DNA of 64,000 nt from Aradus depressus (taxonomy: Eukaryota > Arthropoda > Insecta > Hemiptera > Aradidae), in the NCBI GenBank assembly GCA_963662175.1, contig OY759222.1, forward strand, positions 13,650,222 to 13,714,221, written 5' to 3'. The notes under the pieces are model-generated. The model did no database searches and had not been told where the DNA came from. It saw nothing but the letters and a program-made list of their open reading frames with translations. The first letter of the stretch is position 1. Every line of letters begins with the position of its first letter. Below are positions 1 to 64,000 of the stretch, piece by piece. Both the position numbers and the translations under genes were made by a program.

Positions 1-403
1 AAATAATTTAAACTCTACTGGCTATTATTTTTGGAAGCGACAAAACATTTTTGTTTCATCGAGTTTTTCTTTTTCGAAAGAAAACTTTACTCCTGTTCCT
101 TAACTGAGACAAAACTGGTATCGGAATGCGTGAGGGTGGACAAGAAATCCCCTCTCTAGAATTCCTTCCTTTCCAATTTTATCTCCATACTTTTAATAAT
201 ATCCATGTTCCTACTTTTTTTTTGGATATTGTGTAATAACGAGGCCCGGCCTCATGTACTGTTTTTTTGAAGTGGTTGGAAGAATTCAGAGTCGCCCCCT
301 TCCCAAATATCCTCCCACTCTAGTCCTCAGCTTCCAATATAAAAACAGTTTCAATTTTTTGTTTTTTACAATTATAAATATTACAATATTTATTGGTCCT
401 GAG
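1..403. other. AT-rich sequence without recognisable feature
   Basis: No coding region or repeat shared with the rest of the window was seen. The one open frame (254-466) runs into a SINE-A fragment and has no protein-like character. Confidence 0.5.
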
Positions 404-566
404 TGTGTACGAAATCAAATACTCGTTAAAGACCCCTACCCTAAAAATTTAGGACTCCCACAGTAGAATCGGGCTCATGTCCACCAGAGTGACGAAAGAG
501 CGCTCTGGTAGTAGGCGATATGACCTCGTAGTTAAAGCCCGGACATGAGTCATAATAACTAAACTA
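404..566 (+). mobile_element. SINE-A, 3' fragment
   Basis: Matches the 3' half of the window's main SINE: the ACTCGTTAAAGACCCC block, the GTCGGGCTCATGTCCACC-like block, the GACGAAAGAGCGCTCTGGTA hairpin (GAGCGCTC) and the AAAGCCCGGACATGAGTCAT 3' end. The tRNA-like head is missing, as expected for a 5'-truncated retrotransposed copy. It ends in AATAACTAA rather than CCTAA, the older type of tail. Confidence 0.9.
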
Positions 567-1205
567 TAATATTCCTCATTGGGAAGGTATATGTATATTT
601 ATATGAACTATTTCATCAATAGTGGGCCCAGTAGGAGGATGACTAATGGTTCTGTTGACCACAGAGGCCTCTGGCGAGGATTGTCCCCAATAGGCAGCCC
701 AGGTACTGAAGCCCCCAGCCTACTCCTGCCTCTGACATAGCTATCTCCCATTACCATATTTCCCTATTTGCATATCATCATTGAGTCCCTTTTAAAGCTC
801 TTCTGATGGGAGTCCTCGGTAAAATGAAGTCAAGAGATTGCTGCGTACAATCCTGGCAGTTTGATGTTTACTCACAATCAAAACAAAAAGCATATTAGTT
901 TCTATTCTACGCACCGTTTAATTCCATTAAGCGTGCGTACCTTCTAACTACCTGGATTCAAGGATACAGATACTTTGAATTGGAAACGTTCCCATGTAGG
1001 AGAAGGTTACTCTTATTCTCTAAAATAATAATTTATAGGAGATAATTATAAGATTTAAGTACATAAGAATGCATCAATGAATACTTTTTTAACTTCCCAG
1101 CATATAGGCAAATATTGTAATGGGTGCGAAAATAGAAATCAAAATTGTCAACATATTTTCATGTTTTATACCGTCAATCCTGTCCTCCCGTCATCATTAA
1201 GAACA
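567..1205. other. Unique sequence, no gene seen
   Basis: About 250 bp (600-850) is less AT-rich than its surroundings and is not repeated in the window. It contains ATTTGCAT (766-773), the POU/octamer consensus. That is weak support for a regulatory role, because an 8-mer can occur by chance. The remainder is featureless. Confidence 0.3.
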
Positions 1206-1635
1206 TGACTGATTTCCTCTTAAAACCAAGTTCGCTATCTCGGGTTTTACTAGGACAGTAGACTTACGTGGAACCCACATACACGACTTAAACGTGACTA
1301 CTAACAACAAACTTACGATTTACAAAACCATTATACGTACAATTTTGTCCTACGAACTCGAACTTTGGAGTACAGCTATACAATCCAAAACCAAGCATTC
1401 CAGTCCAAACTCCTGCGACGAATTGTCAACGCTCCTTTCTATGTCACCAATAAAATCCTATGCAGAGGTCTCAGTATTCCCATTGTCAATGAATTAATCA
1501 AATCCCGATTCCAATCATTGTATAGAAACCTTTCTTCCCATTCAAATCCTCTCGCACAAGACCTTTCCTCTCATTCCCATTCTGACAATCCTCCCCGCCG
1601 CTTGAAAAGGAGGTGGCATCTCTTGAGGATAGTGA
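1206..1635 (+). pseudogene. Jockey-like LINE reverse transcriptase, C-terminal remnant
   Basis: Conceptual translation gives the end of a Jockey-type non-LTR reverse transcriptase: an LTWNPHTRLKR-like stretch at about 1268-1295, NKLTIYKTIIRTILSYELEL at 1303-1362, then after a frameshift near 1365-1390 FQSKLLRRIVNAPFYVTNK and a tail with SSHSNPLAQDLSSHSHSDNP. These are the thumb and C-terminal motifs of the family (YKTIIRPILTYG..LWG, QNK.LR.IVNAP.YV). Compared with the second copy at 4256-4740 it has lost the segment between the PHTRLKR and NKLTI blocks. It is dead: frameshifted, internally deleted and 5' truncated. Confidence 0.8.
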
Positions 1636-1649
1636 ATACTGACAATTAA

Positions 1650-2117
1650 CTTTCGAGGGAGCGTCAGCGCTGGCTGGCTTCTCCCATCAAGTGACGTTAT
1701 ATTTTTCTTTTTGACGACATATTTGCTTATTCTGTGTGTATTGTAAATACAATTTTAAAAAAAATGTTTATGTTTCAAGGTCACTACAGTATTTTTGCAC
1801 TATTTCTGAAAAGAAGTGAGAATAAAGCGAATAAAAAATTATATTGACTCCGCTCTTGTATCAATCGTAGCGTATCAACGTCAATATGATCCGAAAGTAA
1901 TTTTACCAAATTCGTTCCAGTCTTTTTTTTTTTGTTTTAACAAAAATACTGGAAAAAAATTGGATTTTAGGTTTTCTTGAAAACGATTTATCTGATCCAA
2001 TTTGTTCTGGTGGCAATCGATTCTTTGAAATATCATAAACTCTCATAGAGTTGTTATCAAATAACATCTCATAGTTTTTATAGGACAAACTTATGGTATG
2101 TCCTGATGGTTATTCAC
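1650..2117. other. AT-rich sequence, nothing recognised
   Basis: It begins with the probable 3'UTR of the Jockey-like LINE (a GGAGCGTCAGCGCTGGCTGG stretch near 1659, also seen in degraded form after 4730). The rest is low-complexity AT sequence. The minus-strand frame at 1903-2088 has no recognisable motif. Confidence 0.4.
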
Positions 2118-2351
2118 CATGCCAAAAGAAGATTCTTCAAATGATTTAGATGTCGTTGTTGCTTATTATTATTATTATTATTATAGAAAAAGAAAAATCC
2201 GAAGATTATGACGCCATCCATACATCGAAAGAAATGTTAACTGCAGATTATTTGTTGCTGTTAAAGAGCTGGAAAAGTCGGATTCCAAGTTTGTAGCATT
2301 TTACCGAATGACGAAAGAATCATTCCTAGACTTAAAATTGTACAGTTGATT
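2118..2351 (+). pseudogene. PIF/Harbinger-type transposase, N-terminal fragment
   Basis: ATG at 2118 opens MPKEDSSNDLDVVVA, then a run of seven tyrosines encoded by an ATT/TAT microsatellite, then RKRKIRRL, an in-frame TGA where the family normally has tryptophan (RRxW.HP), and RHPYIERNVNCRLF through FVAFYRMTKESFLDLKL. The RR(W)..HP...R...G.F..LV..L...D.KF..YFRM....F..L pattern is the start of HARBI1-like transposases. The catalytic DDE part is absent. The W-to-stop change and the premature end at 2349 show that it is a relic. Confidence 0.7.
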
Positions 2352-3041
2352 AAAATTGAACCATTCAGGGCGTTTTTCAATTTCATCCACAAATCTTATA
2401 TTGAACACGTGTTCCCCAGCCATTTCATGACGCAACGCAGGAGACTGAAGGGACGGGCGACCTTCCTGGCAGGTAGCATGAGACTGGTAGGATACGCGTC
2501 TCCTGGGAATGGCGTCGTTTGTGTCTCCTCACCACTCAACATAAGATGTGACTTCTAAGATACCCTCAAGATATTTGAGTATCCGTTGCGTCTCTTCGGA
2601 ATTGTCTAATGTGAGGTTGGCCTGAAGGTGTCGAACTGAAAGAAAGTTAAAAAAATGGTTGAGTGGACTCTAAAGAAAGACGATTGGTCCCAAATTTCCG
2701 CTTCGTCTGTAATATGTGGGTTTTGATGAAGCTGTTAGCAGCAGTAGTATAATTTGTTCAAAGTAGCCACATCAAAGACCTGTTCAGATATGGGTTGGAC
2801 ATGGCATGGGGGCTCCTTTCCAACACTACACAACACACACGGATCTAATTGAATTTGTGGACCACTTTGTAGACTTGAGCTCTGTTATGTTGTCTTAGCC
2901 ATGTATCAAATAGTATTGGAATTTGCTTTGTTCAATGTCTCCAATTCCACTATTTAACGTCGCCTTTACAACGTGAGGAAAACGTAAGAACGTCCTGAAA
3001 TATCGGCGTGAAAAGGACGCTTTTTTAGCCCAGTAAAAAAA
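2352..3041. other. No feature recognised
   Basis: Mixed-composition sequence with no repeat shared elsewhere in the window and no convincing reading frame. It may hold eroded remains of the PIF element whose transposase start lies just upstream. Confidence 0.3.
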
Positions 3042-3517
3042 CCAAAATGGTCGCCCGGAAAACGCGGAAAATTTTGAAAGAATTGAAAATTAGGGTTGTT
3101 ATGTGCCGCACTTGTAAAATATAATATTTTTCGTCAAAAAGGTAAGAATCAGCAGCGTAGTATAAATGTTCGCGTGTTTTGTCTCTCATTTGTCAGAAAA
3201 TAAATATTTTTTCATGAAACTAGGGGACACTTTTATCCTGGCGAATAACTTAGTTTCATGAAAAAATATTTATTTTCTGACAAATGAAAGAGAAAACATG
3301 CGAACATTTATACTACCCTATCATCTCTACCGTATTCAGTTAAATACAAATGTTCAAACAATTATGTTATTTCGACTTATATTTATATTTATAACGATTT
3401 TATGTTGATTCCTTTTTGACGAAAAAAAAACATTTTACAAGTGCGGTACTTAACAACCCTACTTTTCAATTCTTTCACAATTGTCCACGTTTTACGGGCC
3501 GCCATTTTGGATTTTCC
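3042..3517. repeat. Foldback (nested inverted-repeat) element
   Basis: Two nested inverted repeats share one axis. Outer arms: 3042-3145 and about 3405-3517, both containing GCACTTGTAAAAT and TTGACGAAAAA-type blocks in opposite orientation and ending near CCAAAATGG. Inner arms: 3161-3222 and 3252-3313, about 62 bp and almost identical, separated by a 29-bp loop (ACTAGGGGACACTTTTATCC region). This is the structure of a foldback or MITE-like non-autonomous DNA element. No coding capacity is present. Confidence 0.8.
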
Positions 3518-3835
3518 AAATTCTGAGTTTATAATCGTAATCAGTAATCCAAAAAACCCCCGAGTACAAATTTTCCATTAATTTTGACAATTATATTCGG
3601 AGATATTGTTTTTATTCATTCAATTTGATAATTCTAAATTATTTAAACTCCGATTACAAGAATTAAAAATTATTTGCGCAACTTGGGATGTTGTGCATTC
3701 TTCTTGTATGGTCTTTCTGAAGGGGATGCATAAAGTTTCATTAAAAAACTGCTTGCTCAACGAGATTCATTAGTTTTCCAAAATTTTACTCGGCTACTTT
3801 GGAAAAATTGTTTACAAATTTTCTTTATTTTGAAC

Positions 3836-4230
3836 TAGCAGTAATACCCGGCGTTGCCCGGGGAACTTTGACTTTTCTCTCAATATCTCCTATAAGGCTA
3901 TTCAGTTCCTCGACAGTACATTCATGATGTTATAATTTTCAATTATTCATACGGAATAAGGCTTATAGTCCTTCAACTGTAGTAATGCTAGCTTTGGAGC
4001 TAAAACTAATTTATTCAAAAAGATTTCTCATTAATCATTGCAATGGTTTTTGAGTTACAAAGATTGCGTGGGTGGATGCTGGGATGGACCAGATATTGAG
4101 GTACTAATACGCCTATAACCTTCCACAGACGATGACGAACAAATTTAAAAAAAAATTAATCAAATCCATCAAGCCGTTCGTGAGTTATAGCGGTACAACG
4201 CACAGACATTTTCAGCTTTATATATATGAT
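3836..4230 (+). mobile_element. Repeat family W, short interspersed element
   Basis: Begins CTAGCAGTAATACCCGGCGT and ends near ACATTTTCAGCTTTATATAT. An inverted copy lies at 58411-58932 with very high identity. The GGCGTTGCCCGGG start and the AGCTTTATATATAT end resemble common non-autonomous repeats of arthropod genomes, but I cannot assign a class. No open frame is present. Confidence 0.75.
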
Positions 4231-4255
4231 ATTTACAATTGGTATGTATAGACCA

Positions 4256-4740
4256 TAAGTAAATTGAATGAGACCTAGACAGAAGACTACGTAGAATCCC
4301 CATACACGACTGAAACGACAAGAACTAAACGGACGGTTTGGACAGCTCTATGGGTTACTAAACAGAAAATCCAGACTTTCTGCTGAGAACAAACTGACTA
4401 TTAATAAGACTTATATGGACCTACGGACTGGAACTATGGGGTTGTGCTAAGCCATCTAACATCATACGTATCCAATCCTTCCAATCCAAAGTCCTAAGAA
4501 CAATTGTCGATGCACCCTTCTATGTGTCCAACCTTACCCTTCATAATGACCTTAAAATCCCCTATGTTATTGACCTCATCATGTCCCGCTTCTCCAAATT
4601 CCACTCTAACTTTTCTTCCCATGTGAATCCAGTTGCTCGACTCTTGTCATCCCATTCCCATCCAGATAATCCCCCCAAAGACTGAGGCGGCGCTGGCCGA
4701 GAGACCTGCTACTGTAGCAAAAATATTTAGGGAGTGCCAG
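4256..4740 (+). pseudogene. Jockey-like LINE reverse transcriptase, C-terminal remnant (copy 2)
   Basis: The same family as 1206-1635 but without that copy's internal deletion. It reads PHTRLKRQELNGRFGQLYGL, NRKSRLSAENKLTINKTY, then after a frameshift near 4410 TYGLELWGCAKPSNIIRIQ, FQSKVLRTIVDAPFYVSN and SSHVNPVARLLSSHSHPDNP. A second frameshift near 4675 disrupts the conserved RLRRRWP tail. The 5' end is truncated, so the palm domain is missing. Two divergent relics 3 kb apart indicate an old LINE lineage. Confidence 0.8.
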
Positions 4741-5036
4741 TGATGACCAGCTTGGAAAAATTAACAGAAAAATATGTTTCATAATTTAAATTTAACACCT
4801 TGGCGTCTCCACTTCACGACCGCCCTCATTCCCCGGACATTTTTAGTATAATTTATTTTATAATTTCTTAGATTTAATTTGTTTGTTTTGTGTCCATTAA
4901 TTTAGTATTTTTTCCATTATTATAATTTTTATAAATAACCTATATACAGTCCACTTATTTTGTTTTTAATTTACCTTCTATCATTTATTTGCAGCAGGTA
5001 TTAACAACACTGCTCCACAAAAAAACCGGCGCACTC
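4741..5036. other. LINE 3' flank, AT-rich
   Basis: Follows the Jockey-like relic and probably includes its 3'UTR (GGGAGTGCCAGTGATGACC near 4731). Nothing else was recognised. Confidence 0.35.
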
Positions 5037-5665
5037 TGACAATTTCATTTTTTGTTGTAATTCTGTTTTTTTGGAACAAATATATTTTAGAGTACAGCAA
5101 ATTTCAAATGGAATTAGGAAAGAAAAATCAAAATGCTTGGAAAACTAAAGAAATTGATTTTTTAAATAGTCTTCCGGTCATGGTGCATGGGACGTATCGT
5201 TCTCCAGGCCTCCTGCAGACATAGAGGCGACCATCTGGTCAATGGAGAGCAAAATGAGACTCATCTGAGAAGAATATGTTGCTCTTATCTTCCGTCCAAT
5301 TACAGTGCTCTCTTCAGTGGTCTACAGTCAAGAAAGGGCGATAGACTGGCTTCCTGAGTCTTAAGTTCATCTCCTGCAGTCTTCTTCTTACTGCCTCGGC
5401 ACTCACTTCCACTCCACGGACAGTACGGAGTCTCTGAAGTAGTTGAAAACCTGTTCCTTAACGTGTGGACCAACAAAAATCTGTCGTTATGCGGACCAGT
5501 GCCTCTCGGTCGACCTGCACCCTGCCTCCTGTCTCTCTGTTGGATGGCTCTACGGATTGTTGTTTCCGGCAGACCTAAAGCACGCGCCGCGTAACGTTAG
5601 TTACGCCCATCTTCCATCCGAGCGACAGCATCTTCCATCACGACCATTGATGAGTCAGTGACGCC
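5037..5665 (-). pseudogene. Tc1-like transposase, degenerate
   Basis: Read on the minus strand from 5665 downward: a helix-turn-helix region AARALGLPETTIRRAIQQR, then GAGRPRGTGPHNDRFLLVHT and LRNRFSTTSET, then after damage DKSNIFFSDESHFALH, which contains the first catalytic aspartate of the DDE triad (FSDE), and after a stop DGRLYVCRRPGERY. This order is typical of Tc1 transposases. Several frameshifts and stops are present, and the C-terminal half with the second D and the E is not recognisable. It is a dead DNA transposon. Confidence 0.8.
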
Positions 5666-5689
5666 CCTGTGAGTCACAATAACTAACTA

Positions 5690-6164
5690 ACCTATTTGCC
5701 ACAATGAGATCCGCACTAGGCTAAAGCGGCCTTCACAATAGAATTTCATTATCCTAGCTACATTTGAAATGTCTAATTTTCATTCGGTTCACTGGGCGTC
5801 GTCCGGAAAACTGAATATTAACATAACAATACCAGTCCTTTATCCTTCCACGTTAATTCATTTTGGATTTAACATGCCACCCAACCTGTGGTTTCCTTCA
5901 TTCATTTTCACTTTATTTTCCTTGAATTTTCCTTTTTCCTTATTAAATTTCATGTTTTGTTGCTTCCTCTCTGTTCCATTCCACTACTTGATGTCCTATT
6001 TACATTGTCATTTCATTCCAATTTCAATTCGATGCATACATTTTAAGAATTATCTGTTTGAAAACTCATGTCTGTGACGCCATTTTTCTTTTTTGCTTCT
6101 TTTTATAGTAAATTTTGTTGTTAAACTGTTTTTGTTTATATTTCTTCCACATTTATTTTTAAGC

Positions 6165-6204
<40 letters not shown>
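5690..6204. other. AT-rich spacer with (TA)n
   Basis: No coding signal. The frame at 5769-6077 is a compositional artefact rich in F, S and L from pyrimidine-rich DNA. A (TA)n microsatellite occupies about 6170-6200. Confidence 0.5.
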
Positions 6205-6207
<3 letters not shown>

Positions 6208-6396
6208 TGGCCTTATGTTCGGTGCATATTAGCCATGTCATTGTGTTATCTAATTATTTACGACATCCATGGCCCCGGGAGGGAGTTCTATCTACGAAAT
6301 AAAACTCACTCCCGGACGGAATTCGAACCCGCAAACCATGGTGAGACCATGCGACCAAAGCCCTATGCTCTAGCCCGCACGGCCACCATGGCTCCC
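6205..6396 (-). mobile_element. SINE-B copy
   Basis: On the minus strand it starts GGGAGCCATGGTGGCCGTGC, carries a tRNA-like A box (TGGCCGTGCGGGCTAGAGC) and a B box (GGGTTCGAATTCCG), then the GGAGTGAGTTTTATTTCGTA body and the 3' motif GGCTAATATGCACCG.ACATA.GGCC before an A-rich tail (T-rich on this strand). About 90% like the copies at 51123-51339 and 63216-63410, by eye. Confidence 0.9.
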
Positions 6397-6607
6397 TTTT
6401 TCTTTCTTCATTTCACATTTTCTCTACAAAATCACCTCTGTTTTTATCAATGTTGCATCTTCTGCATAGATAAGCATTATCACTGGCCACGATTCTTTAA
6501 TATAATGTTTTATCCTTATTTATTATTATATTCTTTACTTTCTTGAAATTTTTTTATAATTTCTCTATTGATTATAAAGAAATTAACATCACATATTTGA
6601 TGGAGGA

Positions 6608-6932
6608 ATCATGCCCGGGCTTTAACTACGAGGTCATATCGCCTATTACCAGAGCGCTCTTTCGTCACTCTGGTGGACATGAGCCCAACTCTACTTTTTG
6701 AGTCCTTAATTTTGCCTATCCTAAATTTTTATTCACCAAGGGCAGGGGTCTTTAACGAGTACCTGACATCGTACAGGCTCGGGACCATCGCTTAACGTCC
6801 CATCCGAAGGACGGCGTGCTTAAGTTTATTTTACCTCCCAGATAAAATAAACTAAGGGCCTCGGTCGGGTTTCGGACCCACGATTTTGAGCTCAGAAGAC
6901 AAGCACGCATACTACTGAGCAACCGGCGCCCT
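6608..6932 (-). mobile_element. SINE-A copy, near full length
   Basis: Complete minus-strand copy from the GGGCGCCGGT head (6932) to the GGGCATGAT 3' end (6608). The tRNA-like A box region is slightly eroded (GTTGCTCAGTAGTATGCG), but the B box and the body, with the GGGACGTTAAGCGATGGTCC block, are preserved. Confidence 0.9.
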
Positions 6933-7385
6933 AATGGTGATATGTTGTTTATATTACAAATAAGATAAGTTCAAATGTTTCCATAGGAGTAAGCACATAT
7001 AAAATGTGCAAAACCGTTGAAAAATCGATCTCGGATTTTTGCACGATTTCAATACTTCTTTATACTATGGTATAAGAGAAAAAAGGTCCTCTGCAAAAAA
7101 TCGTTATTATATAAAATTACCATTACACAAAATGAAAGAATAAGTGGCTTAATTAAGCGTTTTAAGGGACTTTGTAGCTTAGCATTTATGTTTTTAAACT
7201 TCAAAGTAAGCACTAAGAATAATAAAATAAACAATTTTAAACAAGAAACAAGCTCCAGTGTAATATTTTTAAAAAAACTTCAGGTCCTGCCTTTGTCTGC
7301 GCTGTTTTCATTTAAAACATTACTGGTTGTTAGCAAACATAATAATATTTTCCCTCTTAACATTACTAGTCATGATTAGTTAATT
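6933..7385. repeat. Spacer with family Y fragment
   Basis: About 7010-7085 matches the 3' end of family Y (AAATCGATCTCGGATTTTTG, then GCACGATTTCAATACTTC.TTATACTA). The same ending occurs near 30840-30900 and in degraded form near 8190 and 9530. The overlapping open frames at 7017-7379 and 7049-7234 are not protein-like. Confidence 0.5.
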
Positions 7386-7658
7386 AATGTGACTCATCCC
7401 AGGCTTTGAAGTCGTATCGCCTACTACCAGAGCGCTCTGGTGGACATGAGCCCGACTCTACAGTAAGAGTCCTAAATTTTGCTTACCCAGGTTTATTCAG
7501 GGTACAGGTTTGGGACCATAGCTTAACGTCCCATCCGAACGATATTTATTTGATTTTTTTTTTACTCCCAGACAAAAAACCTAATTTTATATATATTTAT
7601 AAGTTTCGAACTCGCGATTTTCACTCAGTAACTCAGTGTTGCTTACCTATTGAGCTCA
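7386..7658 (-). mobile_element. SINE-A copy, diverged
   Basis: Minus-strand copy recognisable by GACTCATCCCAGGCTTTGAA, CTACCAGAGCGCTCTGGTGG, CCCGACTCTAC, CATAGCTTAACGTCCCATCC and an eroded B box (GTTTCGAACTCGC). It carries an internal expansion of T/A-rich DNA at 7540-7600. Confidence 0.85.
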
Positions 7659-8232
7659 AAGTCATAATCATACTAGAAAAAGTATTGCTTTGTATTACTT
7701 CTTAAAAAAAATTATTGTACATTGAAGCGATATTTTGTTGAGCGTAAGTAGGGAAGAAAGGATGATTCTGGCCTAGGAGCAAGATGGCCGTCCCCCTCCC
7801 CATGGCCTCGGCTCATGCCTCCTTGTCTGTGGCCTCGGTATTATCTAAAATTTGAGGGCATATTAATGTTTGGAAAATTAATAAAGAACATTTTTGGTGA
7901 GTAACATTATTTCGATAGGACTAACGTTTTTTGCGTTAATAAATGAAACTTCCAAAAAATATGGTTCCAAGATCTCATTTCAAGACAGTTTTCGGTATGT
8001 ATCTTGCAAGCCAAGTTACTACATTTAATAAACAATTCAGAGTTAAATCTAATCCGATTTATGTTAGATTTCAAATTTCAAGTTCATTGGAGCTCTCAAA
8101 AATATCTAATTACTTACACACAGAAAGACATCGCGAAAATGGTCGAAACATATAGAATAATACCTTGAAACGGGAAATTCCTTTAAAAAGTAGATCTCGA
8201 ATTTTTACACGTTTAAAATACTTCTTGATATC
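7659..8232. repeat. Repeat families Z and Y fragments
   Basis: About 7865-7950 is an inverted match to family Z (compare 15530-15600: TTTAGTCCTATCGAAAAAATG). About 7940-8230 resembles family Y, with CAAATTTCAAGTTCA, CACAGAAAGACATCGCGAAA and ATCTCGAATTTTTACACG. No coding region is supported. Confidence 0.5.
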
Positions 8233-8514
8233 TGAGGGCGCCGGTGGCTCAGTAATATGATGCTTACTAAGTTCAAGATCACTGGTTCGAAACCCCTTGA
8301 GCTCGACATCCTTCAGTTTGACGTTAAGCGATGGTCCCGAGCCTGTATGTTGCCAGGTACTCGTTAAATACTGCTATCCTAGGTGAATAAAAATTTAGGG
8401 TAGGCAAAATTTAAGACTAACATAGTAGTCAGGCTCATGTCGACCAGAGTGACGAAAGAGCGCTCTGGTAGTAGACGATATGTTAAAGCCCGGGCATGAG
8501 TCGTAATAACTAAC
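8233..8514 (+). mobile_element. SINE-A copy
   Basis: Starts GAGGGCGCCGGTGGCTCAGT; B box CTGGTTCGAAACCCC; body and 3' end conserved, with a deletion between the B box and the GTTAAGCGATGGTCCC block and a short deletion before TTAAAGCCCGGGCATGAGTC. Tail AATAACTAACT. Confidence 0.92.
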
Positions 8515-8961
8515 TTTCTTTTACCACATGTAAATATATCTGAGTAAATAATGATATTAGAAGTTCACTTTGGTATGCAACTACAAGAAGGTTTTTGGGA
8601 GGGAATGGGAGTTTTTATAGGGCTATAGATCAGGATGAGTACCATTGAACAAGTAGAATCAAGCTGAAACTACATTTCTCTAGCATTGTGGGAGAGCGAT
8701 AACTTAACATTCAGGCATCTAAAGGCACTATGCAAACATGAAGCTATTTACTTACAGCTGACACTGGAAAAACGGGCTTTGGGCAAGTCCGAAACAAAGG
8801 GGATAAAGACACAGTAATTCTGTCAATAGTTCTCCACACGGAATGCCAAATGATCTTACCACACTGTGGCACCTGGGGGACTTACTATTGTCAGCGAGTT
8901 CCTTTCTTGCGGCTTGATAAATTATCAACACTACAGTAACTCCTTATTCACTATTTTAAAA
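8515..8961. other. Unique sequence, no gene recognised
   Basis: Non-repetitive within the window and less AT-rich than average. I looked for splice-bounded exons on both strands. A minus-strand CTGTAAGTAA donor-like site near 8750 has no matching acceptor and open frame, so no exon is called. Confidence 0.3.
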
Positions 8962-9282
8962 TGAGACCGCCGGTAGCTCAGTGGTTTGCTTGCTTGCTTA
9001 CTGAGCTCAAGATCGCTGGTTCGAAACCAGGCCGAGGTCTTTATTTTATCTGGAAGGTAAAATAAACTTAAACATGCCGTCCTTCGGATGGTGTCGAGTC
9101 CGTACGACGTCAGGTACTCGTTAAAGACTCCTTACTCCAGGTTAATATACCTGAGTTGGCAACATTTAGAACTCGTCCTATCGAGTCGGGCTCATGTCCA
9201 TCAGAGTGACGAAAGAGCGTTCTGGTAGTAGGCGATATGAACTTTGTTGTTAAAGCCCGAGCATGAATCATAATAACTAACT
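8962..9282 (+). mobile_element. SINE-A copy, diverged
   Basis: Head CGCCGGTAGCTCAGTGG, B box CTGGTTCGAAACCAGG, and body and 3' end present. It has many substitutions (for example GGCAACATTTAGAACTCGTC) and the AATAACTAACTA tail, which marks an older copy. Confidence 0.9.
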
Positions 9283-9735
9283 ACTATTTTCAAATAGTAC
9301 ACTTTTGAATACCTGGTCAGTATAAGAGAAAATTTAACGAACAAATTTGGGGAAAACTATCTCACATAAGTTTTTTTTTATAACTAACAAAAATAACTAG
9401 TCATGAAGAAACAATATTACTTACATTTTAAAAAAATCCGTTCACAACGTTGTATTTATTCCTTATATAGAAACATAATTTCGAAAACGGTTATAACCTA
9501 TTCAAGGGATCTTTTTGCGTGAAAATTCGTTGAAAATTGGATTTCGGATTTTTGCACCATATACTATATATTCTCATACAGTAGGTAATAAGAATAAACA
9601 GATGAACTTATTTGAAAACTCAATAATTAGATGGAAGTGCATAACAGTGTCCGAATATTATTTCAGGTAACAAAATATAATTTGCCAATGGCCATTCTCA
9701 GTAATGAATGAAATAACCTATTGACATAATGATTC
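9283..9735. other. AT-rich spacer
   Basis: A weak family Y 3' end lies near 9515-9580 (GAAAATTGGATTTCGGATTT). Nothing else was recognised. Confidence 0.35.
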
Positions 9736-10046
9736 AGTTAGTTATTATGACTCATGCCCGAGCTTTACTTAAGAGGTCATATCGCCTACTACCAGCGCGT
9801 TCTTTCGTCACTCTGTTGGACATGAGTTCAACTCTTCTGTCGGAGTCCTAAATTTTGCCTTTTTAGATTTATTCACCTAGAATAGGGTAGGGTAGCTGAC
9901 ATCGCAAAGCCTCGGGACCATCGTCGAAAGACGGCGTGCTCAAAGTTTTTTCACCTCCCAGATAAAAAAGAGTCTCAGTCGCGTTTCGAACCCGCGATCT
10001 TGAGCTCAGTGAGTAGGCACCGCTACCTCTTAGCTTCCGGCGCCCC
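9736..10046 (-). mobile_element. SINE-A copy, diverged
   Basis: Minus-strand copy from GGGGGCGCCGGAAGCTAAGA (10046) to the ATGAGTCATAATAACTAACT end (9736). The B box GCGGGTTCGAAACGCG is intact. A deletion removes part of the GTTAAGCGATGG block. Confidence 0.9.
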
Positions 10047-10497
10047 CAAAAAAAACAATATTATAAGTACTCCCATTTACTGTAGTGTTTTGGTAGAAAT
10101 CAGCTAGTTCTCTACTTTGATTTTCCTACCATGAACGGATCAGCTATTTTCTCAGTATGTACTTCATACTTTCAAATTCTTGAACGTTCAGAAAAGATCG
10201 GTCTCTGAGTGACCTACCTGGCTGGCCATCCGTTGATCAATATCTCTGGCGACATGTGGATTCGAACCTCATATCCCAGACAGTGTAAATAATATTCTCC
10301 AAACTGGTTTGAATTCCAATTAGTCTTGTTATTGTTCGACTCAACTATCTACTTCTGTATCTGTGCCATAACAATTATTGACTCTCAATTAAATAAATAC
10401 AATCAAATGTGAGGGTATCAAATACAACAGACAACTGTTGTCAGTCCAAAAAAAAACTACTTTTGTAAGTAATACTTACATTTTACAAATATTTTCG
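10047..10497. other. AT-rich spacer, no feature
   Basis: No repeat shared with other positions and no convincing frame was seen. Confidence 0.35.
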
Positions 10498-10590
10498 AGG
10501 CCTTTTTTAGGTTTTTCATCTGGGAGGTAAAAAAAACCTTGAGCACATCGTCCTTCGGAGTAAACGTTAAGCAATGGTCTCGAGCATCAG
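10498..10590 (+). mobile_element. SINE-A internal fragment
   Basis: Only the middle of the SINE is left: CATCTGGGAGGTAAAAAAAA, CCTTGAGCACATCGTCCTTC and CGTTAAGCAATGGTCTCGAG. It abuts a family X copy at about 10590. Confidence 0.8.
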
Positions 10591-11165
10591 CAGTTATCGT
10601 GGTTCTGTTGACTGCCAATCTGGCTAAAAATCAATACGTCCTGTCCTTACAGGCTTGTGGATACATATATAAAATTTCGTGTCGATACATTAGCAAGTCG
10701 GAGGTGAACGACTCTACTATCGATAGTCGGAGAAACCGATTGTATCGATAGTTATTAGCATGAAGTTCGAACAATGAAAGCAATCACCGCTGGGAAAAGA
10801 GTTCGGTTTCCGTACGGTTGGCTATTCTGTCAGTAACCTATATACCTATATTCCAGTATTATCAGTCTCTTTAACGTACTTGCAATTACTTACTAAATTG
10901 ATTTTATTTTGTGTTATTCTCAGTCCGATTTTGCTTCGTTTTCTTTTTAATTTTATTACTAGTGTGAGGCATGAGCGGTGTGAAACGGAAAAATCATTCG
11001 GATGTATGGGAGGATTTCGATCGAGATGTTGGCCCTAAGAAGTTGGCGCCATGTATATTTTTGGAAACACGGAGTCACAAAAAACTGCCGGTAAACTGCA
11101 TTTCTGGCCGATTGCATAACTTCCCCTATACCTCATACAGCTGGCAAATTAAATATTCAAAGTGA
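10590..11165 (+). repeat. Family X copy split by a hAT fragment
   Basis: 10590-10690 carries the middle of family X (CAGTTATCGTGGTTCT, GGCTAAAAATCAATACGTCC, ATAAAATTTCGTGTCGATAC). 11060-11165 carries the 3' end (CTGCATTTCTGGCCGATTGC, ATAACTTCCCCTATACCTCA). Between them lies the hAT-derived segment of 10692-11050. The 64-codon frame at 10971-11165 is a chimera of hAT and family X sequence and not a gene. Confidence 0.7.
10692..11050 (+). pseudogene. hAT transposon 5' end with BED-finger start (copy A)
   Basis: Contains CTATCGATAGTCGGAGAAAC, the 5' region shared with copy B (12636-13243, opposite strand), and from 10971 a reading frame MSGVKRKNHSDVWEDFDRDV then GPKKLAP. This is the start of a BED zinc finger (DVWE.F.RE.GPKKL..C) as found in hAT transposases and ZBED proteins. 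The zinc ligands are lost because the match stops at about 11050. The terminal 18 bp (TIR tip and target duplication) found in copy B are missing, while the flanking host bases GTGAACGACTCTA are shared. Copy A therefore looks like an inverted duplicate of copy B and not an independent insertion. Confidence 0.75.
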
Positions 11166-11529
11166 ATATTGTTTGGGAAGAAGAGAAATGTTTCTTGTTT
11201 CTAGTTGAATAGCTAATTCATATTCATGGTAGTTATATTTCTAATGAACCCTCATCTGAGCTCCTTTCCGGAGAGAAACTGTGAAATCTCTCTTGTCCTC
11301 AGCCCTGAATCTTAAGTTCAAGTTTTCTACCAAATGAATAGTTTTTAGCTAAATTACTTAGAAGGTATTATCACAGACTTCCTTACTTCTGACTACACTT
11401 TTCACTTAATAAATATTCCACTCTACAAGAAGTAACTCCTCATTCACTATAGCAGGACACCCGGTTTCGTCCGTAATAACAATAATATTAGGTACGGGAA
11501 TTAAAAATGGGTTTCGTTAAAATTTTTTG
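11166..11529. other. Spacer, nothing recognised
   Basis: Moderately AT-rich single-copy sequence without a convincing frame or repeat. Confidence 0.3.
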
Positions 11530-11925
11530 GGTGCTCCTGACCCCCTGAGGGGGCGGTCACATCACCCTATTCATCGGCTGTGGACCGGCTCGATGGCTAC
11601 GTAGTCGTCCTTGGTTTCCGGCGCTTTATGCCGAGTGAACTCGGGATGTTTTCGGGGGTTCTGTTCTGCCTGCGTCCCAGAGCCGGTTCTGTCGGCGGTA
11701 GGCGGGGCCCCCGGCACCTGATTAGAAGGCTTTCCTGTTTCTCCACCAGGAGGAAACGAACCGACCAAAACCCAGGTAGCCAGCCTCCGTCATCAGTCCC
11801 GGCCGGTCCAGTCCCAGGTACGATCCTGTTTGGTGGAATCAGCGCAGCCCTGGGCCCGTCGTATAGCGGCAATTCGAGAACCACGTGGTCCGCAGTCTAG
11901 ACGCCGCCACACGAGCAGGCAGGGC
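11530..11925 (-). pseudogene. R1-like LINE, C-terminal fragment
   Basis: A GC-rich island in an AT-rich background. On the minus strand from about 11920: CGGVETADHVVLELPLYDGP followed by RAALI, matching the C-terminal H...C-type region of R1/Jockey-group LINE proteins (E.A.HV.LECP.YD..R..L); the usual cysteine is replaced by leucine here. The frame then continues without stop to about 11597 with proline/arginine-rich residues. A nested copy at 29346-29512 reads AEYVVLECPLYDVPRTALIR, keeping the cysteine. It ends in a T-rich flank on the + strand near 11525, so it is oriented minus. Confidence 0.65.
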
Positions 11926-11968
11926 TGATAGCACCTGTGACGTCCATGTTTCATTCTTTATCATACAG

Positions 11969-12040
11969 TCTGACAACATGAGGACAACCTCGAAAGACGG
12001 CTAGCGATAATTTGTGAGAGTTTGGACTATGTTAGTAGTT
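11969..12040 (+). repeat. Degenerate ribozyme-family A repeat
   Basis: Reads CTGACAACATGAGGACAACC, TCGAAAGACGGCTAGCG and TTTGTGAGAGTTTGGACTAT. It aligns with the right arm of the 41031-41242 palindrome (CTGATGATGAGGGAAACCTC, GAAAGCCGGCTAGC, CTGTGAGAGGTCAGACTAT). The CUGAUGA box is damaged, but helix II (GAGG/CCTC) and GAAA are retained. Confidence 0.65.
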
Positions 12041-12446
12041 GAATTATATCACAGTTTATTTAGGTCTAGACAAACAGGTACACTCAGGCTGCTAAGCACG
12101 TACTCACAGGTTGAAACCAAATCAACAGAGACTCAACCTGAACTTTATTTGGAACGAGTCCCGTCATTGGCCAAGGGAGAGAGGTGTTGAGACCCTCGTT
12201 CGTCAGAGCAATGATCCGCATCCGTACAGGACGTCCGTCAGTATGGATCAGGTCGGAGCCAAAGGTTCAACTCCATTAGCTTCCCTCGGGGAGCAAAGAC
12301 TAGAGACGAGGGTGCCTGAAAGGAGTCTGAAGGGATGGGGAAAAGGGTTTAACTCACATGTTAGTTACTGAACCCTTCATTGATCTAGGCAGTTTTCCAA
12401 AGTATCGACAGGTTTACTGAAAGTTAATGTGAAGTTGCCTGAGGGT
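12041..12446. other. Unclassified, moderately GC-rich block
   Basis: 12105-12370 is richer in G and C than its surroundings and holds an 86-codon frame (12111-12371) with no motif I recognise. It could be an eroded retroelement 3' region next to the ribozyme-family repeat. No function is assigned. Confidence 0.25.
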
Positions 12447-12635
12447 TCGCTAGGTAGGTAGCCATTTGAGCTCATGATCGCGGGTTCAAAACCGATCATG
12501 GCCCTTAGGTTATTTATCTGTTAAAAAAACTCTGAGAAGGGGAGGTTAAGCAATGGTCCCGAGCCTGTACGATGTCAGATACCCGTACCCTAGGTTAATA
12601 AACTGGGTAGGAAAAATTTGCGACTCCCATTGTAG

Positions 12636-13243
12636 TAGTGGTGTCGAACTATCGAATGTACTATCGATTAATCAGTAGGATTGTACTATCGAATTTTCAA
12701 TTGTGATTTAAAATTAGCGGCCTTGCACTTTCCAATTTCTCACCTATATTCTCTATATTTTATTACTATTTACTGAATTTTCGTAAACATTGATAGAACT
12801 CAAGTAAAGTTTAATACTCGTATTATTAGAACTTGGCATTATCGTGTCTGATCTAAATGTTTTAGTGGATCGTTTCCGTCATCTTCAGTAGTATTAAAAT
12901 AAATTACCGGGTGTTTTCGTTTGAAGTGATCCTTGAGATTTGACGTGTTACCTGAAGTTTGGCATTCCTTTTTGCATTCTTTACATCGCACCAACTTCTT
13001 AGGCCCAACTTCTCTATCGATATGCTCCCACACTTCCGAATGATTTTTCCGTTTAATAAACCTAGTAGGTTAAAGGAACTGATAATATTGGAATATAGGT
13101 ATATATAGGTTACTGACAGATTAGCCAACCGTACGGAGACCGAACTCTTTTCACAGCGGTGATTGCTTTTCTTGTTCGAAATTCATGTATAATAACTATC
13201 GATACAATCGGTTTCTCCGACTATCGATAGTTTGACACCACTA
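12636..13243 (-). mobile_element. Non-autonomous hAT element (copy B) with 8-bp target duplication
   Basis: A 608-bp element flanked by CATTGTAG (12628-12635 and 13244-13251), the 8-bp duplication diagnostic of hAT. Ends are inverted: TAGTGGTGTCGAACTATCGA on the left, and the reverse complement of the right end reads TAGTGGTGTCAAACTATCGA. Subterminal CTATCGATAG palindromes are present, as is usual for hAT transposase-binding ends. It keeps only the first coding exon (BED finger) on the minus strand. The catalytic region is deleted, so it depended on a full-length relative for movement. Confidence 0.9.
12840..13060 (-). pseudogene. BED-type zinc finger of a hAT transposase
   Basis: Minus-strand frame KRKNHSEVWEHIDREVGPKK, then LVRCKECKKECQTSGNTSNL and KDHFKRKHPVIYF. 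It contains the complete BED signature: aromatic W, C-x2-C (CKEC), and H-x4-H (HFKRKH) after the SNLKDH helix. BED fingers bind DNA and sit at the N-terminus of hAT transposases and their domesticated ZBED relatives. The frame ends soon after the finger (stop near 12839). No dimerisation or DDE/RNase H domain follows inside the element. It is intact as a finger but truncated as a transposase. Confidence 0.85.
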
Positions 13244-13344
13244 CATTGTAGAGTCGTTCACCCCCGACTTATTAAAGCCCGGTCTTGAGTCATAATTAAC
13301 TGAAGATGCCTATTAAAGTGTGAACTATCAAATCTTTTATTATT

Positions 13345-14345
13345 TCATACTAGCTAAACTCGCTATGCTTTGCAATAACTATTTTTGTATTTAAAAAATA
13401 ATAATTAAAATTAAAAATTGTCTCAAACCACTTTTTAAACCGTTCCAGTAATGTATCAAACATAACCCATAAGTTTGAGCGCAATAGCTTCGACAATTTC
13501 GCATCCTATAAGCTTCACACAGACGGACATTCATCGGGTTAAGGATAGGGTAGAAAGAAGTCTCAAACATTTTCAGTGCTCCATAGAATCCAATATTGAA
13601 CATTTTATGCCAATTCGTGCAATGATTCTTGTTCCATAAGCGAATCAACAAAATGCAGGGGTGGGTTCAGGGGTAAGGTAAGGATAGATTAGAAAGAAGT
13701 CTCAAACATTTTCAGTGCTCCATAGAATCCAATATTGAACATTTTATGCCAATTCGTGCAATGATTCTTGTTCCTTAAGCGAATGAACAAAATGCAGGAG
13801 TGGGTTCAGGGGTAAGGTAAGGGTAGGGTAGAAAGAAGTCTCAAACATTTTCAGTGCTCCATAGAATCCAATATTGAAAATTTTATGCCAATTCGTGCAA
13901 TGATTCTTGTTCCTTAAGCGAATGCACAAAATGTGGGGGTGGGTTCAGGGGTAAGGTAAGGATAGGGTAGAAAGAAGTCTCAAACATTTTCAGTGCTCCA
14001 TAGAATCCAATACTGAACATTTTATGCCAATTCGTGCAATGATTCTTGTTCCCTAAGCGAATGAACAAAATGCAGGGGTGGGTTCAGGGGTAAGGTAAGG
14101 GTAGGGTAGAAAGAAGTCTCAAACATTTTCAGTGTTCCATAGAATCCAATACTGAACATTTTATGCCAATTCGTGCAATGATTCTTGTTCCCTAAGCGAA
14201 TGAACAAAATGCAGGGGTGGGTTCAGGGGTAAGGTAAGGGTAGGGTAGAAAGAAGTCTAAAACATTTCCCGTGTTCTCGAGAATCCAATTCAAAAAGGTT
14301 TTATGACAATTCGTGCAATAATTTTTGTTCCATAAGCGAATCCAC
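13345..14345. repeat. Tandem array, 139-bp monomer, about six copies
   Basis: The monomer contains GGGTAGGGTAGAAAGAAGTC, TCAAACATTTTCAGTGCTCC, ATAGAATCCAATATTGAACA and TTCGTGCAATGATTCTTGTT. The last block recurs at about 13613, 13754, 13892, 14031, 14170 and 14308, giving a period of 138-141 bp. Outer units are the most diverged and the central four nearly identical, as expected from unequal exchange. The array is preceded by TACTAGCTAAACTCGCTATG (13349), which resembles the start of common non-autonomous repeats, so the array may be internal to a larger element. The 61-86 codon minus-strand frames here are shadows of the monomer. Confidence 0.92.
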
Positions 14346-14384
14346 GAAATGCTTAATGTAAAATAAAATTAATAAATATAAAAT

Positions 14385-14755
14385 ATTAATTGAATTAATA
14401 ATAATGAAATAATAAAATTACCACGTTTCTGTAAAAATTGTATAGCTAGTCTTTTACTAAATTTTGATTTCTACAGTAATTCCCGAAAAGGGCCCTAAAA
14501 AAATATCAAAAGTTCAAGACGTGCAATTATTAGGAAAGTGTACGTCATTTTTTAAAACATTTCAATTAACAAACTTTTCATTTGGATTTCTAAACAGATG
14601 CCATCTTGTTTTTCTAAATTTTGCAAAAATATTAAATCTGATTCAAAGTGTTTTAAATTATCTTACTGGGCCAACAGGAAAAATTAATAGCATAGAATTT
14701 AGAGAACAAACATTTGGGTTTATTTACTTAAATTCAAAATTTAATTATGGTCATA
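14385..14755 (+). repeat. Repeat family V, copy 1
   Basis: Shares about 370 bp with 44800-45170 (+), 36312-36660 (-) and 53100-53290 (-). Common blocks include ACTAAATTTTGATTTCTACA, GTTCAAGACGTGCAATT, AATTTTGCAAAAATATTAAA and TGGGTTTATTTACTTAAA. The frame at 14464-14760 is not conserved in the other copies, so the family is non-coding here. Class unknown. Confidence 0.8.
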
Positions 14756-14768
14756 TATAAACACAAAC

Positions 14769-15121
14769 GAGGGCGCCGGTAGCTTCAGTGGTATGCATGC
14801 TTGCCTTCTGAACTCAAGATCGTGGGTTCAAAACCCGACCGAGGCCCTTAGTTTATTTTATCTGGGAGGTAAAATAAACTTGAGCACGCCGTCCTTCGGA
14901 TGGGACGTTAAGCGATGGTCCCGAGCCTGTACGATGTCAGGTACTCGTTAAAGACCCCTACCCTAGATGAATAAAAATTTAGGGTAGGCAAAATTTAGGA
15001 CTCCCACAGTAGAGTCGGGCTCATGTCCACCAGAGTGACGAGAGAGCGCTCTGGTAGTAGGCGATATGATCTCGTAGTTAAAGCCCGGGCATGAGTCATA
15101 AAAACCTAACCTAACCAAACC
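14769..15121 (+). mobile_element. SINE-A, full length with target duplication
   Basis: A near-consensus 353-bp copy starting GAGGGCGCCGGTAGCTTCAG and ending CATAAAAACCTAACCTAACC plus AAACC. It is flanked by the 13-bp direct repeat TATAAACACAAAC (14756-14768 and 15122-15134), proof of LINE-mediated insertion. The tail is (CCTAA)n-like. The copy has low divergence and appears to be among the younger ones. Confidence 0.97.
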
Positions 15122-15170
15122 TATAAACACAAACATAGAGATATTAGATTTTATATATATATATATAGAC

Positions 15171-15203
15171 TAGCCGGCTTTCGAGATGCTCCTTATCATC
15201 AGG
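15171..15203 (-). ncRNA. Hammerhead-like motif, family A
   Basis: On the minus strand: CTGATGA (15203-15197), T, AAGGAGCATCT (helix II, imperfect), C, GAAA, then GCCGGCTA. The order and spacing follow a hammerhead core with the palindromic AGCCGGCT helix III seen in the 41-kb palindrome. Helix II is weaker here, so activity is doubtful. This is an isolated, half-eroded copy. Confidence 0.55.
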
Positions 15204-15215
15204 CTGTTAACCCAA

Positions 15216-16195
15216 ATCCAGTGATTTATTAAAAAGTTAAAACAATTGGTTGGTGAATTGCCGGCAATGTAGGTACATTCGGGAACTCCCCAGTACGAAT
15301 TAATAAATGTTTGCTCTTTCTCCAAAACCAATTACATAAGGGCTTTATTAAACTTTATGTTGACCCCCCTCGTAATCCTCCCTTCCAAAAGATACCCCTT
15401 ATGTTTATGACCTAATTGAAAATCTTTTCAAATTGGCACATTTTTTTTATGAAATACAATTTTTCAAAGGTCGTATCTGTCAAAAACCGACTTAAAATGT
15501 CGTTTTGAAACCCATTTATTTAGACGTTTGCTCTATTTACGTAAACACTTTTAGTCCTATCGAAAAAATGTGTCCAACCAAAAATGTTCCTTATTAAATT
15601 TTGAATCGCATAATGTCCTCAGATCTTATATAGGACAAGTTCTATCAAAGTTATGAAAAGTATTGTTATGGTCACATAATTTTGATATTTATTATGGGAG
15701 CGCTATTTGTCGAAACTGAACTATTAAACTAGTTTTCCAATGTACTCCCTTGAGCACCATTTCACTAGGTACTTAAAAAGTTCAATGAATCACTCGATTG
15801 AGAAAAAGTTGATAAAACTTCAATAAAAAGATCTAAGATTTTTTTTTAAAAATATATTTTTTTATTGAGCCGGAGGTGGGGTTAGGCGATGTAACGTCAG
15901 AATGGTAATTTCGCCGCTCGCCCCCCCCCCCCCCCCCCCCCGGTGGAGCTGTTTTATCAACTTATAACGAGAAGGAGAACTGATCCCCGGACTCTGAGGG
16001 GAGTCCTGTTGTTATTCGGAACCCAACTCCCTCTAAATTAAATTCCAAAGGGTTCTCCGAGTCACTAAGCTCTCAGAGGAATCTCCTTCTATAGCCTTCT
16101 CCACCAGACCCGCACAGTTTACAGACATTCGTGACTTTGTTGGTAAAAAAAACATATTTTGGTCTATTTATAGAATACCCCTTAAAAAAAATTCT
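15216..16195. repeat. Family X and Z fragments and poly-C tract
   Basis: 15248-15345 is a family X 5' end (GTTGGTGAATTGCCGGCAAT, CCAGTACGAATTAATAAATG). 15440-15660 carries family Z (CGACTTAAAATGTCGTTTTG, TTTAGTCCTATCGAAAAAAT). 15921-15941 is an uninterrupted run of 21 C. The remainder (15660-16195) is not recognised. Confidence 0.55.
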
Positions 16196-16975
16196 TTGGT
16201 GAATCACGGCCAATGCACTTCTCCAGGACAAATCAATCAACTAACTTTTTATCCCCTTCCAAAACTAGTCGACTATTTGCGCTTATATTCAACAGTTGAC
16301 TTACACTGGGGCTCCTAAATCCTCATACTAAATTTTGTATAAATTCATAACATTGACAGTTATTTGGAGTCTTTGAGTTGAGCCCCCTCTGATTCCGCCG
16401 AAAATTGATGTGTCGTCCTTATGAGGTTTGGAAATCTCATATGAAATTTTTCGTATCCGAAACAACCAGGAGTAGTACGAACTCTATATAGAGCCAAAAT
16501 TGTCGAACTGGATTAGAGTTGCCAGACTCCGTTGGGCTGGACACGTAAGACGGATGGACGAAGACCTTATACCCAGGAAACTCTTGAATGTGACACCGGA
16601 GGGTAGGAGAAGACTGGGACGACCCAAAAGAAAATGGCTGGAGACCGTGAACAGAGAGACGGTTTGGTGCGGTAGGCTGGTGGAGACTGGACCAGGACAA
16701 AGTTGCATGGGGATATTTCCTGGAGGAGGCCAAGGCTCTTGACGGGCTGTAGCGCCTATGATGATGATTTGAAATTTCGTATCGATTGATTCATTACCCC
16801 AGCAGTTATTAGAGTTTCTGAGTTAAGCCAGACGATTTGGCTGAAAAACAATAGGTTTTGTCGTTCTGGATTGACATATAAAATTTCGTGTCGATACATT
16901 CATTCTATCGGGAGTTATCATGTTCACAGATAGAAATTTGTTTTTTCATATTTGGAATCTAGATGTCGCATCGAA
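16196..16975 (+). repeat. Family X copy interrupted by an RTE LINE
   Basis: The left part 16196-16460 runs from TTGGTGAATCACGGCCAATG to TCGTCCTTATGAGGTTTGGA. The right part 16768-16975 continues with TTTGAAATTTCGTATCGATT and GGCTGAAAAACAATAGGTTT through TATCGGGAGTTATCATGTTC. The two parts are continuous in uninterrupted copies. TGAAATTT-TCGTATC is present on both sides of the insert (16442-16460 and 16770-16785), consistent with a target duplication of about 16 bp. Confidence 0.75.
16468..16766 (+). pseudogene. RTE-type LINE 3' end
   Basis: Translation gives YELYIEPKLSNWIRVARLRW, AGHVRRMDEDLIPRKLL and GRRRLGRPKRKWLETV, then after a frameshift RLDQDKVAWGYFLEEAKALD followed by GL and stop. RLRWAGHV.RM......K.L and GRP..RW..D...D...W.....A....GL are hallmark C-terminal motifs of RTE/BovB-like reverse transcriptases. 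It ends in ATGATGATGAT, the short microsatellite tail typical of this clade. It is strongly 5' truncated (about 300 bp of 3 kb or more) and carries at least one frameshift. Confidence 0.85.
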
Positions 16976-18456
16976 TTCTTGATCTGGAGCAAGAATGGCT
17001 GTCATCAGCGTATTTAGTGAGAATGGTTCTAGGGTGGTTATTATATATATCAGCAGTATATAGTGTAGGAAAATATCTAAGGTAATTAATTATTAACTTA
17101 AAGGTATAATTTAACTATTAAAGCCTTCCAATCATGTGCCACATTCCCACAGCTATGAACTATTTAATACGAGGAGATCCGTAGATCAGTGGTAACGCTT
17201 TCACTCATAAAGTAGGGATTAACATGTCAATTCCTGATGGTCTAGAATTCGTTTTATTTTATTAGTTTTTATTATTTAAGACAAAATTAAAAATTTGTGA
17301 TATCACACTTACTGATGTCGTAGGGTTTTTGTAAACTGGCCAGCAAAGTCGGCCACCCAAACAATAAACCCTGAGTTTTCTTTCTTATTTCGTTCTTCAT
17401 CCTCCGTAATTTGTCTCATACTTTGTCTTCTTTATCTGAAACCCGATCGTACTATCGTAAAAATTTCAACTAGCTGCTGAGGGGACAGGAGCCGATCAGG
17501 GTTAGGGTCAGCCGATCCGAAGAGCCACCCTATCACGGATTCCCGACGACCCAATAGCCTCAGACATAACCGGAGCTCGCCAGGGGCCTAAACAAGGTTT
17601 AAGGGACTGTGGCCACCTATTAGCCTTAAGGTAAACTACCATCATGGAGAATTAACATTTGGCTGGGGAAGTTTTCATAATTGCTCTCGGCTCTTGCGTA
17701 AATGTCACAAAGAGAGTTGGTAAACAATACCAATACACGTAGCAGAACACTCTTTCTCCTTCTCCCCTCTCTCAAATTCATTTCAAACATCAATTACGTA
17801 GCCTTGGTCTACCGATGTCATGCCATGCGTCACGGCCTATTAATGTGCTGCTGGTGATCCTCTTTGAGCTCAGGGCGGCCAATAGACATCTCCGGCAGAG
17901 TTCGTCAACAGAACTGTATTGCGGCCACCGTCCCGTCGCTTCGCAGGGTAGAATCTTAGTGATTATATTGACAAGCTCAGATGAAATTTCTTTTTAAAAA
18001 AAATTGAAGGTTTCAAGACGCCATTCAGCATGTATCTCGCAATCCGGGTGCCCTTCGAAAACATTTGTTACAAATAAAATGTTCCTTTTGATTTCTTTAC
18101 AACATTTTTCCTATGAATGTTTTGATTAAATCATAAATATAAGAGGTATCTTGTAAAATGTATTTAATGCCAAACTACATCATACATTATGTATCTACCT
18201 ACTACAGTATGGTTCTATATTCCCTTCTCTTGCTTAAACACATTCATCATTGTCCACTATGTCAATTTATCCTCCACTGAAGTCCAAATTCCAAAATTGT
18301 TTTGAGGAAATTGTTGGATTCTGCTAGGGACAGGTACATCTTCGACAATGCCTCTCTAAACATTGACGCCAAAAATTACAATAGTTTTAAAATTAATTAT
18401 ATAAAAAAAGTTTCTGATTTTTTTTTTTTTATAATTTTATTTACATAAATATTGTA
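16976..18456. other. Mostly unclassified sequence with a GC-richer block
   Basis: 17480-17960 is richer in G and C (GGGACAGGAGCCGATCAGGG to CGTCCCGTCGCTTCGCAGGG) and may be an eroded retroelement end, but no protein motif could be read in any frame. A tRNA-like stretch at 17165-17235 is listed separately. The rest is AT-rich without recognised repeats. Confidence 0.3.
17165..17235 (+). repeat. tRNA-like sequence, possibly a third SINE type
   Basis: TAGATCAGTGGTAACGCTTT has the spacing of a tRNA A box (D arm). AGGGATTAACATGTCAATTC followed by CTG resembles a decayed B box about 30 bp further on. The head of many tRNA-derived SINEs looks like this. No second copy lies in the window to confirm it. 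Confidence 0.3.
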
Positions 18457-18723
18457 AGAGCTCCGGTAGCTCAGTGGTATGCGTGTTTGCCTTCTGAGCT
18501 CAAGATTATGGGTTTGAAACCCGGCCGAGGTCCTCAGTTTATTCTATCTGGGAGATAAAATAAACTTAAGCACGCCGTCCTTCGGATGGGACGTTAAGCG
18601 ATGCCCTAGGTGAATAACAATTTAGGGTAGGCAACATTTAGGACTCCCACAGTAGTGTCGGGCTCATGACCACCAGAACAACGAAAGAGCGTTCTGGTAG
18701 TAGGCGATATGACCTCTTTGTTG
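18457..18723 (+). mobile_element. SINE-A copy, 3' end replaced
   Basis: Head CTCCGGTAGCTCAGTGGTAT, B box GGGTTTGAAACCCGG and body conserved. The CGAGCCTGTACGATGTCAGG segment is deleted after GTTAAGCGATG. The copy breaks off at TATGACCTCTTTGTTG, and unrelated sequence follows instead of AAAGCCCGGGCATGAG. Confidence 0.9.
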
Positions 18724-19288
18724 CAGCAGCTGGTGGCCGAGTCAAGATACCCGGCATTCACCCAATTTGTAGCGGAGTGGAGGAGGTCAAAAAAACTCAT
18801 CCTATTCTCGAGACTTGGCGGACCCCCGGTGACAATAACACCTGGCGGTTCTAACCCGGCATGAACTTTCCGAGTTTCAGCGCACTACAGAAACTATGAT
18901 TCCTCCGCATGGACGAAGAGGGTGTTATGGTCCCACACCAGGGACGAAAGCACCCAAGAGCTCAGGGGGGTGGCTTTAGTGGAAAGCCAACACGAGGCAC
19001 ACCACACTGTTGGGAAAGCACGTGCATTCCTTCGTTGTAAGTATTCCCATCGCCCTGCGCAAAAGAAGAAGAAAAAAAAAAGTAGCAGCGAAACAGCGTT
19101 TTTTCCCATCATTAGTTATATGTTTTGCTCTTTGAACAATGATCAAAATAAAATTTCATGTGATAAAACTGTGATCCCCAGAATGAAGATGCAGGGTTGT
19201 GGCTACTTGTTTTTTTAAAGCCTTCTGATCTGAGAAATCGGTAAAATTTTCGATTTTGCAAAATTTCAAAAAAGAGAAGCTGCCGAGT
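18724..19288. other. Unclassified GC-balanced block with A-rich end
   Basis: Balanced composition up to about 19060, then an AAGAAGAAGAAAAAAAAAAG tract, suggesting the 3' end of a retrotransposed sequence. Frames at 18666-18854, 18922-19218 and 18894-19112 overlap on both strands and show no known motif. The GTTGTAAGTA site near 19035 looks like a 5' splice site, but no acceptor-bounded frame was found. Confidence 0.25.
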
Positions 19289-19400
19289 GTTTCCGAGTCC
19301 GAAATTTTGCCTACCTAGGTTTATTCACCTATATTTAACGAGCACATGGTTAGGGACCATCGAAGGATGGCGTGTTCAAGGTTTTTCACTTCTCAGTTAA
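19289..19400 (-). mobile_element. SINE-A fragment
   Basis: Matches the minus-strand middle part of SINE-A: CCGAAATTTTGCCTACCTAG, GGTTTATTCACC, AACGAGCACATGG and GACCATCGAAGGATGGCGTG. Eroded and lacking both ends. Confidence 0.75.
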
Positions 19401-19689
19401 ATTTGTAGCAGATAGTCAGAGAGAAGAGGTGAAGATAGTTGCGCAAGGAAGTTGCGCACTCGCGCCTTATCATCTGTGCAGCCAAGTTAAGCTTATATAA
19501 TATACCTTTATGTTAAATCTTAGGAATTTCCAGTATTTTCCATTAACAAAACAAATATTTAATGTTAGTCTTTACTTAATTCTGAGACAGTTCCTCCTTA
19601 ATTCTAGGATAAAAGTGTTTTAATTATTGTTTTGTCAGGACTAAAGCAGAAAATTCGCATTAGCCATAAAGCAATTCTAATATTTTGAA

Positions 19690-20960
19690 TAGCTGTCGGT
19701 GAATCATCGGCAATGTATTTTTCCAACACGAATTATTCAATGAAGTTTTCGCTCTCCCTCAAAACCAATCGACAGTAAGTCTATAGAAACTAGTTTTGTG
19801 TCGATACATTCATTACATTGACATTTATTGGGGTTTTCGTGTTTAACCTCTCTCTTCGGCCGATTCTCTATCACAAGAAAAACACTATCCAATATTATTC
19901 ATATACTACACTCCTGCTCAGAATTAACGCACAACCCAGTATTTCTTCATTTTCTTTCGAGTGAACACTGGAGGACTGGAAGAGATTATTATTCTCAGAC
20001 GAAACTAGGGTTAGTCTGCATTCACCAGACGGACGTGAACGTGGGTGGAGAAGGGATTTGTCATCCATCTTGTTTGTCATCCAGGGTGCCTTTTGGAGAT
20101 GACTCAATAATGTTCTGGGGAGGGATTTCCACAAAGTTGACCAGCGTACCTAGACCAGCTCTGAACGCCCAAAGATACCTGACTGATATCCTTGAAGAGC
20201 ACGTAATGCCATTTCCTCCTTTAATCGGTCCAAATTTCATTCTGATGTACAATAATGCTCGTCCACATTATGCAACTACTGGACTACCTTCGAGAAGTTC
20301 GTATTGGCCTTCGAGGAGCCCGGACCTCAACCCAATAGAGCATGTCTGGGACATGGTAAAAAGAAGGATTCGAGCCCGGGATCCACCTCAGGATAACCTT
20401 GCTTAGCTGGATACTACTGTAAAGGAGGAATGGGATAATATCCCTCAGGAAGACCTCCAAAATCTGATCAGAGGGATGGAAAGAAGGCTCCAAGCTGTCA
20501 AATCTGCCAGAGGACTGAAGAAATCAAGAGGTTACAAAATCTTTTTTTTTTCAAATTTTCTTTCAATTTTCTTACCTAATGAAACTTTTGATTTTCTGTT
20601 CTTTGTTATTCAATACATTTTATTGCAGCAATATTGTGTTGAAATTGTTAATTTTCCACAGCATTTTAAATAAACCTTCAATAAAAATAGAAATTATAAG
20701 TTTAAAGTGAAAACAACTGAAGAAAATGAAAAATACTGGGCTGTGCGTTAATTTTGAGCAAGAGTTTATTAATATACATTAAGCGCAGTCAATTAATTAG
20801 AAAATAAACAAACAGTCGGTGAATATTTTCCTCAGCACGAATTTATTGTCATTATTAATCAGAGGGTAAAACATGAAATTTCGGTGAAAATTGGACGAAT
20901 TGACAGATTACGTAACTTCCCTTATACCTTGTAGCAATGTGGATCTCCCTACTTCGAAAT
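19690..20960 (+). repeat. Family X sequence split by a Tc1 element
   Basis: 19690-19905 holds the 5' half (GCTGTCGGTGAATCATCGGC, GTTTTCGCTCTCCCTCAAAA, GTGTCGATACATTCATTACA). After the Tc1 insert, 20815-20960 holds a second 5' start (CAGTCGGTGAATATTTTCCT) joined to the 3' end (ACATGAAATTTCGGTGAAAA, TAACTTCCCTTATACCTTGT). The region is therefore a composite of two family X pieces. Confidence 0.65.
19909..20766 (+). mobile_element. Tc1/mariner element, 5'-deleted, with degenerate transposase
   Basis: Inverted ends ACTCCTGCTCAGAATTAACG (left) and, on the reverse strand at the right, ACTCTTGCTCAAAATTAACG extend about 45 bp inward with few mismatches. TA flanks both sides. The transposase can be followed through frameshifts: LEDWKRLLFSDETRVSLHSP then DGRERGW (first D of the triad in FSDE), GDDSIMFWGGIS, LMYNNARPHYA, and WPSRSPDLNPIEHVWDMVKR with the catalytic E of IEHVW. 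In the second motif the catalytic aspartate (usually H/QDNARPH) is N. A TAG interrupts after DNLA (20404). At 858 bp the element has lost the N-terminal DNA-binding region. Confidence 0.88.
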
Positions 20961-21480
20961 TTTATCTAGGAACTTACAATTCTATCCTGAAAGGGTTTAG
21001 TTAATTATGGATACGCATACATTTCGTGACCTTCTTTATTTTCTTGGTTACTCGGTAGATATTATGTATGGGATAAAGTTATATTCATGGCTGAAGACTG
21101 TATCTTATATATTATACACACTAAAAAGGAATGGAGTCGACACGCGGAAGAAAGAGACTGAAGTAATTAAATTAACCCACGTGGAAATTAGTGAGAAAAG
21201 CGGAGACGAAAATTCAGACCTCATCATGAAGGAAAACTGGGAGAATTAACAGTGAAAACCAACTTTGTATTATGAAAACCATGAGGCGAGGCATTGTCGA
21301 CGGAAAATTGTACACATGGGAAAACCGTGGTTTCATATGCTTTTCTGAGTTTGGTTAACTATTTCAATAGGTGTAGATATCATTAATGTGAAGAAATAGA
21401 AGTTGTGAATCAGCGGCTATGTACTTCCCCTACACTAAATAAAGACGTTTATTATTATTATTACTTCCCCTACAAAGAAT
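20961..21480. other. Unclassified spacer
   Basis: An 80-codon frame (21007-21249) has no recognised motif. 21405-21480 includes a short family X-like piece (GTGAATCAGCGGCTATGTAC). A (TTA)n run lies near 21445-21465. Confidence 0.3.
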
Positions 21481-21735
21481 ATGGACCTCCGGAATAATAT
21501 GGACTTTCCTGGTCGTCAAAAATTCTTCCCAACACGAGTTGCTTTGCTTTTGCTAGAATATAACATCGATACCCCCAGATTGCAAAGATTAGGCTTAGCG
21601 CGCACTGAACCCTGGATAATGCCCACACCAAAGATATGTCTCAACCTGACCAAATTACTAAAGAATGACACTCCCCCTATAGTATATAAACATGAGTTTA
21701 TGAAGATCAAAAATGATTTCCCCCTTGCAACGTTT
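21481..21735 (+). pseudogene. I/Jockey-type LINE, RT to RNase H linker fragment
   Basis: Frame LLLLEYNIDTPRLQRLGLAR, TEPWIMPTPKICLNLTKLLK, NDTPPIVYKHEFMKIKNDFP, LATFI. The pattern PPW.LP.P.....L......TPP..Y...F......P...I normally leads straight into the YTDGSK motif of an RNase H domain. Here it stops at an (AAT)n run (21738-21752), where a ribozyme-bearing repeat begins. This suggests that the LINE was broken by that insertion or ended in a microsatellite. Confidence 0.6.
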
Positions 21736-22200
21736 ATAATAATAATAATAATTTATTTCGTTAAACCAATACATGGTAATATGATACGTCAAATGAATTT
21801 ATACATCAAGATAGCTTATATATTAGATACATAACTACTTGAGTCTAACACATCTGTGATTAGTAGTAACATAAAAACCATTAAAAAAGTAAAATGAAAT
21901 TAATAAAAACTGTACAAATAAATACTTAAAAATATATGGGTATATATAAAATAATAATAACAATACAAGATACGTTCATAAAAAGTAGACACATTTTTCA
22001 ATTTAATACAAATTAAGATAACTTTTTTTCAAAAAAAAACTCTTCGGATGTGTCTTTATCCCCCAACGATGTTACGGGACGTTCTTACGTCCCATCATCA
22101 GGTCCCAATGTGGCGAGATATAGAAAAGAAAGAAAACAATGTAACTATAACAATATATGAAAAATAATATATATATATATATAATTAGTCAATTATAAAT
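21725..22200 (-). repeat. Ribozyme family F repeat, copy 1
   Basis: Shares several hundred bases with 31910-32340 and 56960-57210: CGTTAAACCAATACATGGTA, ACTACTTGAGTCTAACACAT, AAATACTTAAAAATATATGG and TATAACAATATATGAAAAAT. It includes a hammerhead-like core on the minus strand at 22062-22102. Class inferred as the terminal repeat of a Penelope-like or similar element. No coding sequence is attached. Confidence 0.7.
22062..22102 (-). ncRNA. Hammerhead-like motif, family F
   Basis: Minus strand: CTGATGA (22101-22095), U, helix II GGGACG with loop TAAGAA and CGTCCC (six perfect pairs), then GTAA where the core needs GAAA, then CATCGTT. The copy at 32112-32146 keeps GAAA but has a mismatch in helix II. 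The two copies have decayed at different positions, which implies an ancestor with both intact. Confidence 0.6.
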
Positions 22201-22201
22201 A

Positions 22202-22255
22202 TGACCTCGTAGTTAAAAGCCCGGGCATGAGTCTTAAAACCTAACCTAACCTCTG
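22202..22255 (+). mobile_element. SINE-A 3' terminal fragment
   Basis: Only ATGACCTCGTAGTTAAAAGC, CCGGGCATGAGTCTTAAAAC and the CTAACCTAACCT tail are present. Extreme 5' truncation on insertion is the simplest explanation. Confidence 0.85.
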
Positions 22256-23017
22256 TATTTATTTACCGATTATAAATATTCAAAATAAATAATTTATAAA
22301 CTTAAAAACAAAAACGGCATTTTCTTAAAATCGATGTCGTCCCCTTTCGCCTTGAAATGAGAGCTTTGAGGGAACTTGTAATTCCGCCAGAAAATAAAAC
22401 ATCACTTTGTTCTTCAAAATTACCACTTTTTTCAAAAGTCTGTTTAGAAGGGGGGCGCTTGTTTTACAACTTTAGACGCCTCATGTACATGTCTGAGTGT
22501 ACAAGTATGTGCTAATTGTAACGTTTTAATGAGACCAGACCTCTTCTTTGATATTAGTACTTTGAGCAGTCATCCCTAGTTTTTTCCCCCTTGGTTCCAT
22601 GGTACTTTGATACCAGCCGTGTTAATTATAGTACACAGTTTGTGATATTCAAACTATCGAAGGAAGAAGTCCATTGTCCTTCGCTCACTTTGATCTTCCC
22701 ATTATTACTTCATGCTAATACCAAGTATAGGGGAAGTTACGTAATCGGTCAATATTTGACGAGGTTAGAATCAAAATTACATTTTTGAAAATTTTTCAAA
22801 AAAGTCCAGAACCTGATACAAAAATGATAGTTCAGGAAAAAAGTTGTACAAGTGAAATCCTAGCCAGTGCTGAGATCTAGTGGCAAATCACTTATTCCAT
22901 TTTGGTGACATGAACAAGTAACTTAAACATATCAATAGTGACCTTGAAATTAATATTTTTATTCAATTTTTTGGTTTACTAACAGCAATTTTCACCATAA
23001 AACTTACTCTTACTCCG
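22256..23017. other. Spacer, nothing recognised
   Basis: AT-rich with pyrimidine-rich patches. The 65-codon frame at 22591-22788 carries no motif. Confidence 0.3.
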
Positions 23018-23125
23018 TTGGCGACGAACCCTGAAGATCCTTAGCCGCCCACACTAGCCTTCTCCACCGCGATCTGTCGTGCGCCACCGGTCGCCAGTTC
23101 ACCAAGTTCCACAGCATCAGAATTT
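23018..23125 (-). pseudogene. LINE reverse transcriptase, extreme C-terminus
   Basis: Minus strand reads MLWNLVNWRPVAHDRSRWRR then LVWAAKDLQGSSPTE and stop. W.P.A.DR..WR.LV..A...QG is the usual C-terminal end of RTE-group LINE proteins. Only about 35 codons survive. Confidence 0.6.
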
Positions 23126-23224
23126 ACCATAAAAGCAGAAGACAAAATATTTATAGATTTTTTAAATCAGTTAAGATGCACAGTTTCTTCAAAGTTTTAA
23201 AATTGTCATTTAGACCACTTTGAT

Positions 23225-23530
23225 TTCGGTCGAAGGGAAGGAAAGGTTCAACTCAAAAACCTTAATAACTGCCGAAGTAATGAATGTATCGACATGAAAT
23301 TTCAATTTTAAGTCAAAACCTATGAGAAGATAACCTGTCAAATTTCAGCGATATCGGTCGAAGGGAGCTCCCCCTCCCCTCAATTTGAAAACTCTAATAA
23401 CTGCCGATACAATGAATGTATCCGCACAATATTTAGTATGAAGATTCAGGAGCACATATGTAAGTCAACTGTTGAATTTTAGCTCAATCGTTCGACTGGT
23501 TTTGGAGATGGAGCGAAAAGTTAAATAATT
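23225..23530 (-). repeat. Family X copy
   Basis: Reverse orientation: CTTAATAACTGCCGAAGTAA, TGAATGTATCGACATGAAAT, TTAGTATGAAGATTCAGGAG, GTTTTGGAGATGGAGCGAAA. The AATAACTGCCGATACAATGA block occurs twice (23265 and 23395), as in other long copies where the consensus carries two related halves. Confidence 0.75.
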
Positions 23531-23690
23531 GATATGTGATAATAAGATATTATTCTTGGACGAGATTTCTCATAGAAATAAAATACTGACATTATAGCAG
23601 AGATATTGTGAAATAAATCAAATGAACTTGAAAGAAATAAAACTTGTTTATTTATAATATTGTCTAATTTCACCAACTATATTTACATGG

Positions 23691-23720
23691 GAGTACTTTC
23701 GGTATTTCTACCATCCTCAG
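23691..23720 (-). ncRNA. Hammerhead ribozyme-like motif, family K (left arm)
   Basis: Exact reverse-complement copy of the 23899-23928 motif, with the same core, helix II GGTA/TACC, GAAA loop and AGTACT helix III. If both arms are transcribed together, the RNA would fold into a long hairpin that hides both motifs. If they are transcribed separately, either could form the core. Confidence 0.72.
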
Positions 23721-23898
23721 CCAAAAGCATAAGAGATAAGACTAAGTTAATATTACAGAATGTCAGCCTCTCGAGGAACCCCTGGTGTTCCCCATGACGT
23801 CAGACATTCCTAACTAAGCTAAATTGTCAAGCTGTGAAATATTTTATGACAAGGCGGTTCACATTTGAAATATGGGGTCTTATCTCTTATGCTTTTGG

Positions 23899-23928
23899 CT
23901 GAGGATGGTAGAAATACCGAAAGTACTC
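23899..23928 (+). ncRNA. Hammerhead ribozyme-like motif, family K (right arm)
   Basis: CTGAGGA (23899-23905; core position 7 is variable in hammerheads), U, helix II GGTA (23907-23910), GAAA loop, TACC (23915-23918), GAAA (23919-23922), then palindromic helix III AGTACT (23922-23927) and the cleavage-site base C 23928. Helix I starts with three pairs, TGG 23896-23898 with CCA 23929-23931. All invariant core bases are present. The self-complementary six-base helix III is the design of hammerheads that act as dimers. An exact inverted copy lies at 23691-23720. Activity is untested. Confidence 0.72.
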
Positions 23929-24059
23929 CCATGTAAATATAGTTGGTGAAATTAGACAATATCATAAATAAACAAGTTTTATTTCTTTCAAGTTCATTGA
24001 AATAAAATACGTTGTCTTCCCACTGTAATGTAAACAAACCCGTTGCCAAGACAACCGAT

Positions 24060-24830
24060 GTCGAAGCGACGTTATTTTTTTGGAATCCATTTGAAAAAAA
24101 GAAACAGAAAATAAAGAAGAAAGAAACCTAAAGATGAAAAAAAAATAAAATAGAAAATCAAATGGAAATCTGAAGAACAAAACAAGTTTAAAAGGAAATA
24201 AAATACAGTAAAAGTAAAGAAAAGGTAGCTTTAGGCCTAACCTTACAGTTATCAACTAACATTTTAAATAATAATTACAAGATCCACCGACTTCAAAAGG
24301 AAACTAAATTTTCAGAAGGGATTAATTTAGCACCCAGAAACAAAATGAAACAGCTAAAAAGAAGAGGAATGAAGAAAATTTCAGGAAGTTATAAGCAAAA
24401 TTAAGAAAAGGTCAATAATTAAAAAACGAGTCGGTAGAAGGTTGTGAAAATTTTTAGGAAAAGACAGTTAATTATTAAGAAAAGATTAAAGAAGAAAAAG
24501 AAGAGAAAAACTGCCCACATCAGAAAGAAAAGCCAGTAGTAAATTTTGAAGAAACGGTCAGTTCTAAAATACATCGAATCAACTAGGCCGGATCCCATCT
24601 GAAATAATACAAGTGATCCGAAAGTGTATACCACAAACTTTAAACACTGTTTTCGAGAAATGAAGAAGGCAAAATTAAAAAGAAAAGTTACAGAAAATTA
24701 AGATGACAATTTAGAAAAGAGAAGAAACGGAAGAAAGGAGAGAAAACACCAAAAAATATTAATATTTAGAAGTAAAACAAGAGACAACAAAAAAAAGAAA
24801 CTCGAATTTGCTACCCATAATTCCGTGCGG
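24060..24830. other. A-rich, purine-biased tract
   Basis: Almost all AAGAAA/GAAAAG-type sequence on the + strand with few pyrimidines. The minus-strand frames (23962-24255, 24419-24634) translate to F/L/S-rich composition only. A similar tract closes the window (63411-64000). Nothing functional is claimed. Confidence 0.5.
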
Positions 24831-25989
24831 AGGCAGTTTAGTGAGTCTATGTTGGGTTCTGGTAGAGGTGGAACCTATGAGAGACTAGTCTCTATATTTT
24901 TTGACAATTTCAGTGAAAAGAGTGAGTTAACATGTTAAAGTGAGTACTAAGTGAATAGTGAAGGGTAGAGAGGATGCGGGAAGAACGTGCACCTCATAAT
25001 GTATGTTAAAGGAGTAGAATTTGTAAATATATTTCAAGGGTGACGTCACGAGGTAGGATTCATTTTATTTTTTGTATATATTTCAATGGCCAATTTTCAA
25101 GTTCGAAGTTTTTTTTTTATTAAAATAGTTTTCATTGTAAATATGTTTTGATTTTTTTTGATTCCCCATATCTCTCTCAATGAAATTCAAATCTCAAAAC
25201 TCATAGGCCTTGCGAATCAACACCTTTGAGATAAGCGCCAATCGTTATCGGGACATAATATTTAATAATCTTTATTTTCAGAATCACACCGGGAGACTTT
25301 TGGATTTTTGGATTGGTGCGAGTAACGTAGTTTGAAAATTTTACAGAGTTATTTATAACATATGTTTTTCATTTTTTTTAAGAGCTTCACTCAACCATAT
25401 GGTAGATTATTTTATTTTTGAAATTATAGAGTTAACTTAAATTTTTTTTATTATTCAAAATTTTATTCATTTTTTAAATTTATTGTGAAATCCATCAAGT
25501 CAATAACAGACATAAAACCTTTCACCACAGTTTCATTTTTTGACCAGAACCGGTTTCCAGTGGTAAAGATGCTACAAGTGAAGTTTCATGAAAATCTATT
25601 TATATATATGTATATATGAAAATATAGTCGTTTAGGCGTGATGTTGGAACAAACCAACAAACAAATCCCGTTTCAGCTTTATTAATATAGATATTTAATA
25701 ATTTTAGAATACTAAAATCTGACCCAAGGAGTTATTAATCAATTGGTTGTATGAAAGTAAAAAAAAAAAATCTTTTAAAAACTTAATATCAGGATGAGGC
25801 GGATAGAAAGAAAAAAATAAGTAAATAATAAATAAAAAAAATAAAAAATTTAATTAAATATTTTCCTTTTCCTTCGGAAATTTGTATAATCATTACAAAA
25901 TTCGTTATCTTCAAAATTAATGCATCGATTTCGACATTTGGAATACTGTGCGTCAGTAACTTGCAAGATAAGGGGTTAAGCAATTTTGA
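24831..25989. other. AT-rich spacer with a possible short repeat end
   Basis: 25550-25690 ends AAATCCCGTTTCAGCTTTAT then TAATATAGAT, which resembles the 3' end of family W-like short elements (AGCTTTATATATAT). The rest shows no gene or shared repeat. Confidence 0.3.
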
Positions 25990-26795
25990 AATTACATAAC
26001 TCGTGAATTACCAGCAATGTACTTCGCCAGGATTCATTTAGTTTTTGCTCTCTCTCTAAAAACAATCGACTGTAATAATAATCGACTAAAATCAAAAGAT
26101 TTATCACATCGACATTAGTTATTAGAATTTTGAGATAGTCGGCAGCGGTCGCTCCTAGCCTAGCATAGCAACAGAAAATAATTATTTTTGTTGTTATTTA
26201 ATTTTTTAATGACCAATAGAATTGTTAGGCCGTCATTAACCGACGATTCGGCGATGGGTGTCGTGGCCTCCACCGGAGGTCAGTGGTATGCGTGCTTGTC
26301 TTCTGTGCTCAAGATCGTAGGTTCGAAACCCGACTTAGGCCCTTAGTTTATTTTATATGGGAAGTAAAATAAACTTAAGCACGCCGTTCTTCGGACGGGA
26401 CGTTAAGCGATGGTCCCCTACCCCTAGGTGAATAAAAATTTATGGTAGGCAAGAGTCGAGTAGAGTCGGGCTCATGTCCACCAGTGTGACGAAAGAGCGC
26501 TCTGGTAGTAGGCGATATGACCTCGTAGTTAAAGCCCGGGCATGAGTCATAAAGCCTAACCCATTACCCTTCTCATTGGCCGATTTGTCTGAAAATCAAT
26601 AGATGTTATTCTTTTGGAGTTCTGGAGATAAATATTGAATAGTCGTGTCTGTACATTCATCGTATCGGGTATTATCGTGTTCACAGGCACGTTTATTCTT
26701 TCATTATTGGAATCAGGGAGACGGAAAGTATAAAATGGCGGTGAAAACTCAATGCTGAATTTCTTATTGAATACATAACTTCCCCTCTACTTCGT
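25990..26795 (+). repeat. Family X copy split by SINE-A
   Basis: Left part 25990-26160 (TCGTGAATTACCAGCAATGT, CTAAAAACAATCGACTG). Right part 26575-26795 (TTGGCCGATTTGTCTGAAAA, GTATCGGGTATTATCGTGTT, ACATAACTTCCCCTCTACTT). The SINE at 26268-26570 sits between them. Confidence 0.7.
26268..26570 (+). mobile_element. SINE-A copy
   Basis: Head slightly rearranged (CACCGGAGGTCAGTGGTATG). B box GTAGGTTCGAAACCCGAC intact; body lacks the CGAGCCTGTACGATGTCAGG block. Tail CATAAAGCCTAACCC, of the CCTAA type. Confidence 0.92.
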
Positions 26796-26982
26796 ATATT
26801 ATTTATCGTTGTTATTTAATGAAATATTATTTATTTAATCGTATTCTGACCAATGGTCAAACCCACCATAGTCCACAGACAGCCCTCTGAGAATGTACAG
26901 CTCTGACCTACCCATTATTTTTTTTTTTTTAATTTGTACTCTTATTTGGTTTTTGTATGAAGAATATCTAATAATATCATCA

Positions 26983-27062
26983 TCAGAGTGACGAAAGAGC
27001 GCTCTGATAGTAGGCGATATGACCTCGTTGTTAAAGCCCGGGTATGAGTTATAATAACTATA
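26983..27062 (+). mobile_element. SINE-A 3' fragment
   Basis: ATCAGAGTGACGAAAGAGCG, CTCTGATAGTAGGCGATATG and TTAAAGCCCGGGTATGAGTT with an AATAACTATAATAAT tail. Truncated 5'. Confidence 0.88.
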
Positions 27063-27410
27063 ATAATTTATTTAGTTTTCCATTAAAATGTTTGTATTAT
27101 TTCTATATGCAAGAAAGGAATGGAAGGAATTTAATTTAATTTATTTATTTATTTTGTTTAGAAAGTGAATGTGGTGCAAAAATTTTTTGTATTAACGGGG
27201 TATTGTGAGGGGAGGGGGGGAGGTCATTATTTTTATACGTTTGGAGAGTCACAACCTCAGGTAATGTCAGCATTGTATAAATATACCAACGTACAATCTT
27301 AAATGTTGCTAATGATATTTATCATTCTTGTAGAGATATTGTGAAACAATAAAAAATATAAAGAAAAACATATGTTTTCTAAAAATATTGTCTATTCATA
27401 AAATATATAG

Positions 27411-27755
27411 AGGGCGCCGGTAGCTCAGTGGTATGCGTGCTTGACTTCTGAGCTCAGGAACGTGGGTTCGTAACCCGACCGAGGCCTTTAGTTTATTTTA
27501 TCTGGGAGGTAAAATAAACTTAAGCACGCCGTCCTTTGGATGGGACGTTAAGCGATGGTCCCGAGCCTATACGATGTCAGGTACTCGTTAAAGACCCCCA
27601 CCCTAGGTGAATAAAAAATTTAGGGTAGGCAAAATTTAGGACTCCCACAGTAGAGTCGGGCTCATGTCCACCAGAGTGACGAAAGAGCGCTCTGGTAGTA
27701 GGCGATATGATCTCGTAGTTAAAGCCCGGGCATGAGTCATAAACCCTAACCCTAT
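27411..27755 (+). mobile_element. SINE-A, full length
   Basis: Near-consensus copy from GAGGGCGCCGGTAGCTCAGT to CATAAACCCTAACCCT. The tail unit is CCCTAA and not CCTAA. The target duplication is unclear because the flanks are A/T-rich. Confidence 0.96.
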
Positions 27756-27812
27756 AAAAAACATGTCAGCCACGACTCAACAAATGCAGTATTTACACAG
27801 TATTTAAGTCGG

Positions 27813-27842
27813 CTGAAGATGGTAGCAATACCGAAAATACTC
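27813..27842 (+). ncRNA. Hammerhead-like motif, family K (diverged)
   Basis: CTGAAGA (27813-27819), U, GGTA, GCAA loop, TACC, GAAA (27833-27836), then AATACT in place of the palindrome AGTACT. The core is intact, but helix III has one disrupted pair, so it is weaker than the 23.9-kb copies. Confidence 0.6.
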
Positions 27843-28084
27843 CCATATATTTTATCTATTTTGTGCAGACAATATTTTTTTTTTAACATTATTTTTTCTT
27901 TATATTTTTAAAAATGTTTATGTTGGTACTCTTTGTTTATGTTTCGTGTTAATAGTGACCAGAGCGGCTAATGTCCTCATTTCCTGGAGAATATGTACAT
28001 ACATTTCTAAAGAAACTTGGGTAATGTTGATAAAGTCTTTAATCTGATTTTTATCGTTAGAATACATGAATTGATTTGTTCTTT

Positions 28085-28830
28085 TTACACTTCTCCAGAA
28101 CGAATTAATCAATTAACTTTTCGTTCCCGCTGCAAAACCAGCATAGAGGCTCCTAAATCCTCATAATAAATTTTGTTTTGATAAGTTCATTATATCGGCA
28201 GTTATTGAGGGCGCCGGTCGCTCAGTGGTATGCGTGCTTGACTTCTGAGCTCAAGATTGTGGGTTCGTAGCCCGACCGAGGCCCTTCGTTTATTTTATCT
28301 GGGAGGTAAAATAAACTTAAGCACGCCGTCCTTCGGATGGGACGTTAAGCGATGGTCCCGAGCCTGTACGATGTCAGGTACTCGTTGAAGACCCCTACCC
28401 TAGGTGAATAAAAATTTAGGGTAGGCAAAATTTAGGACTCCCATAGTAGAGTCGGGCTCTTGTCCACCAGAGTGACGAAAGAGCGCTCTGGTAGTAGGCG
28501 ATATGACCTCGTTGTTAAAGCCCGGGCATGAGTCATAAACCCTAACCCTAACCCTCGGCAGTTATTAGAGCTTTGTGTTAAGCTACCTAATTTCCCTCTT
28601 CCCTTTGGTCAATTTGGCTGAAAATTAATAGTTGTTGTCTTTAGAAGGTTTTGGATTCATGTCGATACATTCATTTTATCGGGAGTTATCGTATTCACAA
28701 ACACACGTTTTTTTTTTCTATATTTTGAATCTGGAGATGGAAAAACATGAATTTCCGTTGAAAACACCGCATTTTTTGATCGATTACATAACTGCCCCTA
28801 TACTTCGTATAGTTGAAGAAGTAAAAATCA
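28085..28830 (+). repeat. Family X copy, near complete, split by SINE-A
   Basis: 28085-28206 and 28556-28830 join exactly once the SINE and one copy of CGGCAGTTATT are removed. The right part runs through GTCGATACATTCATTTTATC, GGGAGTTATCGTATTCACAA and GAATCTGGAGATGGAAAAAC to TACTTCGTATAGTTGAAGAA plus GTAA, one of the best-preserved family ends in the window. Confidence 0.85.
28207..28555 (+). mobile_element. SINE-A, full length with target duplication
   Basis: A 349-bp copy flanked by CGGCAGTTATT (28196-28206 and 28556-28566). Head GAGGGCGCCGGTCGCTCAGT, B box GTGGGTTCGTAGCCCGAC. The tail ACCCTAACCCTAACCCT is the longest telomere-like run in the window. The intact family X flanks fix both ends to the base. 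Confidence 0.97.
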
Positions 28831-29283
28831 TGTAAAAGGTTAGCTTAGGTGTTTCTTTTACAACCTGTAGGGTCTTATCGGTGGCTTGTACTTTGTTAGG
28901 GAAGATCTGGCCTGGTTTGAATGAATCTCAGAGGGCCAACCTTGTGACAAGCATTACAACGATCCATTTTGCCTACCATCAAAAGGATTTTGCGGACAGA
29001 AAGGCTTTTACTGTTAAAGAAGAGAGGGGAAGAAGAAAAAAAAAAAAAAAAAAAGCGAAGATATATGCCGCCCTATTCTGGGGCTATTACATTCTCTGGA
29101 ATGGGTCTTTTAGGTAGGTACCTATCTTCTAAAGTCCTACCTTGGCTTAACCTACATTTGAGAAGTTCAGAGGTTAATGTCTCGGCTGTAGTAATTATTT
29201 TGACACAGCATATGTTATGTGAAAAGGATCTTATTCTAAAATAATGTTCGTTACAAAAATGTGTTATGTATGTTATAATATAC
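28831..29283. other. Spacer with A-rich tract
   Basis: Two overlapping frames (28881-29117, 28969-29244) run through an AAGAAAAAAAAAAAAAAAAG tract at 29032-29056. No motif is recognised in either, and neither looks like a gene. Confidence 0.35.
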
Positions 29284-29800
29284 TAGCCGGTAGCTCAGTG
29301 GTATGAGTGCTTACCTTCTGAACTCAAGATCGTGGATCGAAACCCTTTTTTTGGGGGGGACCTCTGTCATCAGTCCCGGCAGGCCAGTCCCAGGATCCTG
29401 TTTGACGAATCAGCGCCGTCCTGGGCACGTCGTATAGCGGGCATTCGAGAACTACGTATTCCGCAGTCTCGACGCCGCCACACGAGCAGGCATGGCTGTT
29501 CTTCTTCTTAAAGTGGATTCGAAACCCGGCCGAGGCTCTTAGTTTATTTTATATGTGAGGTAAAATAAACTTAAGTACGCCATCCTTCGGATGGGACCTT
29601 AAGCGATGGTCCCGAGCCTGTACGATGTCAGCTATTCATTAAAGACCCCTAACCTAGGTGAATAAAAATTTAGGGTAGGCAAAATTTAGGACTCCCACAG
29701 TAGAGTCGGCCTCATGTCCATCAGAGTGACGAAAGAGCGCTCTGGTAGTAGGCGATATGACCGCGAAGTTAGAAGCCCAGGCATGAGTCATAATAACTAA
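29284..29800 (+). mobile_element. SINE-A copy split by a LINE fragment
   Basis: 29284-29345 is the tRNA-like head up to the B box. 29513-29800 repeats the B box (GTGGATTCGAAACCCGGCCG) and continues to GCATGAGTCATAATAACTAA. The duplicated GTGGAT(T)CGAAACCC on both sides of the insert is its target duplication and falls inside the Pol III B box, so both halves were inactivated as a transcription unit by the insertion. Confidence 0.92.
29346..29512 (-). pseudogene. R1-like LINE 3' end inserted into a SINE
   Basis: Minus strand reads HACSCGGVETAEYVVLECPL then YDVPRTALIRQTGSWDWPAG and ends in a poly-A (seen as TTTTTTT at 29346-29352 on +). It is related to the larger fragment at 11530-11925 (HVVLELPLYDGPRAALI). 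Only 167 bp long, 5' truncated, with a 14-15 bp target duplication (29332-29345 and 29513-29527). It postdates the SINE it interrupts. Confidence 0.85.
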
Positions 29801-29806
29801 CTAGCT

Positions 29807-30541
29807 GTGGTGCTCAACGTGGCTCATCATATACTAGCTGTGGTCCCCAGCGTTTCTCAGCTTGCACTAGTTGTGGTACCCAGCGTTCCTCAGCCTATAC
29901 TAGTTGTGGTGCTCAACGTTGCTCGGCATTTACTGGCTATAGTGGCCAGCATTTCTCGGCTTGTACTAGTTGTGGTGCCCAGCGTTTCTCAGCCTATACT
30001 AGCTGTGGTGCTCAACGTTGCTCGGTATATACTAGCAATAGTCCCCAGCGTCTCTCGGCTTATACTAGTTGTAGTGCCCAGCGTTCCTCAGCCTATACGA
30101 GATGTGGTGCTCAACGTTGCTCGGCATATACTAGCAATAGTCCCCAGCGTCTCTCGACTAATACTAGTTGTGGTGCCCAGCGTTCTTCAGCATATAACAG
30201 CTTTGGTGCTCAACGTTGCTCGCCATATACTAGCTATAGTCCCCAGCGTTTCTCGGCTTATACTAGTTGTGGGGTCCAGCGTTTCTCAGCCTATACTAGC
30301 TGTGGTGCTCAACGTTGCACGGCATATACTAGCTATAGTGCCCAGCGTTGTACATCTTATACTAGCTGTGATGCCCCGCGTTGCTCGGCATATATTATCT
30401 GTGTTGCCCAGCGTACCTTCGCATGTATCATCCATGTCCTAGTACTAGTTTTTCTAGTTAGCCAGTTAGGCATATACTAGCTGAGGTGCCCAATGTTACT
30501 TGGCATACACTAGCTGTGGTGCCAAATGTTGCTAAGCACAT
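29807..30541 (+). repeat. Minisatellite, 33-bp monomer, about 22 copies, open in one frame
   Basis: The monomer has the form TATACTAGCTGTGGTGCTCA followed by ACGTTGCTCGGCA. Three variant monomers (CTCAACGTTGCTCGGCA, CCCCAGCGT.TCTCGGCT, CCCAGCGTTTCTCAGCC) alternate to give a 99-bp higher-order unit. As 33 is divisible by three, a frame stays open for 211 codons (29807-30442), encoding an 11-residue repeat such as ILAVVPSVSRL. No promoter, homology or splice context supports a protein, so it is listed as a repeat. It starts at the very end of a SINE-A copy. Confidence 0.9.
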
Positions 30542-30542
30542 A

Positions 30543-30905
30543 CAATGTCATTTTCATACATTCATTACAACAGTTACTAGAATTTTTGGAGTTCTGCCCC
30601 CTCTGATCCTCCACTTCCCTTCGCCTGTTTCTGCTGAAAATTGAAAGAGGTCGTCCTTATAAGGCTTTGAATTTTCATATGAAATTGTGACCCCTTCATT
30701 CCAAATTTCAAGTTCAGAGCTACAATCGTTTATGCGGTAGAGAGCTCACAACATTCCAATCACATAAACACACACAAGCACAGACAGACATCATCGCGAA
30801 AATTGCCAAAACGTGAGGGAACCTTGAAACATGAAAATTGAATCCTCGATCTCGGATTTTCGCACGATTACAACACTTCCTTATACTAAAGATATAAGAA
30901 AGTAA
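30543..30905 (+). repeat. Family X piece followed by family Y 3' end
   Basis: 30543-30700 is the middle of family X (TCATACATTCATTACAACAG, GGTCGTCCTTATAAGGCTTT). 30700-30905 is family Y (CAAATTTCAAGTTCAGAGCT, CACAGACAGACATCATCGCG, ATCTCGGATTTTCGCACGAT, CTTCCTTATACTAAAGATAT, AAGAAAGTAA). The X to Y junction suggests that the two families share a modular 3' end design (…AAGTAA). Confidence 0.6.
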
Positions 30906-31344
30906 AAATGATAAAACTCCTTTTTATACGCTTAGAATTTTCACAGCATTAATTTCTTTAAATATTCTATCACATTTTTCTTCTCTGGGAGAGCCCCCTC
31001 TTCACTAGATATAAGCTATAAAACATGGCCATAACACTGTATTTTGAGCTTTGTTACTTCAGAATTATGTCTCTCATAAATCCTAACTTCCAGTTATATT
31101 TTGTAATGGCGATAAGGAAAACGGATTTTTTATTTTTATTTTTCTGTGACAAAGGCACATATTAAACACATGAGCTTTTAAAAAGATGAATGTTTTTATT
31201 CTGATTCATATTTCTATCATTTTTTATTTTTATTTCAAAGGTCTGTATTACTGAATGGAGAGTCATAAAAGTATAATTAAACAAATAAAGTTTTACTTAA
31301 AAAAAAAAAAAAAAAAGATATATTTATATTTAATATATATATAG
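30906..31344. other. AT-rich spacer, poly-A tract
   Basis: No coding signal. 31300-31316 is a poly-A run before a SINE-A copy. Confidence 0.35.
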
Positions 31345-31678
31345 GTTAGGTGTTATGACTCATGCCCGGGCTTTAACTACGAGTTCATATCGCCTACTAC
31401 CAGAGCGCTCTTTCGTCACTCTGGTGGACATGAGCCCGACTCTACTATGGGAGTCCTAAATTTTGCCTACCCTAAATTTTTATTCACCTACGGTAGGGGT
31501 CTTTAACGAGTACCATCGTACAGGCTCGGGACCATCGCTTAACGTCCCATCCGAAGGACGGCGTGCTTAAGTTTATTTTACCTCCCAGATAAAATAAACT
31601 AAGGGCCTCGGTCGGGTTACGAACCCACGTTCTTGAGCTCAGAAGTCAAGCACGCATACCATTGAGCTACCGGGGCCC

Positions 31679-31682
<4 letters not shown>
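31345..31682 (-). mobile_element. SINE-A, full length
   Basis: Complete minus-strand copy from GAGGGCCCCGGTAGCTCAAT (31682) to AGTCATAACACCTAACC (31345). Flanked by TAATATATATA on both sides (31332-31342 region and 31682-31692), a probable target duplication that then expanded on the right into (TA)n up to about 31722. Confidence 0.94.
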
Positions 31683-31726
<44 letters not shown>

Positions 31727-31909
31727 GAGATAAAAAAAGTCGTCGAAGAATCACCGGCAATGTGCATCCCATCAATTGAGGGGATGTATGCTAGATCGGT
31801 ATAAGTTGAGTTATATCGTTTTTCCGTAAATCAACTAAGTAGTACCATCACATACACACAAAAAATGGAAGTTAAAAAAATTTAAAAAATGTTAATATTA
31901 GCAAAAAGA
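31683..31909. repeat. (TA)n tract and family X 5' fragment
   Basis: (TA)n at 31683-31722. 31739-31790 is a short family X start (GTCGTCGAAGAATCACCGGC). Confidence 0.6.
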
Positions 31910-32340
31910 AATAATATTAAATAACACACCTGAGACTAGTAGTAATAGCAAAACTATTAAAAAAAGTAAAATGACATTAATAAAAACTGAACAAATAAAT
32001 ACTTAAAAATATATGAGTACATAAAAAAATTAATACAAGATACGTTTATAGTAAGTAGACACATTTTAAATTAACTATTTTTCAAAAAAACTCTTCGTGT
32101 CTTGATCCCAACGATGTTTCGGGACGATCTTACGTCTCTTCATCAGGTTCCAATGTGCGAGATATAGAAAAGAAAAAGAAAACCATGACATGGTTTAACC
32201 ATGACATAGTTACATTGTAACTATAACAATATATGAAAAATAATATATATACCTATATAAAGATTAATCAATTATAAATGAATATATAAAAATGTCTAAA
32301 TAAATAAAAAATTATAAATAAAACAATAACATACATTCAC
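31910..32340 (-). repeat. Ribozyme family F repeat, copy 2
   Basis: Same family as 21725-22200: AAACTATTAAAAAAAGTAAA, AAATACTTAAAAATATATGA, CTCTTCGTGTCTTGATCCCA, CATCAGGTTCCAATGTGCGA, TATAACAATATATGAAAAAT. A local duplication, ACCATGACATGGTTTAACCA, is unique to this copy. The core motif at 32112-32146 is on the minus strand. Confidence 0.7.
32112..32146 (-). ncRNA. Hammerhead-like motif, family F copy 2
   Basis: Minus strand: CTGATGA (32146-32140), A, GAGACG, TAAGAT, CGTCCC (five of six helix II pairs), GAAA (32120-32117), CATCGT with a two-pair helix III (AC/GT) closing on ATC. The catalytic GAAA lost in copy 1 is intact here. Confidence 0.62.
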
Positions 32341-32739
32341 CTGACCTTTAAGGTGTGGAGGAACTCGGTCCAAAAAAGAAAAATGTAAGCTTTGTATCAA
32401 ATAATGTTTTTGGATATGAAACACGGTATGTTCTCACATATCTAATTGTTCTTGGCAAGATGATATTTGCTTGGTCAAATCCCAAATTTACAAAGCTGTT
32501 GCATTATTTTGTGAACGTGTGTTTCACAGCCTGTTGCTCGGTCTAGCCTCACTAGACACACCGGCATGTAACCCAGAATTTAATGGAACAACGTGGCTTA
32601 TGATACATTTCCAGTTAGCTCAAACAGTTATAAATTAATAATTTATTTATATCTATAAGTCTATTATGTCTAGGTCATCAGGTCGTAGTTGATAAAATCG
32701 ATAATTGAATGATGGAGAAATATGTCTGCAACAACAGGG
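32341..32739. other. Spacer, nothing recognised
   Basis: A 63-codon frame (32355-32546) has no convincing motif. A faint EELGPKKK resemblance to a BED-finger start is too short to call. Confidence 0.3.
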
Positions 32740-33010
32740 AATGGACAGGTCTCGACATAGATGAGGCAGTTGGTTATAGTTGGTACTGACAGGGATAACC
32801 ACATCGGGGGTTAAGGCTGGCTGAATTATTGGGGGGTGGATAAGGATGACTTTGGGTAACGTAACCTGATACGGATAACCACAATTTAAAGCGGGTTGGG
32901 CTATAATAACCTGAGAGGGATAACCACATCGGGGGTTAAGGCTGGCTGAAGTATTGGGGGGTTGTTAAGGATGACTTTGGGTAACGTAACCTGACACGAA
33001 TAACCAAAAG
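32740..33010. repeat. Direct repeat of about 145 bp, two units
   Basis: GGGATAACCACATCGGGGGT, TAAGGCTGGCTGAA, TTGGGGGGTGG/TTG and TAAGGATGACTTTGGGTAAC occur at 32790-32865 and again at 32918-32990. A reverse-complement relative lies at 61700-61890. It is a small interspersed family of unknown class. Confidence 0.75.
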
Positions 33011-33310
33011 GGGAGGTTCCCTCCATACCGCCCCTCCGCCTCCACCACCACTTGACCCAGAACCGGTCTTTATTCACTACTTTCATAATTTTCTAACTTT
33101 AAGATAAGTGCAACATATGCATCTATGATTCCATAAGCCTCAAAGATTAAGAGTCTAATTTTATTCTGGGGCCGAAAGTCCCCTAAGAATAAATACAAAG
33201 AAAGTCAAAATAACATATCTATAAGTCCTAAATGAGAAGAAAAGAATAAAATAAATTAGTGATACTGTGGAGAATACCGTAGAATGATTTATATAAATAT
33301 AAGTAGATGA

Positions 33311-33656
33311 GAGGGCGCCGGTAGCTCAGTGGTATGCGTGCTTTACTTCTGAGCTCAAGGTCGTGGGTTCGTAGCCCGACCGAGGCCCTTAGTTTATTTT
33401 ATCTGGGAGGTAAAATAAACTTAAGCACGCCGTCCTTCGGATGGGACGTTAAGCGATGGTCCCGAGCCTGCACGATGTCAGGTACTCGTTAAAGACCCCT
33501 ACCCTAGATGAATAAAAATTTAGGGTAGGCAAAATTTAGGACTCCCACAGTAGAGTCGGGCTCATGTCCACCAGAGTGACGATAGAGCGCTCGGGTAGTA
33601 GGCGATATGACCTCGTAGTTAAAGCCCGGGCATGAGTCATAAAACCTAACCTAACC
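33311..33656 (+). mobile_element. SINE-A, full length with target duplication
   Basis: A 346-bp near-consensus copy flanked by TATAAGTAGATGA (33298-33310 and 33657-33669). Tail AAAACCTAACCTAACC. B box GTGGGTTCGTAGCCCGAC shared with the 28.2-kb copy, suggesting the same subfamily. Confidence 0.97.
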
Positions 33657-33834
33657 TATAAGTAGATGAATAATAAATAAATAATCTAACAAATTAAGTA
33701 GTAATACAATTTATTTATTATATCTCTAATAATAAACGACGAGCTGAAAATAAATCAATAATATAAGAAGGATGATGATAAAAATACCGAAAGTAGGTAC
33801 TTCAATAATATTGTGTGAATATATTAGTTAGTTA
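33657..33834. repeat. Spacer with eroded family K ribozyme repeat
   Basis: 33760-33805 reads AAGGATGATGATAAAAATAC then CGAAAGTAGGTACTTC, recalling the family K core (GGATGGTAGAAATACCGAAAGTAC) with helix II destroyed. No other feature. Confidence 0.4.
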
Positions 33835-34170
33835 GTTATTATGACTCATGCCCAGGCTTTAACTACGAGGTCATATCGCCTACTACCAGAGCGCTCTTTC
33901 GAAACTCTGGTGGACATGAGCCCGACTCTACTGAGGGAGTCCTAAATTTTGCCTACCCTAAATTTTTTATTCACCTACGGTAGGGGTCTTTAACGAGTAC
34001 CTGATATCGTACAGGCTCGGGACCATCACTTAACGTCCCATCCGAAGGACGACATGCTTAAGTTGATTTTACCTCCCAGATAAAATAAACTAAGGGCCTC
34101 GGCCGGGTTTCCAACCCACAACCTTGAGCTCAGAAGGCATGCATGCATACCACTGAGCTACCGGCGACCT
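33835..34170 (-). mobile_element. SINE-A, near full length
   Basis: Minus-strand copy from GAGGTCGCCGGTAGCTCAGT (34170) to TGAGTCATAATAACTAACTA (33835). B box GTGGGTTGGAAACCCGGC slightly changed. Confidence 0.94.
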
Positions 34171-34734
34171 CGTGAATCATACTTTTTTCTTTATGCTTAA
34201 TTTTTTTATTAAAAGTGTTTTACAATATCTCTACAGAAAATGTTACTGATCATTAAGTTCAGTATCCTCTTTGGAGAAGTAGGTACATTGTCGGTGACTT
34301 ACCTAACACTTTTTTTTTTCTATTAATGCATAATAATGCGAGTTTTTAATAAGATGCATAAATCATAAATTCACCCAAGGAAGAACAAAGACAAGAAGCA
34401 ATGCGAATGGAAATAAATCATTGGATCTTGGAAGTAATTTCTTTTAAGAAGCTTATCCCTGGAGAAATCTAGGTTTCGGCATATACATATTTGCACTATA
34501 TATCAGTGTCTACTGACGCATGAATTTCGCCAATTCAGCTGTACGAGGTATGTGGTTATCAATTTAAAAAAATTGAATAAAAATACCGTTTATTGTAGTT
34601 ATTTTTCTTCCGAACGAAAAATTGAAAATTATATTAATAATAAATCAGAGCGGTAAAATGGCGATCCTCGATCAATTAATTTTTTGGAGATATGGTACTA
34701 ATATAAGAACATACCGTTTTTGTATTCACTCCAA
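34171..34734. other. AT-rich spacer
   Basis: 34200-34225 (TTTTACAATATCTCTACA) is the reverse complement of the family K edge motif TAGAGATATTGTGAAA. Otherwise unremarkable. Confidence 0.35.
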
Positions 34735-35090
34735 AACCAACTTTTGGGCTAAAAATTAATAGTTGTTACATCGGGCCACGTGAGATAGAAAATTTCATGT
34801 CGATGCATTCATTGCATCAGTAGATATTAAAATTTTTGTGTTAAGCTCCCCTCTCCAATCTCCTGTTGTTCGTTGGATGATTTGGTTGAAAATCAGTTGC
34901 TGTCCTCTTTATGTGATTCTGGATCGATACATTAATTCTATCGAGAGTTATCATGTTCTCAGACAAACACATTTTTTTTTTTTTTTTTCATTTTTGAAAT
35001 CACTTGAAATTCCGATGAAAATTGTACATCGAATTTTTGACCGATTCCATTACTCTCGCTATTTTTTGCATAGCTGTAGAAGTAAAACAC
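34735..35090 (+). repeat. Family X copy, 3' two-thirds
   Basis: ATTTCATGTCGATGCATTCA, TTAAAATTTTTGTGTTAAGC, TTGGTTGAAAATCAGTTGCT, ATCGAGAGTTATCATGTTCT and GAATTTTTGACCGATTCCAT to GCATAGCTGTAGAAGTAA. The internal poly-T at 34971-34988 replaces the usual short T-run. Confidence 0.75.
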
Positions 35091-35602
35091 GTTAACCTGT
35101 CACAACGGGCCGGATATGCTCATTCCAGGAATTCTACATTGCTCATTTTATTATTTCGTGCAAGCGATTACGATGTTCCTATTCAACAAATATTGTCGAA
35201 GAAGTTTTCAGATTAAAACATTTTTTTCTGATATTTTTTGCCATCTGCCCACATAAAATATTTTTTTACAAAATGTATTGTGTACCCAATGCATTTTTCA
35301 GAAATAAATACGAAGAAACTGTGGCGGCAGGAGATGGATTCTACGATTACGGGTCTCCCCTGACTGTCGTCTTCTTTCGCCTTAAATGATATTTATTGAA
35401 GGTCATTTACGAGTCTAATGCCCAATTTCCTTCGTCCTTATCAAGGTAAATTACGTCTTTCCTATCCTATTTCCCCCCCAGTATTGATGTCAAACCAATT
35501 TGTTATAATGTAATTTGTCTTTTAATATTATATAGTATTGTATATATGTAAAATGATGTAACCAGTTCAAAATGTATTAACATAATAAGACAGAAAAAAT
35601 AA
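35091..35602. other. Unique spacer
   Basis: 35310-35480 is less AT-rich and not repeated in the window. It includes GAAGGTCATTTACGAG and TTATCAAGGTAAATTACG (half-site-like AGGTCA/AAGGTA). It could be a conserved non-coding stretch, but nothing more can be said from one sequence. Confidence 0.25.
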
Positions 35603-35862
35603 CGTCGGTGAATCATTGGCGATGAACAACCAAAGGAACGAATTAATCAATGAACTTTTCGCTCCTCCTCCAAAACCAATCGGCCATTTTGTCTAAAAAT
35701 CTATAATTGATTAACATAGGGGCTTGTAAATCGACATACTAGATTTCATATCGATACATTAATTACATCGGCAGTTATTGCGGTTTTTGAGTTGAGCCCT
35801 TCCCTGATCCCACCTTCCCATTGGCCGATTCGGCTGAAAATTAATAAGTGTCGTCTGTGATG
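35603..35862 (+). repeat. Family X copy, 5' half
   Basis: Starts CGTCGGTGAATCATTGGCGA and runs through TTTTCGCTCCTCCTCCAAAA, TTTCATATCGATACATTAAT and GGCCGATTCGGCTGAAAATT before losing similarity at 35862. Confidence 0.8.
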
Positions 35863-36311
35863 TTTAAAAAAATATATATGTATACACACACTAAATCATT
35901 AATATTAAAAAAAATTAATTATATTTATTTTTCTATAAATAATAAGAAACCATTTATTTTAAAACAAATGCATGTAGAAAACAAAACACGGTCATCAGCT
36001 ATTTTATTAGAGTTGGTAGTAGAGTCGAGGCCTAGGAATGGCGACGGGCTGATTAAAAGATGGACAATGGTGTTTAGGCTTAAATTGCAATGAACTAATA
36101 GAAGTGATTGACGGTGAAATTGATGCAAAAAGAAGGTACTTTTATTTTTATATGTACAGGATATTTGCCCAGGAAAATGTAACTTAAATTTTAAAAATGG
36201 TCAAAAATAAAAAACAAAAAATAATGAATTAGTTTTAAGAATTTAGTTTTTAAGATTTTTTCCTTTAATTTTTCGTTTGTTTTAATGTTTAGTTTTTTTT
36301 ATTTTATAATG

Positions 36312-36660
36312 TAGTTGATTTAAAAAATAAACCCAAACTATTTGTTCTAGTAAATTCTATTCTATTCATTTTCCCTGTCGGCCCAATAAGATTATTTGAA
36401 AAACCTTTGGATTAGATTTAATATTATTAAAAATGGCATCTCTTTAGAAATCCAATTGAAAAGTTTTTAAATTGCATTTTTTTAATACGTGCACTTTCTT
36501 AAAAATTGCACGTCTTGATCTTTTGATACTTTTTTTAGGGCACTTTTTGAAAAACTACTGTAGAAATCAAAATTTAGTAAAAGAAAAGAGGTCAAATTTC
36601 TCCTGGAAATGTGGTAATTTATTGTTTATTTTATTATTATTAATTCATTTATATTAATTT
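36312..36660 (-). repeat. Repeat family V, copy 2
   Basis: Reverse-complement of 14385-14755: AAATAAACCCAAACTATTTG, TCGGCCCAATAAGATTATTT, AATTGCACGTCTTGATCTTT, GAAATCAAAATTTAGTAAAA. The 36472-36657 frame is not conserved between copies. Confidence 0.78.
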
Positions 36661-37080
36661 TTATTTACTTATCATTTATTTAAGATTAACATTTAAGCCG
36701 TTTTATTACCACACGTCCTTATTGGGGTTTTGAATTCAATTATGAAATTAAGGGTCGATACATTCATTACAATTGGAGTACCTACTTGGAGATTTTGTGT
36801 TAAACCTCCCCCACAGTTCCTCATTTCCTTGGATCGATTTGTCTGAAAATCGATAGGTATTGTCCTTATGGGTTTCAGGTCACACATATTAAATTGTGTG
36901 TCACATTCATTCTTTTGGCAGTTATTAGAGTTTTTATCAAGCCTTCCCCCTTATTCCCCTCTTCTCTTTGGTCGATGTGGCTGAAAATCAATAGGTGTCG
37001 TCGTCAGAGGGTTCTGAGTTCACATATAACATTCATTTTATCAGGAGTTATCATGTTCTGATGACGGAAAACATGAAATT

Positions 37081-38196
37081 CTGTGGTCGCGAGGAAAAAC
37101 TAGGTAACTCCGTTTTTTTTTTTGAATTTCGAGAAAAACACGTTTTGAGTATTTGTTATTGTTTTGATGAAATGACTGTTCAGAAAATGTTTTTTTTTGC
37201 ATTGAGGCAATGGTTAGAATGAATCGCAATGTTATCAATCAAAATCTTTAAATACAAAACAACTTTACTCAAGTTATGCGAATAAATAACAAAAAATAAG
37301 GTGAGTTACCTGGTTTTTCCTCGGTAATGGAGTTACCTAGTTTTTACAACAATTGTTTAATCTTTACTAAAAGCTTACGATATTAACTTTTGAAAACTGT
37401 TTTTGTTTGATTTCCTACAACTTAAATCAACCGAAAGACTTGAGAAAAGATAGTAATGCGGTTTTGGATGATTACCTAGTGCAAAGCTATCACAGTCCAT
37501 TGCCCATCACAAAAGAGAAAAAAAAAGACTTGATAAGCCTTTTACATCTTTTGCGACCGGAAGTTCGTTCTTTCTATGAAAACTTGCCACAGCAATACAA
37601 CGCTTCAAATGTCAACATAGATCCTGATTTAGATTTCATAGATTTACAAGACGAGTTGAACGAAAACTCTGAAGGCAGTCCAGAAGTGACCAGGGAAAAA
37701 CGAAAAAGAAGTGTTGCCAAAAATGTCAATAAACGATCCAATCCTGAGTCAACCGAATCTAATCCAAATTTGAATTTGCGTAGATCTGCTAGGTTACGGC
37801 AAAAAAACTCATCGTTGTAATACTGACAGTTCTCTTCCAATTTGTATCAACGATATATATTCTTTCATGTATAATCACAAGGAACTTGAAATTTTTCTTT
37901 TAATTTGTATAATCATCGATAAATTATAATATAATGTTAATAAATTCACAATTATATTGATTCTCTACAAGTTTATGGAGTTACCTTATTTTTCTCCAAA
38001 TAAAATAGAGTTACCTTGTTTTTACCTTAAAAATGACATTTGTTGGATTCTAAATTTAGTTATAACCCGAATAAAAGCCGCATTTTTATGGTTTTGATGT
38101 TATATAATAAGTGTACATGAAAAATTTTACTCAAACTTCCCATTTTTTCAATTTTTTTACAAAATGGAGTTACCCGCTTTTTCCTCGCGACCACAG
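37081..38196 (+). mobile_element. 1116-bp DNA transposon with 31-bp inverted ends and AATT target duplication
   Basis: Ends are CTGTGGTCGCGAGGAAAAA on the left and, on the reverse strand, the same 19 bases on the right. The inverted match continues to 31 bp with three mismatches and finishes in GTAACTCC. AATT flanks both sides (37077-37080, 38197-38200), and the interrupted family X copy confirms the boundaries. Subterminal GAGTTACC-GTTTTT motifs recur inside at about 37302, 37329, 37977, 38009 and 38167, in one orientation on each side. The element has one open frame (37407-37820), too short for a transposase. I do not recognise the superfamily. TTAA-specific groups are excluded by the AATT site. 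Confidence 0.88.
37407..37820 (+). CDS. Transposon-encoded C-terminal protein fragment, function unknown
   Basis: An intact 137-codon frame inside the 37081-38196 transposon, opening with TTG and therefore probably an internal or last exon whose upstream part was deleted. Residues 31-58 read PLPITKEKKKDLISLLHLLR followed by PEVRSFYENL; this K-K-D-L...L-(I/R)P...FY..L arrangement recalls the C-termini of several arthropod transposon-encoded proteins. An acidic stretch follows, then a basic tail (KRKRSVAKNVNKRSNP, RRSARLRQKN), which looks like a nuclear-localisation region. Codon choice is AT-rich like the surroundings. No zinc finger or DDE residues are visible. Confidence 0.5.
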   Translation: MISYNLNQPKDLRKDSNAVLDDYLVQSYHSPLPITKEKKKDLISLLHLLRPEVRSFYENLPQQYNASNVNIDPDLDFIDLQDELNENSEGSPEVTREKRKRSVAKNVNKRSNPESTESNPNLNLRRSARLRQKNSSL

Positions 38197-38245
38197 AATT
38201 CGTTGTAAACTCCGCATCGAATATTTGACCGATTACATAAGATGT

Positions 38246-38939
38246 TATTTATTATTTTAAAAAATGTAAACTTGTAAATATTGTGAATTCAAAATCTCCT
38301 TGCACAACCCAAAAGTGATTTTTAGTTAGTTCTTCCAATATTCCGAAAAATATCGCAAAAATGTATTCGGACATTGACAAATTATTTTGTTTCTTCAATT
38401 GTTAATAATGCAATAGAAAATGTATTAATAAATAAATTATAAAAAAAAAATTGTTATAATTGTTTTATTAAAATGGTTGTTAATATTCATTAGGTTAATT
38501 AATATTTAAAAAAAACTACATGAAAAACAATGGAAATATACACGAGAAGCAAGATACAAATACAAAAGGGTCGGGCGAAACAAAAGCATACAATATACAA
38601 TGAATAAAGGGACGCTTGATATACCTTCGTTGTCATTCTGACACAGGTCGTTCGTATAAGAATCTAATCTCCATGTCCTCCCCAAATCCTGAATTTGTGT
38701 AGTAATGTTGGTATTTTTGCATTAACGAGAAGGCACTGATTTCACGAAGTATAGAAGAAGTTACAGAATTTTACAGGGAATTCATGTAATCCGACGCCAT
38801 GATTTCAAAAATAAAAAAAATAACATGTCTGTTTGTGAACATAAAATGAATGTATCGACACGATATTGTATATGTGTATCGATAGTGTCAGGAGAATGAC
38901 ACTATATTGATTGTTAGCCGAATGGGCCAAAGGGATAAA
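38246..38939. repeat. AT-rich spacer and reversed family X piece
   Basis: 38246-38770 shows nothing. 38770-38939 is a minus-strand family X fragment (CATAAAATGAATGTATCGAC, ATTGATTGTTAGCCGAATGG, GCCAAAGGGATAAAGG). Confidence 0.5.
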
Positions 38940-39041
38940 GGATTAGCACACTACATCAGTATCAGGATTAGCACACTACATCAGTATCAGGATTAGCACA
39001 CTACATCAGTATCAGGATTAGCACACTACATCAGTATCAGG
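38940..39041. repeat. 25-bp tandem repeat, four units
   Basis: GGATTAGCACACTACATCAG followed by TATCA, repeated four times without visible differences, so the expansion is recent or recently homogenised. Confidence 0.95.
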
Positions 39042-41030
39042 ACTAATAATAATATAGTAGATATATTAGATCAACATTTCAGATGTTGAAATCTACGAAT
39101 TGAAGATCAGAAATCCAAGAAATACGGTCTGGAAAGGCTTTTGGAGCATACTCTAAGGATTTGTATACAAAGTCGTGCGTTTTTTTATTTCTGAAATGAA
39201 ATCGCAGAACTTTTGGCTCCCGTTTGAAATGGGAGACATGAGACAATTGTTAGACAATGTTGCGCAATATTCCGGAGTGTGGACGCTGAGGATGCTGTCT
39301 TCTAATTTCAGTGTTGAAAGTAAACTGCAACCGAAACGAGGTGCCTCCGCAAAATTTTCTTTCCACCAACGTCTTCTTGGACGTTTCATTTCATTGTTCA
39401 TGATTATAACTTTTTTTTTTCGTACTCCATTTATGTATTAATTCATAAATATATATGAATGTTTACCTGCAATTAGCTTATAATTATTTATACATACTAT
39501 AATGTAATTAAAGTGCGACTTGAGAAATTTAGTGTATGTGGCAGTGATGTTGGTTGGGTCGGACATATTGGAAGAATGGATGGGATGAACAGAAAGATCC
39601 TGAGTTTTTTAGCGTGGCTTGTAGTTGTTTGGCGTCCCTCTTCAGGAGTCCCCGTTGTGGTAGTTGAAGTTATGAGTGTTGATGATGTGTATATGATTCC
39701 CCTTATATGATTCCCAAACTTTTATGTCGTGTACACTGGTAAAGGAGATTTAAGAAGACCAGGAGAAGAAGCAACAAAAGGAGAGAAGAGTCGTGAAACC
39801 CATCCATACAACTTTATACACGAGGTTTAGTTTATTGTATATATTTTATTTTTAAGTTATTTTGTATAAATATATTCTTTTTATTATGAGTTTTAGATTT
39901 TAGTAGTTTGTTTCCCATACTCGAACCTAGTCAATAGTAAATTAACAATTCAGTTTTTCAAAACTTTCTTAGTTGATCGAACTTTCGTCTTTGGTTTATA
40001 GAAATGTAGGCCCTGTGGCCTCCCCTCCCCCCATTAAGTTGGAGGAATTGGGATGGCAGATAATCGGGGTGTTTCGAGGGGTCTCGAGTTGAAAGCTATT
40101 TTATTATTATAATTATTTTGTACATATTTTGTATATATTATTTATTTTGTATATAGTTTATCTTAATTTGTGTATATTTCCATTGTATTTATTATTATTA
40201 TTTTTATTTATTTATTTTTATTTTTTTCTATATATTTTTTTTTTTTTTACACTCACTGTTATCAAATTTATTTATAATTATATTATAACTGATTGTAGAT
40301 ATACCAAATAAACAAAAAAAAATTAATTAAAGTTTATAGAAATCAAATTTATATATTAAAATCAGTAATTTAAGTATCGTTCTATTAGATAGGCGATCTG
40401 GCATCCCATTAATATTTTATCTGAGTAAAAATCAGTTATACAGTTTAAGAAAATCTCCGCGTATTTGAAGTAAAGTAAAAGAATAAAGATATTTATAATA
40501 AGAACGCGAACAATCAATATATTACAATACCTTCCCAAAACCTTTCAGAGATTGTATAATGGTTACACACACAATCTGTGATGTAGCTTGCTTCGATATC
40601 CTAAAAGTGTACATTATGTGAACGGTTCTCCACTTTCCACAAAACGCAGTGTCGTTGCCAGTCTCAGAGATGCTGGAATATGGTTTCTCTGCATCTACTT
40701 TCTCCTTTGTTTATATTTCTTCCTAAAAGCTGAAGCAATACTTGCAATTCACTTTTGGTCAAACGAGTGAAGTTTCGAAAAACACATTTTGTCTTCTAAT
40801 TTCAGTGTTTAAAGTAAATTGCAACCGAAAACCGTCTCCTTGACCGGTTCATTTCATTGTTCATGATTAGAATTGGGCAAGCAGCGATCTCAACAAGTCA
40901 TGTAACTAAAACGAGTAACAGTGCAGTCTAGATACACGTCTATAGACAGTCTCTATACACGTCTTTAGACAATCGCTCAACTTTGTATACAAGTGTGTAT
41001 GTAACCTAAATAACGATTATAAAAACTTTT
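39042..41030. other. Mostly unclassified; short repeat pair and a possible LINE scrap
   Basis: CTTCTAATTTCAGTGTT.AAAGTAAA.TGCAACCGAAA and TTCATTTCATTGTTCATGATTA occur at 39298-39405 and again at 40793-40867, a local duplication. 39540-39605 translates to WVGHIGRMDGMNRKIL, similar to the RLRW.GH..RM motif of RTE LINEs, but it is too short for certainty. 40129-40311 is T/A-rich and its frame is compositional. Confidence 0.35.
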
Positions 41031-41092
41031 TTCACAGGATGTCAAATATATGATAGTCTGACCTCTCACAAATTTTTATTGGTAGTAATAGC

Positions 41093-41124
41093 TAGCCGGC
41101 TTTCGAGGTTTCCCTCATCATCAG
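41093..41124 (-). ncRNA. Hammerhead ribozyme-like motif, family A (left arm)
   Basis: Reverse-complement twin of 41149-41180 with the same core, helix II GAGG/CCTC and AGCCGGCT. No change is seen in the 32 bases, showing either recent origin or conversion between the arms. Confidence 0.72.
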
Positions 41125-41148
41125 GCTTTCAATTTTTTATCAGACTGC

Positions 41149-41180
41149 CTGATGATGAGGGAAACCTCGAAAGCCGGCTA
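41149..41180 (+). ncRNA. Hammerhead ribozyme-like motif, family A (right arm)
   Basis: CTGATGA (41149-41155), U, GAGG (41157-41160), GAAA loop (41161-41164), CCTC (41165-41168), GAAA (41169-41172), palindromic helix III AGCCGGCT (41172-41179), cleavage-site base A 41180. Helix I begins with two G-C pairs (GC 41147-41148 with GC 41181-41182). Every invariant core base is present. The mirror copy on the left arm occupies 41093-41124 on the minus strand. The eight-base self-complementary helix III would favour a dimer. Activity is inferred only. Confidence 0.72.
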
Positions 41181-41242
41181 GCTATTACTACCAATAAAAA
41201 ATCTGTGAGAGGTCAGACTATCTTATATTGACATCCTGTGAA

Positions 41243-42524
41243 ATAACCACTTCTCACTACATCAGCCATCTTCATATTATTATAAAAACTGGTAATTCGA
41301 CAAGCTTTCTTGAAAGAGTGCTCTCTGAAAGGTAAATAAAATGAGGTTCCTTGAACTCAAATCTGAGCAATCTAAGGGCAAAAACCTCGGAAACTCTATA
41401 ACACTGCTCTATTTACAGGACTGTTGGAAACCTATAAAAGCTTTGTCACAGAAAGGTTTTCTCAGAATGTAGCCTTGAGAAAGGTAAAGAGAGATGCATA
41501 GAGGAAGATGTCAGGTAGATAACAAACCAGGATACAAACTTCTCAAAATACTTTCAAAAGATCCATAGAAAAAAATGAAACTTTGGGAACTTCTGAGAAA
41601 AGCCAAACAGTCTTGAGATGGGACACTCTAAACTTGGTATAGTAGTGCAGATCCACTTTCTGAGTTGCACTATTCTAAGTGACTTGGAGGATGAACAGGG
41701 AAGCTATTTATGGAGAACCAGGAACAGGATTCCGAAGACTACATGTTCTGCAGTCTCCCATCTGTTAATAAATAACATAGACTAGATTTCAAAAAAAAAA
41801 TATATATATGTATATATTTATTTTCAAATACAAGGGCCAGTCGGCGTAGTTATAATAAAAACAAAGATAAACAGAAATTATCCTCCTGATGTGGAGGGGA
41901 GAATGTGGAAGATGGGCTGATGAACTGATCCCCAAACAAGGGCGAGAAGGATGGCTGAGAAGATCTGGGAGTAGGCTGAGGACGTCACACCAGATGAACC
42001 AGGTACCAGACTTCAGAGGTCGACAGAAAGGCGATCCGTGTTGACGAGAGAAGTCGGCGGGTTGGTGGCCTTGAGGAGTGCCCTGATGTCAACAGACTGA
42101 AGCAACATGGAAGACTCTGTGTCCAACACTGTCCAGCGGTCATAGAACGAACTTCTCCCCACTCCCACATTCATAGGCTCCTCCCACAAATTGTTAATAT
42201 GATCAGATTATGTAAAATGAAACTTAATAATAAATTATAGAAATAATATTGACAATAATTGTAATAATAATAATATTAATAATTATTAGAATTATTAATT
42301 AAATAAAACATAAAAAAAAAACCTCTAACAAAATCGAAATGAACTGAATGTAACACCATCTGAGTCGCAACTGCCCCCATCCATGACATTTTAAATTGTT
42401 AATGTTGTAAGTTTTTTTGATTTTTGATGCACGTTTATTTAAATTTTTTAAAAATTTTAAATATTTTTTTTATTATTTTAATTATTAAGACATTTTAATT
42501 ATGTTATTTTCAAAACTATTTTAT
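41243..42524. other. Single-copy sequence, no gene recognised
   Basis: 41250-41790 is balanced and non-repetitive, but all frames are short. 41880-42170 is GC-richer; minus-strand frame 41985-42170 and an alternative frame (NVGVGRSSFYDRWTVLDTES) carry no motif I know. 42180-42520 is very AT-rich. Confidence 0.3.
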
Positions 42525-42600
42525 CAGATTATGAGGGCAACATCGAAAGCCGGCTAGCAAATATAAATAAAATCTGTGAGAGGTCAAACTATATTTTAAT
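42525..42600 (+). repeat. Ribozyme family A repeat, single diverged copy
   Basis: CAGATTATGAGGGCAACATC, GAAAGCCGGCTAGC, AATCTGTGAGAGGTCAAACT. CUGAUGA has become CAGATTA and helix II is weakened, but the GAAA-AGCCGGCT-A part is intact. Confidence 0.65.
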
Positions 42601-42726
42601 TTACAACGTGTGTTGTAAATTATTAATTTTTGTATGGTTTATTTATTACAGAATTCTATTTCATTTATTTCATTTTTCTCTCTTAGATCCACTATAATCC
42701 TCCAGTCCCTGCCCTCCATTTTGTCA

Positions 42727-42750
42727 CACACACACACACACACACACACA
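42727..42750. repeat. (CA)n microsatellite
   Basis: An uninterrupted run of about 12 CA units. Confidence 0.95.
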
Positions 42751-42951
42751 ACATAAGCGTCTTAGAGACCTCCGTAGCAACAGCAGTGATTAGTTAGTAA
42801 CAGATGAGAGAAACTCAGTGACTAGGGAGTGTCATCACCTCGTGATTTCACCCCTGACATTTTGACATTGCCATTATCTCTCTTATAATAAATATATATT
42901 TGGAATAAAAAAAAATTACTCCATTTATCATTTCAAATTATTGTTTAGATT

Positions 42952-42982
42952 CTGATGATAATCCGGACTTCAAAAGCCGACT
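42952..42982 (+). ncRNA. Hammerhead-like motif, family A-related, diverged
   Basis: CTGATGA (42952-42958), TAATCCGGACTTC, AAAA in place of GAAA, then GCCGACTA. The box order is retained, but the essential G of GAAA is lost and helix II is poor, so it is probably inactive. Confidence 0.45.
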
Positions 42983-43091
42983 ATGTCTTTATTTTACAAA
43001 CTGGGTTATAATGTTTATATTACCGATAATTCATCAACGGAACTCAGCGACGCCGGGACGTTAAAAAGAATATAATTTTATTAGAAGAATT

Positions 43092-43399
43092 AAGTTAGGT
43101 TTTATGACTCATGACCGGGCTTTAACTATCATATCGCCTACTACCAGAGCGCTCTATCGTCACTCTGGTGGACATGAGCCCGACTCTACTGTGGGAGTCC
43201 TAAATTTTTATTCACCTAGGATAGGGGTCTTTAACGAGTAACTGTCATCGTACAGGCTCGGGACCATCGCTTAAAGTCCCATCCAAAGGACGGCGTGCTC
43301 AAGTTTATTTTACCTGGGAGGTAGGGCCTCGGTCGGGTTTCGAACCCACGATTTTGAGTTCAGAAGACAAGCACACCACTGAGCTACCTGCGCCCTCTA
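43092..43399 (-). mobile_element. SINE-A copy with probable target duplication
   Basis: Minus-strand copy from AGGGCGCAGGTAGCTCAGTG (about 43396) to the GAGTCATAAAACCTAACT end. AGAAGAATTA lies on both sides (about 43080-43091 and 43400-43411). Short internal deletions. Confidence 0.92.
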
Positions 43400-44799
43400 A
43401 GAAGAATTATATTTATTTGTTAACTAAGAGTTCTGTTTTATTTATTTCTATTATTTTTTATTATTATTATTATTTTTTTAACGTTCAAAAATGTATATAT
43501 CATGCCGAACCCCTTGGGCTAATAAAGAAATAGAAATTGAATTGAATAACCTCAAATGAATTATGTTTTAATTTTCTTGTTACATTAGCACGAAGTCAGA
43601 TAACCTTCTCAGCCCAGAACAATACAAGAACTTCATATTGACGAAGTAACCAAAGGGGGACGGCAGAAGGCCTTCTTTCATATCTGAAGAAAGGGGTTTC
43701 TGACAAAAGGATTTGAAATGTGGTTAAAGTTAAAGGTAGAAGTTGAGACAAGGAGGCTTTGAAGTTGTAGTAAGAAGTTTGGAGGAGGCTCGAAGAAAAC
43801 CTGACTTGAGAAGTCTTTAGGAGGCAGAAGACCAAGTGACGACTTCACGGCTTCAAGTTGGGTGCCTAAAGGCAACATACAATCCCTCTTTAAACCTCTC
43901 TACAGCCCACTTTAAATTTTATATCTCCATTTACATTCCTCTTAATACAGGATACAGCAACAAATCACAGGTGGTAATAAAACAAGTTTCCGCTCTCCCT
44001 TTAAGCCCTATTTCAAAAATATATGATATATAAAAATGACAATGGAGAAGGGAGGATGTAATCACAAAAGGGAGAAGAAGGATGAAGTCAGCAGCAATAC
44101 CACGTAAGGAAGTGTGGGTCACCTGACATGGCAGCCAATCGGTTTACAGAGAAGCCCGGCGAAAGAATGGCGGGAGGATGTTGGAGAGCTAGAAACCCAC
44201 CCAGCTAGCTTCACTTCTAGAGTCACCTTCGTAGAGGGAGCATTGTCTTGCCCAGTCATCTTTGAGGAGGATGGATGTATTGGAGGAGGTCTCATCTGTT
44301 TGAGATGTGAGTTTTAGAACAATTTTTATTGTATGAAACGATCCTAAAATAAGGAAAGAAGTGAAAAAGTTTATCAAGTTTAACGTAGAGTCTGTAGAAT
44401 ATTGAAGAAATTCGAAGCCCGAATCGCGGTGGATGACGCCTCGCAGCAAGATACGAGTAGATTATAAGATCGTATGTAGATTATAAGTAATATACAAATG
44501 TATTTTAGGATAGTAGTATAGAAAAGGATTATGATGAATAACTATAAAACAACCAATAATGTTTTCATCAAATATATTTATTAAAGTAACCATGGAGTAA
44601 GCAAGCTTATTTTTGTGTATTTTGCAGTCCTCATGTCATCTTAGTTTTTCAAAACTGTTTAATCTTGGCGAATCTACAAACAAAACAAAATACATAGAAT
44701 AAAGAATTACAATAAAATGTCCCTTCTTATTAGACTGGAAATCAATAGAAACCTAGGATCCATTCCAATCCGATAATGAAAATTATGTTAAATAAAAAA
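43400..44799. other. Unclassified single-copy sequence
   Basis: 43596-43878 (minus) and 44114-44317 (plus) are modest open frames in balanced-composition DNA. I looked for transposon and enzyme motifs and for splice-site bounds and found none. 44300-44310 has a GTGAGT, but the frame reading into it has no acceptor. This is one of the longer stretches without an assigned repeat. Confidence 0.25.
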
Positions 44800-45170
44800 A
44801 TATATATAAATAATAATTGAATAAATAAAATTAATAATTAAACAAATAATAAAATTACGACATTTCCTTCGGTCTTCTACTAAATTTTGATTTTTACAGT
44901 ACCTAATTTTCGAAAAAGGCCCTAAAAAATATCGAAAGTTCAAGACGTGCAGTGCAATTTTGAAGAAAATCCACGTATTTAAAAAAAATTTCAATTAACA
45001 AATTATTTCATTAGGATTTCTTTTAAACATAATAATGAGATGACATGTTGTTTTTTTAAATTTTGCAAAAATGTTAAATCTAATCCAAAGGTATAAATTA
45101 TCTTACTGGGTTAACAGGGAAAATGAATAGCATCAAATAAGAAAACAAATATTGGGTTTATTTACTTAAA
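44800..45170 (+). repeat. Repeat family V, copy 3
   Basis: Parallel to 14385-14755: ACTAAATTTTGATTTTTACA, AAAAAGGCCCTAAAAAATAT, GTTCAAGACGTGCAGTGCAA, AATTTTGCAAAAATGTTAAA, TTGGGTTTATTTACTTAAAC. Confidence 0.8.
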
Positions 45171-45285
45171 CCTACATTATAAATAAAATCAAAATATCAA
45201 TATCAAATAAAAATCAAATTACTTACCAGAAAAATCTTTACTTGCAATTATATCAATCTTTTTTCTGTTTTATAGTGGCTGGTGG

Positions 45286-46130
45286 TGGTTACATAAAACT
45301 AGGGGAATTAAGCTTACAGAAGCCAAATGCGACGAGATTCAATTGGGTGTCCCAAGTAAAAAGCATTTTGAATGAAATTGGGGAGGGAGAATTATTAAAT
45401 ATATTGGATCCGGTAAAGATAAAAAAACTCCCTGCCCAGGGTTTCGGATGCATTTGTGAACTATCTGAAGAATAAAGATAAAAATTACCTTTTAGATTGC
45501 CGTTTCAACACCTTTTATCCCAATATTTACAACTCAGATCAACTCCAACCATACCTAAACCTGAATGCTCCTTTCTCTCACATCAAAGCACTGGCACAAC
45601 TCCGTCTATCTGGCAAGTACTACCTAAAAATCAGTAATGTATACACCCTTAATCCCCAGGAACTTTGTACGATCTGCAACAAAAACGAATTGGAAGACGT
45701 ATACCACCTGTTAATATCCTGTCCGATCTACTCCCACATTAGAAGCCACTTCCTGCCTCAGAGTGTCAGTACAGACCGATCCAACTTTCACACATGACTT
45801 CTGGCCCATAATAAGAATGATATCTCAAACATTTTTCATTATCTAATCAGCGCTCTGAAACTAAGATCATTCATTGTTAATGAATAATGTATTTAACTTC
45901 CATAGGATATTACTATTAACTTATTATAACTTATTATTAACTTCCATAGTATAGTACTTATTTTATTTATACTTTATTTATTTATGTTATTTTGTCCAGC
46001 TGACCAATATATAATTTTGGAAATGTTAATGACAATATTGTAAAAGTAATGGTCACTGACTCAATTGTATATAGGGGTGATCCCTTTGAACAATAAAAAT
46101 TATTATTATTATTATTATTATTGTTATTAT
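45286..46130 (+). pseudogene. LINE 3' end with CCHC-like C-terminus (copy 1)
   Basis: Frames joined by two shifts read YIKLGELSLQKPNATRFNWV, SQVKSILNEIGEGELLNILD, then NYLLDCRFNTFYPNIYNSDQ, LAQLRLSGKYYLKISNVYTL and LCTICNKNELEDVYHLLISC. CTICN....EDVYHLLISCPIY is the C-x2-C...H...C knuckle at the end of many LINE reverse-transcriptase proteins. The 3'UTR ends ACAATAAAAATT and a long (ATT)n tail (46096-46135). TAGTGGC occurs before the 5' junction and after the tail and may be the target duplication. One frameshift (near 45430) separates the two main frames. Confidence 0.82.
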
Positions 46131-46576
46131 TATTAGTGGCCACTATAATTCTTTTATATTTTGGACATATATACACATAAATAAAAAGTACCTTTTCTCT
46201 TCTACGTACTTCCAATGTTATAATTTTCACTCCTACATCTCCTCTACATCTTTTCTCACTCAGACTGGTTCACTATACCTTAATCTTAAAACAACTCTCC
46301 TTAGACTGTCCCACACTATTAGAACAACTGATAGTCGTCTTTTATCTCCAGTCCTTTGGTTGTTAACATTTCGTTTTAAAACAAAATGCGACCAGTCCAT
46401 TTATATATATATATATATATATATTCACTAGTTATTATTTATTGTGGTTTTAGGGGGTATATTCACTAATTAAGTTGCTTCACTCCCTAACAGCTGTTTT
46501 TATACATATAATAATAATTGATTTTATAATATTTTAATAATCTTGAATGTGTGTAATTTTTTTTTTATATTACACC
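46131..46576. other. AT-rich spacer
   Basis: (AT)n near 46402-46424. Nothing else was recognised. Confidence 0.35.
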
Positions 46577-46680
46577 AGTTAGTTCGTCACTCTGGTGGAC
46601 ATGCGCCCAACTCTCCTGTGGAGGCCTAAATTTTGCCTACCCTGGTTTATTCACTTAAGAAAGGGCTATTTAACAAGTGA
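46577..46680 (-). mobile_element. SINE-A fragment
   Basis: TTCGTCACTCTGGTGGACAT, TGGAGGCCTAAATTTTGCCT, ACCCTGGTTTATTCAC. Middle of the element only. Confidence 0.8.
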
Positions 46681-46946
46681 GCTACTATTAACCCAAAGGG
46701 TCGATTGATTTGAGAGGCAGAGCGAATAGCTAATTGTTTAATGTGCAAAGTGCACAATTTTAAATTCAAATACGTCCCTTGATGGAAGAACAATTCAATG
46801 AGACCCATCGAACTATTGATTATATAGAACTCAAGGGGTGGGGGGTCCAAATTTTGGTCTTGCACCGGGCATCGGATCACTTAAGTGCGCCTCTAGTTTA
46901 CTGCAAGTAGAAATAAATATTATAATTTATTTTTTTTATTTTTCAG

Positions 46947-47031
46947 ATGCCTGAGGTGATCTGGCATCTGACTGCAGTCCTCATGGTAACGTTTTCACTT
47001 TGTCTGAGGCACAAGGAAGCAGCTAATGTCG
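46947..47031 (+). CDS. Candidate host-gene exon encoding a signal peptide
   Basis: A pyrimidine tract and CAG (46931-46946) precede ATG. The 85-bp exon ends G|GTAAGTAC, a consensus 5' splice site (47032 onward), in phase 1. The 28 complete codons give MPEVIWHLTAVLMVTFSLCL then RHKEAANV. The hydrophobic run at residues 4-20, a short N-terminus and small residues (A-A) near 25-26 fit a secretory signal peptide or signal anchor. Both splice sites, codon use and a GC content above the surroundings mark it off from the repeats, and no second copy exists in the window. The protein cannot be identified from this exon; its other exons would lie outside or be too short to see. An ATG exactly at a 3' splice site implies an upstream non-coding exon. 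Confidence 0.5.
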
Positions 47032-47315
47032 GTAAGTACATTATTACTCAAAAATAAATAATAAAAGTAAATAATATAATAAATAAAATTCATATTTCAA
47101 AAAATCTGTGTATGCTCCACCGGCTCGGACTCAGGGAAAAAGACCAAGGTCTTTGGATTTGTGAAGCTTTTTAGGCTTTTAAGGATTATAAGAATTATAT
47201 ATGATGTTTATTTTGTAATATTCATATGAGATAGTAAGATGTGGAACAAAAATGATATTTTATTTTCCACCAGAACCGGTTTTCAACCCAATTGAGTCAC
47301 CAGTGACACATCTAT
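47032..47315. other. Presumed intron sequence
   Basis: Begins with the donor GTAAGTACATTATT and is AT-rich. No feature until the SINE. Confidence 0.35.
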
Positions 47316-47604
47316 GAATGAGGTGATAGCCTACTGAGCTCAAGATCGCGGGTTCGAAACACTGCCGAAGCAATAGGTATTTATCTGGGAGGTGAGAAAA
47401 CTTTGAGCACGCCGTCCTTTGGATGTTCCAGATGTCGAAGTCAAATACTCTTTCCCTAGATAAATTAATATTTAGGTTACGCAAAATTTAAAACTCTCAT
47501 AGTAGATTCGGGCTCATGTCCACCAGAGCGATGACAGAGCGCTCTGGTTGTAGGTGATGTGACCTCTTAGTTTAAGCCCGGGCAAGAGTCATAATGACTA
47601 ACTC
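47316..47604 (+). mobile_element. SINE-A copy, diverged, head truncated
   Basis: CTACTGAGCTCAAGATCGCG, B box CGGGTTCGAAACACTGCC, GAGCACGCCGTCCTTTGGAT, then GACAGAGCGCTCTGGTTGTA and AAGCCCGGGCAAGAGTCATA. Tail AATGACTAACT. Confidence 0.9.
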
Positions 47605-47744
47605 TATATGAAGAAGTAACGAGAAAAACAATCAGGATAGATTTACAAAATAAAATTAAATTAAAAGATGTTTAGTGTAGTGTGACGTCTAACCGAAGAC
47701 TGGTAAGTAGCTCTAAGTGGCGGGGATATGATATTCACATACTG

Positions 47745-48062
47745 AGTTAGTTATTATACTCATGCCCGGGCTTTATCTACGCGGTCATATCCCCCCAATG
47801 AGCTCTCTTTCGTCACTCTGGTGGACATGAGCCCAACTCTACTGTGGGAGTCCTAAATTTTGCCTACCCTAAACTTTTATTCACCTAGGGCAGGTGTCTT
47901 GAAATCATACAGGCTCCATCGCTTAACGTCCCATCCGAAGGACGGCGTGCTTGTTTATTTTACCTCCCAGATAAAATAAACTAAGGGTCTCGGCCGGGTT
48001 TCGAACCCACGAGCTTGAGTTCAGAAGACAAGCACGCATACCACTAAGCTACCGGCGCCCTC
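47745..48062 (-). mobile_element. SINE-A, near full length
   Basis: Minus-strand copy from GAGGGCGCCGGTAGCTTAGT (48062) to GAGTATAATAACTAACT (47745). It lacks part of the ACTCGTTAAAGACC block. Confidence 0.93.
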
Positions 48063-49059
48063 TACTTGATGTTGTGCCCTCTCATTCCTATAGATTTAGA
48101 AGGTATATGATTAATAATTATGCAAACATAATTTATTTATTCCAAAAACTCGATTAATTCAAAAGTTAAAAAGTGAAAAGTTACGAATTTAGACTTAACA
48201 ATTTATTCCCTGTGACCACAGATTTATGATCCAAACAAAAATCTCAGGTAGAAAAAAATGAAAGACACATGTTATAAGAAAATCGATATTTCGCAGGTCG
48301 CCCTGATATCGAAAACCGTCCTAAAATGTCTTTTTGTTACTAGTTTATATATGACGTTCCCGTTATTTACCCAAAAAATGGCCGTTAAAAAAAGTGGCCA
48401 TTACAGGACATTCTTATACGAACCATTTTTACAAATCACGCTTTACCTCCCCCTCTCCCCACCCAAAATCATTTCAAACAGGCATCATTTATATGAAAAT
48501 TAGAGTGACTTTCTTATATCTAGTATTGCCAGTTTGAAATGAATGTGAGATAGGGGAGCGAGAAAGTGATGTGTAAAAGTGTGGTTGGTATAAGAAAGTA
48601 GCGCTGCTGCTGTTGCCTCACAAAGTAACTACAAGTCAAGAATGACTTCTAGAATTTTCAGCAGAACTGTAACCACTTATCTAAATTTGGCTCATTTTGA
48701 ACTTCGTGTCTGTCTGTAGTCTGTAAAGATCCTTCTTCAATAATTCACTTTGACTTGTACTTTCTTGCTAAAGGCCCTTTTTCATTATTTCTAGTTCCAG
48801 TAGAGTCATTTAATATTTGCTTGCTCTTTGTTTGGGCTTAAGCTCTACAAGGGAGACCACTTTTCATCTACCAATGGATTTTAATAAATTTACAAAGAGT
48901 AAAATGAATATTGATAACTCAAAAGCGGTTTGTCAAATGACAAAGGGACAATTTGCATCCATTTTGCATTACGTCACAATTTGGCCTCCTTCTCTGGTAA
49001 GATATGATTTACAAACTGCGAGGGATATCGTAAGATAAGAGGTAGGGGGGAGGAGATTT
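48063..49059. other. Spacer with a short repeat shared with 51.36 kb
   Basis: 48525-48600 (TATTGCCAGTTTGAAATGAA, GTGTGGTTGGTATAAGAAAG) resembles 51355-51430 (ATGCCAGTATTAAATGATTT, GCGCGGTTGGTAGAAGAATG). The rest up to the minisatellite is single-copy and AT-rich, with an ATTTGCAT octamer at 48951. Confidence 0.35.
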
Positions 49060-49940
49060 GGTGGCCTTCCACTCCTTCCCTTCTGTAAATATGTGAGAAC
49101 ATGGATGGAGGTCTGGTCGACACCCGTCTCCTAGGTAGGGCCGCCAGTAGGACAGAACACTGACATACCGTCCTTCCACTTTGTCCCTTCTGTACATATG
49201 TGAGAACATGGATGGAGGTCTGGCTGACTCCCATCTCCTAGGTAGGGCCGCCGGTAGGACACAACATAGACATATCATCCTTCCACTCCGTCCCTTCTGT
49301 ACATATGTGAGAACATGGATGGAGGTCTGGTCGATACCCGTCCTCCTAGGTAGGGCCGCCGGTAGGACAGAACACAGACATATCATCCTTCCTCTCCTTC
49401 CCTTCTGTACATATGTGAGAACATGGATGGAGGTCTGGTCGATACCCGTATCCTAGGTAGGGCCGCCGGTAGGACATAACACAGACATATCATCTTTCCT
49501 CTCCTTCCCTTCTGTACATATGTGAGAACATGGATGGAGGTCTGGTCGATACCCGTCCTCCTAGGTAGGGCCGGCGGTAGGACATAACACAGACATATCA
49601 TCTTTCCTCTCCTTCCCTTCTGTACATATGTGAGAACATGGATGGAGGTCTGGTCGATACCCGTCTCCTAGGTAGGGCCGCCGGTAGGACAGAACATAGA
49701 CATATCATCCTTCCACTCCGCCCCTTCTGTACATATGTGAGAACATGGATGGAGGTCTGGTCGATACCCGTCTCCTAGGTAGGGCCGCTGGTAGGACACA
49801 ACACAGACATATCATCCTTCCTCTCCACTCGGTCCCTTCCGTACATATGTGAGACCATGGATGGAGGTCTGGTCGATACCCGTCTCCTAGGTAGGGCCGC
49901 CGGTAGGACAGAACACAGACATATCATCCTTCCACTCCGT
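49060..49940. repeat. Minisatellite, 107-bp monomer, eight units
   Basis: GTGAGAACATGGATGGAGGT starts at 49093, 49200, 49307, 49415, 49522, 49630 and 49737; a variant (GTGAGACCATGG) starts at 49849. The period is 107-108 bp, with the last spacing stretched to 112. Units contain TCGATACCCGTCTCCTAGGT and AGGGCCGCCGGTAGGACA and are over 90% alike by eye. The frames on both strands (49009-49386, 49181-49456, 49383-49601) are shadows of the monomer. Confidence 0.95.
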
Positions 49941-49987
49941 TTCAGAACTATTGCAAATCACAAGATCGCTGAGTAAATATCTGTCGT

Positions 49988-50235
49988 GTAAATAAAAAAC
50001 TCAATATTTGGCCAATGTTTCGGAAACCAATTATTCCCTTCTTTAGGAGCTTATAATGACTTGTTTACATGTGTATGGTGCAGGTGGTTTGTGTTTATGT
50101 CTCATAGTGTATCTCTGTTAGTCCACTATCAGACACAAATATATATACACATCCACTCAAGTCATTATAAATAAGGCCCTGAAGAAAGAAAGAAATAGTT
50201 TTCGAAACGTTGAGTTTTTTTATTTATACGACAGA
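49988..50235. repeat. Inverted pair of ribozyme family J repeats
   Basis: 49988-50068 (GTCGTGTAAATAAAAAACTC, GTTTCGGAAACCAATTATTC, TTATAATGACTTG) is inverted relative to 50154-50235 (AAGTCATTATAAATAAGGCC, CTGAAGAAAGAAAGAAATAG, TTTTCGAAACGTTGAG). The right arm keeps a recognisable core: CTGAAGA, a purine-rich helix II closing on TTTTC, GAAA, CGT-T. The left arm is more decayed. Spacer 86 bp. Confidence 0.7.
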
Positions 50236-50331
50236 ACCTCATTTCCCACAACATTGAAAAGATACTGTCAACTTTGTCAATCATTAAGACTGCTATATTT
50301 ACCTGTTTTTCTGACACATTCCTGGGATCTT

Positions 50332-50500
50332 ACGAGGTTATATATATTTCTACCAGAGTACTCGCTATGGTGGACATGAACCCGATTCTACTGAATTTTT
50401 TTTTTCAGGATACCTGAAAACATGAAATTCCGGTGAAAACTCAATATCGAATCTATGATTACATAACTTCTTTCATACTCCATATAATTGGGGAAGTAAC
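50332..50500. repeat. SINE-A fragment and family X 3' end
   Basis: 50332-50397 is a minus-strand SINE-A scrap (CTACCAGAGTACTCGCTATG, GTGGACATGAACCCGATTCT). 50405-50500 is the family X 3' end (ACATGAAATTCCGGTGAAAA, ATTACATAACTTCTTTCATA, TAATTGGGGAAGTAA). Confidence 0.7.
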
Positions 50501-51108
50501 TGGAAGTTGTTCCTAACATCTCTCAAGTCATGACCTGAGATGAGAGAAGACAAGACTTGAGGTGATCTTACAACTTAATAGAGGGACTTACCATATAAGG
50601 GAGTGGACCCCTCAAGTGGCTGCATAGCACCCGAGGGCCTACTTGGGGCTTAGAGTCACCAATGAAAAACAAAGTGGGGAATTTATCACCTCGAGAAGTG
50701 TGGGGAGCCAGCTTGAAAGAAAACCAGCTACGTGAGCCCAACTCCGGCCTTCCTCACTCGCCAACTTCTCAACCATTTCGTCCGTTTCGTTTGCCCTTTC
50801 GAAACTTATCTTGAACTTTAATAATCCCTCAGTATAGGTCAGAAATTCACTGGAATATCATGTGTTGCGCCGTTCTTATTTGGCGCGAGTCAGCTGTTTT
50901 TAAAATAGTTTTTTTTTTTATTAATGATTTTTCTTATAAACAAAGATTTTTTCTGGCATTTTTTCCAGAGTTTCTTTTCAACGAACGACCAAAAGTTGTT
51001 CATAGTGACCAGAAGAAGGGACGTGAAAGTGTCCCGAAATATTGTCAGAAAGGAGAAGACACCTCGGGAAAAAAAAACAGAAAAAATGAACATATTAACA
51101 TCGCAGAG
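50501..51108. other. Single-copy spacer
   Basis: Balanced composition to 50830, then AT-rich. Overlapping frames on both strands (50860-51168) arise from A-rich DNA and the start of SINE-B. No gene is called. Confidence 0.35.
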
Positions 51109-51122
51109 AAGTTTACAGTAGG

Positions 51123-51313
51123 GGGCCATGGTGGCCGTGCGGGCTAGAGCGTAGGGCTTTGGTCGCATGGTCTCACCATGGTTTGCGGGTTCGAATCCCG
51201 TCCGGGAGTGAGTTTTATTTCGTAGATAGAACTCCCTCCCGGGGCCATGGATGTCTTAAATAATTATATATAACACATTGACATGGCTAATATGCACCGT
51301 ACATAAAGCCAAC

Positions 51314-51339
<26 letters not shown>
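51123..51339 (+). mobile_element. SINE-B, full length with target duplication and poly-A
   Basis: A 217-bp copy flanked by AAGTTTACAGTAGG (51109-51122 and 51340-51353). Head GGGCCATGGTGGCCGTGCGG, A box TGGCCGTGCGGGCTAGAGC, B box GCGGGTTCGAATCCCGTC, body GGAGTGAGTTTTATTTCGTA and ACTCCCTCCCGGGGCCATGG, 3' motif GGCTAATATGCACCGTACAT and a poly-A of about 28. The perfect duplication and long tail make this the youngest-looking SINE-B here. Confidence 0.97.
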
Positions 51340-51345
<6 letters not shown>

Positions 51346-51478
51346 ACAGTAGGTAATGCCAGTATTAAATGATTTTGCGAAGTGAGAGTGATCTGTAAGC
51401 GCGGTTGGTAGAAGAATGTCCTAAAATGGCCACATCACGTTTATATAGATTTTTTTAAAAAATTTTATCATTTTTTAT

Positions 51479-51801
51479 AGTTAGTTATTATGACACATGT
51501 TCGGGCTTTAACTATGAGGTCATATCACCTACTACCAGAGCACTCTTTCGTCACTCTGGTTGACATGAGCCTGCTCTACTGTGGGAGTCCTAAATTTTGC
51601 CTACTTTAAAATTTTATTCTCCTAGGGCGGGGGTCTTTAACGAGTAGCTGACATCGTACAGGCTCGGGACCATCCGAAAGACGGCGTGCTTAAGTTTATT
51701 TTACCTCTCAGATAAAATAAACTAAGGGCCTAGGCCGGGTTTCGAACCCTCGATCTTGAGCAGAAGGCAAGCACGCATACCACTGAGCTACCGGCGCCCT
51801 C
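51479..51801 (-). mobile_element. SINE-A, near full length
   Basis: Minus-strand copy from GAGGGCGCCGGTAGCTCAGT (51801) to GTGTCATAATAACTA (51479). A 15-bp deletion removes the start of the GTTAAGCGATGGTCC block. Confidence 0.94.
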
Positions 51802-51866
51802 ACATTTTTTTATAATTATTATTCGTTGCTATGCGATACTATTTAAACATTACTTTGAATTCTTTC

Positions 51867-52210
51867 AGAGGGCGCCGGTAGCTCAGTGGTATGCGTGCTT
51901 GCCTTCTGATCTCAAGATCGTGGGTTCAAAACCCGACCGAGGCCTTTTAGTTTATTTTATTTGGGAGGTAAAATAAACTTAAGCACGCCGTCCTTCGGAT
52001 GGGACGTTAAGCGATGGTCCCGAGCCTGTACGATGTCAGGTACTCGTTAAAGACCCCTACCCTAGGTGAATAAAAAATTTAGGGTAGGCTAAATTTAGGA
52101 CTCCCACAGTAGAGTCGGGCTCATGTCCACCAGAGTGACGAAAGAGCGCTCTGGTAGTAGGCGATATGACCTCGTAGTTATAGCCCGGGCATGAGTCATA
52201 AAACCTAACC
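51867..52210 (+). mobile_element. SINE-A, full length with target duplication
   Basis: Near-consensus copy flanked by TTGAATTCTTTC (51855-51866) and TTGAATTATTTC (52211-52222, one mismatch). Tail AAAACCTAACC. Opposite in orientation to the neighbouring copy, 66 bp away. Confidence 0.97.
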
Positions 52211-52379
52211 TTGAATTATTTCCTACGGAAATTTATTTTTCATATTTTATGGCGTAATAAGCTTAGTCGTTTTGATCCAATCTCAAATCTGAGCAAACTA
52301 TTAGTGAATAACAATTTAATAAGAAACGTTTTGGTGAAAACTATTTTTTCAATGGAACTAAAAGTTTTTGGCTTTTTTT

Positions 52380-52500
52380 TCATCGGTTGTCAAATAAAAT
52401 ATAGTCTGACCTTTCACAGATTTTATTGATTTTTGCTAGGCTTTGGAGGTTGCCCTCACCATCAGGTAGTCTGATAAAATAATTTTGAAAATATCATAAT
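52380..52500 (-). repeat. Ribozyme family A repeat, single diverged copy
   Basis: Minus strand: CTGATGG (52463-52457), T, GAGG, GCAA, CCTC, CAAA in place of GAAA, GCCTAGC. Flanks AGTCTGACCTTTCACAGATT match the 41-kb palindrome arms. The core is damaged at two invariant positions. Confidence 0.65.
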
Positions 52501-52619
52501 TTAGCAAGCAAAAATGGAATAATGTAAAAGTATACAATAATACATTTAAAAAAAATATTATATTTATATAAATTACTTTTGATTATTTATATTATTTACA
52601 CCGTGGAGAAGTTGAAGCT

Positions 52620-52925
52620 AAGAAATTAGAACTGAGAGCGATATGGCCTCCTATGTCATTAGCACGGGCAATTTCCTTCATCCAGGGCAAACTTGCCTTC
52701 CCCCCTCGCCCGTGTATCATTAGCCAATTAATATGCAGAGCGGCCATTTTTCATTTAATATTAACTAACTGTAAGGCCCATTAACTGAGACGGGCTAATC
52801 TCACAGCTTTTGTTTGTAAATGCTCTAGGAATAATTTACAGTATTTTAGCAGGCCATGCTTGTTGTTTCATGACGTTGGTAAAAGCGTCTTTCATTTTCC
52901 CTGTCTGTCTGTCCCCTAAATCCTT
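52620..52925. promoter_or_regulatory. Possible cis-regulatory or conserved non-coding block
   Basis: About 300 bp of single-copy, balanced-composition DNA between repeats, with no open frame. It contains clustered homeodomain-like cores (CCAATTAATATGCAGAGC with overlapping TAAT and ATGCA half-sites; TTAATATTAACTAACTG) and TTTGTTTGTAAATG, a forkhead-like site. Such clusters inside long introns are often enhancers. The call rests on composition and motif density alone, without conservation data. Confidence 0.25.
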
Positions 52926-52929
52926 GTCA

Positions 52930-53100
52930 CTTGAGGGTGCCGGTAGCTTAGGAGTATGCGTGCTTACATACTGAGCTCAAGATCACGGATTCTAAATTCG
53001 AAGGAGGTTTTTTTTATCTGCGAATTGAAAAAAACCTTGATCAGCGGACGTTAAGCGATGGTCCCCCACAATCGATGTCCACCAGAGCGACGAAAGAGCG
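52930..53100 (+). mobile_element. SINE-A subfamily fragment
   Basis: GAGGGTGCCGGTAGCTTAGG, TACTGAGCTCAAGATCACGG, CGTTAAGCGATGGTCCCCCA and CCACCAGAGCGACGAAAGAG. A large internal deletion and the TTTTTTATCTGCGA(A/G)TTGAAAAAA block are shared with 55385-55590, so these two define a deleted subfamily. Confidence 0.85.
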
Positions 53101-53290
53101 CTTTCTTCAAAATTGCACGTCAAAAACTTTCTATATATTTTTATTAGGGCCCTTTTCGGAAACTACTATAGAACCCCATTATTAGAAGACCAGCAAACAA
53201 TTTCTACAGGAAATGTGATAATATTATTTAATTGTTTATTTTTATTAATTCTTTTCATTTTATTTTACATCAAATGGTTTTTTAATTATC
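53101..53290 (-). repeat. Repeat family V, copy 4 (partial)
   Basis: TTCAAAATTGCACGTCAAAA, TTATTAGGGCCCTTTTCGGA, CAATTTCTACAGGAAATGTG, reverse-complement to 14430-14530. It interrupts or replaces the 3' end of the SINE-A fragment. Confidence 0.7.
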
Positions 53291-53521
53291 ACAACATGAA
53301 ATCATACATAGTGTTGGTGCCATCAAAAAGATATTTGTGCTAACTTCGATGTAACTAAAATGTGGTCTTATTTCAAACGAAAATTGAGACCACTTCACTT
53401 TGAGGACTAAAGAGGCGTATATACACGCGAGCAACGAGCCGAACATTAGTCAGTGCGCATGCCTGGGGATGAAGTGCGCAGGCACTCAACGAACAAGGTA
53501 GGCTCGGGGTCTGCTCCACCA

Positions 53522-54876
53522 GTTGTCGGTTTTTTGACGAACCATCAAAGGAATGTTCGGCTCGGGCTGCGGTGTTTGTGGACTGGTACCAAGCCGAACC
53601 GTCCCGACTTGACCCGAGCACTGTTGTTGTTTACAACCAATATTATAACCTTCTCAAATATTTAGGTTTTTGGAAGTGCAAGTTCTTTTTTTTTTTTAAA
53701 TTAAATATATATTTTATTGAAGTTTAACTTAGCGCACATAGCCTGGAAACTGTTGAACTACTCGCTGAGATGGATAGTTAGGTTGCTGGAGATGGATAAC
53801 AGTAGGTACCCCAAAATTTGTTACATAAAACTAAGGGAATTAAGTTTACAGAAGCCAAATGCGACGAGATTCAATTGGGTGTCCCAAGTAAAAAGCATTT
53901 TGAATGAAATTGGGGAGGGAGAATTATTAAATATATTGGATCCGGTAAAGATAAAAAACTCCCTGCCCAGGGTTTCGGATGCATTTGTGAATCATCTGAA
54001 GAATAAAGATAAAAATTACCTTTTAGATTGCCATTTCAACACCTTTTATCCCAATATTTACAACTCAGATCAACTCCAACCATACCTAAACCTTAACGCT
54101 CCTTTCTCACATCTCAAAACACTGGCACAACTCCGTCTATCTGGCAAGTACTATATAAAAATCAGTTACAAAAATAATGTATACACCCTTAATCCCCAAG
54201 AATTTTGTACGATCTGCAACAAAAACTAATTAGAAGACTTATACCACCTATTAATATCCTGTCCGATCTACTCCCCCATTAGAAGCCACTTTCTGCCTCA
54301 GAGTGTCAGTATAGACCGATCCAGCTTTCACACATTACTTCTAGCCCATAATAAGAATGATATCTCAAACATTTTTCATTATATAATCAGCGCTCTGAAA
54401 CTAAGATCATTCATTGTTAACGAATAATGTATTTAACTTCCATAGTATATTACTATTAACTTATTATAACTTATTATTAACTTCCATAGTTTATTATTAT
54501 TATTTCCATTATTTTATTTATACTTTATTTATTCATGTTATTTATTTAGCTTGTTAAAGTTTCCTGTAATTATGTATGTCATTTTTGTCCAGCTGACCAA
54601 TATATAATTTTGGAAATGTTAATGTCAATATTGTAAAAGTAATGGTCACTGACTCAATTGTATAGGGGTGATCCCTGTTGTCGGTTTTTTGACGAACCAT
54701 CAAAGGAATGTTCGGCTCGGGCTGCGGTGTGTGGACTGGTACCAAGCCGAACCGTCCCGACTTGACCCGAGCACTCTTGTTGTTTACAACCAATATTATA
54801 ACCTTCTCAAATATTTAGGTTTTTGGAAGTGCAAGTTCTTTTTTTTTTTTTTAAATTAAATATATATTTTATTGAA
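53522..54876. repeat. 200-bp direct repeats flanking the LINE
   Basis: 53522-53721 and 54677-54876 are nearly identical (GTTGTCGGTTTTTTGACGAA, GGAATGTTCGGCTCGGGCTG, TGGACTGGTACCAAGCCGAA, CTTCTCAAATATTTAGGTTT, TTAAATATATATTTTATTGA). Differences are single-base or T-run changes plus a two-base TG. Everything between them is LINE sequence. They may be an unusually long target-site duplication or the product of a later repair event. Confidence 0.92.
53722..54676 (+). pseudogene. LINE 3' end with CCHC-like C-terminus (copy 2)
   Basis: Longer at the 5' side than copy 1 (45286-46130) and open for 170 codons (53717-54229): LAHIAWKLLNYSLRWIVRLL, EMDNSRYPKICYIKLRELSL, QKPNATRFNWVSQVKSILNE, LAQLRLSGKYYIKISYKNNV, then FCTICNKN and a stop where copy 1 has E. 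After the stop the knuckle continues (LEDLYHLLISCPIYSPIRSH) and the frame runs to a stop at the end of SALKLRSFIVNE near 54427. The 3'UTR ends abruptly at GGGGTGATCCC, without the (ATT)n tail of copy 1, directly against the second 200-bp repeat. The two LINE copies are over 95% alike by eye, so this lineage was active recently. Confidence 0.85.
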
Positions 54877-54900
54877 TAATATAATAAATTATATTTTATT

Positions 54901-55053
54901 ATGGCTTCTGAAGACTGGTCTCAGGAGCTTCAAATTCAGTTTGCTCAGGCTATGAGACAGTACCCAGTCATAAGGGGTTTAAAACACAAATTACATTTTA
55001 ATAAAATAAAGAGATTGGATGCTTGGGAGGAATTATCCAAACACTTTTCCTAA
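54901..55053 (+). CDS. Short Myb/SANT-like (MADF-type) protein of a PIF-like element
   Basis: ATG GCT... encodes 50 residues: MASEDWSQELQIQFAQAMRQ, YPVIRGLKHKLHFNKIKRLD, AWEELSKHFS. The pattern L...V...P.LW......Y......+..AW..I...F is that of MADF and related Myb/SANT-like DNA-binding domains; R (RG) stands where tryptophan is typical. PIF/Harbinger elements encode such a protein beside their transposase to bind the element and import the transposase. The frame ends soon after helix 2, so the third helix is lost or lies in another exon. A host MADF gene fragment captured by the element is the alternative. Confidence 0.5.
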   Translation: MASEDWSQELQIQFAQAMRQYPVIRGLKHKLHFNKIKRLDAWEELSKHFS

Positions 55054-55384
55054 AAAGTGTTAATTTTAAACAATTTACATGTAAAAAGAAATTACGTATC
55101 ATAATAAATACGTATCCGTATTAATTGTACTACAAATATGTAAATTAATTACGTAAGTAGCTACCTACCTTGAGCATTTTCTGATTGAAGGCTTTAAATA
55201 ATAATAAAATGAAATACAAATAAACGTAAATTTGTTATCTGCAGGTTAACTTGTGCAGGTTATGTTCGTTAGTATGTTGTGGAGCATCCAAATGCTCGGC
55301 TCGTCTCTGTTCAGCTTGGAGTGTGTTCGTTGAAAACTGTTGCTTGGTTCGTTGCTCGCATGTCTGTACTAGCCTTATGTACTT

Positions 55385-55590
55385 ATGCAAAATATCGCGT
55401 ACTTGTATACTGAGCTCAAGATCAAGATTTTTTATCTGCGAGTTGAAAAAACCTTGATCATGCCGTTAAGCGGACGCTAAGCGATGGTCCCCCACAGTAG
55501 AGTCGGGCTCATGTCCACCTCGGCGAAGAAAGAGCTATCTGGTAGTAGGCAATATGACCTCGTAGATAAGCCCGATGAGTCACAATAACT
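55385..55590 (+). mobile_element. SINE-A subfamily copy with internal deletion
   Basis: TATACTGAGCTCAAGATCAA, TTTTTTATCTGCGAGTTGAA, GCGGACGCTAAGCGATGGTC, CCCACAGTAGAGTCGGGCTC, TCTGGTAGTAGGCAATATGA. Same deleted subfamily as 52930-53100. B box lost. Confidence 0.88.
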
Positions 55591-56017
55591 TATTAACTTT
55601 CTTTCATGAAATTCTTATATATTTCCAAACCACTGTTGTGGGATGCTTCACCGTCCTCGACGTGACTTTCCGACCCAACCAGCACTAAACAATTATGCGT
55701 TGAAAATGAACAAATTGAGGCAAAATATAAAATATGTCGGAAAATTCGAAGTCATACCAAATTAACTTCAATTACCTAGTGATGAATAATAAAAATGTAA
55801 ATGTGTTGTGACGTTAATCAGTGCCATTGCCATCTCCTAAAAAAACATTCTGTACTACTAAATAAAACAATGCATTTAACAATCACTTATTTACTTTGTA
55901 TTTTTACTATAATATAATCGAGCGATAATCGGAGATCGAGTTTGGAGAGATACAATCGAAAATAGTCCTAAAATGTTAAATAATTTATGGTTTCCAGATT
56001 TACTTTGTGAAGCTCCA
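55591..56017. other. AT-rich spacer
   Basis: No gene or shared repeat. 55620-55690 is balanced and single-copy. Confidence 0.35.
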
Positions 56018-56667
56018 TTCTAGGAATAGATAATTAAAATACACAATTTCTTTGTCAAACTTCACTATATATTCTCAAATACTCAACTAGTTTCGCCGTG
56101 TTAAGGCATTATCAAGAGTCACTTACACTTACACCAACTGACAGAATTGGTTGACAGGGTAGAAGGTACAGTTACGGAGGGGGTTTTTAGGTAATGACGG
56201 GGAATCCCTTGTTTTTGTTACTCTATACATTCCAATAAACAGATATTTACAAGATAATAATAAATATAAAATAAAAAGAAGAAAGAAAAAATATATATAT
56301 ATAAAATCTAATAAAGCGAATCTAACAGTAAAGTCATACCTATATAAATACCAACACTTTACTGTTAGATTCGCTTTATTAGATTTTATATATATATATA
56401 TTTTTTCTTTCTTCTTTTTATTCTATATTTATTATTATCTTGTAAATATCTGTTTATTGGAATGTATAGAGTAACAAAAACAAGGGATTCCCCGTCACTA
56501 CCTAAAAACCCCCTCCATAACTGTACCTTCTACCCTGTCAACCAATTCTGTCAGTTTGTAAGTGACTCTTGATAATGCCTTAACACGGCGAAACTAGTTG
56601 AGTATTTGAGAATATATAGTGAAGTTTGACAAAGAAATTTTGTATTTTAATTATCTATTTCTAAAAT
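56018..56667. repeat. 650-bp near-perfect palindrome, ribozyme family H
   Basis: Arms 56018-56334 and 56356-56667 (about 312-317 bp) are reverse complements with few differences (for example an extra CTTACA near 56128, TACGGAG/CTCCATA) around a 21-bp loop. The outer third of each arm carries a hammerhead-like core (plus at 56569-56601, minus at about 56083-56115). Loop-proximal ends read AGCGAATCTAACAGTAAAGT. The size, symmetry and ribozyme position fit two full terminal repeats fused head to head. It is the longest palindrome in the window. Confidence 0.93.
56569..56601 (+). ncRNA. Hammerhead-like motif, family H
   Basis: TTGATAA (CUGAUGA with C3 and G8 changed; 56570-56576), U, GCC, TTAACAC, GGC, GAAA (56590-56593), palindromic helix III ACTAGT, cleavage-site base T. 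Helix I pairs four bases (ACTC before the core with GAGT after the cleavage site). Structure is preserved better than the catalytic bases, so it is probably an inactive descendant. The mirror copy in the left arm has the same changes. Confidence 0.5.
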
Positions 56668-57240
56668 GTTGTTTTGAAGCCCATTTTTTTAAGCGTTTGC
56701 TTTATTTATACGATAATGTTAGTCCTTTCAAAAATTAATCCGCTAAAAAAAATGTTATTATATTTCCAAATAATGAAAGACTCCCAGATTTAAGATAGGA
56801 CCAATAAGAACGAAATTATAGCACCTCAAAAATGTTAAATAAATATTTCTGAGTAATATTACAATTTTAACGCACAGAAACGAATTTTAAAATATCCCTT
56901 TGTTCATAAACCTCAGTAGGCTAAAAACTCCGGCCTTCCTTTCTGGGTTTTGTTAATAAAAATAAATTTATTTCCGTTAAACCAATACATGGTAATAGGA
57001 TACGTCAAAAAGATTTATACATTACGATGGCTTATAAATTAGATTTATAACTACTTGAGTCTAACACATCTATGATTAGTAGTAATAACAAAACTATTAA
57101 AAAAAGTAAAATGAAATTAATAAAAACTGAATAAATAAATACTTAAAAATATATAAGTATAAAAAAAAATGAATACATCAATACATTTATAATAAGTAGA
57201 GACATTTTTCATCAAATTCACCGGAATATCATGTTTTCCG
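56668..57240. repeat. Family Z fragment and ribozyme family F repeat copy 3
   Basis: 56668-56760 matches family Z (AGCGTTTGCTTTATTTATAC, GTTAGTCCTTTCAAAAA). 56960-57210 matches family F (CGTTAAACCAATACATGGTA, ACTACTTGAGTCTAACACAT, AAATACTTAAAAATATATAA) but stops before the hammerhead-like part. Confidence 0.65.
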
Positions 57241-57680
57241 ATCGAAAAAAACGAAATTGAAAGCAATTTTTAGTCATATGTTTATGAAAACACGATAACT
57301 CTCGATATAATTAATATAGCTAGACGAAATTTTATTATTTATGCATATCCTTATAAACCACCATACTGACGGATAATTTTTTAGTCCCAGAAAAAGGTAG
57401 CTATTGTTTTTGCGCAAATATGTTATGGCTTTCTGAAGATTGTAATATTTTGTTCGACAGATCGATAAAATGGCGCTCAAGTAGATATCGTAGATAAATT
57501 CAATATTGTCATGTATTGATTAAGGTTTTGATAATACATAATACATATATCTCTTCGTAGATTGCGTGACTTTCAGACATCTCAAATAATAATACATTTT
57601 GTCTGTCAGGCTAATGCAGGCATAATAGAGGTTGAAATTATATTTAAAAAATATATCTCGTGTCTTTCAACAATTTCAAA
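57241..57680. other. AT-rich spacer
   Basis: No feature recognised. The minus-strand frame at 57274-57480 is not protein-like. Confidence 0.35.
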
Positions 57681-57985
57681 GAGGGCGCCAGTAGCTGAGT
57701 GGTATGCATGCTTACTTACTGACCTCAAAATCGTGGGTTCGAAACTCGGTCGAGGCCCTTAGATTATTTTATCTAGTAGGACTTAAAGCGATGATCCCGA
57801 GTCTGCACGATGTTAGGCACTTGTTGAAAATACCCTATCCTAGGTGAACAAAAATTTGGGGTAAGCAAAATTTTGAACTTTAGAGTCGAGTTCATGTAAA
57901 TCAGAGTGATCAAAGAGCGCTCTGGTAGTAGGCGATATGACCTCGTAATTAAACCTCGGGCATAAGTCATAATAACTAACTAATA
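57681..57985 (+). mobile_element. SINE-A copy
   Basis: Head GAGGGCGCCAGTAGCTGAGT, B box GTGGGTTCGAAACTCGGT, body missing the GGTAAAATAAACTTAAGCAC block, 3' end TAGTAGGCGATATGACCTCG and tail AATAACTAACTA. Confidence 0.93.
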
Positions 57986-58070
57986 ACCAATATTTAAAAA
58001 TGCATTGTGTAATGAAGATGACGGTTTATTAATAACGAAAATAAAAATAATAAGAAATAAATCGAAAAAG

Positions 58071-58215
58071 AGTCGTCGGTGATTCAGCGGTGTTCTTCCT
58101 CACAATAAATTAAAAAAACTAATTTTTCGCCCCCCCCAAATAAAACCAGACGAATGATTGGGCTAAATATCGATAGTTAACTTACATAGAGACTTCTGAA
58201 TCCTCATACAAGATC
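58071..58215 (+). repeat. Family X 5' fragment
   Basis: AGTCGTCGGTGATTCAGCGG, CTAATTTTTCGCCCCCCCCA, ACTTACATAGAGACTTCTGA, ATCCTCATACAAGATCG. Confidence 0.75.
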
Positions 58216-58410
58216 GGGTTCCAGAAGTGTTTCGGGGACTGGAAGAAGCGCTGGAATAATGGGGGCTATTTTGAAGGCGATAACATTGATGTAGACGAAT
58301 AAATAAAATTCTTTTCGAAAACCAAAAATTCCCCTTATTTTTAGAACACTCCTCGTATACACAAATACATAAACATACAAACATGGATTTCTTTGCTTAG
58401 TCAATTATCA

Positions 58411-58932
58411 TATATATAAAGCTGAAAATGTCTGTGCGTTGTACCGCTATAACTCATGAACGGCTTGATGGATTTGATTAATTTTTTTTAAAATTTGTTC
58501 GTCATCGTCTGTGGAAGGTTATAGGCGTATTAGTATCTCAATATCTGGTCCATCCCAGCATCCACCCACGCAATCTTTGTAACTCAAAAACCACTGCAAT
58601 GATTAATGAGGAATCTTTTTGAATAGATAAGTTTTATCTACCGGAAGGTTAAGGTCTATTTTTTAATCAACCCCTGGTCCATCCCAGCATCCACTCACGC
58701 AATCATTGTAACTCGAAAACCATTGCAACGATTAATGAGAAATCTTTTTGAATAAATTAGTTTTAGCTCCAAAGCTAGCGTTACTACAGTTGAAGGACTA
58801 TAAGCCTTATTCCGTATGAATAATTGAAAATTATAACATCATGAATGTACTGTCGAGGAACTGAATAGCCTTATAGGAGATATTGGGAGAAAAGTCAAAG
58901 TTCCCCGGGCAACGCCCGGTATTACTGCTAGT
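58411..58932 (-). mobile_element. Repeat family W with internal tandem duplication
   Basis: Reverse orientation to 3836-4230: ATATATAAAGCTGAAAATGT at 58411 and ACGCCCGGTATTACTGCTAG at 58913-58932. The block TGGTCCATCCCAGCATCCAC to TTTTTGAATA is present twice (about 58548-58625 and 58676-58755), making this copy about 125 bp longer than the other. The two blocks differ at several bases, so the duplication is not recent. Confidence 0.85.
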
Positions 58933-58935
58933 ACA

Positions 58936-59520
58936 TTTAAAAAAACAAAAATGAGGTTATGAGGAAATTTGACCCGGATTTTTGGTGGTATATGGTTAAG
59001 AAGGGCCCACAAAATGACGGGCCTGCCAAGTTTGAGGCTGAGAGACCCTGATCCCCTGTTTAACACTCATGAATAATGAATATAACGTAAGGGCAGAAGG
59101 GCGGCCTCCTGGGATATCGGGGTAACGAGAGGAAGTCAGGAGTCCCGGGTCCAAGTCCACTGGCCTTTCAGCTTCATCCCCAGCATCGAGAACTTCACAT
59201 CTAGGCCTCCAAAACTCAATCAAATCATACGTTGTCATATAAAAAATACATGCATTATAATAATTAAAATATTCTATAATTAATAATTATTTTTTAAAGA
59301 AAAGAATCGAAAAAATATTTATTTTATATTTACTACATTTAAAAAAATTCATATATTAACATTGATGACGTCATCCGGGCGCCCTGAATGTTCCTGAATA
59401 TAATAATGAAATGATTGAATAATATTTAATTAGTGAGATATATGTTTCTCAACTCTTTCACTTAGCTTTTGCAAGTCGATCTCAATGTGTGTATTTGCAG
59501 ATTTTTCGTGCAAAAACATA
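58936..59520. other. Unclassified spacer
   Basis: 58940-59240 is GC-balanced with minus-strand frames (58839-59066, 58996-59238) without recognised motifs. 59240-59400 is very AT-rich. Confidence 0.3.
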
Positions 59521-59529
59521 TTTTGTAAA

Positions 59530-59790
59530 ATTGTGATGAATCTCGCGGGCCGCGGGTTGGCCACTCCTGGGAAAGAGTAAATTCAGGCTTGGAGGATCAA
59601 AACAAACAGGAAGCTGAGGGACATTCCGCAAGTAGAAGACATAAAATCACGGCGTCTATGGTGGACTGAGCATACGAAAAGATGCGGACCGCGGACACAA
59701 TCAGCATCTGCCAAGGAGTCAGATCGTGAGGAAGACCATGGCTGGGAACGGTGGAGGAGGCTGGTGAGGACAGTTCTTTCTTCTTCTACC
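59530..59790 (+). pseudogene. LINE C-terminal scrap
   Basis: Plus frame KLRDIPQVEDIKSRRLWWTE, HTKRCGPRTQSASAKESDRE, EDHGWERWRRLVRTVLSSS. The RRLWW..H..R...........W..WR..V layout resembles RTE-group LINE C-termini (RRLRW.GH..RM...). Decayed and short. Confidence 0.4.
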
Positions 59791-59794
59791 AAAG

Positions 59795-59870
59795 CGCTCT
59801 TTCATCGACTCTACTGTGGAAGTCCTTCAATTTACCTATTCAGGTTAACTAGGATAAAGGATCTTTAAAA
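59795..59870 (-). mobile_element. SINE-A fragment
   Basis: AAAGCGCTCTTTCATCGACT, CTACTGTGGAAGTCCTTCAA, GGATAAAGGATCTTTAAAAG. Eroded middle of the element, minus strand. Confidence 0.7.
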
Positions 59871-60396
59871 GTGACCCCTCCCTTTGTGGTTATTCATGTT
59901 AAATTATGGTTATTGTGGTAAAAATCTGGGCATTCCTTGTGTAGTTGTAGTAAAGTTTTTCATTGCGAGAAGAACTTCCTTGAGCGTTAGCGAGACTATT
60001 AAATTATAGACTGTCTCCAGCTTTGAAATGATCGAGGCCTTAAGTCTCATGGTAGATGTGCCTCTGTCTGCTTCTGATTTTGTCCTCCAAGACATTGTGT
60101 TTTGTCGAAGCCTCCACAGTTTCTCTGGAGCCAGGTGAAGAGCCTGGCTATTATATTAGGAAGCTCCTTGAGTTTGCGGCCCTCCTTCCACTTAAGACAA
60201 CTTAACGTCCTTCCTTAGTTAGGTTAAGGAACCACAGCCCTTCTCCTGGATGTTAAATAGATCATAACTTCGGACAGCTTCGTCTTCTGTTTAACAGATC
60301 AATTAGAAAATATCAGATTTATAGACAAACTTGGGGAATGGACTCAAGTAATTTATACACTTTCAGCTTACAAAACACCTGTTTCAAAAATGCGAT
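59871..60396. other. Single-copy sequence, unidentified
   Basis: A minus-strand frame at 59910-60095 (MSWRTKSEADRGTSTMRLKA...) extends upstream to about 60120 without stop and is not repetitive, but I recognise no domain. It could be another LINE scrap. No call is made. Confidence 0.25.
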
Positions 60397-61555
60397 ATGC
60401 ATTTCCTAGTCTCCTTTCTTTATCAAACCTTATCATCCCAAAAGCCCTCCTATATCTTCCAAATGCTCCAATTTAAATCCCATATCCACCAGAAAGTCAC
60501 TAGATCCCGTCCCTCTGATCTTTACCTTCCTTCCCACAGGACAACAACCTACTACAACTCCTTCCTTGTCCAGACTACCTCCCTCTGGAACTCTCTCCCT
60601 CTCCAGATTCGCCATGCTCCTAGTCTTATTTCCTTTAAATCCCTGCTCTTCCAGCACCTCCTAACTCATCAAACGTCTGATTCCCAAGACTAGCATCCTA
60701 CGGGATAGTTCTCGTCTTCCCATGAGTCTCTCAGTCTACAGCTGAACTGATGTTGCTCTACAGTTTCATCATCCCAGTTGGATCACATGTTCACTTTTAG
60801 TCACTATTATATATTTATTTTATAAGTATTCATTCCTTTCTTTTTCTTTTTATTTATTTCTTTCAGTTCCATGCAGAAAACTGTAGGTTGTGTGTTATTT
60901 TCGATATACAGTAGAACCTCTATAAGTCGAATATCAAGGGAGACGCCAAAAAATTCGAGTTATAGAGTTTTCGACTTATGGAGGATTTCGACTCATTTTT
61001 CTTCGAACTACAGAGATAATAAGTTTCAAATAATCGATTTGTAAAATAAAACATTGCTATGTTCGAAATACAGAGGTCCAATTTATTTTTTCGAGTTACA
61101 GAGGGAAAATATGTACCAAAATGGCTTGTAGGGACTCACTGATTATTTCTACTAATAGAGGGTTGAGATGTCGAGTAATGGATGTTTTGGGGCTTGAAGG
61201 GAAAGGAACAAAACTTTTTTTCGAGTTTTGGAGGTTTTCGACTTATCGAGGTTCGACTTAAAGAGGTTCTACTGTATAACTGTAAATAAATTGACCCTTC
61301 CTGTCATCTATATTTATTTTTGCTATTATTTTTTACTTTATAATTTTAACTTTGTTCCTCATTTATTTTAATATGATTTCTTTATCCTTATTTCTAACTG
61401 TTTGTGTTTCTTTAGTTGCTTAGGCCCTTATTTTTTATATTTTATTTTAACTTGGTTGATACTTGTATCTCTTTTGTTTATTTCTTATGTTGTTATTCTT
61501 AGGGGACATGAGGTATGTCCCAGAATAAAAATTGTTTTTTTCATTTCATTTCATA
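60397..61555 (+). pseudogene. CR1/L2-like LINE 3' end with 3'UTR
   Basis: 60397-60693 encodes FKSHIHQKVTRSRPSDLYLP, SHRTTTYYNSFLVQTTSLWN, SLPLQIRHAPSLISFKSLLF, QHLLTHQTSDSQD and stop. The YNTR.R...L..P..RT..Y..SF......LWNSLP..I.....S...FK..L..HL signature closes CR1/L2/Jockey-like LINE proteins. The 3'UTR continues to GGGGACATGAGGTATGTCCC, AGAATAAAAATTG and a (TTTCA)n tail at 61535-61555. It is interrupted by a MITE at 60908-61274. The C-terminal frame is intact, but the element is 5' truncated. Confidence 0.8.
60908..61274. mobile_element. pogo/Tigger-like MITE
   Basis: A 367-bp element flanked by TA with inverted ends CAGTAGAACCTCTATAAGTC (left) and, on the reverse strand, CAGTAGAACCTCTTTAAGTC (right), one mismatch in the first 23 bases. 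CAGTAGAACCTC is the classic pogo/Tigger terminus. The interior repeats TCGA(A/G)TTA..GAG-type motifs (TTCGAGTTATAGAG, TTCGACTTATGGAG, TCGAGTTACAGAG, TTCGACTTATCGAG). No coding capacity. It landed in the LINE 3'UTR and so is the younger of the two. Confidence 0.93.
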
Positions 61556-61609
61556 TGCCTCAACATAACTCAAGAGAAAAAAACTAACTTCCAAAAGAGA
61601 AAAAAAAAA

Positions 61610-61890
61610 TAGTCGTCGGTGAATCACTTCCTCTGCGCGAATTAGTCTACTAAATTTTGCTTTCTCTCATTTGTTGAAAATTGATAGGTGATGACTCTGG
61701 GACTTAGGATTAGTAGGATAAATAGGCTGGTCCTGGCACAGGGAGCAGTAGCAACCTCTCTGTTTGGTTATCTGTGTCAGGTTATATTACCCCAACACAT
61801 CCTTAACCACCCTCCACCACCTCAGCCAGCCTTAACCACCTCATCCATCCTTAGTCCCCCAAACAAGTTATTGCAAGTTGAGACTGGTCA
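61610..61890. repeat. Family X 5' fragment and reversed copy of the 32.7-kb repeat
   Basis: 61610-61690: AGTCGTCGGTGAATCACTTC, AATTTTGCTTTCTCTCATTT. 61700-61890 is the reverse complement of the 32740-33010 unit (TCAGGTTATATTACCCCAAC, ACATCCTTAACCACCC, CAGCCAGCCTTAACCAC). Confidence 0.7.
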
Positions 61891-61919
61891 ATGATTTGTT
61901 TATGAGGGTGTTGAACAAA

Positions 61920-62615
61920 AATGAACATGCTTCATCATGTATAATGCCTGCAAAAACAAAAATAGACATGCTTCATCATGTATAATGCCTGCAAAAACAA
62001 AAATGGACATGCTTCATCATGTATAATGCCTGCAAAAACAAAAATGGACATGCTTCATCATGTATAATGCCTGCAAAAACAAAAATGGACATGCTTCATC
62101 ATGTATAATGCCTGCAAAAACAAAAATGGACATGCTTCATCATGTATAATGCCTGCAAAAACAAAAATGGACATGCTTCATCATGTATAATGCCTGCAAA
62201 AACAAAAATGGACATGCTTCATCATGTATAATGCCTGCAAAAACAAAAATAGACATGCTTCATCATGTATAATGCCTGCAAAAACAAAAATGGACATGCT
62301 TCATCATGTATAATGCCTGCAAAAACAAAAATGGACATGCTTCATCATGTATAATGCCTGCAAAAACAAGAATAGACATGCTTCATCATGTATAATGCCT
62401 GCAAAAACAAAAATGGACATGCTTCATCATGTATAATGCCTGCAAAACAAAAATGGACATGCTTCATCATGTATAATGCCTGCAAAAACAAAAATGGACA
62501 TGCTTCATCATGTATAATGCCTGCAAAAACAAAAATGGACATGCTTCATCATGTATAATGCCTGGAAAAACCAAAATGGACAGGCTTCATCATGTATAGT
62601 GCATGCAAAAACCAT
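61920..62615. repeat. Minisatellite, 41-bp monomer, about 17 units
   Basis: TGCTTCATCATGTATAATGC followed by CTGCAAAAACAAAAATGGACA. Period 41 bp; most units are identical, with scattered G/A changes (AATAGACATG) and one unit missing an A (CTGCAAAACAAAA). Edge units are the most diverged. Confidence 0.96.
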
Positions 62616-62639
62616 TTAAAAGTGACTAACGTTATGAGT

Positions 62640-63025
62640 CGTGGTTGAATAACCGGCAATCTACTTCCCCAGTATGAATTAATCAACTAAATTTTTTTCT
62701 CTAACATCAATCGACCGTTTTGTTCAATAATTGACTTAGACAATCCTCATAACAAATTTCATGACGATATATTCATTATACGCGTTTTTTATTTCCCCTT
62801 CCCCTTCCTTTCGCCAGATATGGCTGAAAGTCGACAAGTGTTTCATGATTAGCTACTAGAAACTATAATAATATTGAATGTATCGACATGAATATTAGTA
62901 TGACTATTCAGAACTCCTTGAGTAACCTATCTATCCATTTATATTCAATCAAATCGGTTGATTAATTTCAGAGGGATCGAAAACTTAGTTGATTAATTCG
63001 CGCTATGGAAGTACCAGTGAATAAC
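62640..63025. repeat. Two family X halves head to head
   Basis: 62640-62865 is a plus-strand copy (GTGGTTGAATAACCGGCAAT to ATATGGCTGAAAGTCGACAA). 62870-63025 is a minus-strand copy (GAATGTATCGACATGAATAT to TGATTAATTCGCGCTATGGA, GTACCAGTGAATAACTG). The junction lies at about 62868. Confidence 0.75.
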
Positions 63026-63054
63026 TGAACTTTTATAATTTGTTTACATTAAAC

Positions 63055-63095
63055 GAACATACATATGCATCGTACATAAGGCCAAAACAAAACAA
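63055..63095 (+). mobile_element. SINE-B 3' scrap
   Basis: CATACATATGCATCGTACAT then AAGGCCAAAACAAAAC matches the last 35 bp of SINE-B. Confidence 0.65.
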
Positions 63096-63215
63096 ACACC
63101 AATAATGTAAACATAAGATCACCATGGCAACAAACGAAGAAAGGAAGTTAATAGAAAAAAAAACTCATTTAGAGAAACAAAATTTGATAAAAAGTAACTT
63201 TTAAGGAGCAATAAA

Positions 63216-63410
63216 GGGAGCCATGGTGGCCGTGCGGGCTAGAGCGTTGGGCTTTGGACGCATGGTCTCATTATGGTTTGCGGGTTCGAATTCCGTCCGG
63301 GAGTGAGTTTATTTAGATATAACTCCCTCCCGGGGCCATGTCGTAAATAACTATATAACACAATGACATGGCTAATATGCATCATATATAAGGCCAAAAC
63401 AAAAAAAATG
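63216..63410 (+). mobile_element. SINE-B copy
   Basis: GGGAGCCATGGTGGCCGTGC, B box GCGGGTTCGAATTCCGTC, body with a short deletion after GAGTTTATTTAGATA, 3' motif GGCTAATATGCATCATATAT then AAGGCC and an A-rich tail. Confidence 0.93.
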
Positions 63411-64000
63411 GACTAATAAGAATAGTAAATTTTAAAAGTATAAAGTACAAAACCAAGTTATTAAAGTTTAAATTACCATAGAAGTAATTCAGTATAACCT
63501 AAAAAGGCTTATTAGTGGACAAGCTTCAACACTGATTAAAACCCAAATCAGTAAAACATTGTGTAGAGGATGCAAAAAGAAGAAAGAAAATTTAATAAGC
63601 TTCAAAATAAATATAAAAGAAACACAGAAAAATATCAGTTTGATAAGAAAATTTAGGAATAAAAGGCATTTTAACAGAAAGGATTCTTAAAAGTTAAACA
63701 TCAAATTGGAATCAAATAAAGTTAAAAGTTAAAAGGAACATTGAAGAATAATATGGTATCAATAAAACAAGATAATTATTGAAGAAAAAGGAAATAATCA
63801 AGAAGAAAACGTGAAGGATGGTAAAAAAGATGGAATCTGTTGAAAATTTTTGAAAAATAATTATTTGAAGAATATTGAGAAAGAAAAATGAAAAAGGTTT
63901 TCGAGAAAAAATTAGAGCTTCAATATGAATGTATATTTTAATTCAATTTAATGAAATAAGTGTTTTACAAGGAAACAAAGGACATAGAAAATTATAATAC
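63411..64000. other. A-rich, purine-biased tract
   Basis: Comparable in composition to 24060-24830 (AAGAAAGAAAATTT, GAAGAAAAAGGAAATAATCA). No coding frame and no clear monomer. Confidence 0.5.

What the first reader, a model, noticed from the sequence alone, without database searches (positions are those of the whole stretch)
23621..23998. Complete hammerhead-ribozyme cores in a head-to-head inverted pair (family K)
Seen: two 30-base motifs, one per strand, with CUGAGGA, a four-pair helix II (GGUA/UACC) with GAAA loop, GAAA, a self-complementary AGUACU helix III and a three-pair start of helix I. All invariant hammerhead bases are present. They sit in 122-bp arms that mirror each other. Known: animal Penelope-like elements and retrozymes carry minimal hammerheads with short palindromic helix III that act as dimers. 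Inferred: this is a terminal-repeat pair from such an element, of a family I cannot name.
Basis: partly seen in the sequence, partly recalled or inferred. Interest (0 to 1): 0.8.

Follow-up and report, generated by a model that had tools for sequence, protein, structure and literature searches.

The report
Inverted pair of hammerhead-bearing retroelement ends
A short, dead-looking mobile-element remnant carries two mirror-image copies of a minimal hammerhead (self-cleaving RNA) motif, most likely of the kind already known from Penelope-like retrotransposons, so it is probably a new copy of a known kind of thing.

Summary
Two identical 30-nt hammerhead cores (23899-23928 + and 23691-23720 -) sit in 122-bp, 99% complementary arms, 134 bp apart. 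It makes an AUG inside the ribozyme, much as the ORF of the Anolis Penelope-like element (PLE) starts at stem II of a hammerhead that cleaves in vitro only with its protein. Rfam finds nothing for K, even permissively. Chance is unlikely: strict cores occur five times here (three loci, two families) and in none of 400 simulated windows.

More lie in the window: a diverged copy (27813), a second family (M) in the same head-to-head layout at 41.0-41.2 kb with four solo fragments, and decayed relatives at 22.1, 32.1, 50.0-50.2 and 51.0 kb. Head-to-head inverted pseudo-LTRs with short target duplications are described for PLEs.

Best reading: a solo pair of inverted PLE-type ends. Membership is inferred from layout and ribozyme variant; no PLE gene was seen, but only 6 of 11 long ORFs were scanned and the host genome could not be searched. 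A transcript of the pair alone folds into a hairpin, so dimer action does not follow from this locus.

The parts
23621..23742 (-). Left arm: tail, hammerhead and upstream part of the element, reversed
   Evidence: 122 nt, 99% complementary to 23877-23998; aligned
23691..23720 (-). Hammerhead core, minus strand; predicted cut after C17 at 23691
23743..23876 (.). 134-bp spacer between the arms; no second copy in the window at E<=0.01
23877..23998 (+). Right arm: upstream part, hammerhead, tail
23899..23928 (+). Hammerhead core, plus strand: CUGAGGA-U-GGUA/GAAA/UACC-GAAA-GUAC-U-C; predicted cut after C 23928
23905..23907 (+). AUG made by A9, the extra U (23906) and G10.1; opens a 14-codon frame only
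   Evidence: sequence; translation
23610..23617 (+). Left half of a candidate 8-bp target-site duplication GAAATAAA (TCA lies between it and the arm)
23999..24006 (+). Right half of the candidate duplication GAAATAAA, abutting the arm
27811..27849 (+). K3: diverged single copy of the same family (90% over 39 nt), GCAA loop, helix III palindrome broken
41027..41126 (-). Family M, left arm of a second head-to-head pair (core starts at 41124)
41147..41246 (+). Family M, right arm (core starts at 41149)

Best explanation
The locus is a solo, head-to-head pair of inverted ends (pseudo-LTRs) of a Penelope-like retroelement or of a small non-autonomous derivative of one. Each end carries a minimal type I hammerhead with a self-complementary helix III and one extra U before helix II. 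Shown: the inverted pair, the cores, related copies in the window. Inferred: element RNA was reverse-transcribed from a start site in the tail downstream of the hammerhead, and two copies joined by their upstream ends, either because both strands of the target cut were extended or because the first cDNA folded back and primed itself. In the parent element the hammerhead would cut element RNA after C17, in trans or as a tandem dimer. In this inverted copy cleavage is probably suppressed by the hairpin.
For: Cores confirmed and non-random. A second family, M, in the same layout, with four solo fragments (42527+, 52466-, 15203-, 11978+); no partner arm of M type was listed beside any of the four. 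The M spacer matches the upstream sequence of solo copy 52466 (0 of 200 shuffles as good) and more weakly of 42527 (7 of 200), while the upstream side of the reversed arm does not (160 and 200 of 200); against 11978 both arms score alike (1 of 200 each) and do not discriminate. So the M pair looks like two copies of one element joined directly, one about 20 nt longer. Candidate 8-bp duplication at K. In print: PLE inverted pseudo-LTRs, head-to-head most often, duplications of 8, 9 and 10 bp in named cases and none in others, a short tail (PMC3846280, passages). A PLE hammerhead overlapping the ORF start, cut 26 bp after the start codon (here the 24th nucleotide), and a protein that cuts and extends both target strands (PMC11167929, passages). 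Minimal type I hammerheads in PLE pseudo-LTRs that may cleave as dimers (PMC7761336, passages).
Against: No RT or GIY-YIG frame was seen, on a limited look: 11 ORFs of 120 aa or more were listed and 6 of 11 scanned against Pfam, giving a DDE_3 and a weak zf-RVT match. The AUG opens only 14 codons in K, 8 in M and 30 in K3. The target duplication leaves 3 unexplained bases on the left, and its length was chosen after looking. Rfam finds nothing; the held-out model gives only E 1.2 for K. By BLAST only 2 of the 4 solo M fragments run on into the tail region, so a constant 3' end is not established. The host genome was never searched, so no full-length parent is known.
Confidence: 0.7

Rival explanations
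1. A foldback or MITE-like DNA transposon with 122-bp terminal inverted repeats that contains a hammerhead-like sequence and was moved by a transposase.
For: Long near-perfect inverted repeats, short spacer and a candidate 8-bp flanking duplication. A Tc1/mariner-like transposase remnant elsewhere in the window.
Against: Single-ended relatives of both families: K3 and four M fragments, though decay could also remove one arm. The M spacer continues the upstream sequence of one arm. The left duplication does not abut the arm.
Confidence: 0.15
2. A non-autonomous metazoan retrozyme: a small circular-RNA element with type I hammerheads in tandem.
For: Type I hammerhead in a small non-coding unit; retrozyme-like repeats are reported from insects and crustaceans among others (PMC7229834, passages).
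Against: No direct repeat of the core in 22500-25500; the two K cores are inverted; helix III does not close in one molecule.
Confidence: 0.07
3. Hammerhead-like by descent but catalytically dead (this can be true together with the best explanation): the extra U, 3-bp helix I and lack of a monomer helix III leave a relic whose role, if any, is recognition by the PLE protein.
For: The minimum-energy fold of the 61-nt stretch is not a hammerhead and no better than shuffles (z -0.07). In the Anolis PLE the hammerhead cut only with protein added, and hammerhead mutations did not change insertion in vitro (PMC11167929).
Against: Core letters are intact in both K and both M arms. Helix II pairs vary together between families (partly circular). 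A 2023 paper says that known hammerhead alignments hold insertions of at most one or two bases between CUGANGA and its stems (PMC10085705, passage), so one base is within range. A viroid hammerhead with an extra core base is cited as De la Pena and Flores 2001 (title only; that it lies after A9 is my recollection).
Confidence: 0.3
4. Chance likeness in AT-rich DNA, doubled by an inverted duplication.
For: One inserted base and a short helix I are needed to make it fit; no Rfam match.
Against: 0 strict cores in 400 simulated windows against three loci of two families here.
Confidence: 0.03

Closest known systems
Minimal type I hammerheads of Penelope-like elements (Cervera and de la Pena 2014; Lunse, Weinberg and Breaker 2017: neither held, known from citations and from passages of PMC7761336 and PMC6155905)
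   Same: Small core in element ends, helix III lacking or reduced, action as dimers proposed
   Different: Here only a solo inverted pair with no element body; family not matched to a named one; their consensus letters were not seen, so the extra U could not be compared
Poseidon PLE of Anolis carolinensis (PAc; PMC11167929, passages)
   Same: ORF starts at stem II, C3 and G8 before the start codon, cut 26 bp downstream (here the 24th nucleotide); enzyme extends both target strands
   Different: PAc has a full ORF; here the frame stops after 14 codons. PAc letters were not seen
Adineta vaga Penelope inverted pseudo-LTRs (PMC3846280, passages)
   Same: Head-to-head inverted ends, short tail, 8-10 bp target duplications in several cases
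   Different: Those described mostly flank an ORF or captured DNA; the search listing counts 0 uses of 'hammerhead' in that paper
Palindromic-helix-III hammerheads, e.g. Aedes aegypti (PMC3088659, passages and section 8)
   Same: Helix III and its loop are palindromic and could pair fully in a dimer
   Different: No insertion after A9 is mentioned in the text I read; figures not held
Metazoan non-LTR retrozymes (PMC7229834, passages)
   Same: Type I hammerhead in a small non-coding repeat
   Different: Tandem direct repeats

Membership tests
Hammerhead ribozyme, type I | Invariant core C3 U4 G5 A6 N7 G8 A9 / G12 A13 A14 A15.1 / U16.1 H17 | tested here: met
   All letters present in both arms, plus one inserted U after A9
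Hammerhead ribozyme, type I | Three helices around the core | tested here: inconclusive
   Helix II 4 bp; helix I 3 bp; helix III only as a 6-nt palindrome between molecules; the monomer fold does not show the hammerhead
Hammerhead ribozyme, type I | Covariance-model match (Rfam) | tested here: not met
   No match at gathering or at E<=10; family M is not matched as a hammerhead either, so the models may not cover this variant
Hammerhead ribozyme, type I | Self-cleavage at C17 | not testable with these tools
   Needs in vitro transcription
Penelope-like element | RT plus GIY-YIG endonuclease ORF | tested here: inconclusive
   Not seen, but only 6 of the 11 ORFs of 120 aa or more were scanned, and a search of the own genome did not complete; a solo end pair would lack the ORF anyway
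Penelope-like element | Hammerhead in the pseudo-LTR near the ORF start | tested here: inconclusive
   Hammerhead and AUG in place, but the frame closes after 14 codons
Penelope-like element | Inverted or tandem pseudo-LTRs, short target duplication, 5'-truncated copies | tested here: inconclusive
   Inverted pair met; duplication has a 3-nt gap; solo relatives exist but their ends are blurred by decay
Metazoan retrozyme | Tandem direct repeats of about 150-400 bp with a hammerhead each | tested here: not met
   No direct repeat of the core in 22500-25500
Terminal-inverted-repeat DNA transposon or MITE | Fixed inverted termini with an exact duplication abutting both ends | tested here: not met
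   Left duplication is 3 nt away; relatives are single-ended

The most novel reading that the evidence does not exclude
Head-to-head joining of hammerhead-bearing ends at their 5' truncation points, seen in two families and perhaps a third, decayed one in a single 64-kb window, is the genomic product of extending both strands of a PLE target cut. The solo inverted pairs then act as ready-made hairpin RNA sources that both silence their parent elements and mask the ribozyme.
Probability: 0.07. Interest if true: 0.55.

Novelty: new member of a known kind. Interest (0 to 1): 0.27.

Why it matters
Minimal hammerheads in PLE ends and inverted PLE ends are both in print. What this window adds is several divergent hammerhead families side by side. 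All 8 aligned cores carry one or two extra bases before helix II, and three sites show head-to-head joints, one of them decayed. That is raw material for asking how PLE cDNA copies are joined and whether the ribozyme can work in the inverted form.

Tried and rejected
Rfam at gathering and permissive thresholds: nothing for K; for M 17 matches, none of them a hammerhead, mostly miRNA-type hairpins that reflect the inverted repeat. Public collections: exact and degenerate K patterns gave 0 in viral contigs and 0 in genome contigs; the M pattern 0 in viral contigs. These collections are viral or prokaryotic, and the tool warns that the window's own genome may be left out, so the zeros say little about animals. 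A general pattern gave 7 viral-contig stretches, 2 of 7 with four helix II pairs (L003, L004; one pair is fixed by the pattern), which by my estimate is not far from chance; not followed further. Dimer fold by energy: the hand-drawn dimer could not be scored by the program, so no energy is claimed. Helix II covariation is partly circular: 5 of the 8 aligned cores (22101, 32146, 50046, 50179, 51010) were found by a scan that asked for pairing; K, K3 and M were found by a pattern that did not. A model built without K, from 9 other cores, ranks K3, K-, K+ and 33771 just below members of its own families, at E 0.64 to 1.5. The spacer of K has a weak internal inverted repeat that 9 of 200 shuffles equal. 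The agreement of outer ends within each pair follows from how the arms are defined and is not used as evidence. Pfam was run on 6 of the 11 long ORFs only; the 44 shorter ones were listed, not scanned.

Full report
What is there. The + strand at 23899-23928 reads CTGAGGATGGTAGAAATACCGAAAGTACTC and the same 30 letters lie on the - strand at 23691-23720. They lie in arms 23621-23742 and 23877-23998, 122 nt, 99% complementary, 134 nt apart. In hammerhead numbering (recalled): C3 U4 G5 A6 G7 G8 A9, one extra U (23906), GGUA/UACC closed by GAAA, G12 A13 A14 A15.1, GUAC, U16.1, C17 (23928). Helix I begins UGG/CCA. AGUACU is self-complementary, so helix III cannot close in one molecule but can between two.

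Chance. The looser pattern expects 0.01 matches per shuffled window and finds 2. A stricter one with paired helix II gave five matches here (K twice, M twice, K3 once; three loci, two families) and none in 400 Markov windows. Rfam does not recognise K and does not call M a hammerhead.

Neighbours. K3 at 27811-27849 is 90% identical to K over 39 nt, with a GCAA loop and a broken helix III palindrome. Family M forms a second head-to-head pair at 41027-41126 and 41147-41246 (95%) with CTGATGA-U-GAGG/GAAA/CCUC-GAAA-GCCGGC-U-A, and four solo fragments at 42527+, 52466-, 15203- and 11978+, none with an M-type partner arm listed beside it. By BLAST two of the four (42527, 52466) run on through the tail; 15203 and 11978 stop earlier. 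Decayed relatives: two copies of a repeat at 22101- and 32146-, a head-to-head pair at 50046-/50179+, and one at 51010+. In the alignment of eight cores helix II pairs in 93.8% of cells (0 of 500 shuffles reach this), with changes on both sides in three of four pairs (14 of 500 shuffles reach that), above the slid versions. Five of those eight were found by a scan that asked for pairing, so this is support only in part. A covariance model made without K finds K3, K- and K+ as the best hits outside its own families, but at E 0.64 to 1.2, which is not significant.

How the pair arose. The upstream sequence of the M + arm matches that of solo copy 52466 (0 of 200 shuffles as good) and less strongly 42527 (7 of 200), and the match runs up to about the point where the reversed copy begins; the upstream side of the - arm matches neither. 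Against 11978 both arms score the same, 1 of 200 each, which does not discriminate. So the M pair looks like two copies of one element joined by their upstream ends, one about 20 nt longer. For K the spacer has no relative in the window and cannot be assigned. K has a candidate 8-bp flanking duplication, GAAATAAA at 23610-23617 and 23999-24006; on the left three bases lie between it and the arm. Random places share an 8-mer in 12-base flanks in 22 of 20,000 trials; the choice of eight was made after looking. This fits what is in print for Penelope elements of Adineta vaga: inverted pseudo-LTRs, most often head-to-head, duplications of 8, 9 and 10 bp in named cases (none in others), a short tail, and self-priming as a proposed cause (PMC3846280, passages). 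It also fits the purified Anolis PLE protein, which cuts and extends both target strands and starts copying inside the RNA (PMC11167929, passages). The present data do not choose between fold-back priming and two primed strands.

The extra U. In the Anolis PLE the ORF starts at the start of stem II, C3 and G8 lie before the start codon, and the cut is 26 bp downstream; the hammerhead cut only when protein was added. K has the same plan: A9-U-G is an AUG and C17 is the 24th nucleotide from its A. The frame closes after 14 codons in K, 8 in M and 30 in K3, so no element protein is encoded. The AUG is present in K, K3, M and the 22101 copy and absent at 32146, 50046, 50179 and 51010, so the inserted base is more general than the AUG. 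[quoted passage not shown] A 2011 survey discusses other core insertions, some of low activity, and common weak stem III (PMC3088659, section 8 and passages).

What it does now. A transcript of the pair alone holds one core and one complement. The predicted fold is a hairpin over the whole arms (-226 kcal/mol over 383 nt), so the pair cannot supply a tandem dimer in cis. K3 lies on the + strand 3.9 kb downstream of the right-arm core, so a long transcript could hold both; with its broken palindrome that partner is doubtful. Whether any RNA is made is unknown.

What I could not do. The host genome could not be searched, no full-length parent was seen, and the host is not identified. The two primary papers on PLE hammerheads are not held and are known here only as cited by others. 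A literature search for hammerhead, head-to-head and Penelope together found 0 papers in the held library; this says little about print at large. No RT or endonuclease frame was recognised, but only 6 of 11 long ORFs were scanned. PLE membership therefore rests on layout and on the hammerhead variant, not on a gene. After this check I lowered the best explanation from 0.72 to 0.70 and raised the DNA-transposon rival from 0.13 to 0.15, because a constant 3' end of the M copies is not established.

Noticed in passing
41027-41246: Second head-to-head hammerhead pair (family M) with palindromic helix III AGCCGGCU; four solo fragments at 42527+, 52466-, 15203-, 11978+
   Followed up: yes
22066-22103 and 32111-32148, minus strand: Two copies of a dispersed repeat with CTGATGA and a 6-bp helix II; one has GUAA for GAAA, the other a helix II mismatch
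   Followed up: partly
50011-50048 (-) and 50177-50213 (+): Third, decayed head-to-head pair of hammerhead-like cores (about 64% identity between sides); one has G5 changed
   Followed up: partly
51008-51045: Hammerhead-like core with U4 changed (CAGAAGA), 6-bp helix II
   Followed up: no
33771-33795: Weak 25-nt likeness to the K core (88%; E 1.5 with the held-out model)
   Followed up: no
56133-56306 and 56386-56559: 174-nt inverted repeat, 97% complementary, 79 nt apart; the relaxed scan listed no hammerhead core there
   Followed up: no
27410-27750, 33831-34171, 6606-6932, 28208-28534 and others: Dispersed repeat with a tRNA-like start, perhaps a SINE (one search shows 25 of 170 pairs; ARAGORN calls no tRNA)
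   Followed up: no
61914-62612; 49065-49940; 13540-14352; 29800-30414: Tandem arrays of 41, 107, 139 and 33/99 bp units
   Followed up: no
19822-20406: Transposase fragment with a DDE_3 match, probably Tc1/mariner-like
   Followed up: no
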